From Thermus caldilimi (GTDB taxonomy: Bacteria; Deinococcota; Deinococci; Deinococcales; Thermaceae): a stretch of DNA of 64,000 nt. Location of the stretch: positions 1,846,796 to 1,910,795 of the forward strand of contig NZ_CP038452.1 of assembly GCF_004684245.1 (NCBI RefSeq). Direction: 5' to 3'. Positions within the stretch are counted from its first letter, which is position 1; the number at the start of each line of letters is the position of its first letter. A model generated the notes under the pieces. It had not been told where the DNA came from and did not search any database. It worked only from the letters and a program-made list of their open reading frames with translations. Position numbers and translations under genes: made by a program. Below are positions 1-64,000 of this stretch, piece by piece.

Positions 1-759
1 AGGCCAGGCCTGGGCCAGGAAGCGGGCCGGGAGGTTTTCCAGGGCAGAAAGCTGCTTCAGGGCCGCCTGCCCCTGGGCAAGCTGGCCCTGCCCCAGGTAG
101 GCCAGGGCCAGGAGAGAAAGGGCCTGGCCTTGCAGCCCGGGCTGGGCCGAAAGCTCCGGCAAGAGCCCCTCCAGAATAGGGATGGCCTCCTGGGGCTTCC
201 CCGAGAGGAAGAGGAGGCGGCCTTGCTCCAGCCTTTCCGCTGGGGTGGAGCCCAGAAAGGCCAGGCCCTCCTGGGGCCTTCCCAGGGCCAGATGGAGCCG
301 GGAAAGCAAAAGGCGCGCCTCGGGGGTGGGGGGCAGGCCTTGGGCCAGCCTCAAGGCTTCCTCATACTGGCGGAGGGCCTCGAGGGCCATGGCCCGCAGG
401 AGGTTGGCCTCAGGCCCCGGGGGGAGGGAAAGCCTGAGCACCTCGGCGGCCTGGCCCTTTTGCAGCAGTAACCGGGCGCGAAGGAGCTGGGCCTCCGGCT
501 CATCCCCCAGGCGTCCCAGGTAGCTTTCCGCCTGGGCCAGGTCCCCCCTTTCCAGGTGGATGCGGGCGAGAAGGAGGAGGCTTGGCCGGTGCTCCGGATC
601 GCTGGTGAGGGCCAGCTCGCAGGTGGCCTGGGCGCTGTCCAGTGCCCCTCGTTGGTATAGGCGCTGGCAACGGGCGAAATACTCTTCGGCTCCCTGGGCC
701 AAAGCGGAGGAGAGGAAGTGTAGGCCCAGGAGAACCAGCAATCCCCCAATAAGCCTCAT
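1..759 (-). CDS. Secreted TPR-repeat protein (3' end cut by window edge)
   Basis: The frame is open from an ATG at 759 to the window edge, giving at least 253 residues. It begins MRLIGGLLVLLGLHFLSSALA, a clear signal peptide, and continues as alanine/leucine-rich helical pairs of TPR type, such as YFARCQRLYQRGALDSAQA and LARIHLERGDLAQAESYL. TPR proteins hold protein complexes together in the cell envelope; no catalytic motif is visible. It diverges from the next TPR gene at 810, and the two share a 50-bp promoter region. The C-terminus is missing, so the total length is unknown. Confidence 0.75.
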   Translation of the reverse strand, partial: MRLIGGLLVLLGLHFLSSALAQGAEEYFARCQRLYQRGALDSAQATCELALTSDPEHRPSLLLLARIHLERGDLAQAESYLGRLGDEPEAQLLRARLLLQKGQAAEVLRLSLPPGPEANLLRAMALEALRQYEEALRLAQGLPPTPEARLLLSRLHLALGRPQEGLAFLGSTPAERLEQGRLLFLSGKPQEAIPILEGLLPELSAQPGLQGQALSLLALAYLGQGQLAQGQAALKQLSALENLPARFLAQAWP

Positions 760-795
760 GCCTTCCAGTTTACGCCCTCCCTCTCTTGTACCGGG

Positions 796-801
796 TATAA
801 T
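796..801 (+). promoter_or_regulatory. -10 box (TATAAT) of a leaderless TPR gene
   Basis: A perfect TATAAT lies 14 bases before the GTG at 810. Transcription would start at about 808, so the mRNA would have almost no leader. No good -35 box is visible at the usual distance. Confidence 0.5.
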
Positions 802-809
802 CCCCGCGG

Positions 810-1520
810 GTGAAACCCATGAAGCGCTGGATAACCGCACTTGCCGTGATGGTTTGGGTTGCTGGCCTGGCCCAGGCCCCCCAGGTGTCGGCCCTGGTGG
901 ATGCCGGGCGGTTTCAGGAAGCCTACGAGCTGGGTTTGAAACTGGGCACCCCCGAAGACCTGGCCCTGGCGGCCAAGGGAGCCAGCTTTTACGCCCTGTA
1001 CCAGGCCAAGCCCGAGGAGAAGCGCACCTGGTTTGAACGGGCGGAGAAGGCAGCCTCCCAGGCCATCGCCAAGGCTCCGGATTACCCCGAGGGCTACTTT
1101 GAGCGGGCCCGGGCCCTGGGGCGGCTTTCCCAGTTCAAGGGGATCCTCGAGGCCCTGGCGGAGGGCCTGGCGCCCAAGATCCGCGGGGACCTGGAGAAGA
1201 CCTTGAAGCTCAAGCCCGACCACGCCGGGGCCATGGTGGCCCTGGCCCTCTGGCACTTTGAGCTGGTGCAGAAGGGCTGGCTGGTGGCGGCCACCCAGGG
1301 GGCGGATGGCTCCCAGGTGGAGCCCCTAATGAAAAAGGCCATCGCCCTGGAGCCCGAGGCCATCATCCACCGGGTGGAGTACGCCAGGGTGCTGGCGGCC
1401 TGGGGCAAGAAGGAGGAGGCGAGAAAGCAGCTGGAAACCGCCCTCGCCCTCCCCGCCAGGACCGCCGCCGACCGCTACGACCAGGAGAGGGCCCGGCAGG
1501 AGCTGGCCAAATTGAAGTAG
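810..1520 (+). CDS. Secreted TPR-repeat protein
   Basis: This 236-residue protein starts with a signal peptide (KRWITALAVMVWVAGLAQA) followed by TPR-like helical hairpins, for example FERARALGRLSQFKGILEAL and PEAIIHRVEYARVLAAWGKK near the C-terminus. It is likely periplasmic and non-enzymatic. The start is either GTG 810, which fits a leaderless mRNA from the TATAAT at 796, or ATG 819, which removes three residues. It diverges from another secreted TPR gene, so the pair may have arisen by duplication, although the sequences are not closely alike. Function unknown. Confidence 0.75.
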   Translation: MKPMKRWITALAVMVWVAGLAQAPQVSALVDAGRFQEAYELGLKLGTPEDLALAAKGASFYALYQAKPEEKRTWFERAEKAASQAIAKAPDYPEGYFERARALGRLSQFKGILEALAEGLAPKIRGDLEKTLKLKPDHAGAMVALALWHFELVQKGWLVAATQGADGSQVEPLMKKAIALEPEAIIHRVEYARVLAAWGKKEEARKQLETALALPARTAADRYDQERARQELAKLK

Positions 1521-1560
1521 GCCGGGGGGTTCAAGGGACCAGGCACGCCCGGCCCCCTTT
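1520..1560 (+). terminator. Terminator-like hairpin after the TPR gene
   Basis: GGCCGGG (1520-1526) pairs with CCCGGCC (1548-1554) and is followed by CCCTTTTACTTT. It sits between two convergent genes and fits a rho-independent terminator for the plus-strand gene. The loop is long (21 nt). Confidence 0.45.
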
Positions 1561-2156
1561 TACTTTGGGGTGGGGAGCCTAAGACCGAGCCGCCTCCCGA
1601 AGATGCGCAAAAGCACGGTGGCCAGGGTCCCGGCGAAAAGGGCCCCTTCCGGATGGGTGCCGTAGAGGGCGTAGACCACAAGCGCTCCCACCAGAGCAGC
1701 GGAGGCGTAGAGGTCCCCCGCCCGGTAGAGGATGCCCGGCACCTCTCCGGAGAGCACGTCCCGTAGCACTCCTCCCCCCACCCCTGAGAGGGTACCTGCC
1801 AGGGCTACGCCGAAGGGGCCAAGCCCCGCCTCTACACCCCGCTCCGCCCCCAAGGCAGCGAAGAGGCCTAGGCCCAGGGTATCCAGGTAGTAGATGAGCC
1901 GTTCCATGGCTTGTACCCTGGGGTGGAAGCGGAAGACAAGAAGCCCCGTGAGGACCACGCTCCACAAGAGGGGTTCGTTCCTCAGGGCCGTGGGGGGAAG
2001 GGTGCCTACCAGGACGTCGCGGATGGACCCGCCCCCCACCGCGGTCACCGTGGCCAGCACCAGAACCCCAAGGAGGTCAAAGCCCTTTTCCACCCCCTTC
2101 AAGGCTCCGGTGGCGGAGAAGACCAGGGTGCCGAGCCAGACCAGGACCTCAACCAT
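1560..2156 (-). CDS. TRIC/UPF0126 family membrane protein (YadS/YicG-like)
   Basis: The 198-residue protein has about seven hydrophobic helices and the duplicated glycine-rich signature of the UPF0126 family: VGGGSIRDVLVG near residue 41 and VGGGVLRDVLSG near residue 122. Structural work on prokaryotic relatives showed trimeric cation channels (TRIC), and some members have been linked to glycine uptake. It sits in the inner membrane. Its start overlaps the last bases of ispF (2149-2607), which is upstream on the same strand, so the two are probably co-transcribed. The overlap has no obvious functional meaning. Confidence 0.88.
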   Translation of the reverse strand: MVEVLVWLGTLVFSATGALKGVEKGFDLLGVLVLATVTAVGGGSIRDVLVGTLPPTALRNEPLLWSVVLTGLLVFRFHPRVQAMERLIYYLDTLGLGLFAALGAERGVEAGLGPFGVALAGTLSGVGGGVLRDVLSGEVPGILYRAGDLYASAALVGALVVYALYGTHPEGALFAGTLATVLLRIFGRRLGLRLPTPK

Positions 2157-2607
2157 CCAAAAGCACCACCGCCCGGGCCTGCACGTGCGCTACCGCCAGG
2201 CCCTCCGAGGTCTTGAAGGTAAGGCCGATGCGGTCCAGGGGCAGGCCAAGAAGCCGGGAAAGATTTTCCGAAAGGCCCTGCCGGTGGGGGGAAAGCTTGG
2301 GCTGGTCCAGGATGATGGCCAGGCTTACCTGGATCAGCCTTCCTCCCCTTTCCTCAACGAGGCGGAGGGCCTCCTTTAGAAAGACCTTGCTGCGGGCTCC
2401 TCGCCACTTGGGGTCGGTGTCGGGGAAGAGGAGGCCGATATCCCCAAGGCCAAAGGCGGCGAGCAAGGCGTCGGTGAGGGCATGCAGGGGAGCGTCCCCA
2501 TCCGAGTGGGCCAGGGCCCCTTGGGGGCTTGGAATCAAGAGGCCGCAGAGATGGAGGGGCTTCCCTTCTATAAGGCGGTGGCTATCCTCCCCGTAGCCGA
2601 TGCGCAT
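2149..2607 (-). CDS. ispF: 2-C-methyl-D-erythritol 2,4-cyclodiphosphate synthase
   Basis: IspF converts CDP-methylerythritol 2-phosphate to the cyclic diphosphate in the non-mevalonate isoprenoid pathway, in the cytoplasm. At 152 residues it has the usual length. The start MRIGYGEDSHRL carries the zinc-binding Asp and His (D8, H10), and SDGDAPLHALTDALLAAFGLGDIG contains the third metal-binding His and the conserved active-site loop. TFKTSEGLAVAH near the C-terminus matches the family T-T/S-E-x-L-G region, with the variation K-T-S-E-G-L. The gene overlaps the TRIC-family gene by 8 bp. Confidence 0.95.
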   Translation of the reverse strand: MRIGYGEDSHRLIEGKPLHLCGLLIPSPQGALAHSDGDAPLHALTDALLAAFGLGDIGLLFPDTDPKWRGARSKVFLKEALRLVEERGGRLIQVSLAIILDQPKLSPHRQGLSENLSRLLGLPLDRIGLTFKTSEGLAVAHVQARAVVLLDG

Positions 2608-2623
2608 GGCTATACTTTAGAGC

Positions 2624-3175
2624 ATGCCGAGCTTTGCGGAAGCCCTAGCCCTCATGGAAGCTTGGACGGAAAGCGAGTCCCTGAGGCGGCACATGCGGGC
2701 GGTAGAGGTGGCCATGCGGGCCTATGCCCGCCGCTTCGGGGAGGACGAGGAGCTTTGGGCCATGGCCGGGGTCCTGCACGACATGGACTACGAGAAGTCC
2801 CCGGAGGAGCACCCCTACCGGGGGGTGGAGGAACTGAGGCGCCTGGGCTACCCCGAGGAGGTCCTGGAGGCCATCCTGGGCCATGCCTCTTACACCGGGG
2901 TACCCCGCAGAACCCTGATGGCCAAGGCCCTCTTCGCGGTGGACGAGCTTACGGGCTTGATCACCGCCGCGGTCTACGTGCGCCCGGACCGCTCCATCCT
3001 GGGCCTGGAGCTTCCAAGCCTCAAGAAGAAGTTCAAGGACAAGGCCTTCGCCAAGGGGGTGAACCGGGAAGAGATCCGGATGGGGGCCGAGGACCTGGGC
3101 CTTTCCCTGGACGAGCACATGGCCTTTGTCCTCGAGGCCATGAAGGGGGAAGCGGAGCTACTGGGCCTAAAATAG
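2624..3175 (+). CDS. HD-domain metal-dependent hydrolase
   Basis: This 183-residue protein carries an HD-superfamily signature: MRRHMRAVEVAMRAYAR supplies the first His, AGVLHDMDYEK the His-Asp pair, and ILGHASYTG and FAVDELTGLI the later metal-binding residues. HD proteins are usually phosphohydrolases of nucleotides or phosphoesters; the substrate here is unknown. It diverges from ispF with only 16 bp between the start codons and is followed directly by the FUN14-like gene, so those two probably form an operon. Confidence 0.82.
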   Translation: MPSFAEALALMEAWTESESLRRHMRAVEVAMRAYARRFGEDEELWAMAGVLHDMDYEKSPEEHPYRGVEELRRLGYPEEVLEAILGHASYTGVPRRTLMAKALFAVDELTGLITAAVYVRPDRSILGLELPSLKKKFKDKAFAKGVNREEIRMGAEDLGLSLDEHMAFVLEAMKGEAELLGLK

Positions 3176-3202
3176 TTGCCTTCGCCCCTGGGTTCCGCTA
3201 GG

Positions 3203-3532
3203 GTGGAGGGCGTGGAGCTACCCGACCTAAGCCCTTACCTGGGGCAGGTGACCTTTGGCGGCCTGGCGGGCTACGCGGTGGGCTACGCCTTGAAAAAGCT
3301 GGGCCGCCTCCTGGCCGTGGCCCTCGGCCTCCTCTTCGTGGCCGTGCAGCTTTTGGCCCAGGCGGGCTATATCCAGGTGGACTGGACCCGCATCCAGAAG
3401 GATGTGGAGCCTCTCCTCCAACAACCAGGCCTGCAAAGCCTATGGGAGCGGCTTCTCAAGACCCTCACCTACAACCTCCCCTTCGGGGCTAGCTTCGTAG
3501 GGGGGTTGCTCTTGGGCCTCCGGGCGGGGTAG
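3203..3532 (+). CDS. FUN14-family small membrane protein
   Basis: The protein VEGVELPDLSPYLGQVTFGG... has the FUN14 pattern: a glycine-rich segment (FGGLAGYAVGYALKKLGR), a long hydrophobic helix (LLAVALGLLFVAVQLLAQAGYI), the conserved VDW stretch, and a final hydrophobic GASFVGGLLLGLRAG. I chose GTG 3203; GTG 3212 and TTG 3176 are also in frame. Bacterial FUN14 proteins have no established function. It starts 27 bp after the HD gene stops. Confidence 0.75.
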   Translation: MEGVELPDLSPYLGQVTFGGLAGYAVGYALKKLGRLLAVALGLLFVAVQLLAQAGYIQVDWTRIQKDVEPLLQQPGLQSLWERLLKTLTYNLPFGASFVGGLLLGLRAG

Positions 3533-3534
3533 AC

Positions 3535-4515
3535 CTAAAGCCAGGTGAGCTCCAGGTGGGCCTTTAGATGACCTACCGGCAGCCCCCGGTAGTTCCTGCG
3601 TTCGGGCTGGTCCCAGGGGGTGGGCCCAGGATCCAAGCCCAGAAGCCGGAGAAGGGCCACCACCGCCACCTCCCGGGCCTGGGTCGAGCCGTCCTCCACC
3701 TTGAGGGCCACGCCTAAGGGCCCTTTGGGGCTTTCCAGGAGGGCCAGGCCGTAGTAGCCGTCGGCTCCCCGCTTGGCCACCACCGGCAGGCGCTCCATCA
3801 GGAGGGTGTCTATGCTCCCGGGCCCTGCCACCAGCTCGGGGTGGCGGCGCATGATCTGCTGCACCTTGCGAAGGGGTTCCCGGTACGCCTCGAGGGCCCT
3901 TTCCGGCACCGCCAGGAGGTAAAAGGCCCGGGCAGCCCGGGAAAGGGGTAGGGAAAAAGTGGGGACGCTACACCCGTCAATGGCCAGGAGGGGCTCCATC
4001 CCGGAAAGCTCCCTCAGGGTCTTCCGGTTCAGGACCTGGACCGGATGGTCGGGGTTCTCGTAGCCTTCGGGACTCGCCCCCAGGGCCAGGGCGGCGGCCA
4101 GCATGCCTGCGTGTTTTCCCGAGCAGTTGTGGTGAAGGGGGGTGGGCTTTAGCCCGGCCGCTTCCAAAGCCTTGCGGGCCTCCGGGGAAAAGGGAGGGTG
4201 CACCCCGCAGACCAGGGCCTCGGGACCGAGGCCCAGCTTGGCCAGGAAGCCGGAAGCCACCGCCACATGGCGAGAAGTGCCGTCGTGGCTGGCGGTGGCC
4301 AGGGCCACTTCCTCTTCCGTGAGGCCAAACCGCTCCACCGCCCCTGTGAGGAAGAGGGCCAGGGCCTGGAAGGGCTTGGCCGAGGAGCGCATGTAGGCCC
4401 ATAACCCAGGGTTTCCCGCATAGGCCAGTAGGCCCTCCGGCCCGTGGATGGCCAGGGAAACCCGGTGCCGGTTTTCCACCTCTTGGCCGCGGTAGACGTA
4501 GACCCAAGCGTTCAC
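3535..4515 (-). CDS. Asparaginase II family protein
   Basis: At 326 residues this matches the bacterial asparaginase II family (unrelated to the classic type I/II fold). Diagnostic pieces are YMRSSAKPFQALAL near residue 40, TASHDGTSRHV, HHNCSGKHAGMLAAA near 128, IDGCSVPTFSLPL, and GPGSIDTLLM near 232. It should hydrolyse L-asparagine to aspartate and ammonia, but few family members are characterised. It overlaps the start region of the upstream DUF309 gene by 4 bp (ATGA-type junction), suggesting a two-gene operon. Confidence 0.88.
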   Translation of the reverse strand: MNAWVYVYRGQEVENRHRVSLAIHGPEGLLAYAGNPGLWAYMRSSAKPFQALALFLTGAVERFGLTEEEVALATASHDGTSRHVAVASGFLAKLGLGPEALVCGVHPPFSPEARKALEAAGLKPTPLHHNCSGKHAGMLAAALALGASPEGYENPDHPVQVLNRKTLRELSGMEPLLAIDGCSVPTFSLPLSRAARAFYLLAVPERALEAYREPLRKVQQIMRRHPELVAGPGSIDTLLMERLPVVAKRGADGYYGLALLESPKGPLGVALKVEDGSTQAREVAVVALLRLLGLDPGPTPWDQPERRNYRGLPVGHLKAHLELTWL

Positions 4516-4793
4516 GCCCCAAGTCTACGCCGGGCTTCCTCAAAAAGGGGCCGCCAGTCCAGGCCGAGGTAGGGGGAGGGGAAGCCCAGGAGTTTCCTTT
4601 CCGCCTTTTTTAGGTTCCTCAGGCCTCTCCGCCCGCTCTTGGCCTGGTGCAGGGCCGCCGCCAGGAGGATGAGCCCCTGCAAAAAGCGCCGTTTCTCTCC
4701 CTGTGCCTCCCGCCAGGCTTCCTCTAGGACCTCGTGGGCTTCAAAGTATTGGCCCTCTAGAAAGAGGTGCCAGGCCTCACCCAAGGCTTCCAC
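4512..4793 (-). CDS. DUF309 family protein
   Basis: This 93-residue, helix-rich protein contains the DUF309 hallmark FLEGQYFEAHEVLEEAW followed by FLQGLILLAAALHQAK. The conserved His/Glu residues in EAHEVLEE suggest a metal or catalytic site, but the family has no known activity. The start is GTG at 4793. It heads the operon with asparaginase II and diverges from tupA. Confidence 0.8.
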   Translation of the reverse strand: MEALGEAWHLFLEGQYFEAHEVLEEAWREAQGEKRRFLQGLILLAAALHQAKSGRRGLRNLKKAERKLLGFPSPYLGLDWRPLFEEARRRLGA

Positions 4794-4803
4794 GCCTTAA
4801 GGC

Positions 4804-4809
4804 TAAACT
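4804..4809 (+). promoter_or_regulatory. -10 box (TAAACT) of tupA, leaderless
   Basis: TAAACT lies 12 bases before the tupA ATG at 4816, so transcription would begin at or next to the start codon. No strong -35 box is seen. Confidence 0.4.
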
Positions 4810-4815
4810 GGGGCC

Positions 4816-5622
4816 ATGCGCTTTGCCCTGGCGCCCCTCCTGCTGGCCCTGGCTTCGGTTCCCGCCCTGGGGCTTAGGCTCGCCACCACCACCAGCGTCT
4901 ACGACTCGGGGCTTTTGGACCGGCTTTTGCCGGCCTTTGAGCGGGCCACGGGGGTTCGGGTGGAGGTTTTGGCCGTGGGCACGGGGCAGGCTTTGCGGCT
5001 GGCCGAGCGCAAGGATGTGGATGGGGTCCTGGTCCATGCCCCGGACCTCGAGGGGGAAGCCTTGAAGCGCGGTATCATCGCCCAGCCCTTCTGCCTGGCC
5101 CAGAATAGCTTCCTCCTGGTGGGGCCCCAAAGGGATCCCGCCCGGATCCGGGAGGTGGGGGATGTCCTGGAGGCCTTGCGGCGGATCGCCCGGGCCCAGG
5201 CCCCCTTCGTGTCCCGGGGGGACCGCTCGGGCACCCACCTGAAGGAGCTGGAGCTCTGGCGGAAGGCAGGCATAACCCCCCAAGGGGGCTGGTACCTGGA
5301 GTCAGGGGCGGGCATGGGTCAGACCCTGGTTCTGGCGGCGGAGAAGGGAGCCTATACCCTCTCCGACCTGGCCACCCACCTTACCCTGGGCCGCAAGCTG
5401 GGCTTGGAGGCCCTTTATCGGCGGGAGGATCCCCTTCTCCTGAACCAGTACACCTACTACCTGGTGCCCCGTGGGGCCAAGGCGAAGGAGGCGGAAACCC
5501 TTCGCCGCTTCCTGGCCACGGAGGAGGCGGCCCGGTTGGTGGAGGGTTTGCGGGTGGAGGGGAGCCCGCTCTTTAAGCCCTTGAGGGGGCGGTGTATCAT
5601 CCCCGAGGGTGGAGGCCGCTGA
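4816..5622 (+). CDS. tupA: Tungstate ABC transporter, substrate-binding protein
   Basis: TupA captures tungstate in the periplasm with very high affinity and hands it to TupBC. The 268-residue protein starts with a signal peptide (MRFALAPLLLALASVPALG) and then the TupA signature ATTTSVYDSGLL at residues 23-34, where the Thr-Thr-Ser supplies the oxyanion-binding hydroxyls. SRGDRSGTHLKELELW near residue 133 is the second ligand segment. It is first in a tight tupABC operon (overlaps of 14 and 4 bp), 300 bp from a tungsten-dependent enzyme locus on the other strand, which supports tungstate rather than another anion. Confidence 0.93.
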   Translation: MRFALAPLLLALASVPALGLRLATTTSVYDSGLLDRLLPAFERATGVRVEVLAVGTGQALRLAERKDVDGVLVHAPDLEGEALKRGIIAQPFCLAQNSFLLVGPQRDPARIREVGDVLEALRRIARAQAPFVSRGDRSGTHLKELELWRKAGITPQGGWYLESGAGMGQTLVLAAEKGAYTLSDLATHLTLGRKLGLEALYRREDPLLLNQYTYYLVPRGAKAKEAETLRRFLATEEAARLVEGLRVEGSPLFKPLRGRCIIPEGGGR

Positions 5623-6244
5623 GCTTTTAGAAATCTCCTGGCGCAGCCTCTGGGTAGCGGGGCTTGCCACCTTGTTGGCAGCTCTTCCCGCTGTGCCCTT
5701 GGGGCTTTGGCTGGCCTTGAAGGGGGGTGGGGGGATTTTCGGGCGGATTCTCCTTTACGCCGGCCTCGCCCTCCCCTCCGTGGTGGTGGGCCTTTTCTTT
5801 TACCTCCTTCTTTCCCGCTCGGGCCCTTTGGGATCCTTGGGTCTCCTCTACACCCCCTACGCCATGGTGCTGGCGGAGGTGGTCTTGGCTTTTCCCCTCA
5901 TTGCCGCCTTCGTGCTTTCGGGGGCCAGGGGTAGGGTGGAGGAGGTGCGGCTTCTAGTGCGGAGCCTGGGGGGTAAGGAGGGCCAGGTGCTTCCCACCCT
6001 GTTTTGGGAGAGCCGCCGCACCTTGGCCGCCGCCTTGGCTGCCGGCTTCGGCGGGGCCATCAGCGAGGTGGGGGCGGCCACCTTGGTGGGCGGGGACATC
6101 CGTCACCACACCCGGGTCCTCACCACGGCCATCGTGGTGGAAACCCGCAAGGGGGAGCTGGAAAGCGCCTTGGCCCTGGGGTTTATTCTCCTGGGGGTGG
6201 CCCTCTTGGTCACCGCCCTGCTGGTTGTCTTGGAGCGGGAATGA
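5609..6244 (+). CDS. tupB: Tungstate ABC transporter, permease
   Basis: The 211-residue protein has about five to six membrane helices and the binding-protein-dependent permease motif at VRSLGGKEGQVLPTLFW... GFGGAISEVGAATLVGGDI (EAA-loop region near residues 115-155). It forms the membrane channel of TupABC. The start GTG/ATG region overlaps the end of tupA by 14 bp, indicating translational coupling. Confidence 0.92.
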   Translation: MEAAELLEISWRSLWVAGLATLLAALPAVPLGLWLALKGGGGIFGRILLYAGLALPSVVVGLFFYLLLSRSGPLGSLGLLYTPYAMVLAEVVLAFPLIAAFVLSGARGRVEEVRLLVRSLGGKEGQVLPTLFWESRRTLAAALAAGFGGAISEVGAATLVGGDIRHHTRVLTTAIVVETRKGELESALALGFILLGVALLVTALLVVLERE

Positions 6245-6921
6245 GTCCGGTTTTGAAGGCCCAGGGGTTGGTCCACCGCTACGGGGCTTTCCGCCTCGAG
6301 GTTCCCTACCTCGAGGTCCACCCCGGGGAGATCCTGGCGGTCCTAGGGCCTTCGGGAAGCGGCAAAACCACCCTCCTCCGCCTCCTTGCCGGCCTCCTGT
6401 CCCCAGAGGAGGGTCAGGTGGAGGGGAAGTTCCGGGCCTACCTGCCCCAGACCCCACCCCTTCTTCGGCGTAGCGTCCTGGAAAACGCTGCCTTTGGCCT
6501 GTTGCTCCGGGGGGTGCCCCGGCGCCAGGCCCTGGCCCGGGCTGCCGGGCTCCTGGAACAGGTGGGTTTGGAGGGCAAGGCCCGTCAGCCCGCCCATCTC
6601 CTCTCCGGAGGGGAGGTGGTGCGCCTGGCCCTGGCCAGGACGCTTCTGGTGGAGCCTGCGGCCCTGCTACTGGACGAGCCCACCGCCAGCCTGGATCCCG
6701 CCAACACCCTTAAGGTGGAGGCCTTGCTCCAGGAGGCGGCCAAAGAGGGGCGGGGGGTGGTCCTGGCCACCCACGACCTCTTCCAGGTGCGCAGGCTGGC
6801 CCATCGGGTGGTCTTCCTCTTCCAGGGCCAGGTGGTGGAAGAAGCCCCTGTGGGCCGGTTTTTCCAAAGTCCAAAGGACTTTAGGAGCCAGGCCTTTTTG
6901 GAGGGGCGGTTGCTTCCTTAA
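6241..6921 (+). CDS. tupC: Tungstate ABC transporter, ATP-binding protein
   Basis: This 226-residue ATPase has Walker A GPSGSGKTT (residues 36-44), the signature LLSGGEVVRLALAR, Walker [14 protein letters not shown] and the switch His in LATHD. It powers tungstate uptake with TupA and TupB. I start it at ATG 6241, which overlaps the tupB stop by 4 bp; a longer upstream open frame exists but lacks ABC homology. The frame converges with the MoaD-like gene (stop codons overlap by 4 bp). Confidence 0.93.
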   Translation: MSPVLKAQGLVHRYGAFRLEVPYLEVHPGEILAVLGPSGSGKTTLLRLLAGLLSPEEGQVEGKFRAYLPQTPPLLRRSVLENAAFGLLLRGVPRRQALARAAGLLEQVGLEGKARQPAHLLSGGEVVRLALARTLLVEPAALLLDEPTASLDPANTLKVEALLQEAAKEGRGVVLATHDLFQVRRLAHRVVFLFQGQVVEEAPVGRFFQSPKDFRSQAFLEGRLLP

Positions 6922-7427
6922 CCGCCTCCCCGGGCCGCCGCCAGGCGGATCCGGCCGAACCAGGCCTCCGCCGCCTCCCCTTCCACCTCTACCTCGATCT
7001 GGGGGAGGGAAAGGCTTCCCACCCTTAAGGGTTCCGCCTCGGCGAAGCGCACCTGGGCCCCGGGGAGGGCGTAGACTCCCTCCCCCAGCTTTCTCCCGCC
7101 CCATTCCCTGAGGTATCTTTCCAAGAGCCAGGCGGGCAAAGCCCCGAAGCGCCGGGCAAAGGTTCCGCCCGCCACCGGGGGGAAGAGGTCCAAGGTGGCT
7201 TCCTCCGTCAAGGGGGTGGCAAGCCCGTTTAGGTAGCGCACATCCCGGCCCTCCAGGAAAACCGATACCCGCTCGGCCAGGTCCTCACCTTCAAAGAGCT
7301 CCTCCTTTAGGGCCGGATAGGCCTGGATCAGGGCCTCCAAAACCTCCCCGACCGTCCTTCCCCCCACCTGGACCTGGCCCTTGCCCACCAGGTCCCGGAA
7401 GGTGGCGTACAGGTTCACCTTAGGCAT
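6918..7427 (-). CDS. MoaD-related ubiquitin-like protein with C-terminal extension
   Basis: Residues 1-88 form a MoaD/ThiS-type ubiquitin-like fold beginning MPKVNLYATFRDLVGKG and ending in the usual PPVAGG at 83-88. MoaD normally ends there and carries sulfur as a thiocarboxylate for molybdopterin synthesis. Here about 80 more residues follow, matching the MoaD-related C-terminal domain (DUF1952-like) known in Thermus proteins, and the protein itself ends RGGG. It is downstream of the aldehyde ferredoxin oxidoreductase gene on the same strand but separated by a terminator hairpin (7442-7471). A role in tungstopterin supply is inferred from context. Confidence 0.8.
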   Translation of the reverse strand: MPKVNLYATFRDLVGKGQVQVGGRTVGEVLEALIQAYPALKEELFEGEDLAERVSVFLEGRDVRYLNGLATPLTEEATLDLFPPVAGGTFARRFGALPAWLLERYLREWGGRKLGEGVYALPGAQVRFAEAEPLRVGSLSLPQIEVEVEGEAAEAWFGRIRLAAARGGG

Positions 7428-7441
7428 AGGAAAAGTGTAAA

Positions 7442-7471
7442 GGAGACCCGGGGGCGGTGGCCCGGGTCTCC
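7442..7471 (-). terminator. Rho-independent terminator of the aor gene
   Basis: A perfect 11-bp stem, GGAGACCCGGG (7442-7452) with CCCGGGTCTCC (7461-7471), has an 8-nt loop. On the minus strand it is followed by TTTACACTTTT. It lies 12 bp past the aor stop codon. Confidence 0.85.
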
Positions 7472-7483
7472 TTGGGGTACCCC

Positions 7484-9310
7484 TTAGTCGTCCGCGGCGG
7501 CGGAGAGGATGCCCAAGGCCTGGAGCTTGGCCGGGGGTACCACCCCCTTATCCCAACCCCGCTCCTGGTAGTATTCCTGCAACATCAGGTCCAGCTCCGT
7601 GAGCTGGCCCTTGGAGCCTGCGCAGTCGGAAGGTTCCTTGAGGAAGCGCTCGGGCAGGTAGTCGGAGCCTTCCGCCCAGCCCGCCAGGTTGTTATAGTAG
7701 CGCTCCAGGTTGTAGATGCGCTCCCCGATGAGAAGGATCTCCTCGGGGGTCACGGGCCGGCCCCAGTAGGCGGCAAGTTGCTTGGCGTACTCCTCGGGGC
7801 CCTCGGCGAACTGGCTGAACTTGCAAAGGTCCAAGGAGTCGGTGAAGGCGGAGAGGTCCTGGAAGAGCTTGGTGAGCTTGCCTTTCCCCTCCCAGGCTAG
7901 GGGGTCGGTCTTGTAGGGGACGCCCAGGATCTCCGAGGCCGGGGTGTAGGCCCGGAGGTGGCAGGCCCCGCGGTTGGAGGTGGCGTAGGCGATGCCCATG
8001 CCCTTGAGGCCCCTTGGGTCGTAGGCGGGGATGGACTGCCCCTTGACCTCGAGGGAGAGCTCGGGGTGGCCGATGGCCTTGGCAAAGCGGGCGGGGCCTT
8101 CCGCCAGGCCATCACCTACCCCCCGGCGGTAGGCGATGGCCTCGATGGCGCGGGCCTCGCCCTCCTTGTCCCCAAAGCGGATCCCGTCAGGGCCCTGGTA
8201 GTAGCCCTTCTCCGTGGCCTCCATGAGGACGGCAATGGCGTTGCCCGTCTCGATGGTGTCCATCCCGTAGGCGTTGCAGAGGTAGATGGCGTAGCCGGTC
8301 CAGTCGGTGTCCGTGTGGCCGGAGTGGGCCCCCAAGGCCCAGGCGGATTCGTACTCGTAGGATTCAAAGCGGATGGCCTTGCCGTTGATGTGGACCTCCA
8401 CCATCTTCTTGCAGGCCACCGGGCAGGCGTGGCAGGTGTTGTCCTTGATGAGGCGGTGCTCGCGGATGTACTCCCCGGAGATGGTTTCCACCCCTTCAAT
8501 GCAGGTGTGCTGGGCGTTGAAGGTGGGTAGGGCTCCCATCACGTTGGTGATGTTCATGAGCACGTTGGTGCCGTAGAGGGAAAGCCCGCCCTTCTTGGGG
8601 GCGGTCACGTTCTTGGGGTCGTTGATGGTGGCCGAGGCCAGGCGGTCCGCTTCCCGCCAGAGCTCAGGGTCCTTGGGCTGGGGCATCTGGTCCTGCTTGC
8701 CCACCACCACGATGGCCTTGAGCTTCTTGCTCCCTGCCACCGCCCCGGTGCCCCCGCGGCCGGCAGCCCGCTCGTCGTTGTTGATCCAGTTGGCGAAGCG
8801 GACCAGGTTCTCCCCCGCGGGGCCGATGGCCATCACGTCGGCCTCCTCCCCGTGGCGTTCCCGCAGGATGCGGTGGGTTTCATGGGTGGTCTTGCCCCAA
8901 AGGCCTGAGGCATCGTGGATGGTGACCTCTCCGTCCTTTACCAGCAGGTAAACGGGTTTATCCGAGGCTCCTTTGATGAGGAGCCCGTCAAACCCCGCCC
9001 ACTTCAGCTTGGCCGCGGTCCAGCCCCCCATGTGGCTATCCGTGACCGTGCCCGTGAGGGGGCTTTTGGTGACCACCGCCAGGCGCCCCGACATCTTGGC
9101 CCGAGTGCCGGAAAGGGGGCCATTCATGATGCAGAGGAGGTTATCGGGGCCAAAGGGGTCTACTTTGGGCCCGTTTTCAAACACGTACTTGACCCCTAGA
9201 CCCCTTCCGCCCACATACATCTCCAGGTCCTTGGGATCGGGGGCGAAGTACTCCACCTGGCCTGTCGAGAGGTTAATACGGGCGAGCTTATGGGCATATC
9301 CACCGAGCAT
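7484..9310 (-). CDS. aor: Tungsten-containing aldehyde:ferredoxin oxidoreductase
   Basis: AOR-family enzymes oxidise aldehydes to carboxylic acids using a bis-tungstopterin and a [4Fe-4S] cluster, passing electrons to ferredoxin. At 608 residues the length is typical. The cluster cysteines are C293, C296, C300 (CHACPVAC) and C496 (SLDLCKF), almost the same positions as in the Pyrococcus furiosus enzyme. MYVGGRGLGVKYVFE near residue 31 and NNDERAAGRGGTGAV near 178 match the pterin-binding regions. The neighbouring tupABC and MoaD-like genes support use of tungsten. The natural aldehyde is unknown; the 2-oxoacid ferredoxin oxidoreductase at 32-35 kb shows ferredoxin metabolism in this organism. 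Confidence 0.94.
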   Translation of the reverse strand: MLGGYAHKLARINLSTGQVEYFAPDPKDLEMYVGGRGLGVKYVFENGPKVDPFGPDNLLCIMNGPLSGTRAKMSGRLAVVTKSPLTGTVTDSHMGGWTAAKLKWAGFDGLLIKGASDKPVYLLVKDGEVTIHDASGLWGKTTHETHRILRERHGEEADVMAIGPAGENLVRFANWINNDERAAGRGGTGAVAGSKKLKAIVVVGKQDQMPQPKDPELWREADRLASATINDPKNVTAPKKGGLSLYGTNVLMNITNVMGALPTFNAQHTCIEGVETISGEYIREHRLIKDNTCHACPVACKKMVEVHINGKAIRFESYEYESAWALGAHSGHTDTDWTGYAIYLCNAYGMDTIETGNAIAVLMEATEKGYYQGPDGIRFGDKEGEARAIEAIAYRRGVGDGLAEGPARFAKAIGHPELSLEVKGQSIPAYDPRGLKGMGIAYATSNRGACHLRAYTPASEILGVPYKTDPLAWEGKGKLTKLFQDLSAFTDSLDLCKFSQFAEGPEEYAKQLAAYWGRPVTPEEILLIGERIYNLERYYNNLAGWAEGSDYLPERFLKEPSDCAGSKGQLTELDLMLQEYYQERGWDKGVVPPAKLQALGILSAAADD

Positions 9311-9387
9311 CCTTTACCTCCTTTTGGGCCCAAGGGAAAGACACCCATTGCCAGGAAGACCACAGACCACTACCCAGGTTCAGGCGA

Positions 9388-9393
9388 ATTATA
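9388..9393 (-). promoter_or_regulatory. -10 box (TATAAT) upstream of aor
   Basis: On the minus strand a perfect TATAAT lies about 78 nt before the aor ATG, so aor (unlike most genes here) would have a leader of about 70 nt ending in a strong ribosome binding site (AAAAGGAGGTAAAGG). No convincing -35 box is seen. I could not fold the leader into a known riboswitch. Confidence 0.5.
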
Positions 9394-9443
9394 CCATTTA
9401 AACCCCGGAGGAATGTAAAGAAAGTGACAGGCATAATGGAGCC

Positions 9444-10364
9444 ATGCTGGCCCTTTTGGGGGAGGTCCTGGTGGACCTCATTCAGGAAAGCCAAGACCCC
9501 CTGCGCTTCAGGGGGGTCCTTGGAGGCTCGGCGCTCAACACCGCCACCACTCTGGCCCGGTTGGGGTTTCCCGTGGGTTTCCTTTCCGAGGTGGGGGAGG
9601 ACTGGGTTTCCGCCTGGAGCGTGGAGGAGATGAGAAGGCGGGGCCTCGAGCTTAGGCTTTTCCGCCATCCCGCCCCCATGCCCCTGGCCCTGGTGCGCCT
9701 GGATGCGGAGGGAAATGGGGAGTATAGCTTCCACCGTCCCTTTCATCTGCCCTACCACCCAGGGCCTGAAAGCCTTCGGGGAGCCAGGGTGTTCCACTTC
9801 GGCTCCCTCCTGGCCCTCGAGGATCGCGTGGAGGAAGGCTTGAGCCTCCTTTTGCAGGAAGCGGAGGAGGAGGGAGCTTGGGTATCCTACGACCCCAACC
9901 TCCGCCGTTCCCCTACCCCCAAGGAAAAGCAGCGGATAAAAGCCTATCTGGACCGGATAGACCTGTTGAAGCTTTCCCTGGAAGACGCCAAGCTTCTTTT
10001 CCCTGAAGACCCCGTGGGGGCGGTGAAGGCCCTGGGTGTACTCCTAAAGGTCCTCACCCTGGGCCGGGAAGGGGCGGTGGCCTTCTTGGGAAAAGAGGCG
10101 GTGCGCCTCCCCGGAAAGGCGGTGAGGGTGAAGGATACCGTGGGAGCGGGGGATGCCTTTACCGCCGGGCTCCTGGCCCTTCTTCTCCGAAAGGGCTACG
10201 ATAAAGAAAGCCTTCCCCACCTGTCCTTGCCGGAACTAAGGGAGATCCTGGAGGGCGCCATCGCCCTCTCCGCCCTGGCCTGCACCGTGCGGGGGGCCTA
10301 CCTGCCCGAGGAGGGGCTTCGCGCCTGGCGGGGGCGCTTTTTGGGGGGTGGGGGCCTCCTTTGA
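9444..10364 (+). CDS. PfkB-family carbohydrate kinase (fructokinase/KDG-kinase-like)
   Basis: The 306-residue protein shows both PfkB signatures: GGSALNTATTLARLG near residue 27 and the ATP/catalytic DTVGAGDAFTAGLLALLL near residue 230, where the second Asp is the catalytic base. It phosphorylates a sugar or sugar acid; fructose or 2-keto-3-deoxygluconate are the common substrates of this subgroup, but I cannot decide between them. A CATAAT box at 9432 sits 12 bp before the ATG, so the mRNA is probably leaderless. It diverges from aor. Confidence 0.85.
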   Translation: MLALLGEVLVDLIQESQDPLRFRGVLGGSALNTATTLARLGFPVGFLSEVGEDWVSAWSVEEMRRRGLELRLFRHPAPMPLALVRLDAEGNGEYSFHRPFHLPYHPGPESLRGARVFHFGSLLALEDRVEEGLSLLLQEAEEEGAWVSYDPNLRRSPTPKEKQRIKAYLDRIDLLKLSLEDAKLLFPEDPVGAVKALGVLLKVLTLGREGAVAFLGKEAVRLPGKAVRVKDTVGAGDAFTAGLLALLLRKGYDKESLPHLSLPELREILEGAIALSALACTVRGAYLPEEGLRAWRGRFLGGGGLL

Positions 10365-10366
10365 GG

Positions 10367-10372
10367 TAAAAT
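10367..10372 (+). promoter_or_regulatory. -10 box (TAAAAT) for the BtuCD-type importer operon
   Basis: TAAAAT overlaps the end of the kinase gene by 3 bp downstream of its stop and would start transcription at about 10379, exactly where the folded leader described next begins. Confidence 0.4.
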
Positions 10373-10378
10373 CGGCCT

Positions 10379-10480
10379 GCCTCCGAGCCCGGATAGACCC
10401 CTTGGGCCTTCCGGGCCGGGCCGGATGGCCCCGGGGTGGCGGGGGCAACCCTGCCGCCTGCCGCGGTTGCAAAGGAGGTG
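10379..10480 (+). promoter_or_regulatory. Candidate Moco/tungsten-cofactor riboswitch in the importer leader
   Basis: The 100-nt leader of the importer operon can fold in the order of the Moco RNA motif. P1 is CCTCC (10380-10384) with GGAGG (10474-10478), followed on the 5' side by GAGCC. P2 is CCCGG (10388-10392) with CCGGG (about 10431-10435), enclosing a GGCC hairpin. A GGCGG/CCGCC hairpin (10438-10442 with 10454-10458) and a 14-nt linker ending in AA lead back to P1, as in the E. coli moaA leader as I remember it. The 3' strand of P1 is the ribosome binding site AAAGGAGGTG, so cofactor binding would block translation. Alternatives are a degenerate cobalamin element or an unrelated GC-rich leader. 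Confidence 0.5.
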
Positions 10481-10486
10481 TTGGAC

Positions 10487-11527
10487 GTGCCCCAAAATCC
10501 CCATCGGCGTGCGTTTCTCAGGACCGTAGCCTCCCTGGCCTTTCTCCCCTTGCTCGGCAGGGCCCAGGGTGGGGCCCGGCTCACCCGCCTTTTCGGTCCC
10601 CCCCTGCGGGGTCCGGTGCGCCGGGTTTTCGTGGCCGGGCCGCCCGCGGCGGTCATGGCCTATGTCCTGGCCCCGGAGAAGCTCCTGGGCTGGCCCACCC
10701 GGTTGGGGCAGGAGGCCTTGGCCTACCTGTTGCCCGAGGTAAGGGGGCTTCCCGTCTACGGGCGGTTGGTGGGCAGTTCAGCCACGGTCTCCGTGGAAAC
10801 CCTCCTCGCGCAAAAGCCCGACCTCATCCTGGACGTGGGCACCGTGGACGCCACCTATCTTTCTGCGGCGGAGCGCATCTCGTCCCAGACGGGCATTCCT
10901 TACGCCTTGGTGGACGGCCGCCTGACGGAGAGCGCGGAGCAGCTTCTGGAGGTGGGCCAGCTCCTCGGGGTGGAGGACCGAGCCCGGCGGCTGGCTGCCT
11001 ACGCCCGGGTGGCCCTGGCCGAGGCCGCCCGCTACCGGGCCCGCTCGGGGCCCAAACCCAAAGTCTACCTGGCCCGTACGGCGAGCGGTCTGGAAACCGG
11101 CCTCGGGGGCTCCATCAACGTGGAGGTCATCGAGGTGGCGGGTGGGGTCAACGTGACCGCAGCCGCAGGCCGGGGCGGGCTCACCCGGGTTTCCTTTGAG
11201 CAACTCCTGGCCTGGCAGCCGGACCTGATCCTCACCCAAGACGCCTCGTTCTTCCAGCTGGCCCGGCAAGATCCCCTCTGGCGCCGCCTCAAGGCGGTGC
11301 AGACCGGGCAGCTCTACCTGGTGCCCAGCCTGCCCTTCGGCTGGCTGGACGGGCCCCCGGGGGTGAACCGTCTCCTGGGCCTGCGTTGGCTGGTCCGTCG
11401 GCTGAACGCGGGGGTAGAGCCCCTGGACTGGCGGGTGGAAACCTGGCTCTTCTACCGCCTCTTCTACGGCCTCGAGCCGAGCGCCCAGCAACTGGAGGCC
11501 CTCCTGGCGGGCCTGCAAGGGGGTTGA
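10487..11527 (+). CDS. BtuF/MolA-type ABC importer, substrate-binding protein
   Basis: This 346-residue binding protein belongs to the iron-siderophore/cobalamin/MolA class (class III) with two lobes; KPDLILDVGTVDATYLSAAE near residue 106 and QPDLILTQDASFF near 243 are the paired lobe motifs. The N-terminus PHRRAFLRTVASLAFLPLLG has a twin-arginine look. The C-terminal FGWLDGPPGVNRLLGLRWL is a pattern I associate with MolA-like molybdate/tungstate binders, but it also occurs in proteins labelled iron transporters. GTG 10487 was chosen because AAAGGAGGTG precedes it by 6 nt. The Moco-like leader and the tungsten genes nearby favour an oxyanion or metal-chelate cargo. Confidence 0.85.
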   Translation: MPQNPHRRAFLRTVASLAFLPLLGRAQGGARLTRLFGPPLRGPVRRVFVAGPPAAVMAYVLAPEKLLGWPTRLGQEALAYLLPEVRGLPVYGRLVGSSATVSVETLLAQKPDLILDVGTVDATYLSAAERISSQTGIPYALVDGRLTESAEQLLEVGQLLGVEDRARRLAAYARVALAEAARYRARSGPKPKVYLARTASGLETGLGGSINVEVIEVAGGVNVTAAAGRGGLTRVSFEQLLAWQPDLILTQDASFFQLARQDPLWRRLKAVQTGQLYLVPSLPFGWLDGPPGVNRLLGLRWLVRRLNAGVEPLDWRVETWLFYRLFYGLEPSAQQLEALLAGLQGG

Positions 11528-11528
11528 G

Positions 11529-12554
11529 ATGCGTCCCCTGGCCCAGGGTTCCTGGGGCTTTCCCGTGGGGAAGCGGTCCCATGGGGTGATCTTCGCCTTT
11601 CTCCTCCTGCTCCTCCTGGTCGCTGGGGTGTGGGCTTTGGCTGTGGGCCAGTACGCCCTGTCCCTGAGGGAGGTGGGGGAGGTCTTCTTGGGGCGGTCGA
11701 CGGAGACCGCCCAGGTGGTAATCCTCGGGGTGCGCCTTCCCCGGGTTCTGGCGGCGGCGCTGGTGGGGGCGGCCCTGGCCCTGGCCGGGGCCGCCTACCA
11801 GACCCTCTTCCGCAACCCCCTGGCCGCCCCCGACGTCCTGGGGGCCTCTGCGGGGGCAGGGTTTGGCGCCTCCTTGGCCATCCTCCTTTCCTTGCCCCTC
11901 CTGCTCGTCCAGTGGATGGCCTTCCTGGGGGGGCTCCTCGCGGTGGGGCTGGTCTACCTGGTGGCCCGGATGGTGCGGCGGCACGACCCCGTGCTGGTCC
12001 TCGTCCTGAGCGGGGTAGCGGTGGGCACGCTGTTCTCCTCGGGGATTTCCCTGGTCAAGGTGCTGGCGGACCCCAGCGTGCAACTACCCTCCCTCACCTT
12101 CTGGCTCATGGGGGGGCTGAACGGGGTGAACGCCCAGGTGTTGCCGCCCTTGGCGGCCCTGGTGGCCCTAGGGGCCTTGCCCCTCTTCCTCCTCCGCTGG
12201 CGGCTTAACCTCCTGAGCCTTCCCGACGAGGAGGCCCTGGCCCTGGGGGCCAACGTGGCCGCCCTGCGGGCAGGAGTGGTGGCCTCGGCCACCCTCATGA
12301 CCGCGGCGGCGGTTTCCGTCACGGGGATCATCGGCTGGGTGGGTCTGGTGGTGCCCCACGCGGCCCGGCTCCTGGTGGGCCCGGAGCTGTCCCGCCTCCT
12401 GCCTGCCTCCGCGCTTTTGGGCGGGGGATTCCTCCTGGTGGCGGACACCCTGGCCCGGACCCTGGCCGCCATGGAGATCCCCTTGGGGATCCTCACCGCC
12501 TTGGTGGGGGTTCCGGCCTTTCTCTTCCTCCTGGCTCGAGGGGGTCGGGGATGA
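11529..12554 (+). CDS. BtuC/FecCD-type ABC importer permease
   Basis: The 341-residue protein has the about ten helices and the conserved pieces of the FecCD family: LRLPRVLAAALVGAALALAG (seen here as VRLPRVLAAAL), FRNPLAAPDVLGASAGAGFG near residue 95, and GWVGLVVPHAARLLVGP near 265. It forms the channel of the class II importer with the preceding binding protein, starting 1 bp after its stop, and with the ATPase, whose gene it overlaps by 4 bp. Confidence 0.92.
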   Translation: MRPLAQGSWGFPVGKRSHGVIFAFLLLLLLVAGVWALAVGQYALSLREVGEVFLGRSTETAQVVILGVRLPRVLAAALVGAALALAGAAYQTLFRNPLAAPDVLGASAGAGFGASLAILLSLPLLLVQWMAFLGGLLAVGLVYLVARMVRRHDPVLVLVLSGVAVGTLFSSGISLVKVLADPSVQLPSLTFWLMGGLNGVNAQVLPPLAALVALGALPLFLLRWRLNLLSLPDEEALALGANVAALRAGVVASATLMTAAAVSVTGIIGWVGLVVPHAARLLVGPELSRLLPASALLGGGFLLVADTLARTLAAMEIPLGILTALVGVPAFLFLLARGGRG

Positions 12555-13336
12555 GCCTCGAGGCCCGCGGGCTTGGCGTGGGCTACCGGGGGCGGCCTGT
12601 GCTCTGGGACCTGGACCTGCGGGTGGCCTCCGGGGAGGTGGTGGCTCTCCTGGGGCCCAACGGGGCGGGCAAGACCACCCTCGTCCGCACCCTCCTGGGG
12701 CTCCTACCCCCCCTTGCCGGAGGGGTGTACCTGGAGGGCCAGCCCCTGGCCCGTTACCCCCGTCCCCTCCTGGCCCGGAGGTTGGCCTACGTACCCCAGG
12801 CCCACCAGGGGGTTTTCCCCTTCACCGTGGAGGAGGTGGTCCTCATGGGGCGCACCGCCCACCTGGGCCCCTTCGCCCTGCCCTCGGCCCGAGATCGGGA
12901 ACGGGCCTGGCAGGCCCTGGAGGCCCTGGGCATCGCCCACCTGGCCCACCGACCCTACACGGAGGTAAGTGGCGGGGAACGTCAGCTGGCCCTCCTGGCC
13001 CGGGCCCTGGCCCAGGAAGCGGAGGTCCTCATCCTGGACGAACCCACCTCCTACCTGGACTTTGGCAATCAGCTGCGGGTTCTGGACCAGATCCGTTTCC
13101 TAAAGGAGCAGGGCAAGGCCGTTCTTTTCAGCACCCACCAGCCGGAGCATGCCCGGGAAGTGGCGGACCGGGTGCTCCTCCTGGGCCAGGGGGAGGTCCT
13201 GGGGGAGGGGCCTCCAGGGACCCTCCTCACCCCCGAGCGCTTGGCCCAGCTCTACCGGGTGCCCCCGGAGCGGATCGCCCTCTACCTGCGGGAGGTGTCC
13301 CGTGGCCATGACCCCGGAGCAAGCCGAACGCTTTGA
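12551..13336 (+). CDS. BtuD/FecE-type ABC importer ATP-binding protein
   Basis: The 261-residue ATPase has Walker A GPNGAGKTT near residue 34, signature VSGGERQLALLARALAQ and Walker B LILDEPTSYLDFGNQ typical of the FecE/BtuD group. It energises the importer encoded just upstream. Its 3' end overlaps the methyltransferase gene by 29 bp. Confidence 0.92.
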   Translation: MSLEARGLGVGYRGRPVLWDLDLRVASGEVVALLGPNGAGKTTLVRTLLGLLPPLAGGVYLEGQPLARYPRPLLARRLAYVPQAHQGVFPFTVEEVVLMGRTAHLGPFALPSARDRERAWQALEALGIAHLAHRPYTEVSGGERQLALLARALAQEAEVLILDEPTSYLDFGNQLRVLDQIRFLKEQGKAVLFSTHQPEHAREVADRVLLLGQGEVLGEGPPGTLLTPERLAQLYRVPPERIALYLREVSRGHDPGASRTL

Positions 13337-14093
13337 CCGCTTCCGCCGCTACCCTCCCAAGGTAGCGGCAGCCATTGCCCAGGCCATCCTTCAGGCCCTG
13401 CCCCAAGGGGAGGCCCCGCCCACCCTGCTGGAGATCGGGGCGGGCACGGGGACCATGGCCCTGCCCCTCCTGCGCCTGGGGTGCCGCTACCTGGGCCTGG
13501 ACCAGGACCCGGAGATGCTGCGGCGTTTCCGGGAAAAGGCGGCCGGGCTTTCGGGCTGGGAGCTTCTCCTGGCGGACGCCCGGGCCATCCCCCTTCCCGG
13601 GGAGAGCCTGGACGGGGTCCTCCTGGTGCGCTTCTGGCACCTGGTGGAGGAGTGGGAGGCCGTTTTGCGGGAGGCCTTGCGGGTGCTGCGCCCAGGGGGG
13701 GTGCTCCTGGAAGGGTTTGAGCGGATCGCCTCCCCGGAGGAGGAGGCCCTTTTCCGCGTCTGGGAGTCGGCCTTGGGGTGGGAGGGGATAGGGGTGGAGC
13801 GGGGGCTCCACGGGCGGCGGCTTCAGGAGGTGGGGGAGGCCCTAAGGGCCTTAGGGCTCGCCCCCGAGGTGCGGGAGGTGGTGGCCTGGCGGGAGGAAAG
13901 ACCCCTGAGGGAGCTCCTGGAACTCTTGGAACACCGGGTCTTCCACTTCGCCCAGGAGGTGCCGGAGGCGGCCCACCGGCGGGCCATGGCCGCGGTCCGG
14001 GCCTGGGCCGAGGCCCGCTTCGGGGGCTTGGAGGCCCCCCTCCCCGCCGAGAAGCGCTTCTTCCTGCGGATAAGCCGCAAGGGGGCCCCATGA
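13308..14093 (+). CDS. Class I SAM-dependent methyltransferase
   Basis: The 261-residue protein has the SAM-binding motif LLEIGAGTGTMALPLL near residue 38, an acidic motif II (LGLDQDPEMLRRF), and LREALRVLRPGGVLLEGF as motif III. The target is unknown. It is fourth in the importer operon, with ATG 13308 inside the end of the ATPase gene, so it is translated with the importer. That linkage suggests it modifies an imported or exported small molecule, such as a metal chelator; this is inference only. Confidence 0.85.
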   Translation: MTPEQAERFDRFRRYPPKVAAAIAQAILQALPQGEAPPTLLEIGAGTGTMALPLLRLGCRYLGLDQDPEMLRRFREKAAGLSGWELLLADARAIPLPGESLDGVLLVRFWHLVEEWEAVLREALRVLRPGGVLLEGFERIASPEEEALFRVWESALGWEGIGVERGLHGRRLQEVGEALRALGLAPEVREVVAWREERPLRELLELLEHRVFHFAQEVPEAAHRRAMAAVRAWAEARFGGLEAPLPAEKRFFLRISRKGAP

Positions 14094-14875
14094 GGGGAGG
14101 GGTTCTCCTGGCCTTCCTGGTGGGCCTGGGGGTGGGGGCCTTCGGGGGGCTTTTGGGGCTTGGGGGGGCGGAGCTCAGGCTGCCCCTTCTCCTTTACCCC
14201 TTCGGCCTCGCTCCCCTGGAGGCGGTGATCGCCAACAAGGCCCTGAGCCTCCTGGTGGTGGGGGTGAGCCTACCCGCCCGCCTGGGCCACGTCCCCTGGG
14301 GGGAGGTCCTGGAGGGAGGAAGGCAGGCCCTGGCCCTCCTCATGGGGAGCGTCCTCGGGGCCTTTGGGGCCGCGGGCTGGGCCCGGAGGGTGCCCCCCGC
14401 CCTCCTGCGGCGGACCATGGGCCTCCTGCTCCTCCTCCTGGCCGGGGTCTTGGTTCTGGAAACCTTGGCCCGTGCGCAAGATCCCCTCCGCCTCTCCCCC
14501 CTCCTCCTCCAGGGGGTGGGCTTCCTCCTGGGCCTGGGCATCGGCGGGGTGGCGGCGGTGATGGGGGTGGCGGGAGGGGAGCTCCTCATCCCCACCCTGG
14601 TCCTGGTCTTCGGCCTCGAGCCCCGGCTGGCGGGGAGCGTTTCCCTCCTCATCAGCCTGCCCACCATGTTGGCGGCTTTCGCCCAGTACAGCCAGGACCG
14701 CACCTTCGCCGTGCTGTGGCGGCGGGGCGGGCTCCTTCTGGCCATGGGCCTGGGCTCCCTCCTGGGGGGAGCTTTGGGAGGCGGCCTCCTCCTGGGCTTG
14801 GTCACGGAGCGGGTTCTGCTCCTCCTCTTGGCCCTCCTCCTGGCCTTCTCCGGCCTCCGGCTCCTGGGCCACTGA
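14090..14875 (+). CDS. TSUP (TauE/SafE) family membrane transporter
   Basis: The 261-residue protein has the two related halves of the TSUP family: GLGVGAFGGLLGLGGAELRLP near residue 11 and GLGIGGVAAVMGVAGGELLIP near 148, each in a set of about four helices. Family members move sulfite, sulfonates or other organic anions out of or into the cell. It overlaps the methyltransferase stop by 4 bp and is the last gene of the five-gene operon that starts at 10487. The cargo is unknown. Confidence 0.85.
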   Translation: MRGGVLLAFLVGLGVGAFGGLLGLGGAELRLPLLLYPFGLAPLEAVIANKALSLLVVGVSLPARLGHVPWGEVLEGGRQALALLMGSVLGAFGAAGWARRVPPALLRRTMGLLLLLLAGVLVLETLARAQDPLRLSPLLLQGVGFLLGLGIGGVAAVMGVAGGELLIPTLVLVFGLEPRLAGSVSLLISLPTMLAAFAQYSQDRTFAVLWRRGGLLLAMGLGSLLGGALGGGLLLGLVTERVLLLLLALLLAFSGLRLLGH

Positions 14876-14898
14876 GCGCCCCCCTGGGTTTACCCGCA

Positions 14899-15858
14899 TT
14901 AGGGGACCAGGAGCACCTTGCCCGTGGTCTTCCGCCCCTCTAGGGCCTCGTGGGCTTCCCGGGCCTGTTCCAAGGGGAACTCCGCCCCGATGCGCACCCT
15001 AAGCCACCCCTCCCGGATGGCCTCAAAGACCTCCCCCGCCCGAAAGAGGAGTTCTTTACGGGTGGCGGTGTAGTGGTGAAGGGTAGGGCGGGTGAGGAAG
15101 AGGCTTCCCTTGCGGTTCAGCACCTGGGGGTCCATGGGGGGCACGGGTCCCGAGGACTGGCCGAAGAGGACCAAAACCCCCCGAGGGCGCAGGGCCTCGA
15201 GGCTCCCCTCAAAGGTGCTCTGCCCCACCCCGTCGTAGACCACATCCACCCCGCCCCCCGAGAGGGCCCGCACCGCCTGGGCGAAGCCCTCGTAGGGCAA
15301 GGCGTAGTCCGCTCCGGCCTCCTTGGCCAGGGCCCGCTTGGCCTCGGTGCTGGCGGTGGCGTAGACCGTGGCCCCGAGCCGCTTGGCCCACTGGATGAGG
15401 AGGAGCCCCACCCCCCCGGCCCCCGCGTGCACCAGGACCTGGTCCCCGGGGGCCACGGGGTAGGTGCTCTTCAGGAGGTAGTGGGCGGTCATGCCCTGGA
15501 GGAGGGCCGCGGCGGCGAGCTTGGGGTCCAGCCCCTGGGGCACGGGGACGAGCCTCTCTGCGGGCACCACCTGGTACTCTGCATAAGCCCCCTGCACGTT
15601 GGCGAAGGCCACCCGGTCCCCGGGGGTCACCCCAAGCACGCCCTCGCCCACCTTCTCCACCACCCCGGCTCCTTCCTCCCCTAAGGTGAAGGGAAGGGGC
15701 ATGGGGTAAAGGCCCTTGCGCTTGTAGGTGTCGATGTAGTTAACCCCGATGGCCAAAAGCTTTACCAAAACCTCCCCTGGCCCTGGCTCGGGGGTGGGGA
15801 GGTCCTCGAGGGCCAGGACCTCCGGCCCGCCTGTCTGATGCACCCGTACGGCCTTCAT
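14899..15858 (-). CDS. Zinc-free quinone oxidoreductase (QOR family)
   Basis: The 319-residue medium-chain reductase starts MKAVRVHQTGGPEVLALEDL and binds NADPH through VHAGAGGVGLLLIQWAK near residue 142. Structural zinc cysteines are absent, as usual in quinone reductases (E. coli QorA type). It reduces quinones with one electron. I start it at ATG 15858; the frame stays open further upstream, but that part reads through the divergent HEPN gene and lacks homology. Confidence 0.92.
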   Translation of the reverse strand: MKAVRVHQTGGPEVLALEDLPTPEPGPGEVLVKLLAIGVNYIDTYKRKGLYPMPLPFTLGEEGAGVVEKVGEGVLGVTPGDRVAFANVQGAYAEYQVVPAERLVPVPQGLDPKLAAAALLQGMTAHYLLKSTYPVAPGDQVLVHAGAGGVGLLLIQWAKRLGATVYATASTEAKRALAKEAGADYALPYEGFAQAVRALSGGGVDVVYDGVGQSTFEGSLEALRPRGVLVLFGQSSGPVPPMDPQVLNRKGSLFLTRPTLHHYTATRKELLFRAGEVFEAIREGWLRVRIGAEFPLEQAREAHEALEGRKTTGKVLLVP

Positions 15859-15886
15859 GGGGAACAGTCTACGGTAAACTGGAGGG

Positions 15887-16267
15887 GTGAACCGGGCTAA
15901 GGACTGGCTTCTCCAGGCGGAATGGGACCTGGAGATGGCTGAGATCGCCCGGAAGGCAGGCCGGCACGAGTGGGCCTGTTTTGCCGCCCAGCAGGCCGCG
16001 GAGAAGGCGGTGAAAGCCCTCCACCTCCACCTGGACCAGGAGGCTTGGGGGCATGTGGTGGCCCGGCTTCTCAAGGAGTTACCCTTGGAGGTTCCTCAAG
16101 ACCTGGTGGAGAAAGCCCGCTACCTGGATGGGCTCTACATACCCACCCGGTACCCCGATGCTTTTCCCGAGGGGCCTTCTGCGGAGCACTATGGCCCCTT
16201 GCAAAGCCAGGAGGCGGTGCGCTATGCCCGTGAAATCCTTGAATTCTGCCGTGCTCAGATGGCCTAG
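15887..16267 (+). CDS. HEPN-domain protein (HEPN/MNT pair)
   Basis: The 126-residue helical protein matches minimal HEPN proteins: NRAKDWLLQAEWDLEMAEIA, then FAAQQAAEKAVKALHLHL, and the C-terminal EAVRYAREILEFCRAQ. HEPN proteins are often RNases held in check by a partner MNT nucleotidyltransferase. The RNase motif R-x4-6-H is not obvious here, so it may act only as a regulatory subunit. The start is GTG 15887 and the frame overlaps the MNT gene by 17 bp. Confidence 0.85.
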   Translation: MNRAKDWLLQAEWDLEMAEIARKAGRHEWACFAAQQAAEKAVKALHLHLDQEAWGHVVARLLKELPLEVPQDLVEKARYLDGLYIPTRYPDAFPEGPSAEHYGPLQSQEAVRYAREILEFCRAQMA

Positions 16268-16595
16268 CCGGGAAGAAGTGGAAGGTGCCCTTCAGGCCTG
16301 GATGATCCGCCACCCCATCCCCGGCCTCCTGGCCCTGGGCTACTTCGGTTCCTACGCCCGGGGCGACTACGGGGTGGGAAGCGACCTGGATCTCCTTTTG
16401 GTGGTGGAGTCCTCTTCCCTTCCTTCCTGGCAACGGGCCCTAACCCTGCCCCTAGAGGAGCTTCCCGTGCCTGCGGAGGCCTTGGTCTATACCCTGGCCG
16501 AGTGGCAGGCCCTGCCCGAAAGAACCCCCCGCTTTGCTGAAACCCTGAGGCGGGAGGTGCGCTGGCTCCTTCATCACCCCGCCCTTTCTCCCTAG
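16251..16595 (+). CDS. Minimal nucleotidyltransferase (MNT), partner of HEPN
   Basis: The 114-residue protein has the nucleotidyltransferase core GYFGSYARGDYGVGSDLDLLL near residue 28, with the Gly-Ser and Asp-x-Asp residues that bind Mg-ATP. In characterised pairs MntA transfers AMP onto the HEPN toxin and silences it. The start GTG 16251 lies inside the HEPN frame, so translation is coupled. The order HEPN then MNT is the standard arrangement. Confidence 0.85.
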   Translation: MLRWPSREEVEGALQAWMIRHPIPGLLALGYFGSYARGDYGVGSDLDLLLVVESSSLPSWQRALTLPLEELPVPAEALVYTLAEWQALPERTPRFAETLRREVRWLLHHPALSP

Positions 16596-16632
16596 CCGAC
16601 CGTGTCCCTAAGCCAGGATCTGGCCGGGGGTG

Positions 16633-17681
16633 CTAAAACCCCCTCTGGTACTGGGGGGGCACCTCCGGGGCCACGCCCAAGGCCTTGGCGGCCCGTAAGG
16701 GGAAGTAGGGGTCTCGGAGGAGGACCCGGCCCAGAAGCACCAGATCGGCGCTTCCCGCTTGCAGGAGGGTTTCCGCCTGCTCGGGAGTGGTGATGAGGCC
16801 CACGGCCCCTGTCCTCAGGCCCACCTTCTTGCGCACGGCATCGGCGAAGGGCACCTGGAAGCCGGGGGCCACGGGGATCCGCACCTTGGGCACTACCCCC
16901 CGCTGGAGCAGTCCAGCAGGTCCACCCCCAGGGCCTTGAGCCTCTCCGCGAAGGCCAGGGTGTCCGTTAGGCCCCATCCTCCTTCCCCCCAGTCCGCGGC
17001 GGAGACCCGCACGAAAAGGGGAAGCTCCTTGGGCACCACTTCCCGCACCGCCTGGGCCACCTGGAGGGGAAAGCGCATGCGGTTTTCCAGGCTTCCCCCG
17101 TAGGCGTCGGTGCGCTGGTTGGAGAGGGGGGAGAGGAAGGAGGAAAGGAGGTAGCCATGGGCCATGTGGAGCTCGATCACCTGAAAGCCTGCCCTAAGGG
17201 CTCGTCTGGCTCCTTCCACGAAGGCCTTTAGAATGCGCTCCATCCCTGCTTCGTCCAGGGGTTCGGGTACGGGGTAGCCCTCGGCAAAGGGGATGGGGCT
17301 TGGCCCCACCACCCGCCAGCCCAGGGGCTTGCCTCCTTCCCAGGGCCTGGCGGTCCCCGCCTTGCGCCCGGCGTGGGCCAGCTGGATCCCCGGCACCGCC
17401 CCCGCTTCCCGGATCCTCTGGGCGAGCTCCCTCAGGCCCGGAAGGTGATCCTCCGACCAGATGCCGAGGTCCTGGGGGCTAATACGGCCCTCGGGGAGGA
17501 CAGCGGTGGCCTCCACGATCGCCAGGCCCACGCCCCCCAGGGCCCGGGTGGGGTAATGGAGGAGGTGCCAGTCGGTTACCTCCCCTTCCAAGGTGGCCGA
17601 GTACTGGCACATGGGGGACATGGCCAGGCGGTTTTTCAGCCGGAGGCCGCCGAGTTCCAGGGGGGTGAAGAGCAACGCCAT
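16633..17681 (-). pseudogene. Old yellow enzyme (YqjM/chromate-reductase type), frameshifted
   Basis: Residues 1-262 from ATG 17681 read as a classical thermophilic old yellow enzyme ([20 protein letters not shown]; active-site [29 protein letters not shown]) and stop right after CSSGG. The remaining 87 residues ([17 protein letters not shown] ... [12 protein letters not shown]-type end) continue in another frame, ending at 16633. Six C on the plus strand (16896-16901) encode the Gly-Gly; seven would restore a 349-residue flavoenzyme that reduces activated alkenes, quinones or chromate. Sequencing error, true mutation and transcriptional slippage are all possible. Confidence 0.88.
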
Positions 17682-17775
17682 GCCTCCATTATGGAGGGCC
17701 CTTGAAGGAAAGCGAGGTGGCTAGTCCCGTAGGGGCTGGGTTTCTCCGTACTGTTTTTTGGGATAGACTGGTCTT

Positions 17776-18465
17776 ATGAACCCCGGCTTCGGTCAGGGGC
17801 AAGGCTCGGATCTGGCGGCTGCCTTCCGCTACGTGGAAAGCCTCCTCTTCGGGGATATGGAGCGCCCCGGCCTCACCCTCTACGACCTGGAGCGCTTGGT
17901 GGGCTACCCCGCCAAGGGGGAGGGTCCTTTGGCCTACACCCTGCCCCGCAGCAAGGGCCTTTCCGGGGTGCAGGCGGTGCGTCTGTACTACTATCCCAAG
18001 GATCCCGTCCTTCAGCTCATCGTGGAGATTGAGGATCTGGAAGGGAGAAGGCACCTTCGCCACTTCCGCTGGAACGGGTTTACCTGGGAAACCCCCGAGG
18101 GGGGACAGGGGGAGCTGAAACCCACCCGGGAGGATCCAGCCTCCGTTCAAGTGGGGGAGGATTTCTTCCTGGGCTTTCCCCGGGAGGAGGCCCTCGAGCT
18201 GGAGGAGGCGGTGCGCAAGGGGGAGGCCTCGGGGGTCAAGTACCTCCTGTGTCCTCGGTGCCACACCCGGGTCTTCTACGCTCCCTCGGTCCGCCCCGCA
18301 GGCCTCGTCTGCCCTCGGTGCGGCAACCCCACCCTCCTCTTCAAGACCCTTTCCGCGCCGGAGGGAGCCAAGGACCCCCTCGAGGCCCTGGCGGAGGAGC
18401 AGCGGGCCCTGCGCAGGGCCATCGAGGAACTCACCGCCTACCTGAAGCGCAAGCTAGGCCCCTAA
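17776..18465 (+). CDS. Hypothetical protein with C-terminal zinc ribbon
   Basis: I do not recognise this 229-residue protein. The first 150 residues look like a mixed alpha/beta domain with many aromatic residues (AVRLYYYPKDPVLQLIVEIE). Near residue 157 LLCPRCHTRVFY and 20 residues later LVCPRCGNPTLLF give two CxxC knuckles of a zinc ribbon, followed by a charged coiled-coil-like tail (LEALAEEQRALRRAIEEL). A TAGACT box about 12 bp before the ATG suggests a leaderless mRNA. It may bind a protein or nucleic acid; that is only a guess. Confidence 0.7.
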   Translation: MNPGFGQGQGSDLAAAFRYVESLLFGDMERPGLTLYDLERLVGYPAKGEGPLAYTLPRSKGLSGVQAVRLYYYPKDPVLQLIVEIEDLEGRRHLRHFRWNGFTWETPEGGQGELKPTREDPASVQVGEDFFLGFPREEALELEEAVRKGEASGVKYLLCPRCHTRVFYAPSVRPAGLVCPRCGNPTLLFKTLSAPEGAKDPLEALAEEQRALRRAIEELTAYLKRKLGP

Positions 18466-18544
18466 CTCCCCTTTGCCGTCCTTCGCTCTTCTCCTGGAAC
18501 TCGGGGCCATGCTCCATGCGGACCGGGTCCGCGAGGGGTGGCCT

Positions 18545-19015
18545 TCAGACCCGGGTGCCCGGCTGGCCCCAGCCGGTGTAGGCGTAAAACCGCCCCCGTT
18601 CCCCCGCCAGGTAGTCCAGAAGAGGCTCCTGCAGGGGGCGGTGGCCCTGAAGCCTTGCCGCCACCTCCTCTGGGGTGAAGAAGCGGGCCTCCACGATGTG
18701 GCCGTCGGGATCGCGGGGGTTTAAAAGCCCCTCGTAGCTGGCCCTGAAGGCCAGGGCCAGGGTGCGCTCGTTCTTGCGGCGGTCCTCCACCTGGATGGCG
18801 TAGGCCAGGTGCTCAACGGTCTTCACCCGGAGGCCCGTTTCCTCCCGCACCTCCCGCACCAGGGCCTCCAGCACCGTCTCCCCGGGTTCCACGGTGCCCC
18901 CGGGGAGGGTGTAGCGCACCTGGCCCCGCCGGCCCCAGTCGTTCCCCACCAGGAGGACCCGCCCCTGGCGGTCCAGCAGGATGGCCGCCACCACCAGGAT
19001 CTCGCGGCGCATCAC
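18545..19015 (-). CDS. Nudix hydrolase
   Basis: The 156-residue protein has a full Nudix box, GGTVEPGETVLEALVREVREETGL in outline (G-x5-E-x7-REUxEExGU), near residues 39-61. It hydrolyses a nucleoside diphosphate linked to another group; the substrate cannot be told from sequence. Its start overlaps the prfA stop by 4 bp, so it is translated with release factor 1. Confidence 0.88.
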   Translation of the reverse strand: MMRREILVVAAILLDRQGRVLLVGNDWGRRGQVRYTLPGGTVEPGETVLEALVREVREETGLRVKTVEHLAYAIQVEDRRKNERTLALAFRASYEGLLNPRDPDGHIVEARFFTPEEVAARLQGHRPLQEPLLDYLAGERGRFYAYTGWGQPGTRV

Positions 19016-20076
19016 GCTTCCGTCAAGGCCTCCAGCTGCCGTTCCTGGTCGGCCCGCTTGAGGGCTTCAAGAAGGGGCTGGAGGTGCCCCGAGAGGATGC
19101 CCTCGAGGTCATGGGTGGTGAAGCCGATGCGGTGGTCCGTGACCCGGGACTGGGGGAAGTTGTAGGTGCGGATCTTCTCCGAACGCTCCCCGGTGCCGAT
19201 CTGGGCCAGGCGGGTCTGGCGAAGCTTCTCCGCCTCCTCCGCCCGCCGCATCTCCAGGAGGCGGCTACGCAGGATCATCAGGGCCTTCTCTCGGTTCTTG
19301 ATCTGGCTCCTGGAGTCCTGGCAGGTGACCATGATGCCCGTGGGCAGGTGCACCACCCGCACCGCGCTGTCCGTGGTGTTCACCCCCTGGCCCCCAGGCC
19401 CCGAGGCCCGCATCACGTCGATGCGGATCTCGTCCATGTTGAGCTGAAAGTCGGACTCCTCCGCCTTGGGCAACACCGCCACCGTGGCCGTGGAGGTGTG
19501 GATGCGTCCTTGGGTTTCCGTGGCCGGCACCCGCTGCACCCGGTGGACCCCGCTTTCGTACTTGAAGGTGCCGTAGGCCCCGGGCCCCCGCACCTCGAAG
19601 ACCACCTTGGAGAAGCCTCCCAGGTCCGTGGGATGGGAGTCCAGGATCTCGGTTTCAAACCCCATCTCCTCGGCGAAGCGCAGGTACATCTCCAGGAGGT
19701 CCCGGGCGAAAAGGGCGGCCTCCTCGCCCCCGGTGCCGGCGCGGATCTCCACGATGGCGTCCCTCTCGTCCATGGGGTCCTTGGGCAGGAGGTGGCGTTC
19801 CAAGGCCTTTTCCAGCTCCGCCTTCCGGGAAAGGAGGGCTTCCTTTTCCGCCTTGGCCACTTCCTTTAGCTCGGGGTCTTCCAGGAGGCCTTCCACGCCT
19901 TCCAGGTCCTCGAGGACCTTCCGGTACTCCCGGATGAGGGCGATCACCTCCCCCATCTCCGCATAGCGCCGGGAGAGGGCCTGGTAGCGCTTTTGGTCCT
20001 TGAGGACCTCGGGGTCGGCGAGGAGCGCCTCCAGCTCCCGGTATTCCTCTTCTAGGCGCGCAAGCTTATCCAGCAT
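19012..20076 (-). CDS. prfA: Peptide chain release factor 1
   Basis: RF1 ends translation at UAA and UAG. The 354-residue protein carries the catalytic GGQ in ASGPGGQGVNTTDSAVR (near residue 228) and the codon-reading PAT tripeptide (RVPATETQGRIH), which marks RF1 rather than RF2. Length and full-length coiled N-terminus are standard. It diverges from the ZIP transporter gene. Confidence 0.96.
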   Translation of the reverse strand: MLDKLARLEEEYRELEALLADPEVLKDQKRYQALSRRYAEMGEVIALIREYRKVLEDLEGVEGLLEDPELKEVAKAEKEALLSRKAELEKALERHLLPKDPMDERDAIVEIRAGTGGEEAALFARDLLEMYLRFAEEMGFETEILDSHPTDLGGFSKVVFEVRGPGAYGTFKYESGVHRVQRVPATETQGRIHTSTATVAVLPKAEESDFQLNMDEIRIDVMRASGPGGQGVNTTDSAVRVVHLPTGIMVTCQDSRSQIKNREKALMILRSRLLEMRRAEEAEKLRQTRLAQIGTGERSEKIRTYNFPQSRVTDHRIGFTTHDLEGILSGHLQPLLEALKRADQERQLEALTEA

Positions 20077-20105
20077 ACCTTACCTCAGGATACTCCAACC
20101 CAGGC

Positions 20106-20134
20106 TTGCCTTCGGGTTTAGGTATGCCTAAACT
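20106..20134 (+). promoter_or_regulatory. ZIP promoter with overlapping DtxR-like operator
   Basis: A -35 TTGCCT (20106-20111) and -10 TAAACT (20129-20134) are 17 bp apart, placing the start at the ATG (20142). Inside lies a perfect inverted repeat, GTTTAGG (20116-20122) TATG CCTAAAC (20127-20133). It resembles binding sites of the metal-sensing DtxR/MntR/IdeR repressors (TTAGGnnnnCCTAA core), so metal-loaded repressor would block the promoter. Confidence 0.65.
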
Positions 20135-20141
20135 AGGGGGC

Positions 20142-20939
20142 ATGGAAACCCCGGTTTTCCTCTACGCCCTCTTAGGGGGGCTCTTCACCTGGGGGCTTAC
20201 CGCAGTGGGGGCGGCCAGCGTGTTCTTGGCGCAAGAGCCTAGCCGCAAGCTCCTGGATGGGATGCTGGGCTTTGCCGCGGGGGTTATGCTGGCGGCCAGC
20301 GTCTTCTCCCTCCTCCTTCCCGGCATGGAGATGGCCGCATCCCAGGGAATGATCCCCTGGGTGCCCGCCGTGGTGGGCTTTCTCCTAGGTGGGGCCTTTT
20401 TGCGCCTACTGGATCGGTTTCTTCCCCATGTCCATCTGGGCCCGGGGGCCCGGGAGGAAGGGATCCATACCCTGTGGCGGCGCACCACCTTGCTGATCCT
20501 GGCCATCACCCTCCACAACTTCCCCGAGGGCCTGGCGGTGGGGGTGGCCTTTGGGGCTGCGGGGCTTGACCCCACAGGGGCGGCCACCCTGGGCGGGGCC
20601 GTGGCCTTGGCGGTGGGCATCGGTCTGCAAAACCTCCCCGAGGGTTTGGCGGTGGCCTGGCCCCTAAGGCGGGCGGGCATCGGGGCGGGGAGGGCTTGGT
20701 TTTATGGGCAGCTTTCCGCCATCGTGGAACCCTTAGGAGCCCTTCTGGGAGCTCTTCTGGTCACGCAGATGCTCTACCTGTTGCCCTACCTCATGGCCTT
20801 GGCGGCAGGGGCCATGGTCTTCGTGATCGTGGAGGAGGTCATCCCGGAAAGCCAGGCGGAGGGCAACGGGGATATCTCCACCTTCGGGGTGATGACGGGC
20901 TTCGCCCTCATGATGGCCCTGGATGTGGCCCTGGGTTGA
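20142..20939 (+). CDS. ZIP-family divalent metal transporter
   Basis: The 265-residue membrane protein has about eight helices and the two ZIP metal-site motifs, ITLHNFPEGLAVG in helix 4 and IGLQNLPEGLAVAWPL in helix 5 (the second has Gln in place of the usual His-Glu pair order, i.e. LQNLPEG). ZIP proteins bring zinc, iron or manganese into the cytoplasm. ATG 20142 is chosen because of the promoter and operator directly upstream. The operator suggests repression when the metal is abundant. Confidence 0.92.
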   Translation: METPVFLYALLGGLFTWGLTAVGAASVFLAQEPSRKLLDGMLGFAAGVMLAASVFSLLLPGMEMAASQGMIPWVPAVVGFLLGGAFLRLLDRFLPHVHLGPGAREEGIHTLWRRTTLLILAITLHNFPEGLAVGVAFGAAGLDPTGAATLGGAVALAVGIGLQNLPEGLAVAWPLRRAGIGAGRAWFYGQLSAIVEPLGALLGALLVTQMLYLLPYLMALAAGAMVFVIVEEVIPESQAEGNGDISTFGVMTGFALMMALDVALG

Positions 20940-20966
20940 TTCCTTTCTTGGGCTTGGGAATCCCTG

Positions 20967-21557
20967 TTACAACAAGGCCCGGAGGTCCCCCACGACTTTC
21001 TCCGTTTCCTCCACCTTGTCCGGGCTAAAGAGGAGGATCAGGTTCCCCTCTTTCACCACGAAGGTGGTGGCGGTGTGGTCCACCAGGTACTCCCCCGGGC
21101 CCCGGTACTGGGTCTTCTGGTAGTAGACCCCGAAGGTCCGGGCCACCTCCTGGATGGTTTCCGGGCTTCCCGTGAGGCCCAGGAAGCTGGGGTGGAAGCC
21201 CTTGGCGTACTGGTCGGAGATCTGTGGGGTATCCCGCTCGGGGTCCACGCTGATGAAGATCACCTGTACCCTTTCCTGTTCCTGGGGGGAGAGCTTCTCG
21301 TAGGCCCGTTTTAAAGCCAGCATGGTGGTGGGGCAGACGTCGGGGCAGTGGACGTAGCCGAAGAAGATGAGGACCAGCTTGTCCTTAAGCTGGGAAAGCT
21401 GTACCGGGCCCTCGGGCCCCTCGAGGGTGAAGTCCACGGGCTTGGGATTCAGAAGCCGGGTGCCGTAGAAGGCGTGGGAGCCCTTGGGCAGGAGGAGGTA
21501 GGCCACCCCCACCAGGGCGAGGACCAGGAGTACGGGCAAGAGGAGTTTCCCTTTCAT
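20967..21557 (-). CDS. sco: SCO1/SenC copper chaperone for oxidase CuA
   Basis: Sco proteins help insert copper into the CuA centre of cytochrome oxidase and act as thiol reductants outside the membrane. The 196-residue protein has one N-terminal membrane anchor, the copper/thiol motif VHCPDVCPTT (CxxxC) near residue 71, and the ligand His in VDHTATTFVV near residue 160. It follows the PCuAC gene with a 4-bp overlap. Confidence 0.94.
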   Translation of the reverse strand: MKGKLLLPVLLVLALVGVAYLLLPKGSHAFYGTRLLNPKPVDFTLEGPEGPVQLSQLKDKLVLIFFGYVHCPDVCPTTMLALKRAYEKLSPQEQERVQVIFISVDPERDTPQISDQYAKGFHPSFLGLTGSPETIQEVARTFGVYYQKTQYRGPGEYLVDHTATTFVVKEGNLILLFSPDKVEETEKVVGDLRALL

Positions 21558-21967
21558 CGCATCTCCACCGGCAGGATCACCCTGAGCCTGCTGCCGTCTT
21601 GGAACCTCAGGACCAAAGCCACCTTCTCCCCTGCTTTCAGGGGGCGCTTAAGCCCCTCCAGCATGAGGTGGTACTTGCCCGGGCGGAACTCCACCCGGCC
21701 TCTTGGGGGAATGTCCAGGTAGGGAAGGGGGCGCATGCCCAGGACCACCTGGCCTCCCCGGTGTTCCCTATGGTCCTGGTGGAAGGAAACCCGCTCGGCC
21801 ACATCCGTTTCGGCTCCCACCAGGCGCAAGGGGGTCTTGCCCCGGTTTTCCAGGGTCAGGTAGGCGGCGGTGTCCTTCACCACCGGGGGCACCAGGCGGA
21901 CCCAGCCCGGGGTGGCCACAGCCTGGGCCAAGGCCACACTTCCCAGCAACAGGAAGAGCCACCTCAT
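21554..21967 (-). CDS. PCuAC periplasmic copper chaperone
   Basis: PCuAC carries Cu(I) and loads the CuA site with Sco. The 137-residue protein has a signal peptide (MRWLFLLLGSVALAQA) and the copper motif: histidines in FHQDHREH, then GMRPLPYL, and after exactly 21 residues HLM (KYHLMLEGL). It is first in the two-gene operon with sco and diverges from nosD across the long palindrome. Confidence 0.92.
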   Translation of the reverse strand: MRWLFLLLGSVALAQAVATPGWVRLVPPVVKDTAAYLTLENRGKTPLRLVGAETDVAERVSFHQDHREHRGGQVVLGMRPLPYLDIPPRGRVEFRPGKYHLMLEGLKRPLKAGEKVALVLRFQDGSRLRVILPVEMR

Positions 21968-21990
21968 ACCTCCAGGCTACCAGGAGGGGA

Positions 21991-22032
21991 GGGACATCTG
22001 TACTCCCCAGGGGTGGGGAGTACAGATGTCCC
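21991..22032. promoter_or_regulatory. Perfect 19-bp inverted repeat between two copper operons
   Basis: GGGACATCTGTACTCCCCA (21991-22009), a GGGG loop, and its exact complement (22014-22032) lie between divergent PCuAC/sco and nosD. Because both genes point away, it is not a terminator. The centre has the TAC-CCCC...GGGG-GTA form of CsoR-type operators, and each arm holds TACAGATGTC, one base off the CopY box TACAnnTGTA. A shared copper-responsive operator is the best guess. Confidence 0.6.
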
Positions 22033-22044
22033 GTCCTTCCCTTC

Positions 22045-22050
22045 TATCCT
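22045..22050 (+). promoter_or_regulatory. -10 box (TATCCT) of nosD, leaderless
   Basis: TATCCT lies 13 bp before ATG 22058. Its -35 position (about 22021-22027) falls in the right arm of the inverted repeat, so a protein bound there would compete with RNA polymerase. Confidence 0.4.
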
Positions 22051-22057
22051 AGGGGCG

Positions 22058-23245
22058 ATGCGGCCCGTTCTTATCCTGGGCTTCCTGGCCCTTCCAGGGC
22101 TGGCCGCTCCGGTGCTTCGCCTGGAAGGGGAGGTAAGGGGTCCATTGGTGCTTTCCACCCCCAACCTGGCGGTGGAGGGGCAGGGGGCAGTCCTGCGGGG
22201 GAACAAGGGGCACACCCTGAGCCTCCTCGCCCCGGGGATCAAGGTGCGGGGACTAAGGGTGGTGGGGGCGGGGCCCGAGGGGGATTTCTTTGAGCCCGAC
22301 GCCGCCGTTTACCTCCGAGGGTGCGAGGGATGCCTGCTGGAGGATGTGAGGGTGGAGGAGGCCCCCGCTGCGGTGCGGGTGGAGGATTCCCCGGGGGCCA
22401 CCATCCGGGGGCTTAAGGCCCGGGGCCTCGAGGATTCCCCGGGGGTTTTGGTCTACTCCAGCCCTAAGGTCCGGGTGGAGGGAAGCCACCTCCAGGGCTT
22501 CATGGATGGGATCTACGTGGAGTACAGCCCGGGGATGGAGATTAGGGGCAATCTTCTGGAGAGGAACGGCCGCTATGGTTTCCACGTGATGTTCTCCTGG
22601 CAGGTGGGCATAGAGGGCAACCTGTCCCGGGATAACGGCGTGGGCAATGCGGTGATGCATGGGGCGCAGAACCTGGTGCGGGGAAACCGGCTTTATGGGC
22701 ACAAAAGCCCGGTGGGCTACGGGCTTCTGGTCCAGGACGAGCGGGAAACGGAGGTTCAGGAAAACCTCTTTGCGGAAAACACCCTAGGCCTGGTCCTCAT
22801 GGACGCCCAGGGGGTGAGGGTGTGGGGCAACGGCTTCCGGGAAAATGGCACCGCCTTGCGCATCACCCGGGAGCGGGGAGGGAACTCGGCTTGGGTAGAG
22901 AAAAACGCCTTCCAGGGGAACCTTTACGACCTTGCGGTGGACGATCCCGAGGCCAAAGCCCGGGTGGTGGGGAACCTGTATGACCGGGCCTCTGGCCTTC
23001 CTGTTCCCCACCTGCCCACGGGCTCCTTCGCCCTCCTCTTGGCCCGCCAGCCGGAGCTTTCCCTCTTCGCCCTCTCCCCAGGGGTGCTCCTCTGGGAGGC
23101 GGCGGAGGCCCAGGTGCCGGGGCTAAGGCTGGTGGCCCTGGCCGATCCCAAGGCGGAGCCCTTGGCCAGGGAAACCCGGCCCCATGGGGGGTGGCTGGTC
23201 CTAGGTCTTTTGGGAGGTGTCCTATGGTGGCGGTGGAGGGCCTGA
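22058..23245 (+). CDS. nosD: NosD-like periplasmic copper-insertion protein
   Basis: NosD is a right-handed beta-helix protein needed, with the NosFY ABC transporter, to build the copper sites of nitrous oxide reductase. The 395-residue protein has a signal peptide (MRPVLILGFLALPGLAA), repeated beta-helix coils (VRVEGSHLQGFMDGIYVEYS; MEIRGNLLERNGRYGFHVM) and a C-terminal membrane helix (WLVLGLLGGVLWWRW). It heads an operon with nosF, nosL-like, a small secreted protein, nosL and nosY. No nosZ occurs in this window, so its client may be another CuA protein. Confidence 0.88.
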   Translation: MRPVLILGFLALPGLAAPVLRLEGEVRGPLVLSTPNLAVEGQGAVLRGNKGHTLSLLAPGIKVRGLRVVGAGPEGDFFEPDAAVYLRGCEGCLLEDVRVEEAPAAVRVEDSPGATIRGLKARGLEDSPGVLVYSSPKVRVEGSHLQGFMDGIYVEYSPGMEIRGNLLERNGRYGFHVMFSWQVGIEGNLSRDNGVGNAVMHGAQNLVRGNRLYGHKSPVGYGLLVQDERETEVQENLFAENTLGLVLMDAQGVRVWGNGFRENGTALRITRERGGNSAWVEKNAFQGNLYDLAVDDPEAKARVVGNLYDRASGLPVPHLPTGSFALLLARQPELSLFALSPGVLLWEAAEAQVPGLRLVALADPKAEPLARETRPHGGWLVLGLLGGVLWWRWRA

Positions 23246-23901
23246 GGAAGCGGGGGCGGCTCCTAGGGGTGAGCCTCCGGGTGGAGGGGGGCGTGGTGGG
23301 CCTTTTGGGCCCCAACGGGGCGGGGAAGAGCACCTTGTTGGCCCTCCTCGCCGGGCGCCTAGGGCCCGATGGGGGGGAGGCCCGCCTCCTGGGCCGCGCC
23401 CCCCGGGACCCCAAGGCCTTGCCCCTTCGGGCTTACCTCCCGCAAAGCCCCAGGCTTTTTCCCCACCTGAAGGCCCTCGAGGTCCTGGAGGGAGCCAGAC
23501 GGGTAAAGGGCTTGGGGAAAAGGGCCCTGGAGGAGGTGGTGGAGCGCATGGGCCTGGAAGGTTTTCTGCACCGGCCTGTGGCCGTCCTTTCCGGAGGGCA
23601 GCGCCAGCGCCTGGCCCTGGCCGCAGCCCTCATGGGGGACCCCCCCATCTGGCTCCTGGACGAGCCCACCGCCGCCTTGGACCCCAAGGGGCGGGAGCGC
23701 TTCTGGGCCTGGGTAGGGGCCAAGCGGGAGGGGGCGGTCCTCCTGGCCCTGCACCACGTGGAGGAGGCCCGGCGGGCGGACCATCTGGTGCTCCTGAAGG
23801 GGGGTGAGGTCCTGGAGGAAGGCCCCCCCGAAGTGGTTTTGGGCCTAAGGGACGAGCGCGTCCCCTGGCTAATGGAGGTGCTCTATGAGGAACCGGCGTG
23901 A
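23224..23901 (+). CDS. nosF: NosF-like ABC transporter ATP-binding protein
   Basis: The 225-residue ATPase has Walker A GPNGAGKST near residue 28, signature LSGGQRQRLALAAAL and Walker B WLLDEPTAALDPKGRERF. With NosY it forms an ABC transporter thought to supply sulfur or energy for copper-site assembly by NosD. ATG 23224 overlaps the nosD end by 22 bp. Confidence 0.9.
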   Translation: MVAVEGLRKRGRLLGVSLRVEGGVVGLLGPNGAGKSTLLALLAGRLGPDGGEARLLGRAPRDPKALPLRAYLPQSPRLFPHLKALEVLEGARRVKGLGKRALEEVVERMGLEGFLHRPVAVLSGGQRQRLALAAALMGDPPIWLLDEPTAALDPKGRERFWAWVGAKREGAVLLALHHVEEARRADHLVLLKGGEVLEEGPPEVVLGLRDERVPWLMEVLYEEPA

Positions 23902-24586
23902 GGTGCTGAAGGTTTTGAGCGGTCTAGTGGTGGCGGCCCCGGTGCTGGCCCAGCACGGGGGACACGGGACGATGGGCGGGGCGGCTCCCGCCGCCTCCCC
24001 GGGCGCGGTGATCCCCGCCAAGCCCATCCCTTGGGAGGACGGCCAGTGCGCCTTCTGCGGCATGCCCATCAAGACCCCAGAGGGGCAGTGGCGGGGGCGC
24101 ACCTTCCCCAAGGGCTTCTTCGAGCAAACCTATTCCCAGATCGCCTTTGAGAAGCCCAGGCCCGCCCCCCATGACCCCAAGCAGGTGGTGGAGGCCCTGC
24201 ACTTTGAGAGCATCGCCTGCATGGTGAACTACGCCTGGGTGCTCGGGATTAGGGACGGGGAAGGGGCCACCTTCTACGTCACCGACCGGGGGGCCTACGA
24301 CCCTGCCCGCCCCCAGGAGAGCGTGCGCCTGGTCCCGGCCCGGGCCGCCACCTATTACTGGGGGGAGAAGATGATGGTGGTGATGAACGCCAAGCTCCTG
24401 GCCTTCGCCAGCGCCAAGGCGGCCCAGGAGTTCGCGGAGAGGAACAAGGCCCAGCACGGCCGCCAGCGTTTTTACAGCTTCCAAACCCTTTGGGACCTGG
24501 CCCCCCTTCCCGAAATGAACCTAGTGGCCCTCCTGGCCCAGCACGCGGGGCTTTTGGGTCCACAAGGAGAAGGACACAGCCACTAA
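23885..24586 (+). CDS. NosL-like copper-binding protein, long form
   Basis: The 233-residue protein starts with a twin-arginine-like signal (NRREVLKVLSGLVVAAPVLA) and a His/Gly/Met-rich linker (HGGHGTMGG). QCAFCGMPI near residue 55 is the NosL Cu(I) site (C-x2-C-x-M form), and FYVTDRGAYD and a tail ending GHSH follow. NosL delivers copper to NosZ or similar proteins. It is longer than typical NosL (about 170-190) and shares the operon with a second, shorter homologue at 25099. Exact family assignment is moderately sure. Confidence 0.82.
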   Translation: MRNRREVLKVLSGLVVAAPVLAQHGGHGTMGGAAPAASPGAVIPAKPIPWEDGQCAFCGMPIKTPEGQWRGRTFPKGFFEQTYSQIAFEKPRPAPHDPKQVVEALHFESIACMVNYAWVLGIRDGEGATFYVTDRGAYDPARPQESVRLVPARAATYYWGEKMMVVMNAKLLAFASAKAAQEFAERNKAQHGRQRFYSFQTLWDLAPLPEMNLVALLAQHAGLLGPQGEGHSH

Positions 24587-24598
24587 GGAGGTGATGCG

Positions 24599-25039
24599 AT
24601 GAGGTGGGTGATCTGGCTTCTAATGCTGACGGGCCTCTGGACCCTGGCACATGAGAGCCGGCAGGTGGGGGAGTACAGGGTGGTCATCGGTTTCTTGCAG
24701 AACCCCGCCTTTGCTGGTTTTCCCAACTCGGTGGACCTCCGGGTTACGAGAGGGGACCAGCCTGTGGAAGGCCTGGAGAAGACCCTTCGGGTAGAACTCA
24801 TAGCCCCTAATGGGGAGAGGATGCTCCTAGAGCTTAGCGAGGCTCATGGTCAGCCCGGTTACTACCGCGGCTGGTTTATCCCTGGGGTTCCGGGGAACTA
24901 CCAGTTCCGCATTTTTGGGAAGATAGGCGACTTGGAGGTGGACGAGACCTTCGCTAGGTTCTACCATAGCAAGCAGGCGGTGCTGGACCCCAAGGAGTAC
25001 ACATTGCCGAAGCCAGCCAGCCACGGGTCTAGCCACTAG
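24599..25039 (+). CDS. Small secreted protein, YtkA/FixH-like
   Basis: The 146-residue protein has a signal peptide (MRWVIWLLMLTGLWTLA) and a beta-rich domain: VGEYRVVIGFLQNPAF, LIAPNGERMLLEL, PGYYRGWFIPGVPGNYQFRI. This is like the immunoglobulin-like YtkA/FixH proteins seen in copper and oxidase gene sets. It ends HGSSH. Codon use is less GC-biased than in its neighbours (for example CTA ATG, GGT TTT), which may mark later acquisition. It starts 12 bp after the NosL-like gene. Confidence 0.7.
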   Translation: MRWVIWLLMLTGLWTLAHESRQVGEYRVVIGFLQNPAFAGFPNSVDLRVTRGDQPVEGLEKTLRVELIAPNGERMLLELSEAHGQPGYYRGWFIPGVPGNYQFRIFGKIGDLEVDETFARFYHSKQAVLDPKEYTLPKPASHGSSH

Positions 25040-25047
25040 GGGTAAGA

Positions 25048-25078
25048 CAGGGGGTCTTGGCCGGAGAAAGACCCCCTG
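25048..25078 (+). other. Strong 11-bp hairpin inside the nos-like operon
   Basis: CAGGGGGTCTT (25048-25058) pairs perfectly with AAGACCCCCTG (25068-25078) across a 9-nt loop. It lies between the YtkA-like gene and the second nosL and has no T tract, so it is more likely an mRNA processing or stability element or a partial attenuator than a full terminator. Confidence 0.6.
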
Positions 25079-25098
25079 GAGAGACACCGAGGGAGGCT

Positions 25099-25608
25099 GT
25101 GAAACTGAACCGGAGAGTCTTTCTTGCTTCCCTTCCTTTTTTCCTAAAGGCCTTGGCGGCTCCTCGAGGCCTAAGGGTAGGGGTGGACGCCTGCCCCTAC
25201 TGCTTCATGACCATCCTGGACGCCCGCCACGCCGCCCAGGCGGTGAACCCCCAGGGGAAGGCCTTCTTCTACGACGACCCCGCCTGCCTCCTGGACCAGC
25301 TGAACGGCTGGGGCGGGCCGAGCCTTACGGCCAAGGAGGTGTACCTGGCGGATTTTGCGGCCAGCACCCGCACGGCCCCTAGATGGATCCCGGCGGAAGG
25401 GGCGGTGCTCTACCACCATCCCAGGATCCGCACCCCCATGGGCTCGGGGCTTCTGGCTTTCGCCAGCCGGGAGGCTTTGGAGGGGCACCTTAAGGAGCGG
25501 CCCGAGCGGGGGGGTGGACGGATCCTCACCTGGGCCCAGGCGCTTAAGGAGGGGGAGAAGCGCCCCTGGGTGCCTGCCGACATCTTTTCCCCTTCCAAGG
25601 CTCCATGA
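25099..25608 (+). CDS. nosL: NosL-family copper-binding protein, short form
   Basis: From GTG 25099 the 169-residue protein starts LNRRVFLASLPFFLKALAAP, a twin-arginine-like signal, followed by DACPYCFMTI (C-x2-C-x-M copper site) and FFYDDPACLLDQL as in NosL. It probably presents Cu(I) to NosD or the client enzyme. An upstream in-frame GTG at 25057 lies inside the 25048-25078 hairpin and would destroy the signal peptide, so I reject it. Its stop overlaps nosY by 4 bp. Confidence 0.83.
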   Translation: MKLNRRVFLASLPFFLKALAAPRGLRVGVDACPYCFMTILDARHAAQAVNPQGKAFFYDDPACLLDQLNGWGGPSLTAKEVYLADFAASTRTAPRWIPAEGAVLYHHPRIRTPMGSGLLAFASREALEGHLKERPERGGGRILTWAQALKEGEKRPWVPADIFSPSKAP

Positions 25609-26354
25609 GCCCCCTTTTCTTCAAGGAGATCACCCGCAACCCCTGGACCTTCGGCCTGTTCCTCCTTCCCTTCCTCCTGGCCCTGGGCTTCCTGGGACGG
25701 GGAGAGGGGGTGGGGCTGGTGGGGCTGTACTCGGGCCTTCTCCTCCTCCTTCCTCCCTTGGTCCTGGCCCTGGGGGTGCCCCTATTGGCCTCGAGGGAGG
25801 AGTGGGCCTTCCTCCTTGGACTTTCCTTGGGGGCCTTCCGGGGCTTCGGCCAGGGGGTCCTGGGGATCTTCCTGGGTCTAGGGCTTCCCCTCATGCCCGG
25901 CCTTCTCCTGGGGGCGGGATTCTTGGGGCTTTCCGGGAAGGCCGCCTTATGGCTTTTGCTTTCCGGCCTTGGCCTCCTGGCCTTCTGGGTGGGCCTTGCC
26001 GCCCTGCTTTCCGCCTTGACCCTGGAGGAAAAGCGGGCCCTGGGCCTGGGGTTTGGCCTTTTCGGCCTCTTGAACATCCTTTATGGACCCCTGGTGGTGG
26101 CCCTGTCGGTGCGCCTTAAGGACTATCCCCTGGAGGGCCTTCTCACCCTGGCCCTGCTTCTCAACCCTCAGGAGATCCACCGGGTGGGGCTCCTGGCCAG
26201 CTTGAAGGCCCCGGTACTTACCGGGCCCCTGGGGTACCTGGTGGCGGAGCGGCTTGGGGAGGTGGGGCCTTGGCTGGGTTTCCTTTACCTGGCCCTTTCA
26301 GGGCTTGTCCTAGCCCTATTGGGCGCCCTGGTCTTTGCCCGTCGGGACCGGTAG
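25605..26354 (+). CDS. nosY: NosY-like ABC transporter permease
   Basis: The 249-residue protein has six membrane helices and an N-terminal FFKEITRNPWTFGLFLLPF typical of NosY-type ABC-2 permeases, with LLASREEWAFLLGLSLG as the loop after helix 2. It pairs with NosF. The overlap with nosL indicates one operon. Confidence 0.85.
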   Translation: MSPLFFKEITRNPWTFGLFLLPFLLALGFLGRGEGVGLVGLYSGLLLLLPPLVLALGVPLLASREEWAFLLGLSLGAFRGFGQGVLGIFLGLGLPLMPGLLLGAGFLGLSGKAALWLLLSGLGLLAFWVGLAALLSALTLEEKRALGLGFGLFGLLNILYGPLVVALSVRLKDYPLEGLLTLALLLNPQEIHRVGLLASLKAPVLTGPLGYLVAERLGEVGPWLGFLYLALSGLVLALLGALVFARRDR

Positions 26355-26362
26355 CATAGGGC

Positions 26363-26812
26363 ATGCGCCTCCGTCTGGCGGCCTTTTTGCTCATCCTTCC
26401 CTTTTTCCTACAGCTTTTGGGCTTTGGGAAGACCCCTTTGGGCGGGGGGCTATGTGGGGAGCTTTTCCTGGTGCAGAACCCCGCCCTGGCCTTCCAGACC
26501 CCGGGGTTCTGGTACGCCCTTCTCTTCATGGGCCTGTTGGCCCTCGAGCTGGGCTACGGCCTCTCCTTGCTCCTCCTGCCCCTTCTGGAGGTGCCCATAG
26601 GCCCGGGCTGGCGGCGCTTGGGGCGGTACCTGGTGGGGGTGATGGGGGGGCTTTTCCTCCTCACCCGCATCACAGGTCTACCCGCCCCGGGGCCCGGGGG
26701 GTGGGTGCTGGAGCGGGCTCCGGTGGACCCCCTTTCCCTGCTCTTGGTGGGCCTTTCCCTGGCAGGGGGTTTCCTCCTGAGGGAGAATGGGGGGCATGGA
26801 GCGACTTCTTGA
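26363..26812 (+). CDS. Hypothetical membrane protein at the end of the nos-like operon
   Basis: I do not recognise this 149-residue protein. It has four hydrophobic helices (LAAFLLILPFFLQLLGF; GFWYALLFMGLLALELGYGL; YLVGVMGGLFLLTRI; LSLLLVGLSLAGGFLL) and one Cys in GGGLCGELF. It starts 8 bp after nosY and probably belongs to the same transcript. A quinol- or copper-related role is possible from context only. Confidence 0.65.
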   Translation: MRLRLAAFLLILPFFLQLLGFGKTPLGGGLCGELFLVQNPALAFQTPGFWYALLFMGLLALELGYGLSLLLLPLLEVPIGPGWRRLGRYLVGVMGGLFLLTRITGLPAPGPGGWVLERAPVDPLSLLLVGLSLAGGFLLRENGGHGATS

Positions 26813-27383
26813 GGTGATGCGCCGCCTCAGGGGCCCTGGGGGCTGCCCCTGGGACCGGGCCCAGACCCATGAAAGCCTCATCCCGTACCTTTTGGAGGAG
26901 GCCAGCGAGGCGGCGGATGCCCTTTTAAGAGGGGATTCCAAGGAGATGGCGGAGGAACTTGGGGATGTGCTTTTGCAGGTGGCCTTTCACAGCGTCATCG
27001 CCGAGGAGGAAGGGCGGTTCTCCTACGAGGACGTGGAAAGCAGCATCGTGGAAAAGCTCATCCGCCGCCACCCCCATGTGTTCGGGGAGGGCACGGCCAA
27101 AACCCCGGAAGAGGTGAAGGCCCGCTGGGAAGAGCTGAAGGCGGAGGAAGGGAAAAAGGAGGAGCCCTGTGGGCTACCCAAGCACCTTCCCACCCTGCTT
27201 CGGGCCTATGAGCTCCAGCGAAAGGGCGTGGATCCGGGAAGCGAGGAGGGCCTGAGGGCGGCCCTGGAGAAAGGGGACCTCGAGGAGGCGCTTTGGAACC
27301 TGGTGGGGCTTTTCGCCAAGAGGGGCCTGGACCCCGAGACCGCCTTAAGAAGGCGCTCCCAGAGCGCCTGCCAGGAGGGCTAG
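26796..27383 (+). CDS. mazG: MazG nucleoside triphosphate pyrophosphohydrolase
   Basis: MazG cleaves NTPs to NMP and pyrophosphate, clearing damaged nucleotides. The 195-residue protein begins MERLLEVMRRLRGPGGCPWDRAQTH and has the metal-binding EEASEAADAL and EELGDVLLQVAFH (ExxE...ExxD). It is one MazG domain with the shortened C-terminal part. The gene overlaps the preceding membrane-protein gene by 17 bp. Confidence 0.93.
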   Translation: MERLLEVMRRLRGPGGCPWDRAQTHESLIPYLLEEASEAADALLRGDSKEMAEELGDVLLQVAFHSVIAEEEGRFSYEDVESSIVEKLIRRHPHVFGEGTAKTPEEVKARWEELKAEEGKKEEPCGLPKHLPTLLRAYELQRKGVDPGSEEGLRAALEKGDLEEALWNLVGLFAKRGLDPETALRRRSQSACQEG

Positions 27384-27883
27384 CCCTTCCCGAGGGCTTC
27401 CGCCTGGCGGCGGTGGCCGTGCCCCTTCTTGGGGAAAGCCTCCTTTTCACCCTAAGGAGTCCTCACCTTCCCACCCACGCCGGGCAGATCAGCTTCCCGG
27501 GAGGAGCGGTGGAACCGGGGGAAACCCCCTTGGAGGCCGCCCTGCGGGAGGCCGCGGAGGAGGTGGGCCTTTTGGGGGTGGAGCCCCTGGGGTACCTTGC
27601 CCCAGTGCTTTCCCCTCAGGGTTTCCTGGTCCAGCCGGTGGTGGTTTTCCGGGAGGATCTTCCTCCCCTAAGGCCTAATCCCCTCGAGGTGGCCGAGGTC
27701 TTCCTGGCCCCATTAGAGGAGCTTCTCCAAGTAAACCCCTGGAGCGAGGTGCGTCTGGGCCGCACCGTCTGGCATTTTCCCTGGCGGGGGGTGGACATCT
27801 GGGGGGTGACGGGGAATATCCTTAAGGAGTTCCTGGAGGTGTGGCGTGAAGCGAGTGGGGATTCTTCTGGCGGACCTTTTTGA
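27293..27883 (+). CDS. Nudix hydrolase, CoA pyrophosphatase type
   Basis: The protein has the UPF0035 motif LLFTLRSPHLPTHAGQISF followed by the Nudix box PGGAVEPGETPLEAALREAA EEVGL, the combination seen in CoA/NADH pyrophosphatases. It would split CoA into phosphopantetheine and ADP. The start is unsure: TTG 27293 is the only standard start before the conserved domain and overlaps mazG by 91 bp; a CTG start near 27370 is possible. Confidence 0.85.
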   Translation: MEPGGAFRQEGPGPRDRLKKALPERLPGGLALPEGFRLAAVAVPLLGESLLFTLRSPHLPTHAGQISFPGGAVEPGETPLEAALREAAEEVGLLGVEPLGYLAPVLSPQGFLVQPVVVFREDLPPLRPNPLEVAEVFLAPLEELLQVNPWSEVRLGRTVWHFPWRGVDIWGVTGNILKEFLEVWREASGDSSGGPF

Positions 27884-28349
27884 CGAGCGGGAGTTCCTGT
27901 ACCCGTACTACCGGGTGCAGGAGGCGGGGTATACTCCGGTGGTCATCGGTTCTGAGGCCCGGGAGTACAGGGCCAAGTCGGGTTTTTCCTGGAAGGCGGA
28001 GGTAAGCGCCCGGGAGGCACCGGGGCTGGCGGGCCTCCTCATTCCCGGAGGCTTCGCCCCCGACTACCTGAGAAGAAGCCCTGAGGTGCTGGCCCTGGTG
28101 CGCCGGGTGGCGGAAGAGGGAAGGCCCATCGGGGCCATCTGCCATGCGGGCTGGGTTCTCATCAGCGCCGGGCTGGTGCGAGGCAGGCGGGTCACGGGGT
28201 TTTCCTCCATCCGGGACGACCTGGAGAACGCCGGGGGGCTTTACCAAGAGGCTGGGGTGGTGGTGGATGGAAACCTGGTGACCGCCCAAGGGCCCAAGGA
28301 CCTGCCCGGGTTCGTCCTGGCCTTTTTGGAGCTTTTGGCTAAGGGGTGA
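27846..28349 (+). CDS. DJ-1/PfpI family protein
   Basis: The 167-residue protein has the class I amidotransferase-like fold of the DJ-1/PfpI family: KRVGILLADLFDEREFLYPYYR at the start with the conserved Glu, and the nucleophile Cys in IGAICHAGWVLISAG near residue 101. Members act as intracellular proteases, glyoxalases or stress chaperones. The start GTG 27846 overlaps the Nudix gene by 38 bp. Confidence 0.9.
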   Translation: MKRVGILLADLFDEREFLYPYYRVQEAGYTPVVIGSEAREYRAKSGFSWKAEVSAREAPGLAGLLIPGGFAPDYLRRSPEVLALVRRVAEEGRPIGAICHAGWVLISAGLVRGRRVTGFSSIRDDLENAGGLYQEAGVVVDGNLVTAQGPKDLPGFVLAFLELLAKG

Positions 28350-29085
28350 ACCGGGTTCCCCTCTCCCCTTGCAAAACCCCGGCCACGACTCCCCTTTCCC
28401 CCCGGGCGATGGCGGCCCAGGGGGCACCTGCCCTAAGGGCGCTTAAGGCCGCTTCCACCTTGGGGATCATGCCCCCCTGGATCACCCCTTGGGCCTTCAG
28501 GTCGTCCACTTCCTTCGGCGTGAGGTGGGGGAAGCGGGTGGCGGGATCCTTGGGGTCCCTTAAGACCCCGGGCACATCCGTGAGGAAAAGGGCAGGCCAC
28601 CCCAAGGCCCCGGCCACCGCTCCGGCGGCGGTGTCGGCGTTCACGTTCAAGGGGCCCTCCTCGTCCAGGGCGATGGGGGCGAGGAGGGGGGTGTAGCCCT
28701 TTTCCAGGAGGTCCAGGAGCAAGCCCACTTCCACCCCCACCACCTCCCCCACCCGGCCCAGGTGGGGTAGGGCCTTTCCCTGTAGGCCCAGGGCATCCCG
28801 GCCGGAAAGGGAAAGGGTCCTGCGCCCTCTTCGGGAAAGCCCCTCCGCCAGGCGCTTCCCCGTGAGGCACAGGCTCATCTCCACCACCTCCATGTGCTCA
28901 GGGGGCGTTACCCGCAGGCCTCCCTCAAAGCGGCTTTCCAGACCCAGGCGGGTAAGCCAGGCCCCGATCTCCGGCCCGCCCCCGTGCACCAGGACCAGGG
29001 GGCCGGGGTAGCTGGCGAGTTCGTCCAGCAGGGTTTCGGCACCCCTTAGGCTTCCCCCCACCTTCACCAACAAGGGTTCACTCAA
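28339..29085 (-). CDS. argB: Acetylglutamate kinase
   Basis: ArgB phosphorylates N-acetylglutamate in arginine synthesis. The 248-residue protein starts LLVKVGGSLRG, then LVLVHGGGPEIGAWL near residue 31, and NVNADTAAGAVAGAL near 148 and QGGMIPKVEAALSAL near 200, all amino-acid-kinase motifs. It lacks the extra N-terminal helix that makes some enzymes arginine-sensitive. It could also act in the related LysW pathway of Thermus lysine synthesis, but it is unlike the LysZ sequence I remember. It overlaps the hypothetical gene upstream by 8 bp. Confidence 0.88.
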   Translation of the reverse strand: MSEPLLVKVGGSLRGAETLLDELASYPGPLVLVHGGGPEIGAWLTRLGLESRFEGGLRVTPPEHMEVVEMSLCLTGKRLAEGLSRRGRRTLSLSGRDALGLQGKALPHLGRVGEVVGVEVGLLLDLLEKGYTPLLAPIALDEEGPLNVNADTAAGAVAGALGWPALFLTDVPGVLRDPKDPATRFPHLTPKEVDDLKAQGVIQGGMIPKVEAALSALRAGAPWAAIARGERGVVAGVLQGERGTRFTP

Positions 29086-29569
29086 GGTAGATCACCTCCT
29101 CGGGCAGGTCCCCTTCCTCCTCGGCCTCCAGGAGGTCCAAAAAGCCCAAGGCGGCGTGGTCGGGGTGGAGGCCGAAATGGGCCGCTAGGGCCTGCACTGC
29201 GCTTACCGGGGGCATGCCGCTGGCCTTCTTTAGCAGGGGCATCAGCTCCGAAGGGGCCATAAGCCTTTCCCCTAGCTCCGCTCCCTGGGCCAGCTCCGCC
29301 TGGACCTTTCCCCCTTCGGCCAGGAGAAAAAGAAGCTCCTCCTCCGCCAGGACCAGGAAGGCCAGGGCCTTCCCCAGTTGGGAAAGTTCCTCCAGGAAGG
29401 CCCGGATGGCCTGGGGGTCCTCCTGGGCCTCGAGGGCCTCGTGGTAGAGGCTCACCCAGGGAGGATCCGGAACCAGGTAGACCCCGGCCCCCAGGGTTTT
29501 GCCCTGAGCCCAGGCCGGCACCCTTTCCAGCGGGGCCTCCACGTGGAGGGAGAGAAAGCTCCGCACCAA
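29078..29569 (-). CDS. Hypothetical acidic protein upstream of argB
   Basis: I do not recognise this 163-residue, acidic, mostly helical protein (LEALEAQEDPQAIRAFLEEL; PSELMPLLKKASGMPPVSAVQALAAHFGLHPD; ending LPEEVIYLE). It has no membrane segment or catalytic motif that I can name. It is translated just ahead of argB with an 8-bp overlap and diverges from dnaX. Confidence 0.7.
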   Translation of the reverse strand: MVRSFLSLHVEAPLERVPAWAQGKTLGAGVYLVPDPPWVSLYHEALEAQEDPQAIRAFLEELSQLGKALAFLVLAEEELLFLLAEGGKVQAELAQGAELGERLMAPSELMPLLKKASGMPPVSAVQALAAHFGLHPDHAALGFLDLLEAEEEGDLPEEVIYLE

Positions 29570-29573
29570 GCCC

Positions 29574-29579
29574 TATACT
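29574..29579 (+). promoter_or_regulatory. -10 box (TATACT) of dnaX, leaderless
   Basis: TATACT lies 13 bp before the GTG start codon of dnaX at 29587, so the transcript should begin with the start codon itself. Confidence 0.4.
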
Positions 29580-29586
29580 AGCCCTT

Positions 29587-31455
29587 GTGAGCGCCCTTTA
29601 CCGCCGGGTCCGCCCCCTCACCTTTGAGGAGCTGGTGGGCCAGGAGCATGTGAAGGAGCCCCTGGTGCGGGCCATCCGGGAAGGACGCCTCGCCCAGGCC
29701 TACCTCTTTTCCGGCCCGCGGGGGGTGGGGAAGACCACCACCGCAAGGCTCTTGGCCATGGCCGTGGGGTGCCAGGGGGCGGAGCGCCCTTGCGGGGTTT
29801 GCGCCCACTGCCAGGCGGTGCAAAAGGGAGCCCACCCCGATGTGGTGGAGATCGACGCCGCCAGCAACAACTCGGTGGAGGACGTGCGGGAGCTTAGGGA
29901 GAGGATCCTCCTCGCCCCCCTTTCCGCCCCCAGGAAGGTCTTCATCCTGGACGAGGCCCACATGCTCTCCAAAAGCGCCTTCAACGCCCTCCTCAAGACC
30001 CTGGAGGAGCCTCCGCCCCACGTGCTCTTCGTCTTCGCCACCACCGAGCCCGAAAGGATGCCCCCCACCATCCTTTCCCGAACCCAGCACTACCGCTTCC
30101 GCCGCCTCACGGAGGAGGAGATCGCCTTTAAGCTCCAACGCATCCTCCAGGAGATGGGGAGGGAGGCGGAGGAGGACGCCCTTCTCCTGGTGGCAAGGCT
30201 TTCGGACGGGGCGCTTAGGGATGCGGAAAGCCTTTTGGACCGCCTGCTTCTCCTGGAAGGTCCCTTGACCCGAAAGCAGGTGGAGGAGGCCTTAGGCCTT
30301 CCGCCCAGCGAGGCGCTTTCCCGCCTGGCCCGGGGCCTGGCCCAGGGGGACCTTAAGGAAGTGCTCTCGGAGGCTCGGGGGCTTTACGCCAAGGGCTTCG
30401 CCCCAAGGAGCCTGGTGGGAGGGCTCATGGAGGTGCTCCGGGAAGCCCTATACGCCGCCCACGGCCTGCCGGGGGAGGGCCTCGAGGCTCCTCCCGAAGC
30501 CTTACTGGAAGCCCTCACCGCCTTGGACGAGGCCACGGAGCGCCTTGCCAAGCGCTCGGACCTCCTGGCCCTGGAGGCAGCCCTGTTGCAGGCGGCCAGG
30601 GTTTTCCCGGCGGCCCCCTTGTTCCAGCCGGGCAAGGGGGAGGTTCAGCCCGCGGTCAGCCCTCCCTCCGGGGAAGGGGTGCGGGCCGAGGCGGCTTTGC
30701 CTGAAGAGCCGGCCCATTTGCGTGGGCAAGGGGCTTCCCAGGAAGACCTGCCCGAGTTCCATCCCACCAAGCCCCTGGTGCCGTCGGGTGCCAAGGAAAC
30801 AGGCCCTTCCAGGGAGATGGTGGGGGCGGACCTGGCCGGGAGGTGGTGGGTGTTCCTGGAGGCCCTGAAGCCCACCCTGAGGGCCTTCCTCCGGGAGGCC
30901 CGGCCGGGCTTGGAAGAAGGGCGCTTGGTGCTTCGCTTCCCCGAGAGCAAGGCCTTCCACCACAAGCGGGCTGAGGACCAAAGGGCCACCCTTCTCCCCC
31001 TGGTGCGGGCCCACTTCGGGGTCGAGGAGGTGGTCTTTCTCCTGGAAAAAAAAAGCCCAGACCCTAGGCCTCCTTCCCGGAACCTTCCTTTGCCCGGGGA
31101 AAAACGTGGGCGTGGGGAAGAGCCCAAGGCCGCCGAGCCCGCTTCCCCAGCCCTGCCCCATGGGAGTGTCCAGGAGGCCAGGGGTTTTCCTGGAGGGGAG
31201 GAGGAGCTGTGGGAGGCCTTGCCCGAGCCAGCCGAAAGGCCGCCTTCCGCGGAAGCTCCTTGGCGAGGGGAGGAAGACCCCTTCGGCCAAGACGCCATGG
31301 CGGAGGAACCCATAGGGCTTCCTGAGGATCCCAACCGGCGCCTGGCGGAGATCACCCGGCTCTTGGGGGCGCGGGTTCTATGGGTGCGCAGACCCAAGCT
31401 TCCCGAGGCCGAGGAGCCGCTGAGCGAAGACGACATAGGGGGTACTGGTATATAA
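29587..31455 (+). CDS. dnaX: DNA polymerase III tau/gamma subunit with programmed slippage
   Basis: DnaX is the clamp-loader ATPase. The 622-residue tau has Walker A GPRGVGKTTTARLLA near residue 40, a zinc module (RPCGVCAHC), DEAHMLSKSAFNALLKTLEE and the sensor SRTQHYRFRRL. The C-terminal 130 residues are rich in Pro/Glu. At 31046-31054 nine A in a row follow GG; adding one A at transcription gives ...EKKKPRP then TAG, a gamma form of about 493 residues. This is the known mechanism in T. thermophilus, whose tau (529) is clearly shorter. The start is GTG 29587. Confidence 0.95.
   Translation: MSALYRRVRPLTFEELVGQEHVKEPLVRAIREGRLAQAYLFSGPRGVGKTTTARLLAMAVGCQGAERPCGVCAHCQAVQKGAHPDVVEIDAASNNSVEDVRELRERILLAPLSAPRKVFILDEAHMLSKSAFNALLKTLEEPPPHVLFVFATTEPERMPPTILSRTQHYRFRRLTEEEIAFKLQRILQEMGREAEEDALLLVARLSDGALRDAESLLDRLLLLEGPLTRKQVEEALGLPPSEALSRLARGLAQGDLKEVLSEARGLYAKGFAPRSLVGGLMEVLREALYAAHGLPGEGLEAPPEALLEALTALDEATERLAKRSDLLALEAALLQAARVFPAAPLFQPGKGEVQPAVSPPSGEGVRAEAALPEEPAHLRGQGASQEDLPEFHPTKPLVPSGAKETGPSREMVGADLAGRWWVFLEALKPTLRAFLREARPGLEEGRLVLRFPESKAFHHKRAEDQRATLLPLVRAHFGVEEVVFLLEKKSPDPRPPSRNLPLPGEKRGRGEEPKAAEPASPALPHGSVQEARGFPGGEEELWEALPEPAERPPSAEAPWRGEEDPFGQDAMAEEPIGLPEDPNRRLAEITRLLGARVLWVRRPKLPEAEEPLSEDDIGGTGI
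31046..31054 (+). other. A9 transcriptional-slippage tract in dnaX
   Basis: GGAAAAAAAAAGC: nine A following codon 486. The zero frame reads E-K-K-S; an extra A gives E-K-K-K-P-R-P-stop, and a lost A gives a frame open to a TAG near 31315. RNA polymerase slippage on this run is the established route to gamma in Thermus. Confidence 0.85.
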
Positions 31456-31456
31456 T
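31451..31456 (+). promoter_or_regulatory. -10 box (TATAAT) of the CsoR-family gene
   Basis: A perfect TATAAT overlaps the end of dnaX and lies 12 bp before ATG 31463. It is flanked by GGGGG and CCCCC runs (GGGGGTAC...ATGCCCCC), which may be part of an autoregulatory site. Confidence 0.5.
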
Positions 31457-31462
31457 GCCCCC

Positions 31463-31744
31463 ATGACCAAGACCACCGAGCTGGGTCAAGAGACCGTAGA
31501 AAACATCCTTAAGCGGCTACGGCGTATCGAAGGCCAGGTGAGGGGTTTGCAGAAGATGGTGGCGGAGGGGCGTCCCTGCGACGAGGTGCTTACCCAGATG
31601 ACCGCCACCAAAAAGGCCATGGAGGCGGCGGCCACCTTGATCCTGGAGGAGTTCCTCAACATCTGCGCCGCCGAGGTTTCCGAGGGCAAGGTGGACCCCA
31701 AAAAGCCCGAGGAGATCGCCACCATGCTGAAGAAGTTCATTTAG
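31463..31744 (+). CDS. CsoR/CstR-family metal- or persulfide-sensing repressor
   Basis: The 93-residue, all-helical protein matches the DUF156 repressors: LKRLRRIEGQVRGLQKMVAEGRPCDEVLTQ in the first two helices and LILEEFLNICAAE in the third. The first Cys (near residue 39) and the last (near 69) of the Cu(I) triad C-H-C are present, but the His position is Phe. Copper sensors need that His, whereas the persulfide sensor CstR uses only the two Cys. So sulfur sensing or another metal is likely. The target genes are not obvious from position. Confidence 0.85.
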   Translation: MTKTTELGQETVENILKRLRRIEGQVRGLQKMVAEGRPCDEVLTQMTATKKAMEAAATLILEEFLNICAAEVSEGKVDPKKPEEIATMLKKFI

Positions 31745-31748
31745 CCCC

Positions 31749-32255
31749 TTGCTGGGTCGCAGAGGCCAAGGCTTCGGGCGGGGGGTCCGGAGGCTGGGAA
31801 AGAGGCTTAGGCGCCTCCTTCTGGCCTTCCTGCCTCGAGGGGAAGAGCCGGACGATGCCTTTGCCCTGGCCCTTCTGCAGGGGGAGGAGCGCGCCCTTTA
31901 CCTTGCAATGGATCCCAGGGACCGGGCCCATGCGGTGCGGGTGGCCCGCCGGCTCCTGAGGCATTACCCTGACGCCCCCGTCTTCGCCATCCGGGCTGCC
32001 CTGCTTCACGATGCGGGAAAGGTCCTGAGGCCCTACCGCCCCCTGGAGCGCATCCTTACCGGGCTTTACGCCCTCCCCGTACCCCCTTATCCCTTGCGGA
32101 GGGGGATCTTTGGGGCCTTCCAGGTGCGACGCCACCACCCCCTGTACGCTGCGGAGCGCATTCAGGACCCCGAGGTGCGGGCCTTGGTCCTGGAGCACCA
32201 CCGCCCGCAAAGCCTCTGGGGCAAGCGGCTTCACCAGGCGGACCAGGAAGAATAG
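31749..32255 (+). CDS. HD-domain hydrolase
   Basis: The 168-residue protein has a basic N-terminus (RGQGFGRGVRRLGKRLRRL) and an HD domain: RAHAVRVARRLL supplies the first His, ALLHDAGKVL the His-Asp pair, and VLEHHRPQ and a final Asp (HQADQEE) the later ligands. It is probably a phosphohydrolase of unknown substrate. It starts 4 bp after the repressor stop, suggesting one transcript. Confidence 0.8.
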   Translation: MLGRRGQGFGRGVRRLGKRLRRLLLAFLPRGEEPDDAFALALLQGEERALYLAMDPRDRAHAVRVARRLLRHYPDAPVFAIRAALLHDAGKVLRPYRPLERILTGLYALPVPPYPLRRGIFGAFQVRRHHPLYAAERIQDPEVRALVLEHHRPQSLWGKRLHQADQEE

Positions 32256-32328
32256 GTCCCTTTGGGCAAATGCCCCTAGCCAAGCTGGACCCTTAAGGAG
32301 TAGGGTATCAAAGAGCAAAGGAGGGCTT

Positions 32329-34182
32329 ATGGAAGACTTCACCTGGCGCGTGGGCGGCCCTCAAGGGGGCGGGATAGAGACGGCGGCTACCCTTTTCGCC
32401 CGGGCGGTGGCCAAGGGGGGCTGGTGGGTGGCCACCAAGCGGGAGTACCACTCCAACATCATGGGGCGGCACTCCTACCTGGATGTGCGCCTCTCGCGAA
32501 AACCCGTGGCGGCCTTCCGAGGAAAGGTGGACATGCTGGTGGCCCTGGACGGGGAGACCCTGGCCCGGCACCTGGAGGAGATTCGCTCTGGAGGGGTGCT
32601 CCTTTACGATCCCCGGGTCTTGGAGCTCACGGTGCACAAGCTTCCCATGCTGGACCACCGGGTGGCGGAGGCTCTTTCGGAACGCTTTGGGAAGCTGGAC
32701 CCCAGCCTGAAGGATCTCCTGCAGGCCTACGTGGAAGCGGGGGTTCAGCCCCTGCCCTACCCCTTTGAGGAGGTGGCGGACCGGATTGGGGCGGAGCTGG
32801 GTGTCCCTTCCCTGCAGGCCCGGCGTACCCTGAACACCATCGCCGTGGCCGCGAGCCTCCACTTCCTGGGCTTCCCCCTGGAACCCTTGCTGGAGGCTCT
32901 GGCCCTGCAGTTTAGGGGTAAGGTATTGGAGCTAAACCAGAAGGTGGCCGAGGCGGTATACCGGGAGGAGGTGCCCAGGCTTTCCTTCCAGCTTCACCTA
33001 AACGGGTACGAGCCGGGCCGGGTCTACCTCACCGGGGCCCAGGCGGCGGCCCTGGGCAAGCTGGCTGGCGGGCTTCGCTTCCAGACCTACTACCCCATCA
33101 GCCCGGCTACGGACGAGTCCACTTACCTCGAGGCCCACACCGCTTTCCAAGGGGCGGGCGTGGCCGTGGTCCAGACGGAAGATGAGATCGCCGCGGTGAC
33201 CATGGCGGTGGGGGCGGCCCTCACCGGGGCCAGGGCCGCCACCGCCACCAGCGGCCCCGGCTTCAGCCTCATGGCCGAGGGCCTGGGCTTTGCCGGCATG
33301 ATTGAGGCCCCCTTGGTGGTGACCCTCTACCAGCGGGGTGGCCCGAGCACCGGTCTTCCCACCCGCACCGAGCAGGGCGACCTGATGTTCGCCATCCGGG
33401 GCGGGCACGGGGAGTACCCCAGGATCGTCCTGGCCTCTGGGGATATAGAGGATGCCTTCCTGGATGCCCAGAAGGCCCTGGCCTGGGCCTGGCGCTACCA
33501 GACGGTGGTGGTGCATCTTTTGGACAAATTCCTGGCCTCCATGGCCCAAAGCCTTCCCAAGGAGGCCCTTAGGGTGCTCCAGCTGGATGGGGAAAAGCGC
33601 CTTGCGCCCAGAAAAGAGGGGTTTGGCCCCTATGAGCGCTACGCTCCCTCGGAGGACGGCATCTCCCCCTTCATCCCCATCGGTACCTCTGGGGGCTTTT
33701 ACTGGATGACCTCCGACGAGCACGACCTCGAGGGGCACATCACCGAGGACGTTGCCTTAAGGGAATACCAGATGGAAAAGCGCATGCAGAAGCTCAAGAC
33801 CGCCCAGGAGGAGATCCCCCCGGAGGACCAGTACATCCTCTTTCGGGACGGGGAGGTCCTGGTCCTGGGCTGGGGCACGGTGAAGGGCACCCTTCTGGAA
33901 GCCCTGGACCACCTCCCCGGGGTGGGGTATCTGCACCTCAGGCTTCTTTGGCCCTTCCCCAAGATCGCTCCCCTCCTGGAGGGGAAGCGGATCGTCACCG
34001 TGGAGCACAACTACTCGGGGCAGCTCGCCGACTTGGTGCAGCAGGAAACGCTAAAGCGGGTCCACCACCGGGTGGTCAAGTACAACGGCCGCCCCATCAC
34101 CCTGGACGAGGCGGTGGAGGCGCTGCGGGCGGTGCTGGCAAAGGAGGCGCCGGAGCGCCTGGTGCTCAGGAAAGGAGTTTAG
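32329..34182 (+). CDS. 2-oxoacid:ferredoxin oxidoreductase, fused gamma-alpha subunit
   Basis: The 617-residue protein joins the gamma domain (GGPQGGGIETAATLFARA, residues 8-25) to the alpha domain, whose TYYPISPATDESTYLE near residue 253 corresponds to the CoA/thiamine-interaction YPITP loop, and TEDEIAAVTMAVGAALTGARA follows. It oxidises 2-oxoacids (2-oxoglutarate or pyruvate) to acyl-CoA and reduces ferredoxin. ATG 32329 has a good ribosome binding site (AAAGGAGG). It is followed directly by the beta subunit. Confidence 0.92.
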   Translation: MEDFTWRVGGPQGGGIETAATLFARAVAKGGWWVATKREYHSNIMGRHSYLDVRLSRKPVAAFRGKVDMLVALDGETLARHLEEIRSGGVLLYDPRVLELTVHKLPMLDHRVAEALSERFGKLDPSLKDLLQAYVEAGVQPLPYPFEEVADRIGAELGVPSLQARRTLNTIAVAASLHFLGFPLEPLLEALALQFRGKVLELNQKVAEAVYREEVPRLSFQLHLNGYEPGRVYLTGAQAAALGKLAGGLRFQTYYPISPATDESTYLEAHTAFQGAGVAVVQTEDEIAAVTMAVGAALTGARAATATSGPGFSLMAEGLGFAGMIEAPLVVTLYQRGGPSTGLPTRTEQGDLMFAIRGGHGEYPRIVLASGDIEDAFLDAQKALAWAWRYQTVVVHLLDKFLASMAQSLPKEALRVLQLDGEKRLAPRKEGFGPYERYAPSEDGISPFIPIGTSGGFYWMTSDEHDLEGHITEDVALREYQMEKRMQKLKTAQEEIPPEDQYILFRDGEVLVLGWGTVKGTLLEALDHLPGVGYLHLRLLWPFPKIAPLLEGKRIVTVEHNYSGQLADLVQQETLKRVHHRVVKYNGRPITLDEAVEALRAVLAKEAPERLVLRKGV

Positions 34183-34183
34183 G

Positions 34184-35098
34184 ATGCTGGAGCTCAAGCT
34201 CGCCGACTACAAAGCGGAGAAACAGCCCGACTGGTGCCCGGGCTGTGGGGACTACGGGATCCTCTCGGCCTTGCAGATGGCCCTCTTCGAGTTGCGGAAA
34301 GACCCCAGCCAAACCGCGGTCTTCTCCGGGATCGGCTGCTCGGCCAAGACCCCCCACTACCTCAACGTGTACGGGGTTCACACCCTCCACGGCCGCGTCC
34401 TCCCCGTGGCCCAGGGGGCCAAGCTGGCCAACCCCCACCTCACGGTGGTGGCGGTGGGCGGGGACGGGGATGGCCTGGGCATCGGGGCGGGGCACTTCGT
34501 GGCCGCGGGCCGCCGCAACGTGGACATGCTCTACATCCTCTACGACAACGAGGTCTACGGCCTTACCAAGGGGCAGGCGGGGCCCACCCTGGGCCTGGGG
34601 GAGAAGACCAAAAGCCTGCCCAAGCCCAACCCCCAAGGGCGCATTAACCCCCTGCTCCTGGCCTTCTCCGCCGGTTACACCTGGATCGGGCGGGGCTACG
34701 CCTACGACGTGAAGGGCCTGAAGGAGCTCATCAAGGAGGGCATCCAGCACCGAGGCCTGGCCTTCCTCCACGTCCTCCAGCCCTGTCCCACCTACAACGA
34801 CCTGCACACCAAGGAGTGGTTCGCCCCCCGCATCTACCGGCTCCAGGAGGAGGGCTACGACTCCCATGTTCCCGAAGGGCTTCCCCCGGAGGAGCTAGAT
34901 CGTAAGATGGCGCGGTTCCAGGAAAAAGCAGCGGAGTGGGGAGAACGGATCCCCATAGGGGTCTTCTGGAAGGCGGAGGTGCCCACCTTTGAGGAGCGCC
35001 TCAGGGCCTACCTCCCCCGCTACCCCGAGGTTTACCCCGCCCTGGGGCAGAAGGAGGCCTTGGACCTCGAGGGGCTCCTTAAGGAGTTTGCCCTCTAG
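34184..35098 (+). CDS. 2-oxoacid:ferredoxin oxidoreductase, beta subunit
   Basis: The 304-residue protein binds thiamine diphosphate (VAVGGDGDGLGIGAGHFV near residue 87, with Asn in YDNEVYGLTKGQ) and a [4Fe-4S] cluster through WCPGCGDYG near residue 19 and the Cys in FLHVLQPCPTYN. Its start is 1 bp after the alpha stop. Electrons from here and from the aldehyde oxidoreductase would enter the same ferredoxin pool. Confidence 0.92.
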   Translation: MLELKLADYKAEKQPDWCPGCGDYGILSALQMALFELRKDPSQTAVFSGIGCSAKTPHYLNVYGVHTLHGRVLPVAQGAKLANPHLTVVAVGGDGDGLGIGAGHFVAAGRRNVDMLYILYDNEVYGLTKGQAGPTLGLGEKTKSLPKPNPQGRINPLLLAFSAGYTWIGRGYAYDVKGLKELIKEGIQHRGLAFLHVLQPCPTYNDLHTKEWFAPRIYRLQEEGYDSHVPEGLPPEELDRKMARFQEKAAEWGERIPIGVFWKAEVPTFEERLRAYLPRYPEVYPALGQKEALDLEGLLKEFAL

Positions 35099-35655
35099 GG
35101 CCGGATGAGCCGCGCTGGGGTGGCGATGAGGTCCACCCGGCGCTCCGGCTCCACGGGGAGCTTGGGGTAGACCATGAGGGCGTGGGCCAGGGTGGCGAAG
35201 GGCGCTTCCACGGCGAGCCAGGCCTGGGGAAAGCCGTAGCCCTTCCCCACCCACCCCCCCTCCTCGTCCACGGCCACGGCCCCGATAAGGACCAGGTCGA
35301 TGGGCTGGCCCTTCAGCTCCACCTTCACCCCGTGGCGGTAGGCCTCCCGCACCCGCTTGAGCCGCCTGGGGTCCACGTCCTTGAGGAGGAGGAACTCCCC
35401 CGGGCGGTCGGGGTGGGGGAGGAGGAGGGCCTTGCCCGCCTTTAGGGCCTCCTCCCTCAAGGGTTTCAGCACCGCGTCCATCCCCGCCAGGATGAGCCTG
35501 GCCCTCTGAAACTCCGGGGTGCGGAGGAGGTGTTCCGCTGCCCGCTTGGCCCCCAGAAAGTTGGGGTGGTGGCCGTGGGGGGGCGTGGGGTGGAGGGCCA
35601 GGTCGTAGCGGGCCAGGGTGTTCCAGACCTCTTCCCTGAGCTCGCCTAGGGTCAT
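35095..35655 (-). CDS. 5-formyltetrahydrofolate cyclo-ligase-like protein
   Basis: The 186-residue protein starts MTLGELREEVWNTLARYDLALHP and has the C-terminal family pattern IDLVLIGAVAVDEEGGWVGKGYGFPQAWLA, corresponding to the G-x-G-x-G-Y-Y-D region of MTHFS enzymes, with Phe-Pro in place of the usual Tyr-Asp. The N-terminal ATP-binding basic residues are less clear. It may be a divergent or inactive relative. I start at ATG 35655, overlapping the PIN gene end by 4 bp; the frame upstream is open but reads through vapC. Confidence 0.75.
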   Translation of the reverse strand: MTLGELREEVWNTLARYDLALHPTPPHGHHPNFLGAKRAAEHLLRTPEFQRARLILAGMDAVLKPLREEALKAGKALLLPHPDRPGEFLLLKDVDPRRLKRVREAYRHGVKVELKGQPIDLVLIGAVAVDEEGGWVGKGYGFPQAWLAVEAPFATLAHALMVYPKLPVEPERRVDLIATPARLIRP

Positions 35656-36098
35656 GGGCCTAGGAGGTGAAGGGAAACCCCCGGCAGGAGGCCCTTGGCC
35701 TGCCCCTCGAGGGCCTTCTGGTATAGCCTCCGGTCCGCCGTCCAAAAGGGGGCGGCAAGCCCTTCGGCCAAGGCCAGGTAGTGGGCGTCGTAGACCGCTC
35801 CCAGCCCCAACTCGTGGCCCAGCTCCAAGGCCCGGGTGTGGATCCAGGGCTCCTGAAAGTAGCGGAAGCCCAGGCGCAGGGCTTGGCGCCAAAGGGTCTG
35901 GGCTTCCCCCAGGGTCGTTTCCCCAGCTCGGGCGTAGCGGTACAGGGCGTTGGCTGCCTCGTAAAGGGCCAGGCTGGGGAGGGCCATCTCCAGTTCCTTG
36001 GCCTTCCACTCCCGGTAGTGCTGGACGGCGGGGGTCTCCTCCGACTCCGCCAAGAGGAGGCGCACCAGGAAGCTAGCGTCCAGGACCAAGAAGCTCAC
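35652..36098 (-). CDS. vapC: PIN-domain ribonuclease toxin (VapC family)
   Basis: The 148-residue protein has the PIN acidic residues: VLDASFLVRLLL at the start, a Glu in SLALYEAANALYRYA near residue 49, YDAHYLALAE near 104 and WTADRRLYQKAL near 121. VapC toxins cut tRNA or rRNA and are neutralised by a partner antitoxin. The Phd-type antitoxin gene is directly upstream and overlaps it by 26 bp. Confidence 0.88.
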   Translation of the reverse strand: MSFLVLDASFLVRLLLAESEETPAVQHYREWKAKELEMALPSLALYEAANALYRYARAGETTLGEAQTLWRQALRLGFRYFQEPWIHTRALELGHELGLGAVYDAHYLALAEGLAAPFWTADRRLYQKALEGQAKGLLPGVSLHLLGP

Positions 36099-36375
36099 GG
36101 TCCCGCTCCTCCCGCATGGCCCGGATCACCTCTTCCGGGGGGGTAAGGGGTTGGCCTAGGCGCTGCCGGATGTTCCGGTTCACGCTGAGGATGGCCCTTA
36201 GGGGGTCCTCTCCCTCCCCCTTCAGGCGCTCGTAGGCCTCAGGGGAGAGGATGACCGCTAAGGGCTTGCCCCGCCCCTCCACCAGGATCACCTCTCCCTC
36301 GCTTACCCGCCGGAGTACCTCCCCGAAGTGGACCCGGGCCTCGGTGGCGCTCATCCTGCGCTTTTGATGCATCAT
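36073..36375 (-). CDS. vapB: Phd/YefM-type antitoxin
   Basis: The 100-residue protein contains MSATEARVHFGEVLRRVSEGEVILVEGRGKPLAVILSPEAYE in its first half, the standard Phd/YefM DNA-binding fold, and a C-terminal tail that would wrap the PIN toxin. I prefer ATG 36375, whose -10 box TAAACT (minus strand, just upstream) would make it leaderless; ATG 36354 is also possible. The promoter overlaps a pair of ATGCAT palindromes. Confidence 0.85.
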   Translation of the reverse strand: MMHQKRRMSATEARVHFGEVLRRVSEGEVILVEGRGKPLAVILSPEAYERLKGEGEDPLRAILSVNRNIRQRLGQPLTPPEEVIRAMREERDRELLGPGR

Positions 36376-36383
36376 TGCATGCA
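36366..36383. promoter_or_regulatory. Candidate autoregulatory operator of the toxin-antitoxin pair
   Basis: Two 8-bp palindromes, GATGCATC (36366-36373) and TGCATGCA (36376-36383), have centres exactly 10 bp apart, so two antitoxin dimers could bind the same DNA face. They overlap the antitoxin start codons and promoter. Confidence 0.5.
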
Positions 36384-36433
36384 TTAGTTTATCCGCCGCG
36401 CGGATTCCCCGCAAGCGTAAGCTGGGAAAACCT

Positions 36434-39400
36434 ATGGGCTCTAGGCTCCGGTTCGCTCACCTGCACCAGCACACCCAGTTCTCCCTCCTGGACGGGGCGG
36501 CGAAGCTTTCTGACCTTCTTGAGTGGGTGAAGAAGGTTTCCCCCGAGGACCCTGCCCTGGCCATGACCGACCACGGCAACCTCTTCGGGGCGGTGGAGTT
36601 CTACAAGAAGGCCACCGCCATGGGGATTAAACCCATCATCGGCTACGAGGCTTACGTGGCCGCGGAAAGCCGCTTTGACCGCAAAAGGGGGAAGGGCCTG
36701 GACGGGGGGTACTTCCACCTCACCCTTCTCGCCAAGGACTTCAAGGGCTACCAGAACCTGGTGCGCCTGGCAAGCCGGGCCTACCTGGAGGGTTTTTACG
36801 AAAAACCCCGCATCGACCGCGAGATCTTAAAGGAGCATGCAGAGGGGCTTATCGCCCTTTCGGGGTGCCTGGGGGCGGAGATCCCCCAGTTCATCCTGCA
36901 GGACCGCCTGGACCTGGCCGAGGCCCGGCTGAACGAGTACCTCTCCATCTTCGGCGACCGCTTTTTCATCGAGATCCAGAACCACGGCCTGCCCGAGCAA
37001 AGGAAGGTTAACCAGGTCTTGAGGGAGTTCGCCCGGAAGTACGGCCTGGGGATGGTGGCTACCAACGACGGCCACTACGTGCGGAAGGAGGATGCCCGGG
37101 CCCACGAGGTGCTTCTCGCTATCCAGTCCAAGAGCACCCTGGATGACCCCGAGCGCTGGCGTTTCCCTTGCGACGAGTTTTACGTGAAGACCCCAGAGGA
37201 GATGCGGGCCATGCTCCCGGAGGAGGAGTGGGGCGACGAACCCTTTGATAACACGGTGGAGATCGCCCGCATGTGCAACGTGGACCTGCCCATCGGGGAC
37301 AAGATGACCTACCGCATCCCCCGCTTCCCCCTCCCCGAGGGGCGCACCGAGGCCCAGTACCTGCGGGAGCTCACCTTCAAGGGGCTTCTTGCCCGGTATC
37401 CGGACCGCATCACCGAGGGGTTTTACCGGGAGGTCTTCCGCCTTCTGGGAAAGATGCCGCCCCATGGGGACGGGGAAGCCCTGGCGGAAGCCTTGGCCCA
37501 GTTGGAGGGGAAGGCCTGGGAAGCCCTTCTGCTCAAGCTACCCCCGTTGGAGGGGGTGAGGGAGTGGACGGCGGGGGCCATTTTGCACCGGGCCCTTTAC
37601 GAGCTTTCCGTGATCGAGCGGATGGGTTTTCCCGGCTACTTCCTTATCGTTCAGGACTACATCAACTGGGCCAGGAAAAACGGGGTTTCCGTGGGGCCGG
37701 GCCGGGGAAGCGCCGCCGGAAGCCTGGTGGCCTACGCCGTGGGCATCACCAACATCGACCCCTTGCGCTTCGGCCTCCTCTTTGAGCGTTTCTTGAACCC
37801 TGAGCGGGTTTCCATGCCCGACATCGACACGGACTTCTCCGACCGGGAACGGGACCGGGTGATCCAGTATGTGCGCGGGCGCTACGGGGAAGACAAGGTG
37901 GCCCAGATCGGCACCTTCGGTAGCCTGGCCTCCAAGGCGGCCCTCAAGGATGTGGCCCGGGTTTACGGCATCCCCCACAAAAAGGCGGAGGAGCTGGCCA
38001 AGCTGATCCCGGTGCAGTTCGGCAAGCCCAAGCCCCTGGCCGAGGCCATAGAGCTGGTGCCGGAGCTAAAGGCGGAGATGGAAAAAGACCCCCGGGTGCG
38101 GGAGGTCCTCGAGGTGGCCATGCGCCTCGAGGGTCTGAACCGCCATGCTTCCGTGCACGCCGCTGGGGTGGTGATCGCCGCCGAGCCCCTCACGGACCTG
38201 GTGCCCCTTATGCGGGACCAGGAGGGACGGCCCGTGACCCAGTACGACATGGGGGCGGTGGAGGCCCTGGGGCTTTTGAAGATGGACTTCCTGGGCTTGC
38301 GCACCCTCACCTTCCTGGACGAGGCCAAGAAGATCGTGAAGGAGTCCAAGGGGGTGGAGCTGGACTACGACCGCCTGCCGTTGGACGACCCCAAGACCTT
38401 TGCCCTCTTGGCGCGGGGGGAGACCAAGGGGGTTTTCCAGCTGGAATCGGGAGGGATGACCGCTACGGTGCGGGGGCTAAAGCCCAGGCGCCTCGAGGAC
38501 ATCATCGCCCTGGTTTCCCTCTACCGCCCGGGGCCCATGGAGCACATCCCCACCTACATCCGCCGCCACCACGGTCAGGAGCCGGTGAGCTACGTGGAAT
38601 TCCCCCATGCGGAGAAGTACCTGAGGCCCATCCTGGAGGAAACCTACGGCATCCCCGTCTACCAGGAGCAGATCATGCAGATTGCCTCCCAGGTGGCGGG
38701 CTACTCCCTGGGGGAGGCGGACCTCCTCCGAAGGGCCATGGGCAAAAAGAAGGTGGAGGAGATGCAGAAGCACCGGGAGCGCTTCGTGCGGGGGGCGAAG
38801 GAGCGGGGCGTGCCCGAGGAGGAGGCCAACCGGCTTTTTGACATGCTGGAGGCCTTCGCCAACTACGGCTTCAACAAGTGCCTGCCGGGAAGGGCCCGGG
38901 TGCTGGACTACCGTACGGGAAAGCGGGTGCCCATAGAAGCCATCGTCCGGGGGGAAGCGAAAGGGGTCTGGGTGGTTTCCTTGGACGAGAGCACCCTGCG
39001 CCTGGTGCCGAGGCCGGTGGTGGCCGCCTTCGAAAGCGGCCGGGCCATGGTCTACCGCCTGCGCACCGCCACGGGAAGGGTCCTGGAGGCCACGGCCAAC
39101 CACCCCCTCTACACCCCAGAGGGTTGGCGGGAGTTGGGCGCCCTTCGCCCAGAGGACTTTGTGGCCCTGCCCAGGCACCTTCCCTACCAGCCCTCGGAGG
39201 ACCTGAAGCCCCATGAGCTGGACCTTCTGGGCTTCGCCCTTAGCGAGGGGAACCTCCGCCATCCCTCTGGCTTTTACCTCTACACCTCCTCGGAGGAGGA
39301 GCTGGCCGCTATGGAGGAGGCCTTGACGGGCTTTGCCAACACCCGCACCCGGGTGGTCTGGCGCCGGGGGGTGGCCCATATCTACGTGGGCCGGCGGGAC

Positions 39401-41377
39401 CGCAAGGCTCCTTCGGAGGCGGAAGCCTTCTTGAGGGAGATGGGGCTTTTGGGGCTTTCCGCCAAGGACAAGCATCTTCCCGAAAGGGTCTTTGGCCTTT
39501 CCCGGGAAGGGGTGGCCCGGCTTCTTGGGCGCCTGTGGGTGGGGGATGGGGGGGTGGACACCAAGGGTAGGCTCATCCATTACGCCACGGCCTCTGAGGC
39601 CCTTGCCCGGGGAGTCCAGCACCTGCTCCTCCGCCTGGGCTTGCAAAGCCGCCTGGTGGAGAAGCGCTTTCCCTATAGAGGGGGCCGGAAAGGATTTGTG
39701 GTCTACCTCCTGGGGGGCCTCGAGGCAGCCTGGCGCTTTGGGGAGCTGGTGGGACCGTACCTCCTCGGCAAGAGGAAGCGGGACCTGGAGGCCCTTCTTT
39801 CCTCCTGGAAGGAGGTGGGCCGGAGCACCAAGGACATCCTGCCTCTGGCCTTTCTCCCCCTGGTAAGAGATGCTTTGGCCCAGGCTTCCAGGGGTAGGGT
39901 GGGGGATTTTCTGGAGGCCCATGGCTTAGCCCAGGGTCTTTTGCGGCCCAGCAAGGGCCGCCTGGGGCTTTCCCGCACCACCCTGGCCCGCCTTTCGGCC
40001 CTCACGGGAAGCCTGGCCCTGTTGCGCCTGGCCACCGCGGAGATCTACTGGGACCGGGTGGAGGCCATAGAGCCTCTTGGGGAAGAGGAAGTCTATGACC
40101 TCACCGTGGAGGGAACCCATACCTTCCTGGCCGAGGATGTGATCGTCCACAACTCCCATGCCGCCGCCTACAGCCTCCTCTCCTACCAGACCGCCTACGT
40201 GAAGGCCCACTACCCGGTGGAGTTCATGGCCGCCCTCCTCACCGTGGAGCGGCACGATTCCGACAAGGTGGCGGAGTACATCCGCGACGCCCGGGCCATG
40301 GGCATAGAGGTCCTTCCCCCCGACATCAACCGCTCGGGCTTTGACTTCAAGGTGGTGGGGGAGGAGATCCTCTTTGGCCTCTCCGCGGTGAAGAACGTGG
40401 GGGAAGGGGCCGCTAGGGCCATCTTGGAGGAGAGGGAGCGGGGGGGGCGCTTCCGGAGTCTGGGAGACTTCCTCAAGCGCCTGGACGAGAAGGTGGTGAA
40501 CAAGCGCACCTTGGAGTCCCTCATCAAGGCGGGGGCCTTTGACGCCTTTGGGGACAGGGCCCGGTTGCTGGCTTCCTTGGACCCTCTCCTCCGGTGGGCG
40601 GCGGAAAGCCGGGAGCGGGAGCGATCCGGCATGATGGGCCTCTTCGCCGAGGTGGAGGAGCCTTCCCTGGCGGAGGCCCCGCCCCTGGACGAGATCACCC
40701 GGCTCCGCTACGAGAAGGAGGCTTTGGGCATCTACGTTTCCGGCCATCCGGTGCTGCGCTACCCGGGCCTGAGGGAGGTGGCGGGCTGCGCCCTGGAGGA
40801 GCTTTCCGACTTCATTCGGGGCCTCCCCCCAAGGCCCAGGGTGCTTCTTGCGGGCATGGTGGAGGAGGTGGTGCGCAAACCCACCCGCAGCGGGGGCATG
40901 ATGGCCCGTTTTACCCTTTCCGACGAGACCGGGGCCCTCGAGGTGGTGGTTTTCGGCCGGGCTTACGAGGGGGTTTCCCCGAAGCTCAAGGAGGACACCC
41001 CTCTCCTGGTCCTGGCGGAGGTGGAGCGGGAGGAGGGGGGGCTTAGGGTCATGGCCCAGGCTGCCTGGACCTATGAGGAGGTGGCCGAGGCCCCCAAGGC
41101 CCTGGAGGTGGAGGTGGACCATGCCCTCTTGGACGAGGCGGGCGTGGCCCTCCTCAAAAGCCTCTTGGACGAATACCCGGGAACCCTCCCCCTTTACCTC
41201 AGGGTGCAGGGGCCCTTCGGGGAGGCTATCCTCTCCTTGCGGGAAAACCGGGTGGGGGAAGAGGTCCTGGGGGCCCTCGAGGCCGAGGGGTTCCGCGCCT
41301 ACCTGGTCCCGGATCGGGAGGCCTTCCTCCAGGGCAACGGGGGAGGTGGGCCCAAGGAGGAGGTGGTGCCCTTTTAG
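36434..41377 (+). CDS. dnaE: DNA polymerase III alpha subunit with intein
   Basis: DnaE is the replicative polymerase. The 1647-residue precursor starts MGSRLRFAHLHQHTQFSLLDG (PHP domain) and has catalytic PDIDTDFSD near residues 461-469 and a C-terminal OB domain. The 425-residue insertion at residues 816-1240 is an intein; after splicing the extein is 1222 residues, the usual Thermus length. It ends PKEEVVPF. Upstream is a TAAGCT box. The gene ends in a terminator hairpin (41383-41414). Confidence 0.97.
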   Translation: MGSRLRFAHLHQHTQFSLLDGAAKLSDLLEWVKKVSPEDPALAMTDHGNLFGAVEFYKKATAMGIKPIIGYEAYVAAESRFDRKRGKGLDGGYFHLTLLAKDFKGYQNLVRLASRAYLEGFYEKPRIDREILKEHAEGLIALSGCLGAEIPQFILQDRLDLAEARLNEYLSIFGDRFFIEIQNHGLPEQRKVNQVLREFARKYGLGMVATNDGHYVRKEDARAHEVLLAIQSKSTLDDPERWRFPCDEFYVKTPEEMRAMLPEEEWGDEPFDNTVEIARMCNVDLPIGDKMTYRIPRFPLPEGRTEAQYLRELTFKGLLARYPDRITEGFYREVFRLLGKMPPHGDGEALAEALAQLEGKAWEALLLKLPPLEGVREWTAGAILHRALYELSVIERMGFPGYFLIVQDYINWARKNGVSVGPGRGSAAGSLVAYAVGITNIDPLRFGLLFERFLNPERVSMPDIDTDFSDRERDRVIQYVRGRYGEDKVAQIGTFGSLASKAALKDVARVYGIPHKKAEELAKLIPVQFGKPKPLAEAIELVPELKAEMEKDPRVREVLEVAMRLEGLNRHASVHAAGVVIAAEPLTDLVPLMRDQEGRPVTQYDMGAVEALGLLKMDFLGLRTLTFLDEAKKIVKESKGVELDYDRLPLDDPKTFALLARGETKGVFQLESGGMTATVRGLKPRRLEDIIALVSLYRPGPMEHIPTYIRRHHGQEPVSYVEFPHAEKYLRPILEETYGIPVYQEQIMQIASQVAGYSLGEADLLRRAMGKKKVEEMQKHRERFVRGAKERGVPEEEANRLFDMLEAFANYGFNKCLPGRARVLDYRTGKRVPIEAIVRGEAKGVWVVSLDESTLRLVPRPVVAAFESGRAMVYRLRTATGRVLEATANHPLYTPEGWRELGALRPEDFVALPRHLPYQPSEDLKPHELDLLGFALSEGNLRHPSGFYLYTSSEEELAAMEEALTGFANTRTRVVWRRGVAHIYVGRRDRKAPSEAEAFLREMGLLGLSAKDKHLPERVFGLSREGVARLLGRLWVGDGGVDTKGRLIHYATASEALARGVQHLLLRLGLQSRLVEKRFPYRGGRKGFVVYLLGGLEAAWRFGELVGPYLLGKRKRDLEALLSSWKEVGRSTKDILPLAFLPLVRDALAQASRGRVGDFLEAHGLAQGLLRPSKGRLGLSRTTLARLSALTGSLALLRLATAEIYWDRVEAIEPLGEEEVYDLTVEGTHTFLAEDVIVHNSHAAAYSLLSYQTAYVKAHYPVEFMAALLTVERHDSDKVAEYIRDARAMGIEVLPPDINRSGFDFKVVGEEILFGLSAVKNVGEGAARAILEERERGGRFRSLGDFLKRLDEKVVNKRTLESLIKAGAFDAFGDRARLLASLDPLLRWAAESRERERSGMMGLFAEVEEPSLAEAPPLDEITRLRYEKEALGIYVSGHPVLRYPGLREVAGCALEELSDFIRGLPPRPRVLLAGMVEEVVRKPTRSGGMMARFTLSDETGALEVVVFGRAYEGVSPKLKEDTPLLVLAEVEREEGGLRVMAQAAWTYEEVAEAPKALEVEVDHALLDEAGVALLKSLLDEYPGTLPLYLRVQGPFGEAILSLRENRVGEEVLGALEAEGFRAYLVPDREAFLQGNGGGGPKEEVVPF
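38879..40153 (+). mobile_element. DnaE intein with LAGLIDADG homing endonuclease
   Basis: The insertion begins at Cys after FNK (CLPGRARVLDYRTG) and ends VIVHN before Ser of SHAAAYS, giving C1, terminal His-Asn and a +1 Ser needed for protein splicing. ATANHPLYTPEGW is the block B with TxxH, and LTVEGTHTFLAEDVIVHN is blocks F and G. LLGFALSEGN (residues about 931-940) and LLGRLWVGDGG (about 1030) are the two LAGLIDADG motifs, so the endonuclease looks intact. T. thermophilus dnaE has inteins at this type of site. Confidence 0.93.
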
Positions 41378-41382
41378 GAAAG

Positions 41383-41414
41383 AAAGGAGGCTGGGCCTAG
41401 GCCCAGCCTCCTTT
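41383..41414 (+). terminator. Terminator of dnaE
   Basis: A perfect 15-bp stem, AAAGGAGGCTGGGCC (41383-41397) and GGCCCAGCCTCCTTT (41400-41414), with a 2-nt loop core. It lies just after the dnaE stop. Confidence 0.85.
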
Positions 41415-41430
41415 GCCCCTTTTCCGGGGC

Positions 41431-41457
41431 CCCCAACCTGGCGAAGCCAGGTTGGGG
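41431..41457 (-). terminator. Terminator-like hairpin of groEL
   Basis: CCCCAACCTGGC (41431-41442) and GCCAGGTTGGGG (41446-41457) form a perfect 12-bp stem with a GAA loop, 6 bp past the groEL stop on the minus strand. There is no T tract on that strand. Confidence 0.65.
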
Positions 41458-41462
41458 TGGCT

Positions 41463-43097
<1,635 letters not shown>

Positions 43098-43106
43098 TCA
43101 CCTCCC

Positions 43107-43412
43107 TTACTGCAAGACTGCCAGAAGGTCGCGCTCGGAAAGGATCACGTATTCCTCGCCGTCAATCTCAATCTCGGTTCCGCCGTACTTGGCGAAGACC
43201 ACGATGTCCCCCTCCTTGACCTCGAGGGGCACCTTCTGCCCGTTCTCCAGGATGCGGCCCGAGCCCACCGCAATCACCTTGCCCTTTTGGGGTTTCTCCT
43301 TGGCGGTGTCGGGGAGCACGATGCCGCCCTTGGTCTTGGGCTCCTCCTCAATCCGCTTCACCACAACCCTGTCGCCTAGGGGCTTGATCACCGTCTTCAC
43401 CTCCGTAGCCAT
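43107..43412 (-). CDS. groES: Co-chaperonin GroES (10 kDa)
   Basis: The 101-residue protein [20 protein letters not shown]... has the mobile loop [21 protein letters not shown] and is nearly the same as T. thermophilus GroES as I remember it. ATG 43412 is preferred because GGAGGG precedes it by 7 nt. It caps the GroEL ring. Confidence 0.98.
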
Positions 43413-43427
43413 ACCCACTCCCTCCTC

Positions 43428-43452
43428 TGACGCTCAAAGGGTGAGAATGTCA
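43428..43452. promoter_or_regulatory. Imperfect inverted repeat in the groESL leader
   Basis: TGAC-G-CTCA (43428-43436) and TGAG-AA-TGTCA (43442-43452) form an interrupted inverted repeat between the promoter and groES. It is not a CIRCE (TTAGCACTC) or HAIR element, so it could be a different heat-shock operator. Confidence 0.4.
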
Positions 43453-43463
43453 AACCAAGGGTT

Positions 43464-43492
43464 ATTATTTTGGCCCCGTGTCCTTTTGTCAA
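43464..43492 (-). promoter_or_regulatory. groESL promoter
   Basis: A consensus -35 TTGACA (43492-43487) and -10 AATAAT (43469-43464) are separated by 17 bp on the minus strand. The start would be near 43457, leaving a leader of about 45 nt. Confidence 0.75.
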
Positions 43493-43509
43493 GGGGGTTG
43501 AGGGGGGTG

Positions 43510-44607
43510 TTATAAGACCAGGGTCTGGTGGCCCCGCACCACCCGAAGCTCAAGCCCGTGGGCCAGGAGAAGGCCCTCCATGGCCAGGGCCCGGGCCAGG
43601 CCCGGGGTCTTGCCCAAGGCCAGCCGGCCCTTTTCCCCTGGGTAAAGGAAATAACCCTCGGGGAGGAGGAGGAGAACCCCCTGCCGGGCTTGGGCGCTTC
43701 CCCTTAAGGCTGCCTTGAGGAAGGCTTGTTCCGCCGCCTGGGTGATGAGGAAGTAGGTGCTTCCAGGAGGGGCTTTGGGGGGGAGGGAGGGGGCTTGGGT
43801 GGGCTCTAAGCGGGCTAGAAGCGAAAGGGCCCTTACCAGGTGGGCCTTTCCCCGGCCTAAAGGCAGGACCTCTCCGGCAGAAAGGCCATACTGGGCTCCC
43901 TTTTTCTCCGCCAGGAGAAGGAGCCAGGCGGCGAGGTTGGCCGCATGGTCCAGGTAGGCGGGGTGGAGGCTTTGGGTGTCCAGGTGGAGGAAGAGGCTTC
44001 CCAGAAGGCTCTTTTCCACCTCCCGTACAAAGGGGCGGCCCTGGCGGAGGCTTGCCTGCTTGGCCAGGAGGCGCAAGGGGTCTCCAGGCTGGTAGGAGCG
44101 GAGGCCCTTGGCCTCGAGGGGATCCGGCAGGCCGAAAGGCTCGGTTTTCCCCTCCAGGAAGAAGCTGGGAGCGGGCTCATAGGGGGGTAGGGGCCGCAGG
44201 GAAGGATAGACCAGGGCCTTACCCGCCTCGAGGCGCAAAAGCTTTTCCCCTAGGCCCAAGGGGCTCCTTAGCAGAAGGGTGAAGCCCAGAGGGTATTCCC
44301 CCCGACGGCGGTAGCGGTAAGGGAGGGGAAGCTTTACCCGGATCCTTCCCCAGGCCACCCCAGAGAGGCCCCGGGGTTCTAAGCCCAAGGGGGCTGAGGG
44401 TAGGTTTTCTAGGCGAAAAAAGAGGGGAAGGGGGGAAAATATTTCCGCCTCTACCCGCCCCTCGCCTTCCTTGCCAGGAAAGCCTGGGGGTAGGCCTTGG
44501 GTCCGCATCCGGACTTGGGCGAACCAAGGTGCCCGCCAAAGGGCCGGGAGGAGGGCCAGGGATAAGAGGCCAAAGGCTATTTCCACAAAACCTTTTACTC
44601 CCCCCAT
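43510..44607 (-). CDS. DUF58-domain protein
   Basis: The 365-residue protein has an N-terminal membrane helix ([17 protein letters not shown]), a beta-rich middle part and the DUF58 signature [31 protein letters not shown] near residue 165, with a von-Willebrand-like domain after it (FLHLDTQ...). DUF58 proteins are found next to MoxR ATPases and are thought to be assembly clients or chaperones. It is last in the operon led by the small peptide at 46967, starting 3 bp after the MoxR stop. Confidence 0.88.
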
Positions 44608-44609
44608 GC

Positions 44610-45524
44610 CTAGGCTTTCTCCACCGGGGCTGGAACCGCCCTAAGGGCTTCCGCCACCAGCCCTTCTGGGCTGGCTCCGGAAAGCTCCGCTTCCAGCCTG
44701 AGGAGAAGGCGGTGGGGGATGGCAGCCCGGAAGGCCTCCTTGATGTCTTCGGGTATAGTAAAGGTGCGTCCTTCCAGGAAGGCCAGGGCCTGGGCCAGGC
44801 GCTCCACCTGCACAAGGGCCCTAGGGGAGGGGCCAAGCCGCACCTCCTCCCGGTTTCTAAGCCAGCTGGCCAAGGCCAGAAGGTAGTCCAGCACCTCCTC
44901 TGCCACCCCCACCCGGCGCACCTCCTGGCGCAGGGCCAGGATCTCTTCCCCCTGAGTAACGGCTTCCAGACCCTCCAGGGGTTCCTTCTCCTTCAGGGCC
45001 TGGAGGAGGGCCTTTTCATCGGGGTAGCCCAGGGAAAGCCGGGCGGTGAAGCGGTCCCGCTGGGCCACGGGCAGGGGGTAGGTGCCCTCCTCCTCCACCG
45101 GGTTTTGCGTGGCCAGGACAAAGAAGGGCTCGGGCAAAGGGTGGCTCTTCCCCTCCAGGGTCACCTGGCCTTCCCCCATGGCCTCGAGGAGGGCGGACTG
45201 GGTCCTGGGGGTGGCCCGATTGAGCTCGTCCACCAAAAGGACCTGGGTGAAGATGGGCCCCTTTTGCCATACCAGGTTTCCTTCCCGGTAGAGATAGACC
45301 CCGGTGAGGTCCTGGGGCAGGAGGTCCGGGGTCATCTGGATGCGGCTAAAGGAAAGGCCCAACACCCGGGCCAAGGCCTTGGCGAAGGTGGTCTTCCCCG
45401 TGCCGGGCACGTCCTCTAGGAGGAGGTGACCCCCGGAAAGCAGGGTGGCCAGGGAAAGTCTGAGGGTTTCCTCCCTCAGGAGGACCCGGCCCAAAAGGGC
45501 CCTTTGGATGCGGGTGAAGAACAT
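44610..45524 (-). CDS. MoxR-type AAA+ ATPase
   Basis: The 304-residue protein has Walker A EDVPGTGKTTFAKALA near residue 37, Walker B VLLVDELNRATPRTQSALLEAM near 94 and sensor ATQNPVEEEGTYPLP, the classic MoxR sequence. MoxR proteins act as chaperones for metal-containing or surface complexes. The gene lies between DUF58 and DUF4129 genes, the usual set. Confidence 0.93.
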   Translation of the reverse strand: MFFTRIQRALLGRVLLREETLRLSLATLLSGGHLLLEDVPGTGKTTFAKALARVLGLSFSRIQMTPDLLPQDLTGVYLYREGNLVWQKGPIFTQVLLVDELNRATPRTQSALLEAMGEGQVTLEGKSHPLPEPFFVLATQNPVEEEGTYPLPVAQRDRFTARLSLGYPDEKALLQALKEKEPLEGLEAVTQGEEILALRQEVRRVGVAEEVLDYLLALASWLRNREEVRLGPSPRALVQVERLAQALAFLEGRTFTIPEDIKEAFRAAIPHRLLLRLEAELSGASPEGLVAEALRAVPAPVEKA

Positions 45525-46828
45525 AGCCTAAGGATATCCTTCAAGAAAGCTTCCGCCCTTTCCGCTTCCTCCTCCCCAGCCTTTCCCCCGTAGCGCACGG
45601 GCAGGTAGAGCCGGGTGAGCCCCAAAAGGGGTTCCCTAAGCCCCGGGAGAAGGGCGGAAACCCTTTCCAGGTACTCCAAGGGTCCCTCGGAGGCCAGGCG
45701 GGGGAGGCCAGAGACCTTTAGGGCCTTCAGGGCTTGGAAGTAGGCTCGCCGCACCCGGTCTTGGGGAAGGACTTCCCGGAAAGACCTAAGGGACTTGGCT
45801 TCAAACTCCTGATCGGCCTCCGGCCTTCCCCCTTCCCGGTGGCGCCAAACCAGGAAGGCCAGGAGGGAAAGAAGACCTAGGGTGACCAGGGCGGAGAGCC
45901 CCGCCAGGGCCATTCCCACCTCGCCTAGCCTCCTGGGCCCCGGTACGGTCTCCTTTGGACCGCTCTCCTGGGAAAGGGCGGGGGTAGGGGCCGAGGAGGT
46001 GGTTTCCCACGCGCTTTCCCCATTCCCCAGGGTGCCCAGGTAGAGGAGGAAAAGGCCCCCGGCCAAAAGGGCCAGCAAGAGGGGCAAAAGATGAAGCCCT
46101 CGGTAGGGAAGCCTTTCCCCCCGGCCCAGAAGGGGCACAAGAGCCAGAAGAAGCAGGAATAGGGCCAGGGGCTGGGCATAGACCAAGGCCCGGTTGAGGA
46201 AGGCCACCCAGGGGGAAAACCCCTCCTTGGGAGCCTGGTAGGCTACCTCCTCTCTGGGCTTGGGTTTCGCTTCCGGGGAAGCCTGAAGGCTAGGGGGAGT
46301 TAGGGCGGGTAGGGGAAGGGAGGGGAGGCGGAGGGGAAGAAAGGCCAGGCCTGCCAGCAGAAGGCCCAGAATCCCTGGGATCCATAGGGTGGAAGAAGGA
46401 GTCCAGAACCCTTCCCCCCGTTCCTGGGCCCGCCTATGGGCCTCCTCGAGGAGGCTGAACCCGTGTAGGAGGCCCAGGAGGAAGAGGCCCCACGGCCCAA
46501 GCCCAAGGGCTAAAGGAAGGAGGAAGAGGCTGGAAAAGGGCCGGGCCTTGGTGGCCAGGAAAAGGCCGTAGAGGAGGAGAAGCCCAGAGGTCAGGGCCCA
46601 CCCCTGGAGCCAAGTGGGGAAAGGGAGGGTGAAGGCGTGGAGGAGGCCGGGAAGAAAAGGGAGCCACAGGAAACCCTGGGGGTAAAAGACCCTTCCCAAG
46701 TGAAGAAGACCTACTCCAAGAACAAGCTGAAAACCCCCGCCGGGTGCGGCCCCCACTAGGAGTAGGCTACCCACTAAAGGGGTGGTGAGGGAAAATAGCC
46801 AGGGGAACGGGGTGGAAAGCGAGCCCAT
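45476..46828 (-). CDS. Membrane protein with C-terminal DUF4129-like domain
   Basis: The about 450-residue protein has about seven helices in the first 150 residues, a Pro-rich loop (LPALTPPSLQASPEAKPK), two more helices near residues 225-275, one near 320 and then the DUF4129-type end VRRAYFQALKALKVSGLPRLASEGPLEYLERVSA. Such proteins often pair with transglutaminase-like and MoxR/DUF58 genes. I use ATG 46828; TTG 46834 starts 2 bp after the peptide gene stop. It overlaps moxR by 49 bp. Confidence 0.75.
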   Translation of the reverse strand: MGSLSTPFPWLFSLTTPLVGSLLLVGAAPGGGFQLVLGVGLLHLGRVFYPQGFLWLPFLPGLLHAFTLPFPTWLQGWALTSGLLLLYGLFLATKARPFSSLFLLPLALGLGPWGLFLLGLLHGFSLLEEAHRRAQERGEGFWTPSSTLWIPGILGLLLAGLAFLPLRLPSLPLPALTPPSLQASPEAKPKPREEVAYQAPKEGFSPWVAFLNRALVYAQPLALFLLLLALVPLLGRGERLPYRGLHLLPLLLALLAGGLFLLYLGTLGNGESAWETTSSAPTPALSQESGPKETVPGPRRLGEVGMALAGLSALVTLGLLSLLAFLVWRHREGGRPEADQEFEAKSLRSFREVLPQDRVRRAYFQALKALKVSGLPRLASEGPLEYLERVSALLPGLREPLLGLTRLYLPVRYGGKAGEEEAERAEAFLKDILRLCSSPASKGPFWAGSS

Positions 46829-46835
46829 CTCCAAA

Positions 46836-46967
46836 TTACATGGGTACGTAGGGGCAGTCCTTCACATCTAGTCCGCAGTCCAGAGGGAAAACCTCTCTTA
46901 CTCCTTTGCCTGAGGAGCCAAGGGCTAGCACACCCAAGACAAAGCCTAGCATGAGGGCTTTTTTCAT
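46836..46967 (-). CDS. Small secreted Cys-containing peptide (43 aa)
   Basis: From ATG 46967 the frame codes MKKALMLGFVLGVLALGSSG, a good signal peptide, then a 23-residue mature part with two Cys seven residues apart (LDCGLDVKDCPYVPM) and a TAA at 46836-46838. A TAAAAT box (46974-46979, minus strand) lies 12 bp upstream, so the mRNA is leaderless. It is directly upstream of, and probably co-transcribed with, the DUF4129-MoxR-DUF58 operon. Composition is AT-richer than its neighbours. I know no family. Confidence 0.6.
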   Translation of the reverse strand: MKKALMLGFVLGVLALGSSGKGVREVFPLDCGLDVKDCPYVPM

Positions 46968-46973
46968 GCGGAA

Positions 46974-46979
46974 ATTTTA
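46974..46979 (-). promoter_or_regulatory. -10 box (TAAAAT) of the 43-aa peptide operon
   Basis: On the minus strand TAAAAT is followed by TTCCGC and then ATG (46967). This supports the peptide start and places the promoter of the whole MoxR operon here. Confidence 0.45.
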
Positions 46980-46984
46980 CATCC

Positions 46985-47073
46985 TCACCTTTCGTCGAAA
47001 AGGTGAACCGCCTTTCCTTTGGAAAGGCTCTTTTACCCGAGTAAAAATTCCGGTTCGGGCTACGGATAAGCCC
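46985..47073. other. Four consecutive stem-loops in the intergenic region
   Basis: Stems are TCACCTTT/AAAGGTGA (46985-47006), GCCTTTCC/GGAAAGGC (47010-47028), TTTTAC/GTAAAA (47031-47046) and GGGCT/AGCCC (47057-47073). They lie between the methyltransferase stop (47109) and the peptide promoter, so they are probably terminators of the methyltransferase mRNA or a small structured RNA. Confidence 0.5.
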
Positions 47074-47108
47074 ATGGATGAAGGGGCTTGCGAGAAGGGC
47101 GGAGTTCC

Positions 47109-47882
47109 CTATCCCGAGACCCTTTGGCGCAGGGCCTCGTAGAGGAGGAGGGCGGCGCTCACGGAAACGTTGAGGCTATCCGCCACCCCCCGCATGGGGA
47201 TGCGCACCCGCACCCCCGCCCGGTCCAGCCAGGCCTGGGAAAGGCCTTGGTCTTCGGCACCCAGGAGGAAGGCCACTCCCTTTTGATAGCCCTCTTCCCA
47301 GTAAACCTTTTCTCCTCTGGGGGTGGCCGCCACTAGGAAAAGTCCCTTTTCTTCCAAGAAGCGGGCTGCTTCCTCCTCGGCCACGGGAAAGACCGGCAAG
47401 GAGAAGACCACCCCCGTGGAGTTCCTGATCACCTGGGGGCTATAGAGGTCCACCCCTTCCGCCACCAGGACCAGGTCCACCCCTGCCCCATCTGCAGAGC
47501 GCAGGATGGCTCCTAGGTTGCCGGGTTTCTCCAGGCCGAGAAGGACCAGGACCAGCGGGTTTTGCGGGAGCCGGACCTCCTTTAGGGTTTTATGGGGCAT
47601 GCGGAAGACCCCGATGACGGAAGGGGGGTTTTCCCGCACGGAAACCCGCGCCAAAGCCTCCTGGGAAAGCTCTAGGATGGGGGCTTGGCCTGCCAAGGCC
47701 TGATCCTCGAGGGTGGCCTTGGGGCCAAGGAGCAGGGTTTCCAGGTGGAGGCCCGCTTTTAGGGCCCGTTCCACCTCCCGCCGCCCCTCCACTAGGAAGA
47801 GGCCCGCCCGTTCCCGTTCCCGGCGCTCTTTAAGGGCAGCCAGGGCCTTCACCTTGGGGTTAGCGGGGCTTTGGATGCGCAT
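47109..47882 (-). CDS. SpoU-family 2'-O-ribose methyltransferase (RNA)
   Basis: The 257-residue protein begins MRIQSPANPKVKALAALKERRER (substrate-binding domain) and has the three knot motifs: LLGLEKPGNLGAILRSADGAG, LYSPQVIRNSTGVVFSLPV and FLLGAEDQGLSQ...VRIPMRGVADSLNVSVSAALLLYEAL. It methylates a ribose in rRNA or tRNA (TrmH/RlmB group). I start at ATG 47882; it overlaps the upstream GNAT fusion by 23 bp. Confidence 0.92.
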   Translation of the reverse strand: MRIQSPANPKVKALAALKERRERERAGLFLVEGRREVERALKAGLHLETLLLGPKATLEDQALAGQAPILELSQEALARVSVRENPPSVIGVFRMPHKTLKEVRLPQNPLVLVLLGLEKPGNLGAILRSADGAGVDLVLVAEGVDLYSPQVIRNSTGVVFSLPVFPVAEEEAARFLEEKGLFLVAATPRGEKVYWEEGYQKGVAFLLGAEDQGLSQAWLDRAGVRVRIPMRGVADSLNVSVSAALLLYEALRQRVSG

Positions 47883-50157
47883 GGCGGTTCCTCGGTTCGG
47901 GGTTTCCCAGGAGGCGCACCTCAAAGCGGGTTACCCGGGGTCCGGAAAGCTCCAGGGAAACCTCTTCCACCTGGGGTAGTTCCTCCAAAAGCCGGGAAAG
48001 CCTAAGGACGATTTCCTGGTAGGGGGTGGGGTCGAGAGGACCCCCAGGATCCGGGCTCTTCCCGTGACCGAGGGGCTTTACCAGCTCTTGGGCGTCCTTC
48101 TGGGTGAGGGGGGAAAGCCGCTGGCCCAGCACCTGGTCCCCCAGGGGGGTGGGGAGGACCAGGGTGAGGACAGGGCCGAAGAGGGGGTGGGGTTTGGCGG
48201 TGAGCTTGAGGGAAAGCCCTTCTCCCTTCCCTAAAGGCAGGCCGAAGCACTCCAAGAGGGCAGCCCCCTCCTCCTGGCTCAAGCCCTTTTTCCCTTCCAA
48301 AAGCCTTCTTGCCTCCTCCAGGCGCAGGTTGGGGAAGTCGGGGAAGTGGAGGGGCTCTTCCCGCCAGGCCTGGTAGGCCCAGGCCCGGCTCAAAGCGATG
48401 GCCGCCGATTCGGGAAAGCGGTAGAGGGCCACCTGGCCCATAACCCGGGCCCGCACCCCGGGGGAGCCCATCACGCAGGCCAGGAGCAGCTTTTTCCCTT
48501 TCGCTTTCTCCACAAGAGCCAGGAACTCCTCCTCGCTGGCAAAGCCCATGGGCACGAAGAGGAGAAACACGCTTCCCGCCTCGCTTTCCAGGGCTTCCTC
48601 CAGGGCGCGGGCAAACCCCTCCGCCTTGGCGGTGGAGCCCAGGTCCACATGCTCCACGAAAAGCCCTCCTTCCCTTAGGGCCTCGAGGGCCAGGTTGGAG
48701 GGGCCGGAGGCATTGGAGATGAGGCGCACCCGGTTGTTTTCCGGAAGACGCCCTAGGGCCAGAAGGGCGGCCACGTCAAAGGCCTCCTCCAGGCTGTTGG
48801 CCCGGATCACCCCGGTCTGGGCAAAGAGGGCCCGCACCAGAGGGTCCCGGGAAGGGTGTACCGCCAGGATGGGCTTTTTCTTGCCGATTCTGCGGGCTAG
48901 GCGGGAGAAGCGCCGGGGATTGCCGAAGCTTTCCAAATAGAGGAGGATCACCCGGGTTCTTTCGTCCTCCTCCCAGAACTGCAGAAGGTCGTTGGAGGAG
49001 ATGTCCGCCTTGGCCCCTAAGGAAACAAAGGAGGAGATACCCAGTCCCATGCCCTCCGCATAGGCCATGACCGCCCGGCCCAGGGTGCCGGACTGGCTGG
49101 AGATGGCCAAAGGTCCCGGCTTGGGAAGGGGAGCCAAGCCTGCCGCCAGACGGGCATCAGGATGGGTGTGGACCATGCCCAAGGAGCCGGGGCCCAAAAG
49201 GCGCATCCCGTGGCGCCGGGCCTTGTCAGCAAGTTCCCTGGCCTCCTTTTCCGTAAAGCCTGTGGTGAGGACGATGGCCGCCCGCACCCCCCGCCTTCCC
49301 GAGGCCTCGAGGGCCTCCCAAACCCGCTCCTTGGGTACGGCGATCACCGCCAGGTCCACGGGGCCGGGGATACCCTCTACCCTGGGGTAGGCGAGAAGGG
49401 GCCCCACCGTACCCCCTTCCTTGCCGATGGCCTCGTTCACCGGGTAGACCGGGCCTTGGAAGCGGCCAAAGATGAGGTTTTCCAGGGTCCGGTAGCCGAT
49501 GCTTTCGGGGTCGCGGCTTGCCCCCACCACCGCCACTCCCTTGGGGAAGAAGAGAGGGTGGAGGCTGGCCAGGGTGGAAACCTTCTCCCGCCACTCAAAG
49601 CGCTCCGCCACCTTTTCCTCCAGGAGGATCTCAAACTCCACCTCAATCTCGCCGCTATCCCGGTAGGCCCGCACCTGGAAACCGCTTTCCATGAAGACGT
49701 TCAGCATTTTCTGGTTCTCCGCCAAGACAAAGGCCTGAAACCGCCTTACCCCCCGCTTGGCGGCGATCAAGGCCAGGCGCTCCAGAAGGAGGGTGCCCAG
49801 GCCTTTGCCTTGGAAGGCGTCGTCCACCAGAAAGGCCACCTCGGCGGTGTCCTCCCCTTTAAGGCGCACGTACTCCCCCGTGGCCACCATCCTGGGGGGG
49901 TCCCCCGCCAGGACGATGAGGGTCACCTTTTCCTCCTCGGGCTTGGCGGAGAGGAGGAGTTCCGCCGCCTTCTCCGGGGAGATGGGGGAGAAGAAGCGCA
50001 TGCGCAAGGATTCCGGGGATAGCCGCCTCAGGAACTCCACGAAAAGGGGAAGGTCCTTGGGGCCCGCCCGCCTAAGGAAGGCGGTGCGCCCGTCCTTGAG
50101 GAGAACGGGACCCTCCTCGAGGCCGTGTTGAGGCATGGGTGGGGGCACGTAGCCCAT
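47860..50157 (-). CDS. GNAT acetyltransferase fused to NDP-forming acyl-CoA synthetase domains
   Basis: The 765-residue protein has an N-terminal GNAT domain (about 20-175; VDDAFQGKGLGTLLLERLALI binds acetyl-CoA, then FVLAENQKMLNVFMESGF) followed by the CoA-binding domain (GVAVVGASRDPESIGYRTLENL, GPGSLGMVHTH) and the CoA-ligase domains (SQSGTLGRAVMAYAEGMGLGISSFVSLGAKADI). The catalytic-His loop SHTGSLAG is missing; HPSRDPLVRALFAQTGV stands in its place, so CoA ligation is unlikely. Like the Pat/Pka protein acetylases it may acetylate enzymes such as acetyl-CoA synthetase, but here GNAT is at the front. Confidence 0.85.
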   Translation of the reverse strand: MGYVPPPMPQHGLEEGPVLLKDGRTAFLRRAGPKDLPLFVEFLRRLSPESLRMRFFSPISPEKAAELLLSAKPEEEKVTLIVLAGDPPRMVATGEYVRLKGEDTAEVAFLVDDAFQGKGLGTLLLERLALIAAKRGVRRFQAFVLAENQKMLNVFMESGFQVRAYRDSGEIEVEFEILLEEKVAERFEWREKVSTLASLHPLFFPKGVAVVGASRDPESIGYRTLENLIFGRFQGPVYPVNEAIGKEGGTVGPLLAYPRVEGIPGPVDLAVIAVPKERVWEALEASGRRGVRAAIVLTTGFTEKEARELADKARRHGMRLLGPGSLGMVHTHPDARLAAGLAPLPKPGPLAISSQSGTLGRAVMAYAEGMGLGISSFVSLGAKADISSNDLLQFWEEDERTRVILLYLESFGNPRRFSRLARRIGKKKPILAVHPSRDPLVRALFAQTGVIRANSLEEAFDVAALLALGRLPENNRVRLISNASGPSNLALEALREGGLFVEHVDLGSTAKAEGFARALEEALESEAGSVFLLFVPMGFASEEEFLALVEKAKGKKLLLACVMGSPGVRARVMGQVALYRFPESAAIALSRAWAYQAWREEPLHFPDFPNLRLEEARRLLEGKKGLSQEEGAALLECFGLPLGKGEGLSLKLTAKPHPLFGPVLTLVLPTPLGDQVLGQRLSPLTQKDAQELVKPLGHGKSPDPGGPLDPTPYQEIVLRLSRLLEELPQVEEVSLELSGPRVTRFEVRLLGNPEPRNRHAHPKPR

Positions 50158-50189
50158 GCCTTTAGCCTACATCCGGGTAGCATGGGGGT

Positions 50190-51452
50190 ATGCTGCGGCT
50201 GGATACCCGCTTCCTCCCGGATTTCCCCCAGGCTTTTAAAGAGCACGGGCCCCTCCTTCTTCAGGCCCGAGAGGCCCTTTTGGCCAAGCGGAAGGATCCC
50301 CAAAGCATGCTGGGTTGGATGGATCTCCCCGAGGACACGGAAACCCTGAGGGAGGTGCGCCGCTTCCGGGAGGCCAACCCCTGGGTGGAGGACTTTGTCC
50401 TTCTAGGCATCGGGGGAAGCGCCTTGGGGCCCAAGGCCCTCGAGGCCGCCTTCAACCAAAGCGGCGTGCGCTTCCACTACCTGGACCACGTGGAGCCCGA
50501 GCCCGTGCTTCGGCTCCTTCAGCGCCTAGACCCCCGAAAGACCTTGGTGAACGCGGTTTCTAAATCGGGGGCCACCGCTGAAACCTTGGCCCTCCTCCTC
50601 ATCTTCCTAAACTGGCTTCGGGCAAACCTAGACGAAGGGTGGCGGCGGCACCTGGTCCTCACCACCGACCCCAAGCGGGGGGCACTAAGGGCCTTGGCGG
50701 AAAGGGAGGGCCTCTTGGCCTTTCCCATCCCCGAGAACGTGGGAGGGCGCTTTTCCGTGCTCTCCCCGGTGGGGCTCCTTCCCTTGGCTTTTGCCGGGGT
50801 GGACCTGGAGGCCCTCCTCATGGGGGCGAGGAAGGCGAACGAGCTGGCCCTGGCTCCCCTAGAGCAAAGCCTTCCCCTACAAACGGCCCTCCTCCAGCAC
50901 CTTCACCGCCACCTACCCGTCACCGTCTTCATGGTCTACTCGGAAAGGCTCAAGTACCTTCCCGCCTGGTTCGTCCAGCTCCACGACGAGTCTTTGGGCA
51001 AGCGGGATGGGGAGGGCAACCGGGTGGGCACCACGGCGGTGCCTGCCCTGGGCCCCCAGGACCAGCACGCCCAGGTGCAGCTTTTCCGGGAAGGCCCCCT
51101 GGACAAGCTCATCGTTCTGGTGGTGCCGGAAAGGGCCACGGAGGACCTCATCCTGCCCCAGGTGGAAGGCCTCGAGGAGGCGGGTTACCTCTTCGGCAAG
51201 AGCCTATACCAGCTTCTCCGGGCCGAAGCCGAGGCCACCTACCAGGCCCTGGCCGAAGCGGGGCAGGGAACCTATGCCCTTTACCTCTCGGAGGTTTCTC
51301 CCTACACCGTGGGTTGGCTTTTACAGCACCTTATGTGGCAGACCGCTTTCCTGGGGGAGCTTTGGGGGGTAAACGCCTTTGACCAGCCCGGGGTGGAGTT
51401 GGGCAAGCGCTTGACCTTCGCCCTTTTGGGACGCCCCGGATATGGGTCCTAG
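50190..51452 (+). CDS. pgi: Glucose-6-phosphate isomerase
   Basis: Pgi interconverts glucose 6-phosphate and fructose 6-phosphate. The 420-residue protein has VLLGIGGSALGPKALEAAF near residue 70, VNAVSKSGATAETL near 120, HDESLGKRDG and PALGPQDQHAQVQLF near 280, and a C-terminal GVELGKRLTFALL with the catalytic Lys. It diverges from the GNAT-fusion gene and is followed by pckA. Confidence 0.96.
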   Translation: MLRLDTRFLPDFPQAFKEHGPLLLQAREALLAKRKDPQSMLGWMDLPEDTETLREVRRFREANPWVEDFVLLGIGGSALGPKALEAAFNQSGVRFHYLDHVEPEPVLRLLQRLDPRKTLVNAVSKSGATAETLALLLIFLNWLRANLDEGWRRHLVLTTDPKRGALRALAEREGLLAFPIPENVGGRFSVLSPVGLLPLAFAGVDLEALLMGARKANELALAPLEQSLPLQTALLQHLHRHLPVTVFMVYSERLKYLPAWFVQLHDESLGKRDGEGNRVGTTAVPALGPQDQHAQVQLFREGPLDKLIVLVVPERATEDLILPQVEGLEEAGYLFGKSLYQLLRAEAEATYQALAEAGQGTYALYLSEVSPYTVGWLLQHLMWQTAFLGELWGVNAFDQPGVELGKRLTFALLGRPGYGS

Positions 51453-51504
51453 GCTTGGAAGCGTGGAAACAAGTGTATGATGCCCTAGACATAAGGGGGT
51501 CTCT

Positions 51505-53094
51505 ATGGACCGACTGGAGCCTTTGGGCATCAAACCGAGGAAGCAGGTCTTCTGGAACACGGTTTCTCCCATCCTGGTGGAGCACACCCTGGCCCGGGGC
51601 GAGGGGATTCTGGCCCACAAAGGGCCTCTGGTGGTGGACACCACCCCCTACACCGGGAGAAGTCCCAAGGACAAGTTCGTGGTGCGGGAGCCGGGAGTGG
51701 AGGAGGAGATCTGGTGGGGTGAGGTGAACCAGCCCTTTGCCTCGGAGGCCTTCCAGGCCCTTCTGGAAAGGGTGGCCGCCTACCTTTCGGACCGCGACCT
51801 TTACGTTCAGGACCTGTATGCGGGAGCGGATAAACGCCACCGTCTGGCGGTGCGGGTGGTAACGGAAAGCCCCTGGCATGCCCTTTTTGCCCGCAACATG
51901 TTCATCCTTCCGCGCCGTTTTCCCGAGGACGACGAGGTGGAGCCTTTCGCTCCTGGCTTCACCGTGATCCACGCCCCTTACTTCTTGGCCGACCCCAGTC
52001 GGGATGGAACCCGGAGCGAGGTGTTCGTGGGCATCAGCTTCCAGAGAAAGCTCGTCCTCATCGTGGGTACCAGGTACGCCGGGGAGATCAAGAAGAGCAT
52101 CTTCACCGTGATGAACTACCTCATGCCCAAACAGGGAGTCTTCCCCATGCACGCCTCGGCCAACGTGGGGAAGGAGGGGGATGTGGCCATCTTCTTCGGT
52201 CTTTCCGGAACGGGCAAGACCACCCTTTCCACCGATCCGGAGAGGCCTCTGATCGGCGACGACGAGCACGGCTGGAGCGAGGAGGGGGTCTTCAACTTTG
52301 AAGGGGGATGTTACGCTAAGGTCATCCGCCTCTCGCCGGAGCATGAGCCTCTTATTTTCAGGGCCTCTAACCACTTCGAGTCCATACTGGAAAACGTGGT
52401 GATCAATCCGGAAAGTCGCCGGGTGGAGTGGGATGACGACACCAAGACCGAGAACACCCGGGCCTCCTATCCCCTGGCCCATCTGGAAAACGTGGTGGAG
52501 TCCGGCATGGCTGGGCACCCCAGGGCCATCTTCTTCCTCTCCGCCGACGCCTACGGGGTCCTGCCCCCCATCGCCCGCCTTTCCCCGGAGCAGGCCATGT
52601 ACTACTTCCTCTCCGGCTACACCGCTCGGGTGGCGGGCACGGAAAGGGGGGTTACCGAGCCCAAGGCCACCTTCTCCGCCTGCTTCGGGGCGCCCTTTTT
52701 GCCCATGCACCCCGGGGTTTACGCGCGGATGCTGGGGGAGAAGATCAAGAAGCACGGCCCTAAGGTATACCTGGTGAACACCGGCTGGACCGGAGGGCCC
52801 TATGGGGTGGGCCGGCGTTTCCCCTTGCCCCTCACTCGTGCCCTTTTGCAGGCGGCCTTGAGCGGGGCCCTCGAGGGGGTTCCCTACCGCCAGGATCCCG
52901 TCTTCGGCTTTGAGGTCCCCTTGGAGGTTCCCGGGGTGCCCAAGGAGCTTTTGGACACGCGGGAAACCTGGGAGGACAAGGAGGCTTACGATCGCCAGGC
53001 CAGGAAGCTAGCCACATTGTTCCAGGAAAACTTCCAGAAGTACGCGGACGGGGTGGAGGAAGCCATACGCCGGGCAGGGCCAAAGGTGGGGTAG
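51505..53094 (+). CDS. pckA: Phosphoenolpyruvate carboxykinase (ATP)
   Basis: PckA converts oxaloacetate to phosphoenolpyruvate with ATP in gluconeogenesis. The 529-residue protein has [16 protein letters not shown] near residue 47, kinase-1a [16 protein letters not shown] near 231, IGDDEHGW (kinase-2) near 250 and [15 protein letters not shown]. Next to pgi it completes a gluconeogenic pair. A weak promoter may be TTGGAA/TATGAT near 51455-51481. A strong terminator follows. Confidence 0.96.
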
Positions 53095-53108
53095 CCCTTA
53101 TCCTTTGT

Positions 53109-53135
53109 GGGGCTGGGCCTTCTGCCCAGCCCCTT
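53109..53135 (+). terminator. Terminator after pckA
   Basis: GGGGCTGGGC (53109-53118) pairs with GCCCAGCCCC (53124-53133), with a 5-nt loop and a short TT tail, 15 bp after the pckA stop. Confidence 0.65.
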
Positions 53136-53261
53136 GCCAAGTAGGGCCAGGGGGTATTAGTCTCCTAGGTGGCAGGTAATGGAAGGGACAAATGTACTTC
53201 ACCCCTGGACAAGGTCTTCTGGCAAAATGGAAAGTACTACCGTCTGGGGGACGGGTGTCCT

Positions 53262-55079
53262 ATGAGTCAAGCTTGGTTTAGCCGTTACGCCTGGGGAGTC
53301 TTGGTGTGGAACGTCCTGGTGGCCCTATGGGGGGCTTACGTGCGGGCCACCGGGTCGGGGGCGGGGTGCGGCTCCCACTGGCCCACCTGCAACGGGGAGA
53401 TCATCCCGAGAAGCCCACAGGTGGAGACCCTCATTGAGTTCACCCACCGGGCCACCTCGGGCCTCGCCTTTCTTTCCGTGCTTTTTTTGGCCCTTCTCGC
53501 CTTCCGCCTCTTTCCCAAGGGCCACCCGGCGCGGCTGGGCTCCGGGGTGGCCTTTCTCTTCATGATCACCGAGAGCCTGGTGGGGGCTTCCCTGGTCTTG
53601 TTTGGCTGGACAGCCCATAACGTGAGCGCTGCCAGGGCCGTGGTGCAGATGGTGCACCTGGCCAACACCTATTTCCTCCTGGCCTCCCTGGCCCTCACCG
53701 CCTGGTGGGCCTCTGGCGGGGCTCCCTTGCGCCTTAGGGGGCAGGGTGCGGTGGGGGCGGCCTTGCTCCTGGGGCTTCTCGCCTTGCTCTTTCTGGGGAT
53801 GAGCGGGGCGGTGACCGCTTTGGGCGACCTGCTTTTCCCCGTGCGGAATACCCTCGAGGCCCTGGAGCGCTCCTTGACCCCGGGTGAGCACTTCCTGGTG
53901 CGCCTCAGGGTGCTCCACCCCCTCATTGCCGTAAGCGTGGGGCTTTACGTGGTCTTTGCCGGTTACCTGATAGCCCATCTCCGGCCTTCTATCCACACCC
54001 GCCGCTTTGCCCACGCCCTCGCATACCTTTATGGGGTGCAACTTTTGGCCGGTTTGGTGAACGTCTGGCTCAAGGCCCCAGTCTGGATGCAGATCCTGCA
54101 CCTTCTTTTGGCCTACGCCGTGTGGCTGGTTTTCCTCCTGCTTTCGGCAGCGGCCTTGGCCAGGGGGGCCAGGCGGGTCGAGCTGGGGGAGGGTACCGAG
54201 GCGGCGCACCGGGGCACCGGGGGAGCCACCTGGAAGGACTACTTGGCCCTCACCAAACCCCGGGTGATCAGCCTCCTTCTCTTCACCACCCTTTTGGCCA
54301 TGCTCATCGCTGCCAAGGGCTGGCCTGGCACGGGCCTCTTCCTGGTGGTGGCCCTGGGGGGTTACATGATGGCGGGAGCGGCCAACGCCATCAACATGGT
54401 GGTGGACCGGGATATCGACGCCCGCATGCGCCGCACGGCCAGAAGGCCCACGGTCACGCAGCGCATCTCCAGCAAGGGTGCCCTCCTTTTTGCCTTTGCT
54501 CTAGCCCTCCTTTCCTTCCTGCTCCTCTGGTGGGGGGCGAACCTCCTCACGGCTACCCTGGCCCTCATGGGCCTTATCTGGTACGTGCTGGTCTACACCC
54601 TCTACCTGAAGCGGCGTACCTGGCAGAACATCGTCATCGGTGGGGCGGCGGGAGCCTTTCCTCCCCTGGTGGGCTGGACGGCGGTAACGGGTGAGCTCAG
54701 CCTCTTCGCCTGGTACCTCTTCGCCCTCATCTTCTTCTGGACCCCGGTGCACTTCTGGGCCTTGGCCCTCATGATCCAAGACGACTACCGGGCCGTGGGT
54801 GTGCCCATGCTGCCCGTGGTGTTGGGGGAAAGGGTGACGGTGATGCAAATCGCCCTTTATGCCGTGCTCACCGCCTTGATTTCCCTCATGCCCCTCCTTT
54901 TGGGGGAACTCGGGCTCGTTTACTTCTTCTTCAGCCTTACCCTTAATGCTTTGCTTATCCTTAAGAGCCTTGCCCTCTACCGCCAGCCCGAGCGAAGGAC
55001 GGCGGTTTCGCTGTATAAATACTCCATGCTCTACCTGGCCCTCTTGTTCGTGGCCATGGCGGTGGATCGGGTGCTTTAG
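53262..55079 (+). CDS. ctaAB: Fused heme A synthase - heme O synthase (CtaA-CtaB)
   Basis: One 605-residue membrane protein carries both final heme A steps. Residues 1-310 are the CtaA part ([31 protein letters not shown] and later conserved His), residues 320-605 the farnesyltransferase CtaB ([40 protein letters not shown] with the NxxxDxxxD Mg site). It makes heme O from heme B, then heme A for the caa3 oxidase encoded directly downstream. ATG 53262 is chosen because upstream codons show no homology. A fused gene is known in Thermus. Confidence 0.93.
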
Positions 55080-55091
55080 GGAGGGAAGCGG

Positions 55092-58494
<3,403 letters not shown>

Positions 58495-58508
58495 TCCCCT
58501 TGGTCTTG

Positions 58509-58534
58509 GCCCCCGCCCAGGAGGCGGGGGCTTT
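58509..58534 (+). terminator. Terminator of the caa3 operon
   Basis: GCCCCCGCC (58509-58517) pairs with GGCGGGGGC (58523-58531), followed by TTTG, 12 bp after the stop of the I/III gene. Confidence 0.75.
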
Positions 58535-58551
58535 GCTATCTAGGGGAAGGG

Positions 58552-59253
58552 ATGCGCCTTTTGGTGGTGGATTTTGATTACTTTTTCCCCGTGCCCCAAG
58601 ACCCTAAGGATCCTTTGGCCCCCCTTTACGCCTGGGCCCACTTTGAAACCCCTTACTACCTGGGGGAGGTTTGGGAGGAACGGGCCTTGGCCTTCCTCCT
58701 AAGGGGGCTTCCCCTGCCCCATGCCCAGGGGGGGGAGGGATTCTGGGAGCGCTTCGCCTTCGCTGAGGGGACGGTGCTCTACTACGCCGACTCCAACGCC
58801 CTAGCCTTTCACCCCGAGGTCCGGGAGGGCGTGGAGGAGGTGGTGCTTTTTGACGCCCACCACGACGCGGGCTACCGCCCTTTGGGCGGGGAACCTGCTT
58901 GCGACGACTGGATGGTCTTCTACGCCCGCCAAGGGGCCAGGCTTAGGGCTTTCTACCCTTCCTGGCGCGATCCTTCCCTGGAACCCGAGCCCGTGGTTCC
59001 TGTGGAGAGGGTCAAGGATCCTGAGGGCCCAGTGGAAGGGATCTTCCAGCGGGTGTTCCTCTGCCGCAGCGGGGCCTGGGTCCCCCCTTGGGCCGACGAG
59101 GCCTTTTTCGCCTTCTTGGAAGCGGCCCCCCTGCCCAAGGTGGCCCTGGAGGCGGTGACGAGGAGGCCATTGGACCTCGAGGGCCTAAGGCGCAGGGTGC
59201 GGGAGGAGGCCTTGGGGTTGACCCTCCTGGAGCGTATCAGGGGCCTGAAGTAG
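58552..59253 (+). CDS. Hypothetical protein, possible UPF0489 family
   Basis: The 233-residue protein starts MRLLVVDFDYFFPVPQD and has VVLFDAHHDAGYRPLGG near residue 98, a DAHxD pattern like metal-binding arginase/deacetylase-fold and UPF0489 proteins. ACDDWMVFYARQGARLRAFYP follows, with further conserved aromatic residues. I cannot confirm a family. A TATCTA box (58537) and GGGGAAGG precede the ATG. It stands alone between the caa3 terminator and the tRNAs. Confidence 0.65.
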   Translation: MRLLVVDFDYFFPVPQDPKDPLAPLYAWAHFETPYYLGEVWEERALAFLLRGLPLPHAQGGEGFWERFAFAEGTVLYYADSNALAFHPEVREGVEEVVLFDAHHDAGYRPLGGEPACDDWMVFYARQGARLRAFYPSWRDPSLEPEPVVPVERVKDPEGPVEGIFQRVFLCRSGAWVPPWADEAFFAFLEAAPLPKVALEAVTRRPLDLEGLRRRVREEALGLTLLERIRGLK

Positions 59254-59378
59254 CTTTGCGTTGGGCTGGGCTTTTGTCTTGGCTGGCACTACGGCGGCGC
59301 TCCCAGAAAGACCATGGTCGGCTAAGGTTTGTCCGAGATGGGTTTCCGGGAGGTTCTCACCCAAATTGTCGCCTCACC

Positions 59379-59407
59379 TGGACAAGCTTCTTGCCTTCCC
59401 CTATAAT
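59379..59407 (+). promoter_or_regulatory. Promoter of the tRNA cluster
   Basis: TGGACA (59379-59384) and a perfect TATAAT (59402-59407) have a 17-bp spacer. The start would be near 59414, 7 nt before tRNA-Lys. Confidence 0.8.
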
Positions 59408-59420
59408 CACTAAGGCTGTT

Positions 59421-59496
59421 GGGCCGTTAGCTCAGCTGGCAGAGCAACCGACTTTTAATCGGTAGGTCGCAGGTTCGAATCCTGCACGGCCCACCA
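59421..59496 (+). tRNA. tRNA-Lys (anticodon TTT)
   Basis: Acceptor GGGCCGT pairs with ACGGCCC; the anticodon loop CTTTTAA carries TTT; the T-arm is GCAGGTTCGAATCCTGC; CCA is encoded at 59494-59496. It is the first of three tRNA genes. Confidence 0.95.
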
Positions 59497-59502
59497 AGCC
59501 GG

Positions 59503-59577
59503 GGCCCCATCGTCTAGCGGTCAGGACGCGGCCCTCTCAAGGCCGAAACGGGGGTTCGATTCCCCCTGGGGTCACCA
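59503..59577 (+). tRNA. tRNA-Glu (anticodon CTC)
   Basis: Acceptor GGCCCCA pairs with TGGGGTC; the anticodon loop CTCTCAA carries CTC between CGGCC and GGCCG; the T-arm has GGTTCGATTCC; CCA is encoded at the end. It lies 6 nt after tRNA-Lys. Confidence 0.95.
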
Positions 59578-59578
59578 C

Positions 59579-59655
59579 GGGCGGCTAGCTCAGCCGGTCA
59601 GAGCGCTCGCCTTACAAGCGAGAGGCCAGAGGTTCGAATCCTCTGCCGCCCACCA
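59579..59655 (+). tRNA. tRNA-Val (anticodon TAC)
   Basis: Acceptor GGGCGGC pairs with GCCGCCC; anticodon stem CTCGC/GCGAG with loop CTTACAA gives TAC; the T-arm is AGAGGTTCGAATCCTCT; CCA is encoded at 59653-59655. It starts 1 nt after tRNA-Glu ends. Confidence 0.95.
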
Positions 59656-59671
59656 CGATAAAAACGCAAAA

Positions 59672-59699
59672 CTCCCCGCCTTACTTCCAAGGCGGGGAG
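59672..59699 (+). terminator. Terminator of the tRNA operon
   Basis: CTCCCCGCCTT (59672-59682) pairs with AAGGCGGGGAG (59689-59699), loop ACTTCC, then CGTTGTCTTTG. It ends the tRNA transcript. Confidence 0.8.
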
Positions 59700-59835
59700 C
59701 GTTGTCTTTGCTCTTGATGGACCGGATGGCTCGGTTCGTGGAGGAGAGGGACCACCAGAATTACCCCTGTTGAAGCCTTGGTTGGAAACTGTGCTGGAGG
59801 TGGGGCGGGCGGAGGAGAGGGAGTAGTGGAACCCT

Positions 59836-59847
59836 TGCCGCCCACCA
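59836..59847 (+). repeat. Copy of the tRNA-Val 3' end (possible attachment-site scar)
   Basis: TGCCGCCCACCA at 59836-59847 repeats exactly the last 12 nt of tRNA-Val (59644-59655). The 226-nt region from 59656 to 59881 otherwise holds only the terminator and no gene. Such a partial duplication is typical for integration at, or loss of, a tRNA-linked element or of a further tRNA gene. Confidence 0.5.
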
Positions 59848-59881
59848 GGCTCGCCTTGGCTAAGGCCGGGGCGCTTGCCCT

Positions 59882-60643
59882 TCAAGGCTCCCTTGCCAGG
59901 AGGCTTTTCACCCCTTCGGGCAGGGGCTCGTGGGGAAAAAGGGCCTGGTAGCGCCTGGCCAGGTCCGAGAGAAGGGGGCGGAGCTGGGCTTCCCTCAGGG
60001 CCTGAGGGAAAAGCTCTTCCATTTCCGCCAGAAGCTGCTTTCGCGCCAGGTACCGGGCCACCAGGAGGGCTTCTCCCTCGAGGCTTGTGGGCCTGCCCCG
60101 CTTGAGGCGCTCCGCCTCCTTGCGCACCCAGGGGCTTTCCAGAAGGCGGCGGCAGGTGGGGCAGGGATGTTTGGGGCTAGGGCTTCCGCAGATGGGGCAG
60201 GGCTCGCCCCGGTCCTTTTGCAAAAGGGCCAGAGCGGCCCGGGCTACCTTTTCCCGTAGCTCCAGGGGAGCTTTTTCCGCCAGCTCCAGGGCCCGGCGGC
60301 TCGCCCATAGGAGGCGCTCGGGGTTTTCCGGGGTTTTGGGGGCCTCTGGCTCCTTCTCCAGGGGCCCCGCCACAAAGCGGATCTCCTTCACCACCCCTGG
60401 AAACCGCTCCTCGTAGCGTCGCAAAAGGGCCAGGCGGCTATAGGTGAGCTGGTGGGCGGTGACGGGGTCCGCCACGCGCACGGTGAGGGTACCCCCCTCG
60501 AGGGCCAGGGGCTCACTGAGCTGGGCAAGCTCCTTGCCCACCACCTCCCGCCAGGCGGCCAGCACCAGACCTCGCTTCAGCTTTTCCTTCCCCCCGGCCT
60601 TCTTGAGGGCCTCGGGGATCACCTCTTTAAGCCGCCAAGGCAT
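59882..60643 (-). CDS. DciA-like (DUF721) protein with zinc ribbon
   Basis: From ATG 60643 the 253-residue protein has a DUF721/DciA domain (LVLAAWREVVGKELAQLSEP, GTLTVRVADPVTAHQLTYSRL, about residues 20-85), then a helical part and CPICGSPSPKHPCPTCRRLL near residue 165, a zinc-ribbon-like CxxC...CxxC. DciA loads the DnaB helicase in many bacteria. It lies just downstream of recF (19 bp apart). A longer frame upstream reads through recF and is rejected. Confidence 0.82.
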   Translation of the reverse strand: MPWRLKEVIPEALKKAGGKEKLKRGLVLAAWREVVGKELAQLSEPLALEGGTLTVRVADPVTAHQLTYSRLALLRRYEERFPGVVKEIRFVAGPLEKEPEAPKTPENPERLLWASRRALELAEKAPLELREKVARAALALLQKDRGEPCPICGSPSPKHPCPTCRRLLESPWVRKEAERLKRGRPTSLEGEALLVARYLARKQLLAEMEELFPQALREAQLRPLLSDLARRYQALFPHEPLPEGVKSLLAREP

Positions 60644-60662
60644 GCCCACCCTCCCGGGAGGG

Positions 60663-61685
60663 TCAGCATAGGACCACCCCTCCTTCCACCCAGCATACCG
60701 GTACCCCCTCCGGGGCCCAAAGCCCCGCCAGAATGGCCTGGGGTAGGGTGCGGGTATAGGCCAGAACCGCCTGCCGTTTGCCCTCGTCCAGCTCCTCGCT
60801 CCACTCGTCCACCAGGAGAAGGGGGGCTTCCCCATGGTGCTCAGAGAGCAGGCGGTGCTCGGCCAGGCGCAGGGCCAAGGCCAACCCTTTGGCTTCCCCC
60901 CGGCTTCCAAAGCGGTGGACCGGCCGTCCTGAGAGCAGGAAGACCAGGTCGTCGCGGTGAGGGCCCACCAGGGTCTGCCCCCGGGTCAGTTCCTCCTCCC
61001 TCCGGGCCCTTAGGGCCTCGAGGAAGTCCCCTGGCGCGGTTTCCTCCAGACGAAGCCCCACCTCCCCCGGGGCCAGGCCCCGGTGAACGGATTGGAGTAT
61101 GGGCAAGAACCGCTTTAAGAAGCGCCTTCTGAGGGCCATGATTTCCATGCCGTAACGGGCCAGCTCCTGATCCCATACGGAAAGCCCGTTTCCCCCGGCT
61201 TTCAAAAGGGCGTTACGCTGGCGCAGGACTTTTTCGTAGGCGGAGAGGAGGGTGGCGTAGCGTCGGGAGAAGCGCCCGATCAGGCGGTCTAGAAAGGCCC
61301 GCCTCTCCTCCCGGCTTCCCAGCACCACCTCCACATCCTCAGGCAGGACCAGAACCGAGCCCGGAAGCTCGTGTAGGGCCCTTACGCTCACCGCCTTCTC
61401 GTTCAGCACGATCTCCCTTCCCTCCGGCCTCAGCCGTTGCTCGATCCGGTATAGACCCAGCTCGCTTTCCACCTCCGCCTGCAGCCAGGCTTCCTCCTCC
61501 CCGAAGCGGATCAGATCCGCCAAGGAGGCCCGGACCTCGCCTCCAAGGGCCAGGTGGATGCCGAGGAGGAGGCTGGTCTTCCCCTGGGCGTTCCCTCCCA
61601 CCAGGGCGAAAAGGCCCTGAGGGGGCTGGAAGGCCGAAAAGGCCAGGTTGCGGAAGTTCCTCTGGCGGAAGACGAGGAGCCGCAT
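60663..61685 (-). CDS. recF: DNA recombination/replication protein RecF
   Basis: RecF helps load RecA at single-strand gaps. The 340-residue SMC-like ATPase starts LLVFRQRNFRNLAFSAFQPP, has Walker A VGGNAQGKTSLLLGIHL near residue 29, signature GPHRDDLVFLL near 240 and Walker B LLLVDEWSEELDEGKRQAVL near 293. The operon then continues with the DciA-like gene. Confidence 0.95.
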   Translation of the reverse strand: MRLLVFRQRNFRNLAFSAFQPPQGLFALVGGNAQGKTSLLLGIHLALGGEVRASLADLIRFGEEEAWLQAEVESELGLYRIEQRLRPEGREIVLNEKAVSVRALHELPGSVLVLPEDVEVVLGSREERRAFLDRLIGRFSRRYATLLSAYEKVLRQRNALLKAGGNGLSVWDQELARYGMEIMALRRRFLKRFLPILQSVHRGLAPGEVGLRLEETAPGDFLEALRARREEELTRGQTLVGPHRDDLVFLLSGRPVHRFGSRGEAKGLALALRLAEHRLLSEHHGEAPLLLVDEWSEELDEGKRQAVLAYTRTLPQAILAGLWAPEGVPVCWVEGGVVLC

Positions 61686-62858
61686 CTAGATCCTTGCCTG
61701 GCGGAAGAGGAAGGGAAGGGTGAGGAGGGCCATGAGGAGGAGGGTAGCCCCTAGGAGGTAGGGGGCCTCGGGGGATAGCCGGTAGAGGCCAGTACCCAGA
61801 ACAGGCCCGAGCATCCTACCCAGGGCCTGGGCGGAGGCGTTCAAGCCCGCCACCAGGCCCTGTTCCCCTTCCCCCACGGCCAGGGAGAGGGCGGCGGTAA
61901 CCCCCGGCCCCGCCAGGGCTGCCCCCGCCCCCTGCAGGGCCAGGCCCAAGGCCAAGAGGGGGAAACCTTTGGCCAAAACCAAAAGGAGAAAGCCCAGGAT
62001 GCCCACGGGTAGCCCGAGGAGGAGGAGGGTTCGGGGCGGCCAGGAGAAGCGCCGAACCAGGAAACCCTGGATGAAGACCGCCACAAATCCGTAAAGCACC
62101 AGGGCAAGCCCCACGCTCCTGGCGGTTTCCACCCCCGAGAGCCCAAGGCGGTCTTGGAAGTAGAAGGCGATGGTCTGCTCGAGGGCTACCCCGGAGAGGT
62201 TTAGGGAAAACCCCAGGAGGAGGAGGGGAAAAACCCGTCCATCCCAAGGGGAAATCCGCCCTGCCTCCTGAGCTCCCTGGGGCCTGGATTCCGGCAGGAC
62301 CAGGGCCACAAAGAGGGCGTTGAGGAGGGCGATGCCGGAGGAGAAGAACACCGGGGCCAGGAGGCCAAGCCATGCGGCCAGCCCCGCCCCCAAGGCAGGC
62401 CCCAGGATGACCGCCAGGCCAAAGGCCGCCCCCAGGAGGGCCATGCCCGCGGTGCGGTTTTCCCGCCCCGTGATGTCCGCCACGTAGGCCTGGGCGGTGG
62501 GTAGGGTGGCGGAGCTGAAAGCCCCACCTAGGAGCCGGGCCAGGAGAAGGAGGGGAAAGAGGAGGCCCGCGGGAACCAGACCCCTTTGGCCCAAGAGGGC
62601 AAAGAGGCCAAAGAGGAGGAAACTCACGGCAAAGCCCAGGATGCCCAGGAGGAGGATGGGCTTCCTGCCCTTCTCGCTCAGCCTCCCCCAGACGGGGGAA
62701 AGGAGGAACTGCATGAGGGCGTAGCCGGTGGAAAAAAGGCCCACTTGGACCTCGGTGAGTCCCAGCTCCCGGCCCAAAGGTCCCAGGATGGGGAAGAGGA
62801 TGGAAAGCCCCAGGATGCTGTTGAAAAGGGTCAGGAAAAGGAGGCCTACAGGGGACAT
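61686..62858 (-). CDS. MFS transporter
   Basis: The 390-residue protein has twelve helices and the MFS loop GRLSEKGRKPILLLG after helix 2 (residues 59-73; G-x-L-x-x-x-G-R-K-x). Helix 5 region GAAFGLAVILGPALGAGLAAW resembles the drug:H+ antiporter motif C (GxxxGPxxGG). It may export drugs or metabolites. It abuts recF: its stop codon is followed directly by the recF... frame in the other order, i.e. recF starts 1 bp past it on the same strand. Confidence 0.88.
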   Translation of the reverse strand: MSPVGLLFLTLFNSILGLSILFPILGPLGRELGLTEVQVGLFSTGYALMQFLLSPVWGRLSEKGRKPILLLGILGFAVSFLLFGLFALLGQRGLVPAGLLFPLLLLARLLGGAFSSATLPTAQAYVADITGRENRTAGMALLGAAFGLAVILGPALGAGLAAWLGLLAPVFFSSGIALLNALFVALVLPESRPQGAQEAGRISPWDGRVFPLLLLGFSLNLSGVALEQTIAFYFQDRLGLSGVETARSVGLALVLYGFVAVFIQGFLVRRFSWPPRTLLLLGLPVGILGFLLLVLAKGFPLLALGLALQGAGAALAGPGVTAALSLAVGEGEQGLVAGLNASAQALGRMLGPVLGTGLYRLSPEAPYLLGATLLLMALLTLPFLFRQARI

Positions 62859-62868
62859 GCCCTAGAGT

Positions 62869-63660
62869 TTATCCGAAACGGCCGGTGATGTAGGCCTCGG
62901 TGCGAGGATCCTTGGGTTTGGTGAAGAGGGTTTCCGTGGGGCCGAACTCCACCATCTCCCCGTTGAGGAAGAAGGCGGTGTAGTCGGAAACCCGGGCTGC
63001 CTGTTGCATGTTGTGGGTCACGATGACGATGGTTACCTGCTCCTTCAGGGAGAGGAGAAGGTCCTCTATGGCCTGGGTGGAGATGGGATCCAGGCTGGCG
63101 GTGGGCTCGTCCATAAGCAGGACCTCCGGCTCCACCGCTAGGGCCCGGGCGATGGTGAGGCGTTGTTGCTGTCCTCCGGAGAGACCGCTCGCCGGGGTGC
63201 GCAGGCGATCCTTGACCTCGTCCCACAGGGCAGCGCCCCGCAGGGCCCTTTCCACCGCCTCGTCCAGGCGGCGCTTGTCCCTTATGCCCACCAGCTTGAG
63301 CCCCGCCGCTACGTTGTCGTAGATGGACATGGTGGGGAAGGCCGTGGGTTTTTGGAAGACCATCCCCACCCGCCGCCGTACCAGCACCGGGTCCACCCCG
63401 GGGGCATAGATGTTTTCCCCGTCCAGGAGGACCTCGCCCTCTACCCGGGCAATGGGGGTAAGGTCGTGCATGCGGTTTAGGGCCCTCAGGAAGGTGGTCT
63501 TCCCACACCCAGAAGGACCGATGAGGGCGGTGATCCGGTGGCGGTAGATGGGGAGGTTTACCCCGCCCCCGACCCCCACACCCACCCGGTTTCCGTAGCG
63601 GACTACTAGCCCTTTGGATTCCATGTGGGTGCCCACGGTTTCCTTGGTTTTCGGTAGCAT
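62869..63660 (-). CDS. pstB: Phosphate ABC transporter ATP-binding protein
   Basis: PstB powers high-affinity phosphate uptake. The 263-residue protein has Walker [21 protein letters not shown] near residue 48, signature [16 protein letters not shown] and Walker [21 protein letters not shown], then [21 protein letters not shown], all diagnostic of PstB. It follows pstA directly. Confidence 0.95.
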
Positions 63661-64000
63661 CTAGAACCTCCTCCTCGAGGCCCACCGAGCCAGCAGGCTC
63701 GTCAGGGTGATGAGCCCAAAGAGCACCAGCCCCGCAGCCCAGGCCTGGCGGTGCCAGTCCTCGTAGGGGCTGATGGCAAAGGCGAAAAGCCGCAGGGGAA
63801 GGGTGTCCATGGGCTTAAGAGGGTTTAGCTCCAAGAGGGGACTGCCAAAGGCGGTGAAGAGGAGGGGTGCTGCTTCCCCTGCCGCCCGGGCGAAGGCCAG
63901 AAGAACCCCCGTGATGAGCCCGGCCCGGGCCGTGGGCAGGACCAAGGAAAGGATTACCCGCCAGCGGGGAAGCCCCAGGGCCAGGCCGGCTTCACGGATC
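63661..64000 (-). CDS. pstA: Phosphate ABC transporter permease PstA (5' end outside window)
   Basis: The last 113 codons of the frame are inside the window. They read ...IREAGLALGLPRWRVILSLV then LPTARAGLITGVLLAFARAAGEAAPLLFTAFG, the EAA loop of PstA/PstC permeases, and end in a membrane helix (WAAGLVLFGLITLTSLLARWA). It ends immediately before pstB. Confidence 0.9.
   Translation of the reverse strand, partial: IREAGLALGLPRWRVILSLVLPTARAGLITGVLLAFARAAGEAAPLLFTAFGSPLLELNPLKPMDTLPLRLFAFAISPYEDWHRQAWAAGLVLFGLITLTSLLARWASRRRF

Follow-up and report, generated by a model that had tools for sequence, protein, structure and literature searches.

A Moco-class riboswitch in the leader of a probable molybdate or tungstate importer operon of Thermus caldilimi

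What controls the BtuCD-type importer operon that lies next to tungsten genes in Thermus caldilimi, and what does this importer carry? The initial annotation had read the operon leader as a candidate Moco-type riboswitch. An all-Rfam scan of the window, i.e. the whole 64-kb stretch of DNA under analysis, gave a full-length match (model positions 1–135) to the Moco riboswitch family RF01055 at positions 10369–10493 of the forward strand. The candidate is borne out by a score of 54.1 bits, which exceeds the family's gathering threshold of 36 bits, and by an E-value of 3.7e-10, which was computed for 64 kb and 4227 families. RF01055 is the sole serious Rfam match within the window. Cobalamin and all other Rfam families yielded just three matches in the 64 kb, far under their own gathering scores, and none of these models competes with RF01055.

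Helices P1 to P5 all form in the leader around the conserved junction, and all lie on the forward strand. P1 pairs positions 10379–10384 with 10474–10479 (GCCUCC/GGAGGU) and is connected to P2 by a GA joint. P2 (10387–10393 with 10410–10416) encloses an inner hairpin at 10398–10406, P3 (10418–10422 with 10427–10431) has a GGAU loop, and P4 is a GGCGG/CCGCC hairpin (10434–10444 with 10449–10459) capped by a GCAA tetraloop of the GNRA type (10445–10448). The two pairs of P5 (10460–10461 with 10469–10470) lie in the 14-nt return strand (10460–10473). The initial annotation had recognized P1, the joint, P2 with its inner hairpin, the GGCGG/CCGCC hairpin and the return strand, all of which recur in the RF01055 match, and had overlooked P3 as well as the GCAA loop of P4. 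P2, whose bulge would hold the tetraloop receptor, is shortened here, with four model positions deleted on each side; Moco RNAs with a GCAA loop have been described as being without a tetraloop receptor (Regulski 2008, PMC2408646).

To compare the leader with its relatives, the 26 copies found in the Thermaceae were aligned without reference to structure and then scored against the Rfam structure. Across these copies 98.9% of the cells are paired, and 7 of the 34 pairs (15 cells) show changes on both sides: two in P2 (97.1% paired), two in P3 (100% paired) and three in P4. None of 500 shuffles reached the observed pairing and both-side changes. When the partners were slid by 1–3 columns the pairing fell to 39–57%, and no slid version came near. 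The P4 loop reads GCAA, GTAA, GTGA or GCGA in 26/26 relatives, i.e. its letters vary and it is always GNRA. P5 is invariant in the relatives, and P1 is almost so (five of six pairs across 25 distinct relatives), which makes the alignment uninformative on P1 itself. The centroid structure of the leader includes P1, P2, P3 and P4. Its folding energy is unremarkable (z −1.25; 22 of 200 shuffles were equally stable) and, because the stretch is so G+C-rich, uninformative. Therefore, the case for a riboswitch stands on the profile and on the relatives.

A survey of the family shows that a Moco RNA is ordinary in these bacteria and not new for Thermus, which tempers the novelty suggested by the initial annotation. 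It is present in 23 of 27 Thermus genomes and in 24 of 50 Thermaceae genomes, and 24 of the 26 Thermaceae copies lie 5′ of modA, including a second Moco RNA in the same genome (63 bits). The score of the importer leader falls inside the range of the modA copies. Moco RNAs from Deinococcus-Thermus had been reported already in 2008, and their link to molybdate transport is known (PMC2408646).

A −10-like box, TAAAAT, is located at 10367–10372 (+), 13 nt 5′ of the P1 CCTCC. The pattern TANNNT occurs 13–14 nt 5′ of this element in 26/26 Thermaceae Moco leaders, compared with a background of 1.2%, and this conserved position places the expected transcription start close to the first nucleotide of P1. 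A sigma-70 consensus scan found no promoter; the −10 box becomes visible through the comparison of leaders. At the importer leader there is no −35 box with four of six matches, whereas ten other Thermaceae Moco leaders do have one. Given the poor −35 box, the operon may be transcribed together with the kinase gene that lies upstream. Just 5′ of the promoter box, within the end of the kinase gene, we noted a terminator-like hairpin followed by TTTTT (10321–10337).

The Shine-Dalgarno sequence AAAGGAGGU (10471–10479, +) has its GGAGG core within the P1 3′ strand, which represents the expression platform, and GCAAAGGAGG is invariant in 26/26 copies. The earlier suggestion that P1 hides the ribosome binding site is thus supported. 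The likely start codon of the binding-protein gene is the GTG at 10487, 8 nt past GGAGG. Closure of P1 would bury the Shine-Dalgarno sequence of this gene, and a translational off-switch is therefore expected. An off-switch with the ribosome binding site in P1 has been proposed for the E. coli moaA RNA, for which Moco-dependent repression was reported (Regulski 2008, PMC2408646). When Moco is scarce, P1 would be open, the ribosome would read AAAGGAGGU and the importer would be made; when Moco is bound to the P1–P5 aptamer, P1 would close over GGAGG and translation of the binding protein would stop.

The operon begins with a molA-like gene (10487–11527) for a substrate-binding protein with a GTG start, an RR-type signal peptide and a Peripla_BP_2 domain (PF01497). 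It continues on the forward strand with genes for a molB-like permease of the FecCD type (11529–12554; PF01032), a molC-like ATPase (12551–13336; PF00005; 4-base overlap with molB), a SAM-dependent methyltransferase (13308–14093; PF08241; overlapping molC) and, as the last of the chain, a TauE/SafE-type permease (14090–14875; PF01925; overlapping the methyltransferase gene). Because overlaps or a 1-base gap join these genes from 10487 to 14875, co-repression of all five is expected, so that the permease, ATPase, methyltransferase and TauE genes would be turned down together with the binding-protein gene. The ligand, the direction of switching and the coupling of the genes are what we infer from this arrangement. 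No counterpart of the methyltransferase was found beside the importer relatives. The genome has moaA and seven stretches of the molybdopterin oxidoreductase family. At 15887–16595 we noticed by eye overlapping small frames that resemble HEPN and MNT-type nucleotidyltransferase proteins, a possible toxin-antitoxin pair.

Direct observation covers the match to RF01055, conservation of the fold, the placement of the Shine-Dalgarno sequence in P1, the promoter box and the molybdenum/tungsten (Mo/W) neighbourhood of the importer's relatives, which is described below. We propose, with a probability of roughly 0.8, that a P3-containing Moco-class riboswitch of family RF01055 serves as 5′ leader to an operon encoding a MolABC-like molybdate/tungstate importer and would close P1 over the ribosome binding site when Moco binds.

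The neighbouring genes raise the question of whether the RNA answers to tungsten instead. tupABC-like genes (4816–6921, +; NCBIfam TupA/TupB matches under the cut-off) lie upstream, as does an aldehyde ferredoxin oxidoreductase gene (7484–9310, −) that is kept in 26 of 27 genus genomes and adjoined by a MoaD-DUF1952 fusion gene (6918–7427, −) encoding a MoaD/SAMP1-like domain. In a published set of 176 RNAs, members that contain P3 are associated with Moco and those that lack it with the tungsten cofactor (Tuco), a rule that is a correlation (Regulski 2008, PMC2408646). The leader does not fit the P3-lacking Tuco subtype, since P3 is present here and fully paired in the relatives; judged by its sequence, the importer leader would belong to the P3-containing Moco subtype. 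Of the proposed link to adjacent tungsten genes, the genes themselves stand, while a tungsten-cofactor sensor is not implied. It is an unlikely but conceivable case that control crosses between the metals, either because a Moco-sensing P3 RNA governs an importer that chiefly provides tungstate to the neighbouring tungsten oxidoreductase or because the P3 rule fails and the RNA answers to the tungsten cofactor. To a sensor of Tuco as such, acting in step with the oxidoreductase and tup genes, we give only a small chance: these genes do adjoin and the P3 rule is only correlative, but P3 is conserved and the sister copies of the RNA control modA.

The substrate of the importer can be approached through its relatives. 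The best PDB match of the permease is 2nq2 (HI1471, MolB) with an E-value of 7.5e-61, the next match having 2.2e-49, and heme, hydroxamate and B12 permeases rank lower. Haemophilus influenzae MolBC-A (HI1470–1472) is a BtuCD-type (type II) molybdate/tungstate importer (PMC4031551). The match of the binding protein to HI_1472 (MolA) is significant and distant, with about 21–22% identity. Among its PDB relatives (4pag, 4ovk and HI_1472) the nearest is 4pag, which is named just a periplasmic binding protein. An AlphaFold2 model of the binding protein (pLDDT 88) gave tied Z-scores of 24.8 with HI_1472, 24.7 with YiuA and 25.9 with an iron-type binding protein, and for this reason the fold cannot separate molybdate from iron binders. 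HI_1472 is without the PFGWxDxPPxxNR motif of this binding-protein family, a motif that we observed in nearly all of the importer relatives (L050–L107).

A clearer signal comes from gene neighbourhoods. Mop/TOBE, ModA, TupA, MoeA or TrmO genes lie within about 3.2 kb of 39 of the 58 close importer relatives and near 0 of the 22 distant iron/B12-type relatives. The 58 close relatives stem from bacterial genomes, mostly alphaproteobacteria, and are non-independent, although the contrast with the distant set is still large. In two annotated neighbourhoods, genes for a gephyrin-like molybdotransferase (Glp), modA or TOBE genes adjoin the importer, whose components are annotated there as iron transporters. 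Many alphaproteobacteria carry members of this importer family (L050–L107) next to Mop, ModA or TupA genes, and these are probably Mo/W importers as well.

Two other importer types were examined and discarded. The vitamin B12 importer BtuCD-F fell short, with 217.8 of 461 bits for NCBIfam BtuC and 28 of 234 for BtuF, and no cobalamin riboswitch is present; siderophore importers did so with 193.9 of 849 bits for FhuB, 161.4 of 396 for FecC and 169.1 of 406 for FecD. As many of its relatives adjoin Mo/W genes and the permease is nearest to MolB, we infer that the importer most likely transports molybdate or tungstate and is not the siderophore-type system of the initial annotation. It is rather improbable that a genuine Moco riboswitch makes iron or B12 uptake depend on Mo-cofactor status by controlling an importer for an iron complex or corrinoid. 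The FecCD/Peripla_BP_2 family and the iron-binding proteins among the top fold matches would suit such an importer, but its relatives are located in Mo/W gene clusters, the BtuC, BtuF, FhuB and FecD cut-offs are missed widely, and MolB is the best permease match. With relatives in Mo/W clusters, feedback by Mo/W through the switch is to be expected rather than surprising.

How did this probable molybdate or tungstate importer come to lie behind a Moco RNA? It occurs in 2 of 111 genomes of the phylum, the other being that of Meiothermus granaticius (77% identity), which is the nearest relative to carry the complete importer and in which no Moco RNA was found. The rarity of the importer and its presence in M. 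granaticius without a Moco RNA indicate horizontal transfer, and the Mol-type operon was probably acquired in this way. The importer switch, in turn, is probably a second copy of the modA-leader switch that was kept in Thermus and became linked to the acquired importer.

An extra copy, not associated with modA, is found at the kinase-gene site in just two genomes, that of the window and G047. The orthologous RNA of G047 (L044, 7807–7931) matches the importer leader at 92% identity across 170 bases, a stretch that takes in the −10 box and the Shine-Dalgarno sequence. The kinase and aldehyde ferredoxin oxidoreductase genes precede it just as they do in the window; the importer genes are absent, and the RNA is followed by the very end of a methyltransferase-like reading frame (KGAP-stop) and a TauE/SafE gene. 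This arrangement fits a scenario in which G047 lost the importer and kept the switch; alternatively, the importer may have been gained in the window genome. In three other genomes the kinase gene is followed directly by a quinone-oxidoreductase-like gene, with neither switch nor importer in between.

Outside the genus, no Moco RNA was detected near importer relatives in 16 loci, and none that passed the cut-off turned up in the 14 whole genomes to which such loci led. In the rest of the phylum Moco RNAs precede modA, a moaA-like gene or a ferredoxin/NrfD operon, and six gammaproteobacterial Moco RNAs are all located 5′ of moaA-like genes. One deinococcotal genome (G099, L133) has a strong Moco RNA (77 bits) whose downstream neighbours are a pair of genes for a 4Fe-4S ferredoxin and an NrfD-type protein. 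The pairing of a Moco RNA with a Mol-type importer of the FecCD fold is found nowhere else among these loci, these genomes, the rest of the phylum and the gammaproteobacterial copies; beyond these sets, Moco RNAs are numerous in the Clostridia.

This distribution also bears on the idea that regulation of the importer has been lost, the leader being only a degenerate or bystander duplicate of the modA switch. It would account for an extra copy that is confined to two genomes and lacks the importer in one of them. We regard it as quite improbable, however, because both copies retain every conserved position together with an intact −10 box, P1 and Shine-Dalgarno sequence, and the score falls among those of the modA copies. 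A ligand-free fold produced by chance in G+C-rich sequence, in line with a folding energy no better than that of shuffles, is next to impossible, having been refuted already by the E-value of the profile match and the compensating changes in the relatives.

The proposed Moco-responsive leader resembles E. coli moaA-type RF01055 RNAs (PMC2408646) in its P1–P5 architecture, including P3, in its conserved junction and in the ribosome binding site within the P1 3′ strand. It differs in controlling a FecCD-type importer rather than moa or mod genes, in its GCAA tetraloop, as opposed to the usual GAAA, and in its shortened P2. With the Thermus modA-leader RNAs (L001 and 23 others) it shares the promoter-box position, the Shine-Dalgarno layout and an aptamer that is 75–94% identical, whereas those RNAs precede modA at a locus elsewhere in the genome. 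The importer itself is like H. influenzae MolBC-A in combining a FecCD permease, for which MolB is the closest PDB structure, with a Peripla_BP_2 binding protein, but the H. influenzae binding protein is only distantly similar and has no PFGWxDxPP motif.

What is new is hence the target operon, a rare Mol-type importer, the RNA class being already known. A 2018 survey of molybdenum transport counted only ModABC, WtpABC and TupABC in prokaryotes (PMC6147048), and the present analysis assigns a likely substrate to an importer family that is annotated as iron transporters. In H. influenzae, molybdate represses mol through a factor described as unknown, and no Moco RNA is named (PMC4031551). The same control problem may have found an RNA solution in T. 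caldilimi, one that is testable. For this one bacterium, the leader would offer a candidate RNA mechanism by which a Mol-type importer is switched off once molybdenum suffices, and it represents a riboswitch at a second genomic site that occurs both with and without an importer of its own.
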